A stretch of DNA of 27,271 bases, taken from the NCBI GenBank assembly GCA_013289445.1, contig JABCZZ010000022.1:1-27271 (forward strand), written 5' to 3'. The notes beneath the pieces are model-generated. The model was not told where the DNA came from, made no database searches, and was given only the letters and a program-made list of their open reading frames with translations. Origin of the DNA: Alphaproteobacteria bacterium (GTDB lineage: Bacteria; Pseudomonadota; Alphaproteobacteria; Rickettsiales; JABCZZ01). Of this stretch, positions 1 to 27,271 are shown piece by piece. Every line of letters starts with the position of its first letter. Position 1 is the first letter of the stretch. A program made the position numbers and the translations under genes.

Positions 1-57
1 TCCGGAATAAGCCGCCTGCTGCGCGGCCTGAGATTGTTTGCCGGTCAGGAAAGTCAT
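1..57 (-). CDS. N-terminus of a gene running off the window
   Basis: An open reading frame starts with ATG at 57 and reads MTFLTGKQSQAAQQAAYSG before leaving the window. The upstream sequence has only a weak AAGG about 16 bases before the ATG. It lies downstream of, and on the same strand as, the tail peptidase and the two unknown genes, so it may be the next gene of the phage-like cluster, where GTA-type clusters carry a large tail or host-specificity protein. That role is inference from position; 19 residues are too few for recognition. Confidence 0.45.
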   Translation of the reverse strand, partial: MTFLTGKQSQAAQQAAYSG

Positions 58-180
58 ATTCAGTATACGCCTTAAAATTGGGGTATGCGTCAGCGACGCC
101 TGTAGCGCATGAAACGCAAAGAAAAGAACGGCACGCTTTAGCGCCATTGCATCCTGCCGCTTATGTGGTGCTAATGCTGC

Positions 181-648
181 TTACGTGCGAGACGGCGGCT
201 TGCCGGGCGAGCGCTGCTCGCGAGCGCGCTCTTCCTCTGCATCAAAATCCCGTACCTTCTGGGCCTTTTTGTCCATGGCACGCAATTTTTCCATCACTTC
301 TTCGGGAACATCCCTGTTGTTATCAGCGACGAATGTCTCAAGCGCGATTTCCACCGGAAACTTTTTCTTGCGCAGATCTTTATTGTAAAAAGTCTGACGT
401 GCGGATACGGCAACGGAAGAGCCGGCAGACACTGTGCGTCCTTCATACTCACTGAGTTTGGCCTCGGTCATGTCGACTCCGGCACTGTAGATCAGTCCGT
501 ACACTTTATTTTCAGGGTCGAGTTCAACTCCCGCTACTTTCCCGGCAGCAATACCATTCATCCACATCACGTGCAGACCGTTGGCAAGCAAAAGCTCGTT
601 TATCTTCGGGCCGTCGGCAGAACTCGTGGATTGATCAGACTCGTTCAT
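181..648 (-). CDS. Hypothetical protein in phage-like cluster
   Basis: About 155 residues, not recognised. The N-terminal two thirds look like a compact beta-rich domain. The C-terminal third is highly charged, rich in Lys, Glu and Arg, probably helical, and ends in a basic Pro/Arg tail. No signal peptide or membrane segment is seen. The ATG at 648 is preceded by GGTAAG; a TTG at 675 in the same frame would add nine residues and leave six bases to the upstream gene. It is the second of two unknown genes lying between the tail peptidase and the gene cut by the window edge, all in the same direction. Function is unknown. Confidence 0.6.
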   Translation of the reverse strand: MNESDQSTSSADGPKINELLLANGLHVMWMNGIAAGKVAGVELDPENKVYGLIYSAGVDMTEAKLSEYEGRTVSAGSSVAVSARQTFYNKDLRKKKFPVEIALETFVADNNRDVPEEVMEKLRAMDKKAQKVRDFDAEEERAREQRSPGKPPSRT

Positions 649-681
649 GTACTTACCAATCGGATTATCGGACAAACACGC

Positions 682-1170
682 TTATAAAGCTCCGCCGGGC
701 GGAACGTCACTGTCTTTTTTTCTTTTTTTAAGGACGCGCTCCGTTGCCTGAAGCTCACGCGCGCGCCTCATCTGCTCTGCAATGCTAACGTGCATATGCG
801 CGAAGAATTGGTCGTTGATCAATATTTCATCAAGCTGGCGGCAAAGATTGGGCTGCAGGTTCGCTCTGTAATTTGTGTTCTGCATAAAATCCGAGAGTGG
901 CACGGGTGCCGCCAGATCGTGCCTGACAAGGCAAAGTGCGCCTTTGTCGTCGTGGGCAACCAGGCGGCCCTCTTGTTCGAATTGCATGCGCGCCGCTGCA
1001 TCCGGCTCTTCGAGCTTCACTAGACCGGATACAAACGCGCTTTTGGGATTCTCACTGGTGATAACCAAGCCGGCAGTGTTGCCGATATCGCGCAGGATAT
1101 CGGATGGCACGGAGTCCATCACCAGGAATTTGTCATCCAGCGGGCCGATCTTTAAGGGAATGGTTGTCAT
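682..1170 (-). CDS. Hypothetical protein downstream of tail peptidase
   Basis: A 162-residue protein beginning MTTIPLKIGPLDD. The ATG at 1170 was chosen because CCGGAG lies six bases before it; a longer in-frame start at 1197 has no better signal. The protein is soluble, without signal peptide or transmembrane segment. The C-terminal 50 residues are helical and very basic, with a KKRKK stretch. Its stop is close to the start of the next unknown gene, so the two are probably cotranscribed. I do not recognise a family. The position after an NlpC/P60 tail peptidase makes a phage accessory role possible but unproven. Confidence 0.65.
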   Translation of the reverse strand: MTTIPLKIGPLDDKFLVMDSVPSDILRDIGNTAGLVITSENPKSAFVSGLVKLEEPDAAARMQFEQEGRLVAHDDKGALCLVRHDLAAPVPLSDFMQNTNYRANLQPNLCRQLDEILINDQFFAHMHVSIAEQMRRARELQATERVLKKRKKDSDVPPGGAL

Positions 1171-1232
1171 CGTATACTCCGGTAGTGTTCTTGCCATTCA
1201 TCCTAGGCTATAAAAGTTACTAATCTGTTAAG

Positions 1233-1709
1233 TTATGCCGGTGCAAACAGGCTGAAAAAGCGGCGCTCGCGCAGGTAGTCCGCTTGAGAACCTTGTTCGC
1301 CTCTGCGCATAAGCCAGGTGGCTGTCTGCACATTTTCGATCATGCAGGCGCGTCCGACATAGGCATGGATGATGCGCGGCCACTCTATTACAATCGCGCC
1401 GTGACTGAAGCAGCGGCCAAAACGAAATGGGACGATATCGCCCGCAAGCGGCAGCTGCACTTCATGTGTATAACGGCTTAAGCCTTCAAGATAGCGCTCG
1501 GCAGCGCGATGCAGATGCCAGTCATGCGGATAATACGGCACCTCCAGCGGCGCTATCAGCCCTGCCTCGGCGTATACTTCAGCCAGCAGCGTCAGGCAAT
1601 CCACGCCCACGCCCTTGACGCGGCCCATCGGATGATAGGGCGTTCCCAGCCAGCTGTCCGCCACCGCTATAATGCGTACGCGCAGGCTTTCTTCGTGCAG
1701 TTTTGTCAT
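1233..1709 (-). CDS. NlpC/P60 phage-type cell wall peptidase (GTA g14-like)
   Basis: A 158-residue cysteine peptidase of the NlpC/P60 superfamily, the kind carried at the tail tip of GTAs and related siphophages to cut peptidoglycan during DNA entry. The expected catalytic residues are present: Cys38 in the VDCLTLL motif, His103 in FSHGAIV and His115 in IIHAYVG. The N-terminal GTPYHPMGRVKGVGVDC segment is typical of the phage NlpC group (TIGR02219). There is no signal peptide, as expected for a virion component. It is full length and undamaged, unlike the neighbouring phage genes on this strand. The gene expected before it, the DUF2163/TIGR02218 protein, survives as a fragment at 4375-4640, separated from it by a plus-strand cassette. 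Confidence 0.85.
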   Translation of the reverse strand: MTKLHEESLRVRIIAVADSWLGTPYHPMGRVKGVGVDCLTLLAEVYAEAGLIAPLEVPYYPHDWHLHRAAERYLEGLSRYTHEVQLPLAGDIVPFRFGRCFSHGAIVIEWPRIIHAYVGRACMIENVQTATWLMRRGEQGSQADYLRERRFFSLFAPA

Positions 1710-1869
1710 GCAAAATTCACGATACTTTGAGGATTGTGTCCTATAATCAGAAAAAGTCAGCAGCGTATGGAAGCGCTTATGGCCGACGACATAAAAGCCC
1801 GTTTAATAGCCCTGGCCAGGCCAAAAAACCGTTTTTGTAACACGATCTTAACACAGTCTTAATATTATT

Positions 1870-1890
1870 TTAACAATACACCTCTATACT
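1870..1890 (+). promoter_or_regulatory. Possible promoter region of the envelope cassette
   Basis: The AT-rich stretch before the three-gene cassette holds a TATACT hexamer at 1885-1890, 34 bases before the start codon. A TTAACA lies at 1870-1875, but the spacing is too short for a standard -35, so only the -10 element is plausible. A second -10-like TATAAT is at 1742-1747. Confidence 0.3.
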
Positions 1891-1923
1891 TGGGCCTAAG
1901 TAAACGCAGTAGGAGCATTGGTT

Positions 1924-2922
1924 ATGGCAGACAGACAACCTCCGGGTAACAGATCTCAGGATAATACCAGTCAACCGCAATACCCGAAAGAGCCGGGCTT
2001 TTTTAGTCGCCATAAAATCCTTGCCAACCTACTGCTAGGCACAGGTCTTGTGGCGGGGTTACACGAAATTTATCCCAAGACACCCACTTCTCCTGTTCCT
2101 GCTCCACTTCCACCCGCGCCGAATGTGCAGCCTGCGCAAACTGCGGACACAAACGCCGCTGCAGCTACAAACACCGTTGCAACAGCCAAGACTCCTGCGC
2201 CCAAACTCGGCATCGACAATCCCATTGACGAGATCCATGCTACGGCCGGCGTGTTTAACCGACATGTACTCATCGACTTCGCCAATCACATGGCACATAT
2301 CATCCGCGACACCGGCAAAATCGATGCCGATGGCGGCGTAACCCCTACTGCCCAGCAGCTCGCCCGGCTTTCTGAACCGTCGGAAGTGCTCAAGGCCTTC
2401 GGCGTGACGGCAAAGACCGATGACAATTATCGTTTCGGCGTATTCTCCAGTGCCGACAAGGTGGGCATGTGGCAAGGCTATGTCCGCGCCGGTGATGGCG
2501 CTCTGGTCATCGACCATATTGCAACGCTTCCCATCGAGCATTATCCGCCGATGATGGATGCGAACCGAAACAGCATCCTGTCCGGCGTGTTCGAAAGACT
2601 TGGACAGACCGGTTGTGCCGAAACCACTCCGCTGCCCAGAGGCAGTGAGATTATCGTGCCGGGTGCGGCATTGCGCGGCGCCGAGGATACGATGCAGACC
2701 CTTCCCCCGGATGCTGCACGCAAAGTTGTCGAAGCAGCGACTTTCACTAAAACGCTCTCTATGGCCACAGAGAAACTGCCGGATGGCTTTGCCTATGCCG
2801 ATGTCGGCGGCCAGAAGATCGTCACCAGCAATCTGAGCTTTGCCGATATGGCAAAAGCGCTGGACGGCGCCAAGATAAACAAGGGCGGCAAGGGCGGTGC
2901 GGGCGGACAGAGCCTCGCCTAA
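1924..2922 (+). CDS. Membrane-anchored periplasmic hypothetical protein (cassette gene 1)
   Basis: A 332-residue protein that I do not recognise. ATG at 1924 has AGGAG eight bases upstream; a TTG two codons earlier is less likely. A polar N-terminus of about 27 residues is followed by one hydrophobic segment (about residues 28-45, LANLLLGTGLVAGL), then a linker rich in Pro, Ala and Thr (about 50-95), then a globular domain of about 200 residues, and a Gly/Lys-rich tail. This layout predicts an N-in anchor with the main domain in the periplasm. It is the first gene of a three-gene run whose other products also carry export signals. The run lies between the fragments of two phage tail genes but on the opposite strand. 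Confidence 0.75.
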   Translation: MADRQPPGNRSQDNTSQPQYPKEPGFFSRHKILANLLLGTGLVAGLHEIYPKTPTSPVPAPLPPAPNVQPAQTADTNAAAATNTVATAKTPAPKLGIDNPIDEIHATAGVFNRHVLIDFANHMAHIIRDTGKIDADGGVTPTAQQLARLSEPSEVLKAFGVTAKTDDNYRFGVFSSADKVGMWQGYVRAGDGALVIDHIATLPIEHYPPMMDANRNSILSGVFERLGQTGCAETTPLPRGSEIIVPGAALRGAEDTMQTLPPDAARKVVEAATFTKTLSMATEKLPDGFAYADVGGQKIVTSNLSFADMAKALDGAKINKGGKGGAGGQSLA

Positions 2923-2949
2923 TCCACACCGACAGCAGGGAAGCATTAT

Positions 2950-3651
2950 ATGCCTGATGAGGATTTCACAAACGGCGGCCCGCTTGAAAACGACGTGACG
3001 CATGTCGGCGAAGATCGTGAACGCAAACAGTCGCGCAGACGATTTATTAGTAACATAGCCCTAGCCCTGGGCCTTACCGGCCTTGGTACAGCGGGCGGCA
3101 TGCAAGGCTACGAATGGCTGCGCGATCGCAAGAGCGCTCCGGTGAATTTCGATATCGAAGGCGAGATCCGCGAAGGACACATCAAGCAAGCCTCTTCGAT
3201 CAATTACAACATGTTCGGCTCCGGCAAGCAGGAAGACGCGTTCAAAGCGCTTAAAGCGGCCATCGATAAACATGACGTAACCGGTCTTACGCGCGAATTG
3301 AAAAAAAGCATTTACAGCGACCAGGACAAGGGCGGCGCGGTCGTCGCCAAGGCCATGACCTATTTGCTCGTCACCGGCCCGATGATGGAAGAAGACATGC
3401 ACAAGGCGATTCTCGCGGGCGTGCCTTACGCACGTGACATCCAGTTCACCACGCTGAACGCTACCGATACGCGCGAGGCCGTAGTGAAATCCCTGCCTGA
3501 GCTTGCACGTGACGGCTACGAGGTTGATCTCGTCGCCTCCGGCAGCAAGGCCAGCAAAGGTGTCGTCATCGCGCAAGATCCGGAGATGGGCCAGAGCCTC
3601 TCCAATTATATCGCAACCCTGCCTAAAACGCATAACCTTCCGAGAAAATAA
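2950..3651 (+). CDS. Hypothetical protein with Tat-type signal (cassette gene 2)
   Basis: A 233-residue protein of unknown family. The N-terminus contains the twin-arginine pattern SRRRFIS at about residues 28-34, followed by a hydrophobic stretch (about 35-50), so export or membrane anchoring by the Tat pathway is predicted; TatA and TatB are encoded in this window. No clear AxA cleavage site is seen, so the signal may stay as an anchor. The rest is a soluble alpha/beta-looking domain with no cysteine and no catalytic motif I can name. A GGGA lies about nine bases before the ATG. It starts 27 bases after gene 1 and ends 10 bases before gene 3, consistent with one operon. Confidence 0.75.
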   Translation: MPDEDFTNGGPLENDVTHVGEDRERKQSRRRFISNIALALGLTGLGTAGGMQGYEWLRDRKSAPVNFDIEGEIREGHIKQASSINYNMFGSGKQEDAFKALKAAIDKHDVTGLTRELKKSIYSDQDKGGAVVAKAMTYLLVTGPMMEEDMHKAILAGVPYARDIQFTTLNATDTREAVVKSLPELARDGYEVDLVASGSKASKGVVIAQDPEMGQSLSNYIATLPKTHNLPRK

Positions 3652-3661
3652 GGAGCAGCAT

Positions 3662-4378
3662 ATGTCGAATAAAAAGGGCAAGAACTGGAGCGACTCCGTT
3701 GCAACGCAAGCCACTACGGCAGCGCTGGCAGCTTCGCTGCTGCTTAGCGGCTGCGGCAAGTCTGACCAGCACACACATAAGCTGACGGCCGAGCAAAGGG
3801 CCGCACAGATCGCCCAGCGTGAGGCCGCGGCCAAGCAAGCCGACCAGGCCCATTTTGCCGCCGATCTGAAGACCAATGTGTTCGAAGCGTATAACATTGG
3901 TGCCATGAAGCCGGCCCAGGAAGACATGCACCAGCAGATTCTCAAACTCTATCAGGCGGCTCCCAATCGTCTTACCGCGCCGAGAATAAGCGCCGAGGAT
4001 ACCCGCAACTACAAGGCTTTCGTCACGGCGCTGCGCAAGCTCGATAACCTGCAGCACCCCACCGATGTGGATGCAAAGGGCAATCCGATTGCCATCACTG
4101 CCGATGATCGCAGAGCGGTCATCGGTGAAATGATGGCCAGAGGCTCGAGGATCAATGCCGAAGGCTTGATTGCCGATTTATTCGTGTATTGCCCCAAAGG
4201 TTCGCAGGGCATTACCTTTAAGATCGATGACCACCATCCGCCCGTCGATCTCAAAGGCCTGATTGCCCATGAAGGCCGCGGCATGACCTGGGATAGCCTG
4301 CAATATACCATCCAGAAGGTGGCTGAAATCAACGCCCGTGACAGTAAACACGTAAAAACGCCCCAAAAGCAGCGTTAA
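3662..4378 (+). CDS. Lipoprotein of unknown function (cassette gene 3)
   Basis: A 238-residue predicted lipoprotein. The N-terminus has basic residues, then the hydrophobic segment TTAALAASLLLSGC, whose LLSGC matches a signal peptidase II lipobox; the acylated Cys lies near residue 31. It is followed by a helical, Ala/Gln/Lys-rich region (about 38-75) and a domain ending in a basic tail. ATG at 3662 has AAGGAG six bases before it; a longer start would destroy the signal peptide. No family is recognised. Its TAA stop (4376-4378) touches, without any gap, the position 4379-4381 where the opposite-strand phage tail gene would end if its frame were restored. Confidence 0.75.
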   Translation: MSNKKGKNWSDSVATQATTAALAASLLLSGCGKSDQHTHKLTAEQRAAQIAQREAAAKQADQAHFAADLKTNVFEAYNIGAMKPAQEDMHQQILKLYQAAPNRLTAPRISAEDTRNYKAFVTALRKLDNLQHPTDVDAKGNPIAITADDRRAVIGEMMARGSRINAEGLIADLFVYCPKGSQGITFKIDDHHPPVDLKGLIAHEGRGMTWDSLQYTIQKVAEINARDSKHVKTPQKQR

Positions 4379-4740
4379 TTACACTGCCGTGGCGCTTTCG
4401 GGCACGTAGGAAATCCTCTGAAATTTACGAGATTGTTAAACTTGCTCTGGCAGGTCGTCTGCTGTTTGTCGCGGCCCGGTGTGAGGGTAAACGCATCCCC
4501 TGCCTGCGCTTGCAACGGAAACGGCGCGATCAGGCTCACCGTGCCGGACGCGCCCTGCAGATAGGTTTTTACCGTGCGTGAAATCCCGGCATTGGCGCCT
4601 GTGGTAAAGGCAATCGTTCCCAGATTAAAATAACCGCTCCCTGCGACAGCGTCGCGTTGATCACGTTCTGTGTGGAGCCTGTCGCTAAGGGGCCGCTTAG
4701 GTAGTGTCCCATACCGGTATGTGCGTAACGTTAAAACCAA
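4375..4740 (-). pseudogene. C-terminal remnant of a DUF2163/TIGR02218 phage tail protein (GTA g13-like)
   Basis: The minus-strand frame contains GYFNLGTIAFTTGANAGIS, then PFPLQAQAGDAFTLTPG, then KFNNLVNFRGFP. This is the order and spacing of the C-terminal domain of phage BR0599/TIGR02218 proteins, the gene normally just before the NlpC/P60 tail peptidase. The N-terminal DUF2163 part is missing; residues encoded above about 4650 do not match the family. After FRGFP the frame reads TCPKAPRQCN, but the adjacent frame reads YVPESATAV and then stops at 4379, which is the family-like ending, so one base seems to have been lost near 4415. The fragment is therefore truncated and frameshifted. Confidence 0.75.
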
Positions 4741-4802
4741 GGCCTGCTAGGGATGGTAGAACGGCAGTGGACATAAGCAAACTTCCTTGTATACAGGCGA
4801 GG

Positions 4803-5537
4803 ATGAAAAACAGTAAAGCGATTACGTCAATGATGATGTGCCTGCTTGCAAGCTGCGGCCCCGCGCCGCCTGCGCGCGATTATGTCTCGGCGGAAGAAGT
4901 GGATGCGATGATCATCCCGCCGGATGCCAACATTCAATTTTCACTGAGTAGAGGCTATCTCACGCGCGTGGAGCAAAACGATCTGCCGGCCGGAATCTAT
5001 GACCGCTTCGTCGCCATGGCGCAGCGCATGAAGCTGCCACAAACGCCGGATCTCTATATCGACATGACCGACCGACGCCGCGTGCCGCAAGCCGAAGCAC
5101 GCTTTACCAAGGAGGAGCATGCCTACATCGTCACCAACCGTAGTGTCTATACGCTATGGACGCCGGAGCAGCTTCTTGCCGTGTTCGGCCATGAACTCGT
5201 GCATCTGCGCAAACGTCATGTGACGGCAGAAAATATCGCCCTCGCCTTTAACGATCCTTCGCTGTCGATTAAACATGAACTCGAAGCCGATAAAATCGGT
5301 TCAGGGCCGGACGGCTCCTGCAATCCGCTGGCGCTCGAAGAGGCGCTGAAGATCGTCACCGGCATCGACGAGAGCCATTACCTCGCCCACCATCCGGGCC
5401 AGACACCGGAGGATTATGACGCAGCGGTAGGTATCGATCACCCGCTATGGGCCGACCGCGCGGCAAGGCTTGAGGACATGGCCGCGCATCCGCCTGAGGC
5501 TTGCGTAAAAACCATGGGCGAACGCATCAACAATTAA
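4803..5537 (+). CDS. M48-family zinc metalloprotease, predicted lipoprotein
   Basis: A 244-residue protein with the zinc motif HELVH (His130, Glu131, His134) and a downstream HELEADKIG segment whose Glu159 and Asp163 fit the third zinc ligand and the conserved Asp of M48 peptidases. The start at 4803 gives a short lipoprotein signal ending in LLASC, with Cys18 as lipidation site; starting at 4704 would bury it. M48 envelope lipoproteins usually degrade or fold outer-membrane proteins, but the partner here is unknown. The chain is short for a BepA-like enzyme and has no TPR domain. It lies on the plus strand between remnants of the tape-measure gene and the TIGR02218-type gene, where another tail gene would be expected. 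Confidence 0.85.
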   Translation: MKNSKAITSMMMCLLASCGPAPPARDYVSAEEVDAMIIPPDANIQFSLSRGYLTRVEQNDLPAGIYDRFVAMAQRMKLPQTPDLYIDMTDRRRVPQAEARFTKEEHAYIVTNRSVYTLWTPEQLLAVFGHELVHLRKRHVTAENIALAFNDPSLSIKHELEADKIGSGPDGSCNPLALEEALKIVTGIDESHYLAHHPGQTPEDYDAAVGIDHPLWADRAARLEDMAAHPPEACVKTMGERINN

Positions 5538-5894
5538 GACTTCCACACCGGCAGATTACGGTTAATATTGCGTCCCTGAGTGGAAATGGAACTGGCAATG
5601 ACGGATGCGTTGTTCTTAAGAAACTGCGCGCCGGTTTGCGTATCAATCGCATTGATGTTGATGGTGTAATTGTCGCCTCCCATACCGCCGCTGCCATGTT
5701 TGCGTGCGGCGCAGTATACCCGTAACCATCTGATCGGACGCATACTGGATAGAGCGAAAAAGCTGCACGCAGGTTTGAGACGAAATGAGGCTGGAATTAT
5801 TAAAACTCTCCAGTGCCGCATTTGCCTGACTCATGCCCTACTGCAGACCCGACGTATCGGCGTCAAACATGACCGTCACGATATTATCTGTCAT
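5538..5894 (-). pseudogene. Tape-measure protein gene reduced to its two ends
   Basis: From ATG at 5894 the minus strand reads MTDNIVTVMFDADTSGLQ, then an in-frame TAG at 5838-5840, then continues in the same frame MSQANAALESFNNSSLI and on to DQMVTGIL near 5710. A different frame then takes over with GGMGGDNYTININAID, then GAQFLKNNASVIASSI, and stops after PVWKS near 5536. The first part looks like the N-terminus and the second like the C-terminus of a phage tail tape-measure protein, normally several hundred residues or more. A large internal deletion, one nonsense codon and one frameshift are therefore inferred. No function can remain. Confidence 0.65.
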
Positions 5895-6060
5895 GGCGTC
5901 ACTTTCATTTCCGTCTCTCGTAAGGGAGCGAGCGTTATAAATAATCCATAAGAAATTGGCATCAGACCATCGCTAAATTGAGGATCACAGCCTTGTTGCG
6001 AATGCTTCCTATATGGTATCATGAAACCGTGTAATACCGTTTTTTTGAGGAGGCCGTCAC

Positions 6061-6279
6061 ATGCAACTCGCATCCCAATGGAATATGCTTTCTCTCGAGG
6101 AAAAAATTGAAGCAATGCACAATGACATCGCCGCGTTAATGGGCATTGCCGAAGAACTCAGTCACAAGAATCATGTATTTGTCGACGCCATCAATCTTGT
6201 GCATGCCAATCTCGACGGTATGACCAAAACCGTGCGCAGTCTTGAGAAACAAATCGCCGTTCCCGAGCTGATGTTTTAA
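6061..6279 (+). CDS. Small hypothetical protein, helical
   Basis: A 72-residue protein preceded by a strong GAGGAGG about six bases before the ATG. It is predicted to be almost entirely alpha-helical, with heptad-like hydrophobic spacing from about residue 10 to 65, so a small coiled-coil or dimeric helix bundle is likely. There is no signal peptide or membrane segment. It sits alone on the plus strand between two decayed minus-strand phage genes. I do not recognise it. The good ribosome binding site and coding-like composition support it as a real gene. Confidence 0.6.
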   Translation: MQLASQWNMLSLEEKIEAMHNDIAALMGIAEELSHKNHVFVDAINLVHANLDGMTKTVRSLEKQIAVPELMF

Positions 6280-6303
6280 ATCATGCGCACGCCTGACATG
6301 GAC

Positions 6304-6623
6304 TTAAAACGCTGGCACCAATTGCTCGGCATTGACTTCTTTTTTAGGCTGGATGCCAAGATAGCTTGCCACTATCAGCACCAGCGGCGGATTGGGTTTG
6401 CCATTCCTTGTACAATGCATTGAGGCGGTAAACGGTGAACGTGTTCTTGACATAACCCCATGTCCATCGGTCAGATGGCAGGCATGGGCTATGATGCTAT
6501 CCCAGTCTGGCCATTCCTCGCCTCCACACACTTCCCCCGCCGCACCGCTAGCAACGGCACAGCCCAATGTTTACCGCCTAGCATGACGCTAGGTGCATCT
6601 TCGAACTCTGGGGCAATTTCCAT
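6304..6623 (-). pseudogene. Decayed tail-assembly-chaperone-like phage gene
   Basis: From ATG at 6623 one frame reads MEIAPEFEDAPSVMLGGKHW and continues AVPLLAVR, then breaks down and stops. A second frame carries WDSIIAHACHLTD, a third carries GYVKNTFTVYRLNALYKEW, and the second resumes with NPPLVLIVASYLGIQPK and ends at 6304. Read together these make one plausible protein of about 105 residues of the type found upstream of tape-measure genes in alphaproteobacterial prophages. At least three frame changes separate the pieces, so the gene is dead. The family assignment rests on remembered sequence patterns and gene order and is moderate only. Confidence 0.5.
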
Positions 6624-6721
6624 GACACACTCTCTGTTTTAAGGCGGCGTAACAAATAATTAACCATTGTCGTCTATTGAAATAGAAACGCGTTCGGGGT
6701 ATTGAGACTTGAAAGGTGCTT

Positions 6722-7567
6722 ATGTCCACGTCGCAAAAAGCGTTAAACGACTTTCTGGCACAACACTGTGAAGTGAAGCCCATTGCCACTGGCGAGAGCG
6801 GACGCAAGGAACGTTATTACATTCTTTCCACCGAAGACTGCCTGCTCTACATGGCCGAGACCCATGTACAGGAGATGCGCAACATCATCGATCAGAGCGA
6901 GGAGAAGGTCGCCGCCGCCAAACGCAGCGGGGATTACAGCGATGTGATTATGAGTTATAACTGGGACGCGCCCAACGCCGGCATGAACAATATCCGAATT
7001 CCAGTGAAACTGATCGACGGGCTTGACGAAAAACGTGCCATGATGCTACTGCGCAATCTCGAAGGCATCCAGAAAGACATTGACGAGGGCCACCTCCGCC
7101 GTGAAGGGCTGCAGACGCTGTTTGGCGACACTGCCAATATCAAAACCTCGTCCAATCTCGACGGCGAACGCATCTATGTCATCACTGGCAAGCAATCGGC
7201 CGCCGACCGCCGGCGCTATGCCGAGCGTTATGCCGAAGTCGTGGCCACCAATGTGCTGTTTAGCCTGCCTAAGGCACTGAATGCGAGGCTCCAGAAAGCC
7301 ATGCCCAAGGAAGCACGCGGGCGTTTCTTTGTTGAAGGACGGGACATCACCACGCCTAAAATCCGCTATGGTGCCGAGGCACAGCCCGAACTCATCCTGA
7401 CCGATGAAGGCGCTGCGCTATATACAGGCCAGACCAAGAAAAACGCCAAGCTCGCCGAAACGGTAAGTAAATTATTCCAGCAGGCTATGCTTGACCCATT
7501 CGGGCTGTCGCTTAAGCACTACATGGGCAAACACGCGATCATTAAGTTTTCCTCGTCGAAGGAATAG
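6722..7567 (+). CDS. Hypothetical protein, 281 residues
   Basis: An unrecognised soluble protein. ATG at 6722 was chosen because AAAGG lies five to six bases before it; a GTG two codons upstream is the alternative. No signal peptide, transmembrane segment or obvious catalytic motif is visible. The middle (about residues 60-140) is rich in Lys, Glu and Arg and probably helical; the C-terminal half is mixed. Codon use resembles the surrounding core-like genes. It is a single gene on the plus strand, with a decayed phage gene divergent on its left and an AT-rich gap on its right. Its position is where prophage capsid or head genes would lie. Confidence 0.7.
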   Translation: MSTSQKALNDFLAQHCEVKPIATGESGRKERYYILSTEDCLLYMAETHVQEMRNIIDQSEEKVAAAKRSGDYSDVIMSYNWDAPNAGMNNIRIPVKLIDGLDEKRAMMLLRNLEGIQKDIDEGHLRREGLQTLFGDTANIKTSSNLDGERIYVITGKQSAADRRRYAERYAEVVATNVLFSLPKALNARLQKAMPKEARGRFFVEGRDITTPKIRYGAEAQPELILTDEGAALYTGQTKKNAKLAETVSKLFQQAMLDPFGLSLKHYMGKHAIIKFSSSKE

Positions 7568-7913
7568 TTATTTAGTCTATAGGCTCCTAACATATGGCGC
7601 ATTTTAATAGTGCTCTATAACATTTTTAATTTTTTATTTAGCTTTTATCTTTAACTAAGCGCCTCCTTGGTCAACTAAAGAGTTTTTTGTAGGATTGATA
7701 AACATGCACCCTCCCTTGTGGCTGATGAGTAAAAGGTAAATGAAAAAATTTTAGCAAAATTCAGCGATTAATTGACGTCAAACCGTTGGTGATAGACGCT
7801 TTGTGCACTGCCGATATAAAAAAATAACTAAGGTATTTCGCTTGTGTCGATGATATAATTACTCAGATTGCTACTGGCGGATTTACCGCGTTACAAATAA
7901 GAAACGGGGCAAG
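7568..7913. other. AT-rich intergenic gap
   Basis: About 346 bases, clearly richer in A and T than the surroundings, with several T and A runs. No reading frame, tRNA or hairpin terminator is convincing. The only feature I can support is the extended -10 promoter near its right end. Confidence 0.5.
7851..7859 (+). promoter_or_regulatory. Extended -10 promoter of pilin-like gene
   Basis: TGATATAAT matches the extended -10 consensus TGnTATAAT. It lies 54 bases before the start codon of the pilin-like gene at 7914. No good -35 hexamer is seen at 16-18 bases upstream, as is common for extended -10 promoters. Confidence 0.5.
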
Positions 7914-8777
7914 ATGAGCAGCAAGAAATCACCTCCTAAGCTGGCGTATCATAAGCACGGGGTCATGATGGCGGAGATAGCGATAGGTCTTGTCGTTATC
8001 GGTCTTATCGCCGGCGGCATCCTGACGGGGCGCGAAATCGCCACCATGTCGCAGGTTCATGCCCAAATTGCTCAGATTACGCGTTTTGACGAAGCAGTGT
8101 CGAACTTCTATGAAAAATTCGACGCGCTGCCCGGTGATATTCTCTCCGCCAGCGCTGAGCGCGAAGGCCTGCCTTCGGGCGACGGCACCCCTGCCCATAG
8201 CGACGGTGACGGCAAGATCTCTCCTTGCAATACCGGCTGGCAGTGGCATTTAGGTTGCGAGACGGCACTCTTCTGGGCGCAACTTTCGGCGGAAGACTTT
8301 ATCAAAGATAATTTTACCGCTGACAGCCGCCTGGAAGACGAACGCCTGCAAGAAGTGGGCGTGATGGATCCGTATCTGCCAAAATCACCGCTAGACGACA
8401 ACATTTATATCACCGTGTGGAACAGCAGCGCCGACCAGCCTTCGCCTGAACCCAGACTGCTGTATGGCAATTATTATGAAATCACCAAAATCCACGGCGT
8501 TGAAGGGGGAAAACTCAAAGATGATATTAATGCGCTGACCCCCGCGCAGGCCTATGCCATCGACAAAAAAATGGACGACGGCTATCCGCTTTCCGGTCGC
8601 GTGGTGGTCAATGGCAGTGCGAACTGGCCGCAAGACGCCTGGGGTACATTCGCCACTCCCGGTGAGAATAGTTGCGTGAGCCCCAACCGACATTACAACA
8701 TACAAAAATTACTTGATGGCCATCAGCAGCTCTGCCATGTTGCCATCGCGCTCGATTGCTGCGACAAGAACGAGTAA
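7914..8777 (+). CDS. Type IV pilin-like / pseudopilin protein with atypical prepilin motif
   Basis: A 287-residue prepilin-like protein. The N-terminus has a basic leader, then Gly16 followed by VMMAE, with Glu21 at the +5 position, and a long hydrophobic helix AIGLVVIGLIAGGILTG. This matches the prepilin peptidase site, but VMMAE replaces the usual FTLIE. After the helix come ALPGDI and a large variable C-terminal domain with several cysteines. It shares with the pilin-like protein at 10379 the LPGDI segment, the FW-x-x-LS segment and the IDKKMDDG-x-P-x-SGR motif, so the two are paralogues. A GGGG lies just before the ATG. No pilus assembly ATPase or prepilin peptidase is present in the window. 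Confidence 0.8.
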   Translation: MSSKKSPPKLAYHKHGVMMAEIAIGLVVIGLIAGGILTGREIATMSQVHAQIAQITRFDEAVSNFYEKFDALPGDILSASAEREGLPSGDGTPAHSDGDGKISPCNTGWQWHLGCETALFWAQLSAEDFIKDNFTADSRLEDERLQEVGVMDPYLPKSPLDDNIYITVWNSSADQPSPEPRLLYGNYYEITKIHGVEGGKLKDDINALTPAQAYAIDKKMDDGYPLSGRVVVNGSANWPQDAWGTFATPGENSCVSPNRHYNIQKLLDGHQQLCHVAIALDCCDKNE

Positions 8778-8785
8778 ATCCTCAC

Positions 8786-8956
8786 TTAAATCATGATTGG
8801 ATTGGCGAGTGCGATTCTCATCATCGCATGCGCGCGTTCGCCAGGTATCAGTTTGGTCAATGACGCTTCGACGGTGATTCGATCATCGCTTTTGCTCAAG
8901 GCATGCAGCCTGAGCGACGCGGGCGATAATATTGCTGGAATCAGGGTCTGGGTCAC
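8786..8956 (-). pseudogene. Possible transposase-start fragment
   Basis: A minus-strand frame of 56 codons from a GTG at 8956 reads TLIPAILSPASLRLHALSKS and then DDRITVEAS. This loosely recalls the N-terminus of ISL3-type transposases, before the zinc-binding part. There is no ribosome binding site, no inverted repeat and no further match. It may be a small remnant or a chance reading frame. Nothing else is seen in the 8778-8989 gap. Confidence 0.15.
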
Positions 8957-8989
8957 GGATTAACGGTTTTTTAAGGGGTTTACGTCAAA

Positions 8990-9388
8990 ATGGAAAAACA
9001 CAGGGAGATGTCAGAAATGACAAAGAAATTATTGGAAGTGAATCTCACGCGCGACGAGCAGAACACGCTTGCCTATCTTCAGTCCGGGTCTTGGGGCAGC
9101 GTCGGCGCAGACGGCAAGAGAACGCTTATTATCACTTCTGGCAAAGCGGATGCGGTCGACGCGTTGCTGACAAAACTTGCGGCCGAAGGTGTTTTTGCCG
9201 ACAAGGCTACCGCAGACCCATGGGTCAAGAGGATAGCTGCATCCGGCGCTCTCAGGCTTGACCAAGAGAGGCTCAACGTGTTCGGCATACAGAAGGTGGT
9301 CGAAACCCCTCCATCCGCACCCGGACAACCGGGCTCCAATCCCATTCGGCCCAACACTCCAGGCAACGGTCGACCTCCTCTGCGCTAG
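8990..9388 (+). CDS. Small hypothetical protein with Pro-rich tail
   Basis: 132 residues from the ATG at 8990 (AAGGGG about 11 bases upstream); 123 residues if translation starts at the ATG at 9017, which has GGAG nine bases before it and may be the better start. Residues 10-100 form a small mixed alpha/beta domain of soluble character. The last 30 residues are rich in Pro, Gly and Asn and probably disordered. No family is recognised. Its stop codon overlaps the opposite-strand stop that would end the terminase remnant, so the cargo gene ends exactly where the old phage gene ended. Confidence 0.6.
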   Translation: MEKHREMSEMTKKLLEVNLTRDEQNTLAYLQSGSWGSVGADGKRTLIITSGKADAVDALLTKLAAEGVFADKATADPWVKRIAASGALRLDQERLNVFGIQKVVETPPSAPGQPGSNPIRPNTPGNGRPPLR

Positions 9389-9635
9389 CTTTCCTCACTC
9401 GTATTCTCCGCAGCCTCGCGTAATATTCAAAAAATCCTGAGGCCGGACTATGCTGGATGGCATTGGCATAGACCAGGCTGTCGCCTTTATCTGGGCTTCG
9501 GCCAATGCGCCGGATGATCGTATCCTTGCTCTCCACCTGAATGCCGCGCACCGTGAGTTTGAAACGCGGTGCCGCTAAATCCGAAAGCAGTTCGTGATTG
9601 GGAGATAGCACGATGACCGAGTGTGCAGAACCTCA
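9385..9635 (-). pseudogene. C-terminal remnant of phage terminase large subunit
   Basis: The minus strand encodes SVIVLSPNHELLSDLAAP, then FKLTVRGIQVESKDTIIRR, then IGRSPDKGDSLVYA. This is the characteristic end of the nuclease domain of the terminase large subunit, the motor that packages phage DNA; the GRSPDKGDA-type motif is typical. The frame is closed by a stop just upstream, so the ATPase domain and most of the nuclease domain are gone. The reading frame near the 3' end probably also shifts, because the adjacent frame stops at 9385 after EES. It cannot be functional. Confidence 0.7.
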
Positions 9636-9749
9636 GGGCATCAAATGCGCTGTCAATGCTTGCGTTATCTGGATACATAGAAAAACAATCTGCACGCTTC
9701 AAAAGCGCGTCGTGAAGTGCTAAAATGCCGGCAAACACCGGGGGGCACC

Positions 9750-10238
9750 ATGCATTACCATGTCGTTTTTGATCTCAATCAGGTGGGTTTCAAGCCGGAG
9801 AATATTGCGCCGCTGGCACTGGGCATTCTCTTTGTTCTGATCGGCATTGTCTTCGTCCTCTTTCGTCAACGGCTTATTAAGTGGGGACTGGTCGCGCGCG
9901 CGATGCCCTTTGTTTTTCTCGCGTTCTCAGTGTTCTGGTTGATCGGCGTGCTCTGCGTCTCTTTCGAAGAATTCACGGTCGCAAGTGAAGCACTTAAATC
10001 AGGCAAGGCTAAAGTAATAGAAGGGCAGGTCAGCAGCTTCAGACCCATGTTTGCAAACGCCACCAAGATGGAACATTTCTGCGTCAAAGACACCTGCTTC
10101 GCTTATTCCGATTATATCATGACCGCAGGTTTCAATCGTACGAGCAAGTATGGCGGCCCCATCCGCGAAGGCCTGCCGGTGCGCGTGACGTATCTCGGCA
10201 ATATCATTGTGAAGCTCGAAGTCGCGGATGGTCACTGA
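9750..10238 (+). CDS. Inner-membrane hypothetical protein
   Basis: A 162-residue protein with two predicted transmembrane helices (about residues 16-36, IAPLALGILFVLIGIVFVLF, and about 48-68, MPFVFLAFSVFWLIGVLC), followed by a soluble domain of about 90 residues. That domain contains VIEGQVSSF, FCVKDTCFAYSDY and GGPIREGLPVRVTYLGN, a pattern I recall from a family of uncharacterised small membrane proteins. The ATG at 9750 is preceded by GGGGGG four bases upstream; an earlier in-frame start at 9717 is unlikely. It lies on the plus strand beside the terminase remnant. Function is unknown. Confidence 0.75.
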   Translation: MHYHVVFDLNQVGFKPENIAPLALGILFVLIGIVFVLFRQRLIKWGLVARAMPFVFLAFSVFWLIGVLCVSFEEFTVASEALKSGKAKVIEGQVSSFRPMFANATKMEHFCVKDTCFAYSDYIMTAGFNRTSKYGGPIREGLPVRVTYLGNIIVKLEVADGH

Positions 10239-10251
10239 ACAGCGCAGGCAT

Positions 10252-10287
10252 AAAAAAACCCGCTGCGGCGACCCGAAGCAGGTAGGA
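10252..10287 (-). terminator. Intrinsic terminator on the minus strand
   Basis: Read on the minus strand, a GC-rich stem-loop (arms near CCTGCTTCGGG and CCGCAGCGGG, with one mismatch and one wobble pair) is followed by seven T. It directly follows the stop of the membrane protein gene but points the other way; on the plus strand the hairpin is preceded, not followed, by the A/T run. It could end transcription arriving from the phage regulator operon at 11327-12151. Confidence 0.55.
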
Positions 10288-10378
10288 AACACTCATCGAC
10301 TATGTGTAAGATCGTATATTTCCTTCACGCGAAGGTCAATGTACAAAATGCAGTGCCTGTGAAAAAATTGCTAACGCC

Positions 10379-11326
10379 ATGTGTGTAAAAAGTAAAAACG
10401 GTTTTACGCTCATTGAACTTTCCATCGTGCTGGTCATCATCGGCCTCATCGTAGGCGGTGTACTGGTGGGACAGGATCTGATTCGCGCCGCACAAGTTCG
10501 CGCCACGATCTCACAGATCGAAAAGTACAATACTGCCGTCAACACCTTCCGCGGCAAATATGGTTACCTGCCGGGTGATATTACCAATACGGCCGCGACA
10601 CAATTCGGTTTTGCTGCACGGGGGACTCAGGCAGGTCAGGGAGATGGCAACAGCGTGATTGAAGATAACGGATGCGGCGTTAATATGTTTGGCGGCGAAA
10701 ACGAGATGTTCTGGGTGGATTTAAGCGTAGCAGGCCTGATTGATGGCAACTTCAGCATCAATAATATCTTGGTCTCGCCCTACTTCGGAGCCGTATCATC
10801 CACCGCCTTAGGCCAATATATGCCTGAGGCAAAATTAGGGCAGGGTAATTTTATTTATGTCTGGAGTGGCGGGTGGAAAGAAGCGGCCCCGATTAATGCA
10901 GATGGTGGTGGCGGATGCGCATACGGAGGAGACAATATTAATTATTTTGGGCTTTCCGCAGTCATAGGCCCCGGTAGTTCGATGTGGCCTCTGGCCGTTT
11001 CAAATGTGGGCTTAACCGTGCAACAGGCCTACGGCATCGATAAAAAAATGGATGATGGCATGCCTCAGTCAGGTAGAATTATGGCGATGTATGATGGTTG
11101 GATATGGTGGGCTGCCGGTGGAGCTCCTGATCCAGTGAATGGTCAAATGAATGCGGGAGATAGTTCGAATCTCGATGGCGGCCCTGCTCAAGCGAGCGAC
11201 TTCGGTGGACAGATGCCTGCAGGGCTCAATTCATGTTACGATGCAAGTTCAGGCAGTGAACAATATTCCATGGAAATAAGCGGCGGCACGGGCGTCAATT
11301 GTGCGGTGTCGTTCCGCTTTCAGTAA
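10379..11326 (+). CDS. Type IV pilin-like / pseudopilin protein
   Basis: A 315-residue protein with a canonical type III prepilin signal: Gly8 followed by FTLIEL, with Glu13 at +5, then the hydrophobic helix SIVLVIIGLIVGGVLVG. Prepilin peptidase would cleave after Gly8. Downstream are YLPGDI and a long Gly-, Asn- and Asp-rich domain, typical of the large pilin-like proteins that occur in multiple copies in some alphaproteobacteria. The motif IDKKMDDGMPQSGR is shared with the paralogue at 7914. No good ribosome binding site precedes the ATG at 10379. It ends next to the convergent phage regulator gene, with zero bases between them. Confidence 0.85.
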   Translation: MCVKSKNGFTLIELSIVLVIIGLIVGGVLVGQDLIRAAQVRATISQIEKYNTAVNTFRGKYGYLPGDITNTAATQFGFAARGTQAGQGDGNSVIEDNGCGVNMFGGENEMFWVDLSVAGLIDGNFSINNILVSPYFGAVSSTALGQYMPEAKLGQGNFIYVWSGGWKEAAPINADGGGGCAYGGDNINYFGLSAVIGPGSSMWPLAVSNVGLTVQQAYGIDKKMDDGMPQSGRIMAMYDGWIWWAAGGAPDPVNGQMNAGDSSNLDGGPAQASDFGGQMPAGLNSCYDASSGSEQYSMEISGGTGVNCAVSFRFQ

Positions 11327-11887
11327 TTATCCCGCCGACTCCGCCATCTGAACGTCAGATGCTTTTTCCAAGGCTTTCTTGAGATCGCGCATGCGGGCAA
11401 GCGCATCGCCCAGCGCATCAAATGCTGCGCGTACATACACGGTGATGGAATTGACCGGCAGGCCCAGCTGCCTGCCCGCGGCGATCGCCGCTATCTCCTC
11501 AAAACAGATTTTGCTGATGAGATCATGGTCACGTTTGCAAAGATAGCCCATGGTTTTATAAAACTGATCCTCGGCGCTCATGCGGCCAAGGTGGATGAGT
11601 TCAAAATGGCCCGAGGGCGCGCTCGCTGTGCGTTCATACTGGATGGATTTGAGAAAGGGACGGCGGGCAATCGTCCATAGCGTAATAATCTGCATGCCGT
11701 AAAGATGCTGCATCTCATCGATGATGCCGCCGGTGAGTAATTTGTCGATGCGCAGCGACTCGTCGACCTGCGCAATATGGCTGCGTATCGTAATTCCCCC
11801 ATGGCGCAGGCGTTCAATCGTGGGAAGATTTTCATATATCGTTTTTGTTTTGCACCCCTGCTGCTTGCGCTTTTTCTTACGCCCCAT
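11327..11887 (-). CDS. Phage-type regulator-like protein (DUF6456-like region)
   Basis: A 186-residue basic protein starting MGRKKKRKQQ. ATG at 11887 has AAGGA six bases before it. The pattern of SLRIDKLLTGGIIDEMQHLYG, and near the end ISKICFEEIAAIAAGRQLG followed by VRAAFDALGDALA, resembles a group of alphaproteobacterial proteins found between the repressor and terminase of prophages and also in DUF6456-type regulators. DNA binding is suggested by the basic N-terminus and the helical C-terminal part, but is not proven. It is the second gene leftward from the repressor, with the terminase remnant further down on the same strand, which is the order expected for a prophage. Confidence 0.55.
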   Translation of the reverse strand: MGRKKKRKQQGCKTKTIYENLPTIERLRHGGITIRSHIAQVDESLRIDKLLTGGIIDEMQHLYGMQIITLWTIARRPFLKSIQYERTASAPSGHFELIHLGRMSAEDQFYKTMGYLCKRDHDLISKICFEEIAAIAAGRQLGLPVNSITVYVRAAFDALGDALARMRDLKKALEKASDVQMAESAG

Positions 11888-11941
11888 ATCGCTTCCTTGT
11901 TCTTATATGTGTTGTCTATTTTTTGTGATGTGAGTGCAGCC

Positions 11942-12151
11942 CTACCCTTCTTTGAGTCCATAAAAAACGTAGAGTGCCCATGCCTCGTCTTCACTTAGCA
12001 ATCCACGCGCCAGCCAGAAGGCGATCATCACGCAGGCCTCGCTGACGTCGAAATCCATCAATATGCCCACCGCCATGAGCGCTTTACGGAAATCCCCCTG
12101 CGGGCAAGGCTCTACAAAACGCGAGCGAAAAGGAAGTATGCCTGCCACCAT
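11942..12151 (-). CDS. Small hypothetical protein, first gene leftward of repressor
   Basis: A 69-residue protein starting MVAGILPFRS. AGGGG lies six bases before the ATG at 12151, a strong signal. The chain is mostly helical with hydrophobic faces, including MAVGILMDFDVSEACVMIAFWLARG, and has no clear helix-turn-helix or signal peptide. It is divergent from the repressor and would share its control region, the position of an early or Cro-like gene in a lambdoid arrangement. The function is not recognised. The next gene on the strand starts about 54 bases after its stop. Confidence 0.6.
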   Translation of the reverse strand: MVAGILPFRSRFVEPCPQGDFRKALMAVGILMDFDVSEACVMIAFWLARGLLSEDEAWALYVFYGLKEG

Positions 12152-12167
12152 AGCAATCCCCTAAATG

Positions 12168-12200
12168 GGCGGTTTCTCTTGATTTCCCGCCTATTTTTTT
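12168..12200 (+). terminator. Weak hairpin with T-run in the control region
   Basis: GGCGG (12168-12172) can pair with CCGCC (12187-12191), followed by TATTTTTTT. It could be a short terminator or attenuator on the plus strand upstream of the repressor. The stem is only five pairs, so the call is weak. Confidence 0.25.
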
Positions 12201-12232
12201 GTTGCTGTTTACGGCGGATTCAGGCACACTAT

Positions 12233-12244
12233 GGGAATGTTCCC
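12233..12244. promoter_or_regulatory. Operator-like palindrome O1
   Basis: GGGAATGTTCCC is a perfect palindrome in its outer five bases on each side. It shares GGGAAnnTTCCC with the site at 12267-12278, 34 bases away centre to centre. It lies between the divergent repressor and the leftward phage gene, so it is a likely repressor binding site. Confidence 0.6.
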
Positions 12245-12266
12245 GCGTGACATAACCCTGGGTTTA

Positions 12267-12278
12267 GGGAAAATTCCC
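12267..12278. promoter_or_regulatory. Operator-like palindrome O2
   Basis: GGGAAAATTCCC is a fully symmetric 12-base palindrome ending four bases before the repressor ATG. Together with the site at 12233 it forms a pair of matching operators. Binding here would block translation-proximal transcription of the repressor itself, suggesting autoregulation. Confidence 0.6.
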
Positions 12279-12282
12279 AATT

Positions 12283-12933
12283 ATGGATATCACCCGCGAC
12301 AACCTGCTTTCACTGATACAATCCGGCATGAAACGTGCCTCGCTGGGCATTGCCGGGCTTGAGAAAAAGGCGGGCGTACCCAAAGACACAGTGCGCGATT
12401 TCCTGCGCGGAAAAACTCAGATACTGCGCGCAGATAAATTACAGAAGCTGTTGCGCGTAATTGAGCCGGAACATAAAATCATCATTACAGGATATGTCGG
12501 TGCCGGCACCGAGATCTTCCCGCTGGACGACGGCGATAAGACAGACTGTCCCCCAAGCGTTGCGCCCTCGGACGTGCTTGCCGTACGCATCAGGGGCGAT
12601 GCAATGTATCCGGTATTTCATGACGGCTGGATTATCTATTACAGTGAGAAGCGCGATCTGCATATCCCGCATCTGCGCGGCGGATTGCAGGTGCCATATA
12701 ACAAGTCCGGCAAAAAATCCAAGACAGCCGAGTCCGCTGACGCACACGATCCTCTTGCAAAATTCTTTGGCAAGCCCTGCATCGTAAGACTCAACGACGG
12801 ACGCACGATGCTGCGAACGCTTAAGCGTGGCCAGGCCGCCGGGCGCTACAACCTGATAAGCTACAACACTGACGATATTGAAGATGCCGCGCTGATGTGG
12901 GCAGCCAAAATCGTTTTTATCAAGACCGAATAG
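12283..12933 (+). CDS. CI/LexA-like phage repressor with lost self-cleavage dyad
   Basis: A 216-residue protein with an N-terminal helix-turn-helix region (about residues 1-60, GIAGLEKKAGVPKDTVRDFL) and a C-terminal S24/LexA-type domain (about 68-216). The family cleavage site Ala-Gly is present at 74-75 in GYVGAGTE. The nucleophile motif GDSM is changed to GDAM (Ala107), and the dyad lysine position in RTMLRTLKRG is Arg178. Both catalytic residues are therefore missing while the fold motifs remain, so self-cleavage is not expected. Two matching palindromes lie just upstream. It probably represses the divergent leftward phage genes and itself. The end overlaps by 14 bases the convergent gene at 12920. 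Confidence 0.85.
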   Translation: MDITRDNLLSLIQSGMKRASLGIAGLEKKAGVPKDTVRDFLRGKTQILRADKLQKLLRVIEPEHKIIITGYVGAGTEIFPLDDGDKTDCPPSVAPSDVLAVRIRGDAMYPVFHDGWIIYYSEKRDLHIPHLRGGLQVPYNKSGKKSKTAESADAHDPLAKFFGKPCIVRLNDGRTMLRTLKRGQAAGRYNLISYNTDDIEDAALMWAAKIVFIKTE

Positions 12934-14302
12934 CCGCCGCTGCACGCGCAATAACCGGCTGCCAGTCGCCAAAATTCTGCTGGCGCAGCGTCTTTACGCT
13001 TGCATACCAGCGCGTGCCTTCGTCCGGCTGCGACGGCCAGCGGAAATTACAGCCCAGCGGCAGAAGCAGCGTCGTCTTTATACCCAGCGCGCCTGCAAGG
13101 TGAACATTGGAATTGTCGATGGTGATGACTTCATCCATCGAGGCAATCAGTGCAGCAAGCCCATCGGCATCGTTTGAGATATCGGTCTCATCTATCGTAA
13201 TGCGACAGTTATGCCTGGCGCAGAATTGCTCTATCTCCTGGCGCGGCATCTGGTGTTGCAGAGAAATGAAATGGCAGCCGGGTGTCGCAAGTAACGCCAG
13301 CCATTGTTCAAGCGCAATGTTGCGTGTCACTTCGCGCGTGTTGTTCGTGTGCCATGAAATGCCAATGCGCTTACCCGCGACGAGCGCTGCAAGCCGCGAT
13401 TGTGTCTGTTTGACACGCAGCGGATCAGCCACAAGATATGCCCCCTGATGACGCGCAGGAATATAGTCCGGCATAGATTGCACCAGCAGGTCACCCATAG
13501 GTGCCGCAAAATCAAACAGGCCGTGGCGGCTGGCATAATCATAAGACGCTTTCAGCGGCGCGAGTGAAAATGGCACGGCGGCAATCTGTGCAAGCTTCTC
13601 AATCTGCGGATAAGAAGTAAGCATCGTGGGAGCCAGCGCATGTTGCGCCGCATCGTCAATCGGCTCCAATTGCAGTGATGCAAACGAGCGCGAAAAAAGC
13701 GCGATGAGTTTAGGGAACATACCCAGTGCAATGCGCTTTGGCGCTTGTTCAAGCAGGCGCGGCAAAAAAGAAGCAAACATGAGGATATCGCCCAGCCCCT
13801 GCTCCGCCCAGAGATACATATGCTTGCCTTTAAGATTTTCGCCACGCCAGCGCGGTATGGGAAGCCCTCGCCAATCCGGCCCGCTGGCTTCGCTCACTGC
13901 ATCCCAGCGCGCTTCGTACGTATCTAGACCTTCGACAAATCCTGTGCGCATCATGCGCATCTGCGAAAGCGCCAGCCCCGCAAAGGCATAATCCGGTTTG
14001 CTTGCAAGCGCACGGCGGTAATAGTCTTCCGCTTTGGCAAAAGCGCCATGCAACTGCGCGCTGAATCCCAAAAGATGCAACGCTTCGAAATAGTCCGGCA
14101 TCGCCGCCAGCGCGATCTCGCAGAGCCGCCGCTGCTGCCCGAAATATCCCATACGGTGCAGGCTGCGGGCATGGCTGAGCAATACAAGCGCAAGCGTCTC
14201 ATCCACGCCACCGCTGGCCTGCAGCGCTTCTGCTGCTGCAACGCCTGCCTTAATTTCGCCCTGCGACAGAAGCGATTCGATGAGATGTTGTTTCTGCGTC
14301 AT
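12920..14302 (-). CDS. TPR protein with glycosyltransferase-9-like domain
   Basis: About 460 residues. The N-terminal 130 residues form tetratricopeptide-like helices (for example YFEALHLLGFSAQLHGAFAK followed by AEDYYRRALASKPDYAFA). The C-terminal part (about 150-460) resembles the GT9/heptosyltransferase-like domain often fused to TPRs, with WAEQGLGDILMFASFL, then GKRIGISWHTN, and near the end ITIDNSNVHLAGALG, which recalls the sugar-nucleotide binding end of the family. The role is probably glycan or protein glycosylation in the cytoplasm, substrate unknown. ATG at 14302 is given; a GTG two codons upstream is equally possible and neither has a strong ribosome binding site. It overlaps the phage repressor convergently. 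Confidence 0.75.
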   Translation of the reverse strand: MTQKQHLIESLLSQGEIKAGVAAAEALQASGGVDETLALVLLSHARSLHRMGYFGQQRRLCEIALAAMPDYFEALHLLGFSAQLHGAFAKAEDYYRRALASKPDYAFAGLALSQMRMMRTGFVEGLDTYEARWDAVSEASGPDWRGLPIPRWRGENLKGKHMYLWAEQGLGDILMFASFLPRLLEQAPKRIALGMFPKLIALFSRSFASLQLEPIDDAAQHALAPTMLTSYPQIEKLAQIAAVPFSLAPLKASYDYASRHGLFDFAAPMGDLLVQSMPDYIPARHQGAYLVADPLRVKQTQSRLAALVAGKRIGISWHTNNTREVTRNIALEQWLALLATPGCHFISLQHQMPRQEIEQFCARHNCRITIDETDISNDADGLAALIASMDEVITIDNSNVHLAGALGIKTTLLLPLGCNFRWPSQPDEGTRWYASVKTLRQQNFGDWQPVIARAAAAIRS

Positions 14303-14340
14303 TGCCACTATTCTATAATCCCGGCATCCGCCAATGAACT

Positions 14341-14376
14341 AAAAAAAGAGGCGCGGACCTTGGCCCACGCCTCTTT
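14341..14376 (-). terminator. Terminator of the His/Asp-rich protein gene
   Basis: AAAGAGGCG (14345-14353) and CGCCTCTTT (14368-14376) form a perfect nine-pair stem. On the minus strand it is followed by a seven-T run and lies about 25 bases after the stop at 14402. The A/T-rich arms would let it work on the plus strand too, but less well. Confidence 0.8.
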
Positions 14377-14401
14377 GTTTCATTCTCTAGATGGTTAGAG
14401 A

Positions 14402-14680
14402 CTAGGGGTGATCGTGGTGATCGCGATCGTGATCGTGATGATCGTGGTGGTCATGATGATCACGACGTGCTTCGCGATGCTCTTTGTGTTCAGCCTTGTG
14501 TTCCTGATGCTGTGCTTTGCGCTCTTCGCGTGCAGCAGCGCGCGGATGGCCAGAGGCTTCATCGGCATTTGCTTTTTCCTGATCGACGTTGGCGCGGTGT
14601 TCATCCTGACCGACCGACTGAGCAAGAACCGGAGTGCTAAGCAGACTGAGGGCCAATACGGCCACTGTAAAACGCTTCAT
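14402..14680 (-). CDS. Secreted His/Asp-rich putative metal-binding protein
   Basis: A 92-residue protein with a clear Sec signal peptide (MKRFTVAVLALSLLSTPVLA, cleavage after Ala-x-Ala near residue 20), then a charged helical region rich in Glu, Lys, Ala and His, and a C-terminal tail built of repeated HHD/HDH units. Such tails bind nickel, zinc, copper or cobalt in other proteins; binding here is inferred from composition. AAGGA lies seven bases before the ATG. It is divergent from an operon of ECF sigma factor and periplasmic metal-sensor-like proteins, so it may be part of the same response. It has its own terminator. Confidence 0.75.
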   Translation of the reverse strand: MKRFTVAVLALSLLSTPVLAQSVGQDEHRANVDQEKANADEASGHPRAAAREERKAQHQEHKAEHKEHREARRDHHDHHDHHDHDRDHHDHP

Positions 14681-14852
14681 AAGATGTTCCTTATTTTAAT
14701 GAGTGGATACGACGGCCACGGAAATACCGCGGTCATTCTTGATAAGACTATGAAAGCGTTAAGTAAAGCACTTATTGAAAATAACCGGCGCAGACTATTG
14801 CCCCTCCGTGCGTATAACTTTTAGCGGGCAGGTGCTAACCGCCGCACGGCTT

Positions 14853-14891
14853 CCGCACTGCTTCGTCCTTCTCCCTTTCGCGGCAGTGCGG
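14853..14891. repeat. Inverted repeat upstream of the ECF operon
   Basis: CCGCACTGC (14853-14861) is repeated inverted as GCAGTGCGG (14883-14891), a perfect nine-base match with a 21-base pyrimidine-rich spacer. It ends 42 bases before the operon's first ATG. It could be a leader hairpin or an operator; no T-run follows. Confidence 0.5.
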
Positions 14892-14933
14892 ATGCTGAAA
14901 TAATATCAAGAAAATACAAATGATTGGGCGGAC

Positions 14934-15431
14934 ATGCGTACTTTATTTACTCCCACACGAACATTGCTTACGCCACTGCTGATCTTGTCATCTTTGATGG
15001 CAACGCCGGTCATGGCCACTAACGCTGCTGCGCCCGATGCGATTGTCTGCGCCGATGAGCATGCGGATAAAACGCTAGCCTCGCTGCCGCAACCCAAATG
15101 TCTGATTCTGCAAAAAACCTTCGAGCAGGCCCGTGCGCAAAACGCACCGCTGCGCGAAGAATCACATAGACTGAGCGAACAACTCGACACGCTGCTGCTT
15201 GCGCCGCAGTTTGACAGGAAAACCTATCTCGATAAGAGCGCAAAGCTGGGTACGCTGCGCGCCAAAATGAAGGCCACAGAGGATGACGCCTTCACTTCGG
15301 CAGCAGCACAATTTTCACAGGAGGAACGCAAGATACTGGTAAAATGGCGTGATTTGAGGCATCATCGCGAAGAATGGTCACATCGTGAATGGTCTCCGAC
15401 GCATGACAAAAGGCCCCAGCACCAGCCGTAA
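14934..15431 (+). CDS. Periplasmic metal-sensor-like protein (Spy/CnrX type), operon gene 1
   Basis: A 165-residue protein with a signal peptide (about residues 1-28, ending ATPVMA). The mature part is helical, with FDRKTYLDKSAKLGTLRAKM followed by AAAQFSQEERKILVKW. This arrangement of paired long helices is typical of the Spy/CpxP/CnrX heavy-metal resistance group (PF13801-like). A His-rich C-terminus (HHREEWSHREWSPTHDKRPQHQ) is an additional possible metal site. It would sense metal or misfolded proteins in the periplasm. Its 3' end overlaps the sigma factor start by about 29 bases, so the two are translationally coupled. Confidence 0.65.
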   Translation: MRTLFTPTRTLLTPLLILSSLMATPVMATNAAAPDAIVCADEHADKTLASLPQPKCLILQKTFEQARAQNAPLREESHRLSEQLDTLLLAPQFDRKTYLDKSAKLGTLRAKMKATEDDAFTSAAAQFSQEERKILVKWRDLRHHREEWSHREWSPTHDKRPQHQP

Positions 15432-16044
15432 ACAAGGCAGCTCTGCTCAGGTTCTGCAGATGTTCGTGCCGCAGTCCGGCAAAGAGCATCCACCTGAAGA
15501 CGCTGACGTCTTGTTGCTGGAGCGCATTGCAGAAGGTGAACACGCTGCCTTTGCAACACTGGTGCACCGCCATAGCATGCGCTTCTTTCGTGTCGCCTAC
15601 CGGTTCGTGCAGGTTAAAACAGATGCAGAGGATATCGTGCAGGATGCATTTTTAAAACTCTGGGAACGCCCTTTTATCTGGCAGGCAGGCCGAAATGCCG
15701 CCTTTACTACGTGGTTCTACCGCATCGTCGTCAATCTCTGTCTTGATCATACCAAGAAAAAATGTCCGCTTGCCCTTATCGACGATCACTGGGTGCCCGA
15801 CGAGCGCGAGATGCAGGATGAAGTGCTGCTGATACGCGAAAAAGAACAATTGCTTGAGACACAGATATCGCATCTGCCCGAACGCCAGCGCACTGCGCTT
15901 AACCTGTGTTTTTACGAAGGCCTTTCCAATCAGCAAGCGGCCACCGTTATGGGCTTGCGGCTGAAGGCCCTGCAGGCCCTGCTGATGCGGGCAAAAACAA
16001 CGCTGAAAGATCGGCTCAGATTTATGCTGGAGGACACGCCATGA
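15403..16044 (+). CDS. ECF-type RNA polymerase sigma factor
   Basis: About 213 residues. Region 2 is seen in FATLVHRHSMRFFRVAYRFV and TDAEDIVQDAFLKLWE (about 60-95), and region 4 in LPERQRTALNLCFYEGLSNQ followed by QAATVMGL (about 155-185), the DNA-reading helix-turn-helix. There is no region 1.1 or 3, as expected for ECF sigma factors. The start is uncertain: ATG at 15403 overlaps the preceding gene, and a second ATG at 15460 would give a shorter protein that still keeps region 2; neither has a strong ribosome binding site. It is followed by a membrane protein that is probably its anti-sigma factor. Confidence 0.85.
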   Translation: MTKGPSTSRKQGSSAQVLQMFVPQSGKEHPPEDADVLLLERIAEGEHAAFATLVHRHSMRFFRVAYRFVQVKTDAEDIVQDAFLKLWERPFIWQAGRNAAFTTWFYRIVVNLCLDHTKKKCPLALIDDHWVPDEREMQDEVLLIREKEQLLETQISHLPERQRTALNLCFYEGLSNQQAATVMGLRLKALQALLMRAKTTLKDRLRFMLEDTP

Positions 16045-16454
16045 CATTCGATGAAACCACTATCCGCACTTACCTTGCCTGGTACGGCGCCGATATTGCC
16101 GCATGGCCGGAGGAATTAAAACACACGGGACGCGCAGCCCAGCAGCGCCCGGAACTCGCGCCGCTTTTCGCCCATGAAAAACGCTTTGAGAATTTTCTGT
16201 CTGCACGCCGCCTTGCGCCTGCAGCATCACAACTTGCCGAGCGCATTATCAGCGCGTCGCTGAGTAAAGCGCGCAGCGATGTCCTGCCCTGGCATCCCAT
16301 TGCCGCCATCGCGCAAATGCTTCGCCCATCGGCACTGGTCGCGATGCTGGTGCTGGGATTCGCTATCGGGTTTGGCGCCCTTGCGCCCGCACCGCAAACC
16401 GAGCCGCAATTATCGCAGCAATCACTGCCCGACGATGAAGGAGCCATGTTATGA
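16041..16454 (+). CDS. Putative membrane anti-sigma factor
   Basis: A 137-residue protein with GGAGG seven bases before the ATG and a four-base overlap with the sigma factor. The N-terminal 90 residues are cytoplasmic and helical. One transmembrane helix (about 95-112, SALVAMLVLGFAIGFGAL) is followed by a short periplasmic tail rich in Pro and Gln. This layout, immediately after an ECF sigma gene, is that of anti-sigma factors, but no ZAS zinc motif (HxxxCxxC) is visible. Its stop overlaps the start of the following gene by four bases (ATGA). Confidence 0.65.
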   Translation: MTFDETTIRTYLAWYGADIAAWPEELKHTGRAAQQRPELAPLFAHEKRFENFLSARRLAPAASQLAERIISASLSKARSDVLPWHPIAAIAQMLRPSALVAMLVLGFAIGFGALAPAPQTEPQLSQQSLPDDEGAML

Positions 16455-16927
16455 GCAAGCACTTAAAAACATTATGCATGGTGTCCATTGCACTCAATGC
16501 GATGCTTTTTGGCATCGTACTGGGCGAAGTTTCCTACTATTTCACCGGCTATTATATTACCCAGGGCATCCTGCATTCCGGCCCCGAGATCTGCGCACCT
16601 AAATCACCCGAAACATTGCTGCCGGATGCCAAACGCACATTACTCAACAGCACGCTCACGCCGGCATTCGAGCAAACACAAAAACTGCGCGTGCAGATTG
16701 ATGCTGCAAAACGTGAAGCGCTGCGCATCCTTCAGGCCGAGCCTTTTGATGAGAAAGCATATCGTGCGCAGATTCAGCACATTCTCGACCTGCATGCCAA
16801 AAACAAGCATGACGTCACCGATGCGGTGGTAAAAGTCGCCAAGCAATTTACGCCCAAAGAACGCGCCATTCTTGCTGATATCGTGATGGCATCGGGCACC
16901 ACCGGGCAAACAGTGCGGGCCAAATAG
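16451..16927 (+). CDS. Membrane-anchored periplasmic metal-sensor-like protein, operon gene 4
   Basis: A 158-residue protein with an N-terminal membrane anchor (about residues 7-28, TLCMVSIALNAMLFGIVLG) and a helical periplasmic domain. The segment AFEQTQKLRVQIDAAKREAL, then FDEKAYRAQIQHILDLHAKN and FTPKERAILADIV, matches the helix-hairpin pattern of CnrX/Spy-like heavy-metal sensors (PF13801-like). It is translationally coupled to the putative anti-sigma gene by an ATGA overlap. In CnrYXH systems the membrane sensor passes a metal signal to the anti-sigma factor; the gene order here suits that role. A second sensor-like protein starts the operon. Confidence 0.7.
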   Translation: MSKHLKTLCMVSIALNAMLFGIVLGEVSYYFTGYYITQGILHSGPEICAPKSPETLLPDAKRTLLNSTLTPAFEQTQKLRVQIDAAKREALRILQAEPFDEKAYRAQIQHILDLHAKNKHDVTDAVVKVAKQFTPKERAILADIVMASGTTGQTVRAK

Positions 16928-16932
16928 AAGCG

Positions 16933-17853
16933 TTACGCGAGTTTCTTTCCTACCAGTTTCTCCAGCGTGAACAGCGGCGACGTCGCCGGGTCATATTGCG
17001 CAAACGGCGGTAACATGAAAGTCTGCTCAAGCATGTGCTGGCCAGACATCGCCGCATGCGACACCTGATCGGAAAATACAATCCAGCTTGTGCCCGGCGT
17101 GAAATTCAGCGTCGAGAAAGCAATCTTGTGCTGATATGCATCGTCATATTTCATCGCATCATGCAGGCGCAGCATGTAATGATCGTAGGGCGTGCGCCGG
17201 GTTTTAGTGATATGCAGCAATTTCAGCAGCGCGGCACTCCCCGGCAGCGGTGCGGAAATCTTGGGTAGAAAATGCGCGGCGGCGTCTCTAAAAGGTTCGC
17301 CCGCGCGCCACACGCGGTTACGCCCGCCCGGATGAATATTGGTAAACACGCGCAGCAGGCGCAGGCCACCATTGGGACGCGATGGGAATGCATCGATATG
17401 CAGCAGGCGATCATCATGGCGCTTGCTTTGCACGCGCCCTTCCGCTTCCACCGGCCTAAAGCTGGTATTGCCAACAATCAGATGCGGGGCATAGCGTGGA
17501 AATAGGCGCGTAACAAGGCTTTGTGCCGATTCTGCATAACGCCGTATCATTGCCGCAAGCGGCGGACTCTCTTCGTCTTTTCCGCTATGACCCCACAAAC
17601 GTCCCGTAGCAAGAGAGAACTTTACGCTCTTGGTGTCACCACTGGCTGTCTGCGGTGCGAGATAGTGTTTTTCATGCTGCAAGAGCGCAAAGGGAAGTGC
17701 GAGCGTAAGTATTTTTCCCGACTCAATCGCATGCGCTGCGGCATCCTGATCCGCCTTCGCCACTTCGGGACGCCAGCTACCAAGGGCCATCGCGACACTT
17801 GCTTGCTCAACAATCCCGTTAGATTGCGCGGGTAATACAGCACTCATGGGCAT
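16933..17853 (-). CDS. Kdo hydroxylase family protein (Fe(II)/2-oxoglutarate-type)
   Basis: A 306-residue protein of the Kdo_hydroxy family (PF11004), which in other bacteria adds a 3-hydroxyl to the Kdo sugar of lipopolysaccharide. The segment HDDRLLHIDAFPSRPNGG holds the HxD metal motif (His152, Asp154), followed by LRLLRVFTNIHPGGRNRVWR, a strongly conserved stretch of the family. The C-terminal His needed for metal binding may be in the HAAMSGQHMLEQTF segment. AGGA lies four bases before the ATG. It starts six bases after the argF stop, so it is probably cotranscribed with argD-argF. The lipid A or Kdo substrate is inferred from the family. Confidence 0.8.
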   Translation of the reverse strand: MPMSAVLPAQSNGIVEQASVAMALGSWRPEVAKADQDAAAHAIESGKILTLALPFALLQHEKHYLAPQTASGDTKSVKFSLATGRLWGHSGKDEESPPLAAMIRRYAESAQSLVTRLFPRYAPHLIVGNTSFRPVEAEGRVQSKRHDDRLLHIDAFPSRPNGGLRLLRVFTNIHPGGRNRVWRAGEPFRDAAAHFLPKISAPLPGSAALLKLLHITKTRRTPYDHYMLRLHDAMKYDDAYQHKIAFSTLNFTPGTSWIVFSDQVSHAAMSGQHMLEQTFMLPPFAQYDPATSPLFTLEKLVGKKLA

Positions 17854-17859
17854 CGCTTC

Positions 17860-18768
17860 CTACATTTTTCCCAAGCACCAGAGCAAAATAGCTTTCTGCA
17901 CATGCAGGCGGTTTTCGGCTTCGTCCCACACCACGGACTGCGGCCCGTCGATGACACCGGCCGTCACTTCTTCGCCGCGGTGTGCAGGCAGGCAATGCAT
18001 GAACACCGCTTTGCCATCCGCATGCTTCATCAGCGCTTCATTCACCTGGTATGGCAGCAACGGTTTGATGCGATCTTCGCCATCCGAGCATCCCATCGAT
18101 ACCCACGTATCGGTGACGACCAAATGGGCGCCCTCTACCGCTCTTTTGGGATCATGTTCGATGCTGACCTTGGCTTTGCGTTCTTTGGCCCATGCCAGCG
18201 TATCCGCATCCGGCATGCGTTCCTTCGGGCAGGCGATGGACAGTGTAAAATCAAAGCGTGAAGCGGCCGAAATGAAAGAATTGCACACGTTATTGCCATC
18301 CCCTACCCAGGTCACTTTGCGACCGGCGATGGGCCCGCGATGTTCTTCGTAGGTCATGATGTCAGCCATGATCTGGCAGGGATGGGAAAAATCCGTCAGC
18401 CCGTTGATCACCGGCACGCTCGCATGTTTGGCAAGTTCGGTGAGCATGTCATGGCTGTGGCAGCGCAGCATGATGACATCGACATAACGCGAGAGCACCT
18501 TGGCGGTATCAGCGATGGTCTCGCCCCTGCCCAGCTGCATGTCCTTGCCGCTGAGATAGAGCGGGTAGCCACCCAGTTCGTTCATGCCGACTTCAAACGA
18601 TACACGTGTGCGCGTCGAGTTCTTTTCGAAAATCATCGCAAGTTTCTTGCCGGCAAGCGCCGTGCTCAGCGTGCCGTGGCTGCGGTCGCGCTTGAGTGCG
18701 ACCGCGCGATCAAGCAGTGCGCGCAGCGCCGAATCCTCCACCTGCATGAGATCAAGAAAATGCTTCAT
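17860..18768 (-). CDS. argF: Ornithine carbamoyltransferase
   Basis: A 302-residue cytoplasmic enzyme that makes citrulline from ornithine and carbamoyl phosphate in arginine biosynthesis. The carbamoyl phosphate motif STRTR is present near residue 50 ([14 protein letters not shown]). HCLPAHRG begins at residue 258 and carries the catalytic Cys. Length is normal for the family. Upstream, nine bases separate it from the argD stop; downstream it is followed by the Kdo hydroxylase after six bases. This argD-argF order is common in alphaproteobacteria. Confidence 0.97.
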
Positions 18769-18776
18769 ACCTGTCC

Positions 18777-19961
18777 TTATACCATGTTGCGGCAGATTTG
18801 CCGCAGGATTGTAACGGCTTCCAGCACATGCGTTTTATCGATAATCAGCGGCGGCAGCAGGCGTATGACATTGTCTGCAGTCGTAGCAACCGTTAAAAGC
18901 CCGCCTTCGCGCAATTGGTTCACCACTTCCTGCGAAGGCACCTTCATCCGGATGCCCAGCATGAGCCCCAGGCCACGCACTTCCTCAATGAGGTCAGGAA
19001 AATCCTGCGCCGCATGCTGAAGCTCGCTTTTAAGCAATGCGCCTGATTGCACCACACGCTGCATGAAGCCGTCTTCAAGCACGATATCGAGCACAGCGTT
19101 GCCCACTGCGGTGGCCAGTGGATTACCGCCGTAGGTGCCGCCATGGGTGCCCGTCGTCATGGCGCTGGCTGCATGTTCGGTAGCGAGGCAAGCACCGAGC
19201 GGAAAGCCGCTGCCAATCCCTTTGGCCAGGGCACAGATATCAGGCGTAATGCCATGCGGCTCGTAAGAGAACAGCGTCCCCGTGCGCCCGAAGCCGCATT
19301 GCACTTCGTCCAGAAATAGCAGTAAACCATGTTCATTGGCCAGCGTGCGCACGCCGCGCAGATAGTCGGTGCTATGCTCGCGAACGCCGCCTTCCCCCTG
19401 CACGGTTTCGAGCAATATGCCGCCGGTGTCAGGGCCAATGGCCGCGCGCATGGCGGCAAGGTCACCAAAGGCCACCTGATCGAATCCGTCGAGGAGCGGG
19501 CCGTAGCCTTCTGTCGCGCGCGTGCTTTTGCCGGCCGAAATACAGGCGAGTGTGCGCCCGTGAAACGAACCTTCGATCGTGATGATGCGCGGGCGCGGCT
19601 TGCCCTTGGCGGCATGATGTTTGCGCACGATCTTGATGCCGCATTCGACCGCTTCGGCGCCGGAATTGGTAAAGAACACCGTATCGGCGAAACTATGTTC
19701 GACGAGGCGTTCGGCAAGGCGCGCAAGGCCTGCCGTCTGATACAGATTGGAGCAATGCCAGAGCACACGCGCCTGCGCGCTGAGCGCATCGACTAAATGC
19801 GGATGGCAGTGGCCCAGCGAATTGACGGCGATGCCGGCAGCAAAATCAAGATAGCGCTTGCCGTTGTCGTCGATCAGGTACACGCCTTCGCCGCGCGCCA
19901 TGGTAACGGGCGCACGGTTATAGACGGGCATAACGGGCGATATCTTATTGCGTCTGACCAC
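18777..19961 (-). CDS. argD: Acetylornithine aminotransferase
   Basis: A pyridoxal-phosphate aminotransferase of about 394 residues, converting N-acetylglutamate semialdehyde to N-acetylornithine in arginine biosynthesis. Motifs: TNSGAEAVE (cofactor phosphate), [23 protein letters not shown], and [13 protein letters not shown] with the Schiff-base lysine (Lys247 from this start). The usual EPxQGEGG segment reads ETVQGEGG, a small deviation. GTG at 19961 was chosen because AGGA lies seven bases before it; a TTG at 19979 would add six residues. It is the first gene of the argD-argF-Kdo hydroxylase run. Confidence 0.95.
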
Positions 19962-20033
19962 GGACAATCCTGCCAGCAAAAAGCGGGAATTATCATGGGT
20001 TCTACGAGGCTTGTCAATCCCGCAGGCAGCGAG

Positions 20034-20495
20034 TTATTCCGGTTTTGACGGCTTCCACTGGCTGGCGCGTTTCCTGCCTTCGAGAATCTGCTGCTCGGTC
20101 ATCGCCCAGGAGACGTCGTTGCGCAGCTCATAGGCATGCTCGTTACCATGATCGACCGCGAGCTGGAACCACATATATGAGAGCACCTTATCCATGGGCA
20201 CACCGCTGCCGCCACGGTAGATGAAGCCCATCGCGACCATGGCGTCTGAATTGCCCTGATTGGCGGATTTTTCGTACCATTCTCTGGCAGCCGTGTCGTC
20301 CTGCGGCACGCCTTCGCCTTTGCGGTAGTCTTCGGCCAACTGGAACTGGGCATCGGCATCGCCGTTGGTAGCCTTATCACGCAACTCGGCAATCTCATCG
20401 CTGTCGGGAATCACCTCTTCCGCCGCGAAAGCTGCGGGTGTGTAATGCAGCACCCCTATCACCAGACCCAGGATGATTAGTTGTTTGTTCAGCAT
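20034..20495 (-). CDS. Secreted Sel1-repeat protein
   Basis: A 153-residue protein starting MLNKQLIILGLVIGVLH, with a signal peptide ending near AAFAAEE. GGGAG lies six bases before the ATG at 20495; the longer frame to 20582 overlaps the ABC permease gene and lacks a ribosome site. At least two Sel1-like repeats are seen: GDADAQFQLAEDYRKGEGVP and GNSDAMVAMGFIYRGGSGVP, with a third, weaker unit DHGNEHAYELRND. Such solenoids bind partner proteins in the periplasm or outside. The partner is unknown. Confidence 0.85.
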   Translation of the reverse strand: MLNKQLIILGLVIGVLHYTPAAFAAEEVIPDSDEIAELRDKATNGDADAQFQLAEDYRKGEGVPQDDTAAREWYEKSANQGNSDAMVAMGFIYRGGSGVPMDKVLSYMWFQLAVDHGNEHAYELRNDVSWAMTEQQILEGRKRASQWKPSKPE

Positions 20496-20521
20496 TGCTT
20501 TTCTCCCTTTTGCAAAATGTC

Positions 20522-21289
20522 TTATGTCTTGAGCCTGTACCCTCGTGTGATGAGTTCCTGGGCAAGCCCCCATAAAATGCAATTCGTCACTATCAGCACC
20601 GTCATGCCGGTTTGAATGTTGCCATCTGCCTGATCGGTGAGTGCATAACGGAATCCATCGATCATATAAAAGAACGGATTAAAATGGCATATATTATAAA
20701 GGAAACCCGGCAGGCGTTGGATAGAATAGAATGTGCCGGAAAGAAACGACAGTGGCGTAATGATATAATTGGTGATGGCCGAAAGCTGATCGAAGGATTG
20801 CGACCAGATGCCCGTGAGCAGCCCCAGCAGCGCCAACATGAGACTCGCCGCCATGATGAAGAATATCGCCGCGCCCCAGTGATAGACCGTGAAAGGCACA
20901 AAAATATACACCGACAGGGACACTACGAGACCTACCAGCGCGCCACGCGTTACACCGCCCATGACCAGGCTGAAAGTGATCTCGGTGCCGGTGAAGGGCG
21001 GCATGAGCAGATCGATGATCACGCCCTGAATCTTGGAGAGCATCAGCGACGAAGAGGTATTGGCGAACGCGTTCTGCACCACTGCCATCATGATGAGGCC
21101 GGGTGCGATAAAATTGCGGTACGGCACGCCATTGACCAGATTGCCCGACTGACCGGAAAGCGACAGGGTAAGAATCGCAAGGAACAGCAACGTCGTGATC
21201 ACCGGCGCAAGCAGCGTCTGGTTCATCACCTTGAGGAATCGCCATACCTCACGTTTGTACAGCGTGTATACGCCAAGCCAGTTGATCAT
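20522..21289 (-). CDS. ABC-2 type transporter permease
   Basis: A 255-residue inner-membrane protein with about six hydrophobic helices, starting MINWLGVYTLYKREVWRFLK. It matches the NodJ/YadH group of ABC-2 permeases: APGLIMMAVVQNAFANTSSS is the conserved loop and helix, and near the C-terminus ITPLSFLSGTFYSIQRLPG and NPFFYMIDGFRYA are typical. These permeases work with a separate ATPase, which is not in this window, to export lipids, glycans or drugs. It follows tatB on the same strand, where many alphaproteobacteria have tatC. Confidence 0.9.
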   Translation of the reverse strand: MINWLGVYTLYKREVWRFLKVMNQTLLAPVITTLLFLAILTLSLSGQSGNLVNGVPYRNFIAPGLIMMAVVQNAFANTSSSLMLSKIQGVIIDLLMPPFTGTEITFSLVMGGVTRGALVGLVVSLSVYIFVPFTVYHWGAAIFFIMAASLMLALLGLLTGIWSQSFDQLSAITNYIITPLSFLSGTFYSIQRLPGFLYNICHFNPFFYMIDGFRYALTDQADGNIQTGMTVLIVTNCILWGLAQELITRGYRLKT

Positions 21290-21367
21290 GCCCCCTGTTT
21301 TATCACAAACGCAGAGCGATGCACAAGCGAGCGGTCCGCATCATGTTGCAATGCAGCGAAAAAAATA

Positions 21368-21691
21368 TCACGATTTTTCATCAGGGGGCGTGACTTTTAC
21401 CTCACGCGTTCCAATAAAATCGGAAATGTCATAGGTGGGATGAAAGTTGCCGTCCTCGCCTTTGATGTAGCGTATCTCTTCCTGCGTCTTGCGGATTTCC
21501 TCATGCACTTCGCCAAGGGAATGATCTGCGATAGCGCTTTTGAAGCCGGCGCGAAAATCATCCGCGATGCTTTTGAACTGGCCAAACCATTTACCCACCG
21601 CGCGCATCACCTTGGGCAGGTCTTTGGGGCCCACCACCACGAGCGCCACCAGCACCACGAGCGCCAGTTCGCCAAACGAAAAATCAAGCAT
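21368..21691 (-). CDS. tatB: Sec-independent protein translocase subunit TatB
   Basis: A 107-residue Tat component. It starts MLDFSFGELALVVLVALVVV with one N-terminal membrane helix, then GPKDLPKVMRAVGKW, the conserved TatB amphipathic helix, and a long charged helical region. ATG at 21691 was chosen because it places this motif at the N-terminus; it overlaps the end of tatA by eight bases, so the two are translationally coupled. TatB binds twin-arginine signals with TatC. TatC is not found next to it in this window. Confidence 0.92.
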   Translation of the reverse strand: MLDFSFGELALVVLVALVVVGPKDLPKVMRAVGKWFGQFKSIADDFRAGFKSAIADHSLGEVHEEIRKTQEEIRYIKGEDGNFHPTYDISDFIGTREVKVTPPDEKS

Positions 21692-21881
21692 TCTTGTCTT
21701 TGTTGCTGTCGGCCGCTTGCTTGGGGTCGGCAGGCTTTTTATCATCATCGCCCTTTAAGCCGTCTTTGAGCGAGCGGATACCCTTGCCGAGTTCGCCCAT
21801 GACGCCCGGCAGCTTGCCTGCGCCAAAAATGACGAGCACGAGAATGAGGATAAGCAGAATCTTGGTTACGCTGAGTTCCAT
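21684..21881 (-). CDS. tatA: Sec-independent protein translocase subunit TatA
   Basis: A 65-residue protein with an N-terminal membrane helix (about residues 5-18) followed by FGAGKLP (Phe19 to Pro25), the hallmark of TatA, then an amphipathic helix and a very charged, Lys/Asp-rich tail. TatA forms the protein-conducting part of the twin-arginine export system for folded proteins. Candidate substrates in this window include the Tat-signal protein at 2950. Confidence 0.95.
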   Translation of the reverse strand: MELSVTKILLILILVLVIFGAGKLPGVMGELGKGIRSLKDGLKGDDDKKPADPKQAADSNKDKNA

Positions 21882-21953
21882 AGGTCAAATCTCCGTAAGA
21901 AGCCGAAACCTAGCATAACCAGCGCCAGATTCAAACCCTATCCGGCCTGACCC

Positions 21954-22622
21954 TCAGCTATTACCGATGAAAGCGGCATGCAGCACCAGGTCGCGCACCA
22001 CATCGGCGGGCACGGCAATGAGATAATAAGCCAGGTGAAGGTCCAGATGCAGCAGACGCGGCACTAAAAACAACAGGAACACGATGAAAATGCCCGTGCG
22101 CTCGGTTTTAGCGTGGATGCGCGCCAGCTGCTCAGGCAGCAGGGCATTGAGCACGCGTCCGCCATCAAGCGGCATCAGCGGCAGCATATTGAAGACGGCG
22201 AGCACCACATTGACCGTTATCGATATATAAAGGCTTTGAAACAAAAACGGCGCCTGCTCCGGCGTAACGAATGCATCCAGATGCAGCAGCAGCGCACTGA
22301 TGAACGCGAGCACCAGGTTTGTCGCCGGCCCGGCAAGCGCGACCAGCAGCGAATCGCGCCGCGGGTGGCGCAGATTGCGGAAGTTGACCGGCACCGGCTT
22401 GGCATAGCCAAAGAGCATGGGCGAGCCGGCAAGAATCAGGCCGCCGGGAATAAGCAACGTGCCGACGGGATCGATATGGCGCAGCGGATTGAGCGTTACC
22501 CTGCGTTTTTTCTTGGCAGTGTCATCGCCCAGCCATGAAGCGACGAAACCATGCGCCGCCTCATGCAGCGTGATGGCAAGCAGCAGCGGCAGGATACATA
22601 GTTTTATGGTTGAAAAATCCAT
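21954..22622 (-). CDS. Site-2 protease family (M50) membrane protein
   Basis: A 222-residue polytopic membrane protein of the M50 intramembrane metalloprotease family, small-type like Rv0359/YwhC. Zinc motif HEAAH is at residues 20-24, and the second ligand is in NMLPLMPLDGG (Asp153). Several further hydrophobic helices are present. No PDZ domain is seen. Its start overlaps the nagZ stop (TAATG), so it is translationally coupled to nagZ. In many alphaproteobacteria this spot after nagZ is held by scpA-scpB, which are not seen here. The substrate is unknown. Confidence 0.88.
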   Translation of the reverse strand: MDFSTIKLCILPLLLAITLHEAAHGFVASWLGDDTAKKKRRVTLNPLRHIDPVGTLLIPGGLILAGSPMLFGYAKPVPVNFRNLRHPRRDSLLVALAGPATNLVLAFISALLLHLDAFVTPEQAPFLFQSLYISITVNVVLAVFNMLPLMPLDGGRVLNALLPEQLARIHAKTERTGIFIVFLLFLVPRLLHLDLHLAYYLIAVPADVVRDLVLHAAFIGNS

Positions 22623-23632
22623 TAGGCTCTGACCGCCTTCGCCAGATACCGTTCGGCTTCGCCGAATTCATAATCGATAGGCGGCTTAAGCTGCGCAAGT
22701 GCGGTGGCAAAACGTTGCTGCGCCTGTTCGCTAAGCGGTTTGAGTTTCTTTGCCACCTGCAGCATCTCATCCATTTTCCCGTTACAGTGCAACGCAAGAT
22801 CGCACCCTGCGGCAAGCGTGCCTGCCGTGAGATCACTCAGGCTGCCCTTGAGCGCCTTCATCGACAAATCGTCGGACATAAGCAGGCCGTTAAAGCCGAT
22901 TTCATCACGGATAAGGCGGATGGCGGCAGGGGAAAGCGTCGCCGGAAAATTCGGATCAATATCGGTGTAAAGGATATGCGCCGTCATGCCCAGCGGCAGG
23001 TGGGCAAGCGCACGAAACGGGATGAAATCGCTGCGGCGCAGGCCGTAAAGCGGCTCTTCGACCTTGGGCAACTCTTCGTGACTGTCGGCGCGCGCGCGGC
23101 CATGGCCGGGAATATGCTTGAGCACCGGCAGCACGCCGCCCTCTAGCATGCCGCGTGCAAACGCTTCGGCCAGCACCGTGACCTGATAGGGATCGTCGCC
23201 GAATGCGCGATCACCGATAATATCATGCGCGCCTTCCACCGGCACGTCGGCCAGGGGTCCGCAATTGACGTTGATGCCAAGCGCATGCAGATCGCGTGCG
23301 ATGAGGCGGGCGTTCATGTGAGCCGCGCGCCTGCCGTCCGCAATCGACTGAAACGCGATTTCGGCAAACGCACCTGCGGGCGGCACTTTGCGCCAGTGCG
23401 GCGGTTTGAGGCGCGCCACCCTTCCGCCTTCCTGATCAATGAGCACGAGCACATCACTTCGCCCCAGCAGCGCACGCAGATCAGCGATCAGCGCCTTCAC
23501 CTGCTGCGGCGTATCGCAGTTGCGGGCAAAAAGGATGAAGCCGAGAGGATTGGTTTTTTCAAAAAATCTCTTCTCTTCGTCGCTAAGTGTAAGTGCGGAA
23601 AGTCCAAATATCCCCGCGGCCAGAGGCTTCAT
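22622..23632 (-). CDS. nagZ: Beta-N-acetylhexosaminidase (glycoside hydrolase family 3)
   Basis: A 336-residue cytoplasmic enzyme that removes N-acetylglucosamine from muropeptides in cell-wall recycling. The family signature KHIPGHGRARADSHEELP starts at Lys172, with the DSH catalytic loop (Asp183, His185). The nucleophile is in LMSDDLSMKAL (Asp254). The early LIDQEGGRVARL motif is also conserved. Length is typical. It lies six bases after a small SPOR-domain gene and overlaps the M50 protease start. Confidence 0.95.
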   Translation of the reverse strand: MKPLAAGIFGLSALTLSDEEKRFFEKTNPLGFILFARNCDTPQQVKALIADLRALLGRSDVLVLIDQEGGRVARLKPPHWRKVPPAGAFAEIAFQSIADGRRAAHMNARLIARDLHALGINVNCGPLADVPVEGAHDIIGDRAFGDDPYQVTVLAEAFARGMLEGGVLPVLKHIPGHGRARADSHEELPKVEEPLYGLRRSDFIPFRALAHLPLGMTAHILYTDIDPNFPATLSPAAIRLIRDEIGFNGLLMSDDLSMKALKGSLSDLTAGTLAAGCDLALHCNGKMDEMLQVAKKLKPLSEQAQQRFATALAQLKPPIDYEFGEAERYLAKAVRA

Positions 23633-23638
23633 GCGAGG

Positions 23639-23905
23639 TCACTTCCCATGCGCAAGTATGCATCCTTGCCCGGCGCTGACTAACGAGAAACAATATTGTT
23701 CCGCTTCCTTGCCGGAAGCAAACGGGCCCACCTGCAGGCGGTAGAACGTTCCTTTGTCGGGAATGTTCACGCGCAGCACATAATGCTGTTTGCCCCCGAT
23801 TTCATCGCTGAATTTCTCATTGATCTTGGCGTTTACATTGGTATTGGTTGAAGCTGCCGTAGTGACGGGCGGTACAACCGTGGCTGCATTGACAGATATT
23901 GCCAT
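23639..23905 (-). CDS. Short SPOR-domain protein lacking a membrane anchor
   Basis: 88 residues. The C-terminal 40 residues (GTFYRLQVGPFASGKEAEQY onwards to CILAHGK) are a SPOR domain, which in division proteins binds glycan strands stripped of side peptides. The N-terminal half is low-complexity Ala/Thr/Asn/Val. There is no signal peptide or transmembrane helix, so it could not reach the periplasm by itself. ATG at 23905 has GGAGG five bases before it. It may be a fragment of the argS-associated SPOR gene left beside nagZ by a rearrangement, or a small gene in its own right. Confidence 0.65.
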   Translation of the reverse strand: MAISVNAATVVPPVTTAASTNTNVNAKINEKFSDEIGGKQHYVLRVNIPDKGTFYRLQVGPFASGKEAEQYCFSLVSAGQGCILAHGK

Positions 23906-24096
23906 AAAGGCCTCCATTATATAGATACGCGTTTAGAAAAGTTTTAATGCGCGCCAGTCGCCATTCTTTGCCAAGAGGCACAACCGGGAAGGTTTAAAAA
24001 CCATACGCAGTTTACGGCTTCACCTTAACGAAGCTGCCATAAGAATTCCGCCTGATAAAGACGTGATGATCTCAAGGAAAGGTAAAGGGCAGACAG

Positions 24097-24756
24097 CTAG
24101 AATTTTCGCGCATATCCAAGGCGCGGCTCGCAGGGTACCAGATGGTACGTATTGGGATAGTGCCCATGGGCCAAGAGCGCACTTTCGCCTGTCTTGCCGC
24201 TATTGACTGCGGAGGCGAGCATCACGCAGGGGGCGCCCAGTATCAGATCGATGCCGCGCGCCTGATCCATCGACATATTCTCTTCATTGCCTGCATGGGT
24301 GTGATCCTTGCCGCAATAAAGCGCGTATTTTGTCGCGGGGGGATATTTTTTCATCTCGGCGGCAATGTGCGCTGCGACCCTGGGATTATTCTCGCCGATA
24401 GGATTGATGCTGCTTCGCGCAGGAGGCACGCCCGCGAGTTTAATACCGTTGGCGCGCGCTTCCTGCAGTAGTTCATGATACACGTCAGGAGTACGCGGCG
24501 GATAGTAATGGCCGATGGTGTCGATATGCGACTTCATCGCTTCCACTGCTTCGCTGGGTATGTCTTTATCAAACGCTTCAAGCCACTGCGCATGTTCTGC
24601 GCTGTCGTTGAACAACTCGGTGAACAGTACTTTTACCCCCGCTTTTGCCAAGCTCCGCATCTGCTGCGCGAGGTGGCGCGGCGTTGCCGGATCCCTGTGA
24701 TCCTCGGCGAAAATAATACCCTGGCTCGTGCTAAGAAGGTCGGAAATCCTTGCCAT
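24097..24756 (-). CDS. TIKI/ChaN-like domain protein
   Basis: A 219-residue soluble protein. GIIFAEDHRDPATPRHLAQQ carries the Glu18/His20 pair that in TIKI/ChaN/EreA-like proteins coordinates metal or acts in catalysis, followed by GVKVLFTELF. A second conserved region, YALYCGKDHTHAG, holds another His pair. The closest remembered patterns are membrane-targeted effector domains and Tiki-like proteins of host-associated bacteria, so it may act on a host or on another cell, but no signal peptide is present. The start has GCGAG only two bases before the ATG. Family call is moderate. Confidence 0.5.
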   Translation of the reverse strand: MARISDLLSTSQGIIFAEDHRDPATPRHLAQQMRSLAKAGVKVLFTELFNDSAEHAQWLEAFDKDIPSEAVEAMKSHIDTIGHYYPPRTPDVYHELLQEARANGIKLAGVPPARSSINPIGENNPRVAAHIAAEMKKYPPATKYALYCGKDHTHAGNEENMSMDQARGIDLILGAPCVMLASAVNSGKTGESALLAHGHYPNTYHLVPCEPRLGYARKF

Positions 24757-24831
24757 AACTCGCTAAATCTACCCAAAAAAGATGAATAATCTGTTAGCAT
24801 AAAGGCCAAGATGTGTTAGCACTCTCGTGCT

Positions 24832-26586
24832 ATGCATCTTTTTGGCGCCATAAAATCCGAAATACTCGGCATACTTAAGCAGTTGCAGGCCGAAGGCCAG
24901 CTGCCCGAGGGGCTGTCGTTCGACGCGGTGGACGTGATGCCGCCGCGCGAGGCCGGGCATGGGGATATGTCCACCAATGCGGCCATGGTTCTGGCAGCAA
25001 AAGCTTCTAAAAAACCTAAAGAATTAGCCGAGTCATTGGCTCAGCATATAGCAAAAATTTCAAACGTTACTAAGGTCGAAGTGGCGGGGCCCGGCTTCAT
25101 CAATATCCACTTCGCGCCGGACTTCTGGCATCAGGTGATACCGACGATTCTTTCCGAGGGCAACAGCTACGGCAATTCCACCATCGGCGGCCACCGCAAG
25201 ATCGATGTCGAATATGTCTCCGCCAACCCGACCGGCCCCATGCATGTGGGTCATGGCCGCGCGGCGGTGGTGGGGGATGCGCTTGCGATGCTGCTGCTGA
25301 AGGCAGGCTTCAATGTCACCAAGGAATATTACGTCAACGACGCGGGCGGGCAGGTGAATGTGCTGGCTGAGTCGGCCTATCTGCGTTACCGCGAAGCGAG
25401 CGGCGAGAATATCGGCGAGATTCCTGAGGGGCTTTATCCCGGCGACTATCTTGTGCCTGTCGGCGAGGCGCTGCGCCAGCAATACGGCGACAAGCTCATG
25501 AGCAAGCCCCAGGAAGAATGGCTGCCCGTTGTACGCGACTTCGCCATTGAATGCATGCTTGCGCTGATCAAGGACGATCTGGCGCAGCTCAAAATCACGC
25601 ATGATATTTTTTCCTCCGAGCGCGCGCTCACTAAAGAGGGAAAGATTGAAAAGGCGCTGGCGGTGCTTGAAGAAAAGGGACTCATCTATGTCGGAGTGCT
25701 CGAGCCGCCCAAGGGCAAGGCGCCCGAGGACTGGGAGCCGCGTCCGCAGACCTTGTTCCGCTCGACGCAGTTCGGCGACGATTGCGATCGCGCGATTAAG
25801 AAATCCGACGGCAGCTGGACGTATTTCGCACCTGACATCGCTTATCATTTCGATAAGTTCCAGCGCGGCCACAATATGATGGTCGATGTGCTTGGTGCCG
25901 ATCACGGCGGCTATGCCAAACGTATCCAGGCGGCGGTAAAAGCGCTGACCGACGGCAAGGCCTCACTCGAGATTCGCCTATGCCAGATGGTGAAATTCCT
26001 GCGCGGCGGCGAGCCGGTGAAGATGAGCAAGCGCAAGGGCACCTTCATGACCGTGCGCGAGGTGGTGGATGAAGTCGGCAACGGTGTGTTCCGTTTCATC
26101 ATGCTCACGCGTAAGAACGACGCGATGCTCGATTTCGATTTCGCCAAGGTGATGGAGCAGTCCAAGGACAATCCGGTGTTCTATGTGCAGTATGCCCATG
26201 CGCGCTGCAAATCGGTGCTGCGAATGGCGCGCGACGAAGCAGGACTTTCGCGCGCTTTTTCTGAAAGCCCCACGGCTGAGCAGCTTGCCCTGCTCACGCA
26301 GCCGGGCGAACTCGATCTTATCCGTCTTATGGCGTCGTTCCCGCGCATGGTAGAGTCGGCCGCGCTCGCTTACGAGCCGCACCGCATTGCTTTTTACCTG
26401 CAGGATCTCGCGGCGGCTTTACACGGTTTGTGGAACCAGGGTAACAGCGAGATAACGCTTCGCTTTATCCAAAAAGATGCTATAGATTTGACGTCAGCAA
26501 GGCTGGCGCTGGTGCGTGCGTGCAGCGTGGTAATAGCGTCGGGATTGCTGGTGCTGGGTGTGGAACCCAAAGATGAGATGCGCTAG
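24832..26586 (+). CDS. argS: Arginyl-tRNA synthetase
   Basis: A 584-residue class I synthetase that charges tRNA-Arg. The N-terminal Add-1 domain occupies about residues 1-100. The HIGH-type motif is HVGHGR (138-143), and KMSKRKGT carries the KMSKS-type loop. The anticodon-binding DALR domain is at the C-terminus. Length is typical. No ribosome binding site precedes the ATG at 24832; instead AGCAC and GTGCT form a small inverted repeat right before it. It is followed 21 bases later by a SPOR-type membrane protein, as in many alphaproteobacteria. Confidence 0.97.
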
Positions 26587-26607
26587 GTAACGGTTGGAGT
26601 GGTGCCT

Positions 26608-27271
26608 ATGGCAGAAAATAATAATGCTGCGCCAGACTATGGCGATGACGAGCCGGAGAGCGGTCTTTTCAGGTGGATGTCTGGCCTTGTCGTACTGCTT
26701 GCGGTCGCAGGATTTTTTGGCCTCGCCTGGTATGCCTATAAGAGCGGCGGCGAAGCGGTGGACGAAAAAGACGTCGAGCTGGTGAAAGCCGAAAAAACTC
26801 CGGTCAAAGAAGCTCCGGCCAATCCCGGTGGCATGCAGATTCCCAATCAGGATAAAACCGTGTACGGCCTTGTTGGCTCCGATAAATCCGACAAAGCACC
26901 AGTGGAACGCATTCTGCCCGCCGCCGAAGAACCGGTGGCGCGCGCTGCCGATACCGAAACCTGGATGAGCGACAAAGCCAAGAATAAAACCGCAAGCGAA
27001 GCCACGCAGCCTTCCCAGCAGATGGCGAGCGCGGCACCGGCAGCAGAGGCAACAACCATAGCGCCTGATACGGCAGCGCCTGCGGCTTCGAAGACGGAAC
27101 AGTTCAATCCTGAGAAAATCAGGGAAGCGGGAACCAGCAAAGACAGCACGCCAGCCGCTGACTCTGCCAACCCGGAAGTAAAAAAAGAAACGCCAGTTGT
27201 GTCCGAAACAAAACCTGCTGCGCCGGCTGAGAAAGCCCCGGCGCCTGCAGCTGCAGCACCGGAAAAACAAG
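26608..27271 (+). CDS. SPOR-type membrane protein downstream of argS (cut by window end)
   Basis: The frame opens at ATG 26608 (GGAG eight bases upstream) and stays open to the window end, at least 221 residues. A cytoplasmic N-terminus is followed by one transmembrane helix (about residues 24-42, MSGLVVLLAVAGFFGLAWYA). Then come NPGGMQIPNQDKTVYG and VERILPAAEEPVA, which are conserved in the alphaproteobacterial SPOR protein encoded between argS and nagZ, and a long linker rich in Ala, Pro, Lys and Thr. The SPOR domain itself would lie beyond the window. Such proteins act at the division septum. Confidence 0.85.
   Translation, partial: MAENNNAAPDYGDDEPESGLFRWMSGLVVLLAVAGFFGLAWYAYKSGGEAVDEKDVELVKAEKTPVKEAPANPGGMQIPNQDKTVYGLVGSDKSDKAPVERILPAAEEPVARAADTETWMSDKAKNKTASEATQPSQQMASAAPAAEATTIAPDTAAPAASKTEQFNPEKIREAGTSKDSTPAADSANPEVKKETPVVSETKPAAPAEKAPAPAAAAPEKQ

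Follow-up and report, generated by a model that had tools for sequence, protein, structure and literature searches.

The window, a 27,271-nt stretch from an alphaproteobacterium (Alphaproteobacteria bacterium, GTDB Rickettsiales JABCZZ01; GCA_013289445.1, contig JABCZZ010000022.1, positions 1-27,271 of the forward strand), carries nine remnants of phage- or GTA-like genes on its minus strand, in phage order, from position 1 to about 9,670 (Table 1). Only the NlpC/P60 gene is whole, and amid the remnants lie non-phage ORFs, here called cargo, of which eight are plus-strand and two minus-strand. A sequence-only reading of positions 1-12,933 had named five minus-strand structural genes in phage order, four of them broken and NlpC intact, and searches with HMM libraries and relatives' proteins bear this out. 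It had also carried the cluster to 12,933, which is too far: the cluster ends near 9,670, leaving the second pilin-like gene, the membrane protein at 9717 and an S24 regulator outside.

Table 1. Phage-strand remnants and cargo ORFs of the cluster, by position in the window.
Feature	Positions	Strand	Evidence
g15 (baseplate/tail-tip) start, first ~20 codons, running past the window edge	1..57	-	
Non-phage ORF, 164 aa	181..675	-	ORF list
Non-phage ORF, 171 aa	682..1197	-	ORF list
NlpC/P60 tail peptidase (g14-like), intact	1233..1709	-	HMM libraries, relatives
Cassette gene 1, 334 aa, hydrophobic N-terminal segment	1918..2922	+	Simple heuristics
Cassette gene 2, 233 aa, twin-arginine-like N-terminus	2950..3651	+	Judged by eye
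Cassette gene 3, 238 aa, lipobox	3662..4378	+	Simple heuristics
g13 (TIGR02218 hub) stub, codons ~186-287, frameshifted	4396..4700	-	HMM, relatives' proteins
g12 (distal tail) stub, codons 1-24	4703..4774	-	Relatives' proteins, E 1.3e-7
M48 peptidase-like lipoprotein, 244 aa	4803..5537	+	Pfam M48, 5.8e-8
Tape-measure stubs, codons 219-274 (5537-5704) and 1-67 (5694-5894)	5537..5894	-	Relatives' proteins
72-aa gene, common to window and G066	6061..6279	+	53% over 64 aa in L191
Tail-chaperone stub	6316..6608	-	Relatives' proteins, E 1.7e-10 and 9.9e-7
283-aa gene adjoining the chaperone	6716..7567	+	Relatives in G001, G051, G066, G031
Pilin-like protein 1, common to window and G066 (58%)	7914..8777	+	Relatives, heuristics
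Head-protease end stub	8789..8947	-	Relatives' proteins, E 1.0e-6
132-aa ORF	8990..9388	+	ORF list
TerL end stub, codons ~404-477	9381..9614	-	Relatives' proteins, E 9.9e-25
Small TerL-linked gene, start (weak)	9613..9669	-	Relatives' proteins, E 0.005

Profile HMMs matched the NlpC/P60 gene (TIGR02219, 57.7 bits against a cut-off of 81.9; PHROG tail, 4e-12) and the hub stub (Pfam BR0599, 2.4e-24; TIGR02218 positions 170-247 of 266, 74.7 bits against 80.5). The tape-measure, chaperone and TerL stubs found no such family in the HMM libraries and are visible only via proteins of relatives in the nearest GTDB family, represented by four genomes (G001, G031, G051, G066); the two tape-measure stubs reached E 2.4e-22 and 3.7e-13, and the best value from 20 mononucleotide shuffles was 7e-4. 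The g15 start (65-70% over 20 aa with G051 and G066 g15, E 0.03-0.17) and the small TerL-linked gene, against a chance minus-strand match of 0.009, are weak by themselves and owe their assignment to position. The NlpC/P60 protein is 64-65% identical to that of G051. In sum, collinear phage structural genes, some of them broken, mark the window as holding a prophage remnant.

Several of the cargo proteins have a lipobox or a hydrophobic N-terminus by simple heuristics, and the envelope or surface role proposed earlier would fit these but not the shared 283-aa protein, which has neither signal nor a known fold. No family match was found for the two minus-strand ORFs in HMM library searches or for the 132-aa ORF, a protein search gave no relative of cassette gene 1, and the M48-like lipoprotein has one relative (45%). 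The cargo had also been placed wholly on the opposite strand; that is true of eight ORFs, but the two at 181-675 and 682-1197, also within the cluster, share the strand of the phage genes. Pooled over four loci, 28 of 33 cargo genes are antisense (binomial p 7e-5), made up of 8/10 in the window, 6/8 in G051, 2/2 in G001 and 12/13 in G066; with shared genes counted once the figure is 23/28 (p 9e-4), and the window alone gives p 0.11. The list was made by hand, omitting one minus-strand ORF of 335 aa in G001 and, in G066, a lipoprotein remnant, and the bias is probably overstated, as phage-strand ORFs of no assigned family may have passed as phage genes. No excess of promoter- or terminator-like sites was seen near the cargo (9 and 13, against 12.0 and 14.1 in shuffles). 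A crude greedy gene caller applied to 20 other clusters of the order was dropped, having called 5 of 10 ORFs of phage Polewnik antisense where the annotated TerL-to-tip genes all share one strand; G011, which it had presented as an interspersed cluster, has a g12-g13 pair amid ORFs read as housekeeping genes.

Three of the four family genomes (G001, G051 and G066) possess the cluster; in G031, four cluster genes were probed and none matched. The less broken versions sought by the sequence-only reading do exist: the G051 cluster is nearly complete, its structural genes open and plus-strand cargo already among them, while G001 has lost the capsid gene. In all three the plus-strand genes have phage genes between them, and nowhere among them do the same plus-strand genes keep their order free of phage sequence. 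The 283-aa gene adjoins the tail chaperone in the window and in all three clusters and the gaps recur, but most other cargo differs from genome to genome. The picture of a decayed phage- or GTA-like cluster with intact non-phage genes filling its gaps is thus supported.

The proposal that decay created the collecting site, the prophage dying first and host genes then gathering in dead DNA, fares less well. It can draw on the lineage-specific nature of most cargo and on G066, where the cluster is in a worse state than in G051 and the cargo is more plentiful (13 genes against 8, by the hand-made list). It is nevertheless improbable: in G051 the cargo sits among open structural genes, which contradicts this order for that genome's cargo, the window's lineage-specific cargo aside, and the 283-aa gene is common to the window and all three clusters. 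These same two observations suggest that cargo arrival preceded structural-gene decay.

Codon positions bear on the timing of the break-up. Relative to G051, differences at positions 1/2/3 are 38/18/57% in the g13 stub, 28/18/54% in the TerL stub and 29/14/68% in the tape-measure end stub, compared with 38/24/65% in the intact 283-aa gene; the tape-measure start stub is looser (54/30/69%). The ratio of third to mean first and second positions is 1.8-2.1 for g13 and 2.4-2.8 for TerL in the stubs, below the 2.6-3.3 and 3.7 of intact family pairs, and together with the loose start stub this indicates that part of the stub divergence is relaxed. Since divergence of the stubs from relatives is still concentrated at third positions, an excess also favoured by the relative's own constrained branch and by protein-guided alignment, the break-up in the window looks recent, with some relaxation visible.

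The account we favour, at somewhat better than even confidence, is that of an ancestral cargo-bearing, GTA-like cluster recently deleted down to stubs in the window lineage. An ancestor in this Rickettsiales-like family would have carried a siphophage structural cluster in which the tape measure was shortened and which had probably been domesticated into a GTA-like element. Comparison of the loci shows that non-phage genes entered gaps among the structural genes, mostly in antisense orientation; the structural genes themselves remained under protein-level selection through much of the family's history, as the codon positions support. Judging from the layout, later deletions in the window lineage would have taken out most structural sequence, their end points constrained by cargo genes needed by the cell, so that intact cargo would now stand between collinear phage stubs.

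It is conceivable, although unlikely, that domestication is unneeded, related temperate phages with ordinary morons having entered the lineages separately and died in place, with cargo kept as helpful to the host. By our own reading, cluster neighbours differ among G001, G051, G066 and the window, and ORFs that we take to be lysozyme-like and holin-like adjoin the G051 tail genes. Moreover, capsid relatives occur in only 3 of 343 genomes of the order, and TIGR02218 was found in 143 of 174 within the order, from which phages of this type appear common there. Against separate entry stand the common cargo in an identical gap in four genomes and the short tape measures; in addition, no integrase or repressor was recognised by eye in the ORF lists next to those cluster ends that are visible in G001, G051 and G066, the tail end falling at a contig end in G001 and G051. 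The same reading by eye, with the view limited by contig ends, recognised no integration or replication module in these flanks. Because no att site, integrase or common chromosomal place is established, vertical descent of the cluster is putative.

A search of 343 genomes from the order matched the 283-aa gene in five, four from the family and one weak. Its nearest relative, P0002 (79%), comes from a contig of 29,744 bases. G031 has it outside any detected cluster and may have acquired it independently. That it is a degenerate, homing-endonuclease-like selfish gene spreading via phage clusters, the rest being incidental, is highly improbable: LAGLIDADG nucleases do recur among its weak Foldseek matches (best E 0.0044), but at TM-scores of about 0.2 or less, LAGLIDADG is absent from the 24 Pfam families given for 43 aligned members, and no LAGLIDADG match was found among PDB sequences.

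Under the favoured account of cargo before decay, the genomes would form a series of stages, from nearly complete G051 with cargo, through partial losses in G001 and G066, to the stubs of the window and perhaps to G031 with the shared cargo alone. Such a series makes it testable whether guest genes seated in domesticated phage clusters determine what phage sequence persists in bacterial genomes. A bolder idea, and a long shot, is that the family's domesticated, short-tailed GTA-like cluster would be a modular locus with recurring antisense slots, in which cargo transcription silences the structural operon, changes of cargo tune particle making, and structural loss leaves a cargo island. Reading of the 14-kb Caulobacter GTA cluster is aided by anti-termination (PMC11150451), so that antisense genes within a cluster of this type would run head-on into structural reading.

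Among known systems, RcGTA-type GTAs share the g12-g13-g14-g15-like tail-tip genes in equal order, as well as a short tape measure. That of RcGTA comprises a helix of 113 residues, 83 residues in strands and loops and a helix of 20 residues, for a 49-nm tail (PMC7296036). The window's relatives have tape measures of 274 and 284 aa, as against 723 aa in L221, the closest viral contig (IMG/VR), and 966 aa (by coordinates) in Brevundimonas phage vB_BpoS-Polewnik; compared with L221 the ends are retained and the middle is absent, and in the window codons 1-67 and 219-274 are all that remains. This length hints at a shortened, GTA-like tail. The cluster is nonetheless not an RcGTA member by curated cut-offs (TIGR02217, TIGR02218, TIGR02219, GTA_megatron): among the curated models matched, G051 passes TIGR02218 only (108.6 against 80.5 bits), falling under the cut-off for TIGR02217, TIGR02219, megatron and portal_HK97. 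It differs further in holding cargo, mostly antisense, and in being broken in the window. G051 resembles Polewnik in its portal (44% identity), protease (55%) and capsid (38%), and the cluster resembles L221 in g12 (55%), g13 (60%), NlpC (56%) and g15 (54-59%); both viruses differ in having these structural genes on one strand. Morons and prophage cargo are likewise non-phage genes that one phage lineage has amid its structural genes and a relative lacks, and the window's cargo does lie between genes that stand side by side in a related phage, the chaperone-to-g15 stretch of L221 being contiguous on one strand. In S. Typhi such cargo is described as transcribed within otherwise silent prophages (PMC2704369). 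Here, unlike ordinary morons, the genes are many per cluster, mostly antisense within the structural module and in recurring gaps, and no promoter or terminator signal was found for them. We interpret the locus as a GTA-like element whose recurring gaps hold antisense cargo and which broke up recently in the window; GTA activity and the roles of the cargo are putative. The findings also suggest that a head of the Polewnik type is combined, in a Rickettsiales-like family, with tail-tip genes like those of GTAs and a tape measure of GTA size.

The minus strand of the window carries the collinear remains of a phage-like structural cluster, in which nine of the fifteen genes in the span from a small TerL-linked gene to g15 survive (g12-g15 being RcGTA-like tail-tip genes, with g14 the NlpC/P60 gene). 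The sequence-only reading had claimed five phage structural genes on this strand within 1-12,933, which HMM scans and relatives' proteins confirm, but the cluster ends near 9,670; its claim that four of the five are broken is borne out, with NlpC whole and the others reduced to stubs. The two best-preserved genes were found by HMM scan of the window, namely 1233-1709 (TIGR02219, 57.7 bits versus a cut-off of 81.9; PHROG tail, 4e-12) and 4375-4740 (Pfam BR0599, 2.4e-24; TIGR02218 positions 170-247, 74.7 bits versus a cut-off of 80.5), while the other remnants are visible only with relatives' intact proteins as queries. E-values for seven of the nine remnants range from 1.0e-6 to 9.5e-66, the exceptions being the small TerL-linked gene and the g15 start. 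As a control, 20 mononucleotide shuffles of the window gave a best E of 7e-4, and noise in the unshuffled search comprised 19 plus-strand matches (best 0.021) and one chance minus-strand match (0.009). Searching with relatives' proteins, no portal, capsid, connector, neck, terminator or tail tube was detectable in the window.

Structural remnants of the window, recurring slots between structural genes, and copies of the family's hairpin repeat
Feature	Position	Strand	Basis or occupants
Small TerL-linked gene	9613-9669	minus	E 0.005, rests on position
TerL end	9381-9614	minus	relatives' proteins
Head-protease end	8789-8947	minus	relatives' proteins
Chaperone	6316-6608	minus	relatives' proteins
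Tape measure codons 1-67 + 219-274	5537-5894	minus	relatives' proteins
g12 codons 1-24	4703-4774	minus	relatives' proteins
g13 codons about 186-287	4396-4700	minus	relatives' proteins + HMM
NlpC, whole	1233-1709	minus	HMM
g15 start	1-57	minus	E 0.03-0.17, rests on position
Slot g15/NlpC			window two ORFs; G051 one; G066 one
Slot NlpC/g13			window three genes; G051 one; G066 three; G001 none
Slot g12/tape-chaperone			window and G066, 72-aa gene; G001 and G051, lipoproteins; G066 also lipoprotein remnant
Slot beside chaperone			6716 gene in window, G001, G051, G066
Slot neck to protease/portal			window and G066, pilin 1; G051, other genes
Repeat copies	L189:4490-4600; L177:11352, 8406, 1048; L178:15061; L255-L264

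Intact non-phage genes had been read on the plus strand between the phage genes, and eight such ORFs are indeed open there, but two more lie on the minus strand. In a search of ~5.8 billion proteins, restricted to shared short exact words and similar length, cassette gene 1 had no relatives, the M48 lipoprotein had one (45%), and the protein of the 6716 gene (283 aa, beside the tail chaperone) had 44. By simple heuristics several cargo proteins possess a lipobox or hydrophobic N-terminus, and much of the cargo probably acts at the cell surface. PADLOC matched none of ten proteins (eight of the ten in-cluster ORFs, one outside the cluster and one of G051). Two pilin-like proteins (7914-8777 and 10379-11326, the second outside the cluster) are mutually related, at 32% over 232 aa. 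A 24-base stretch (3391-3414 versus 3920-3943) recurs at 88% identity in cassette genes 2 and 3, which are possibly related to each other; a BLAST comparison of 43 proteins, from cargo genes and their neighbours, does not join them.

The window's ABC permease has its best relative (79%) in a genome of the GTDB family to which G001, G031, G051 and G066 belong, and its ornithine carbamoyltransferase (OTC) is 70% identical to those of G001 and G031. Structural genes with an open frame in G051 are g15 (1071 aa), NlpC, g13, g12, tape, chaperone, tail tube, terminator, neck, capsid, protease, portal and TerL, a list that leaves out the connector, on the border of two sequence stretches. Between these structural genes stand plus-strand cargo genes (of 268 aa, a 135-aa lipoprotein, the 6716 homologue, of 382 aa and of 246 aa), with a 361-aa plus-strand gene among the tail-fibre genes and two phage-strand cargo ORFs that we take to be a glycosyltransferase and MscL. 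G001 retains TerL, connector, neck, terminator, tail tube, chaperone, tape, g12, g13 and NlpC, with only scraps of portal, no capsid found anywhere in the genome and no protease on the cluster contig. In G066, g13 is open, g15, NlpC, g12, neck and portal are in pieces, TerL was not found in the genome, and a hand-made list gives thirteen cargo genes; apparent losses in G001, G051 and G066, all draft genomes of many contigs, may partly be gaps. TIGR02218, g15 and TerL are without match in the G031 genome, where the portal search matched solely a repeat and the 6716 gene lies away from any matched cluster gene. In that region of G031 (L208:13854-16000) the homologue is ~1.1 kb from a piece resembling the beginning of the S24 regulator of the window, beyond which is an ORF read as a serine recombinase. 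A related cluster in G059, of another family of the order (L215:5277-16692; capsid 61%), shows, as read by eye, non-phage ORFs on both strands between its structural genes and a tape-measure-like ORF of only 170 aa.

Across family members the same gaps are filled while their occupants differ. Within the set of 43 proteins, BLAST linked different genomes only through the 6716 gene and the pilins; a separate search paired the 72-aa gene of the window with that of G066, and the G066 remnant of the G051 lipoprotein has 41% identity.

In G051 the portal (L189:3707-5860) is extended at its C-terminus by a long acidic stretch containing an HPRWPGG-like motif, and G001 has a free-standing stretch like it (L177:6112-7119). 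One copy of a dispersed hairpin repeat of ~70 bases lies in frame inside this portal gene; the stem varies between copies, seemingly in a compensatory manner. An order-wide search matched the repeat in 4 of 343 genomes, all four being the family; no copy was found in the window. It is reminiscent of Rickettsia palindromic elements.

Protein-guided alignment with G051 gave differences at codon positions 1/2/3 of 38/18/57% for the g13 stub, 28/18/54% for TerL and 29/14/68% for the tape end, a pattern close to that of the undamaged 6716 gene (38/24/65%); the tape start is looser (54/30/69%), and window OTC versus G001 gave 25/19/52%. We conclude that the break-up looks recent relative to the family split, although a period of relaxed selection is visible. 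Speaking against a recent break-up, stubs have a lower ratio of third to mean first/second positions than intact family pairs (g13, 1.8-2.1 versus 2.6-3.3; TerL, 2.4-2.8 versus 3.7), and this ratio is also raised by the relative's constrained branch and by protein-guided alignment. Since cargo lies inside the G051 cluster and the 6716 gene is shared, at least these genes appear to have come before decay. The order of events in the proposal that a decaying prophage collected envelope genes is thus reversed for datable cargo, which in G051 sits amid open structural genes; the window's lineage-specific cargo may have arrived before or after decay. Cargo genes needed by the cell may have limited deletions, and phage fragments adjoining them would therefore survive. 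The cluster itself may have been domesticated.

The tape measure is 274 aa in G051 and 284 aa in G001. It reaches 723 aa in L221, which is the nearest of seven viral contigs that a search with the tail tube protein retrieved; in alignment of the family's tape measures with it the middle is absent and both ends are retained. According to PMC7296036, the RcGTA particle has a 49-nm tail, and its tape measure consists of a 113-residue helix, an 83-residue part made up of strands and loops, and a second helix of 20 residues. The family's tape measure, similarly short, points to a GTA-like particle without proving it. Judged by curated cut-offs, the cluster is not a member of the RcGTA type, and in G051 only TIGR02218 passes. 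Among the titles and abstract openings listed for open-licence literature on GTAs, their tape measures and tail length, morons and Rickettsiales prophages, none described antisense slots of this sort. The cluster combines known kinds, a GTA-like relic and morons, and is a real and informative case of their combination.
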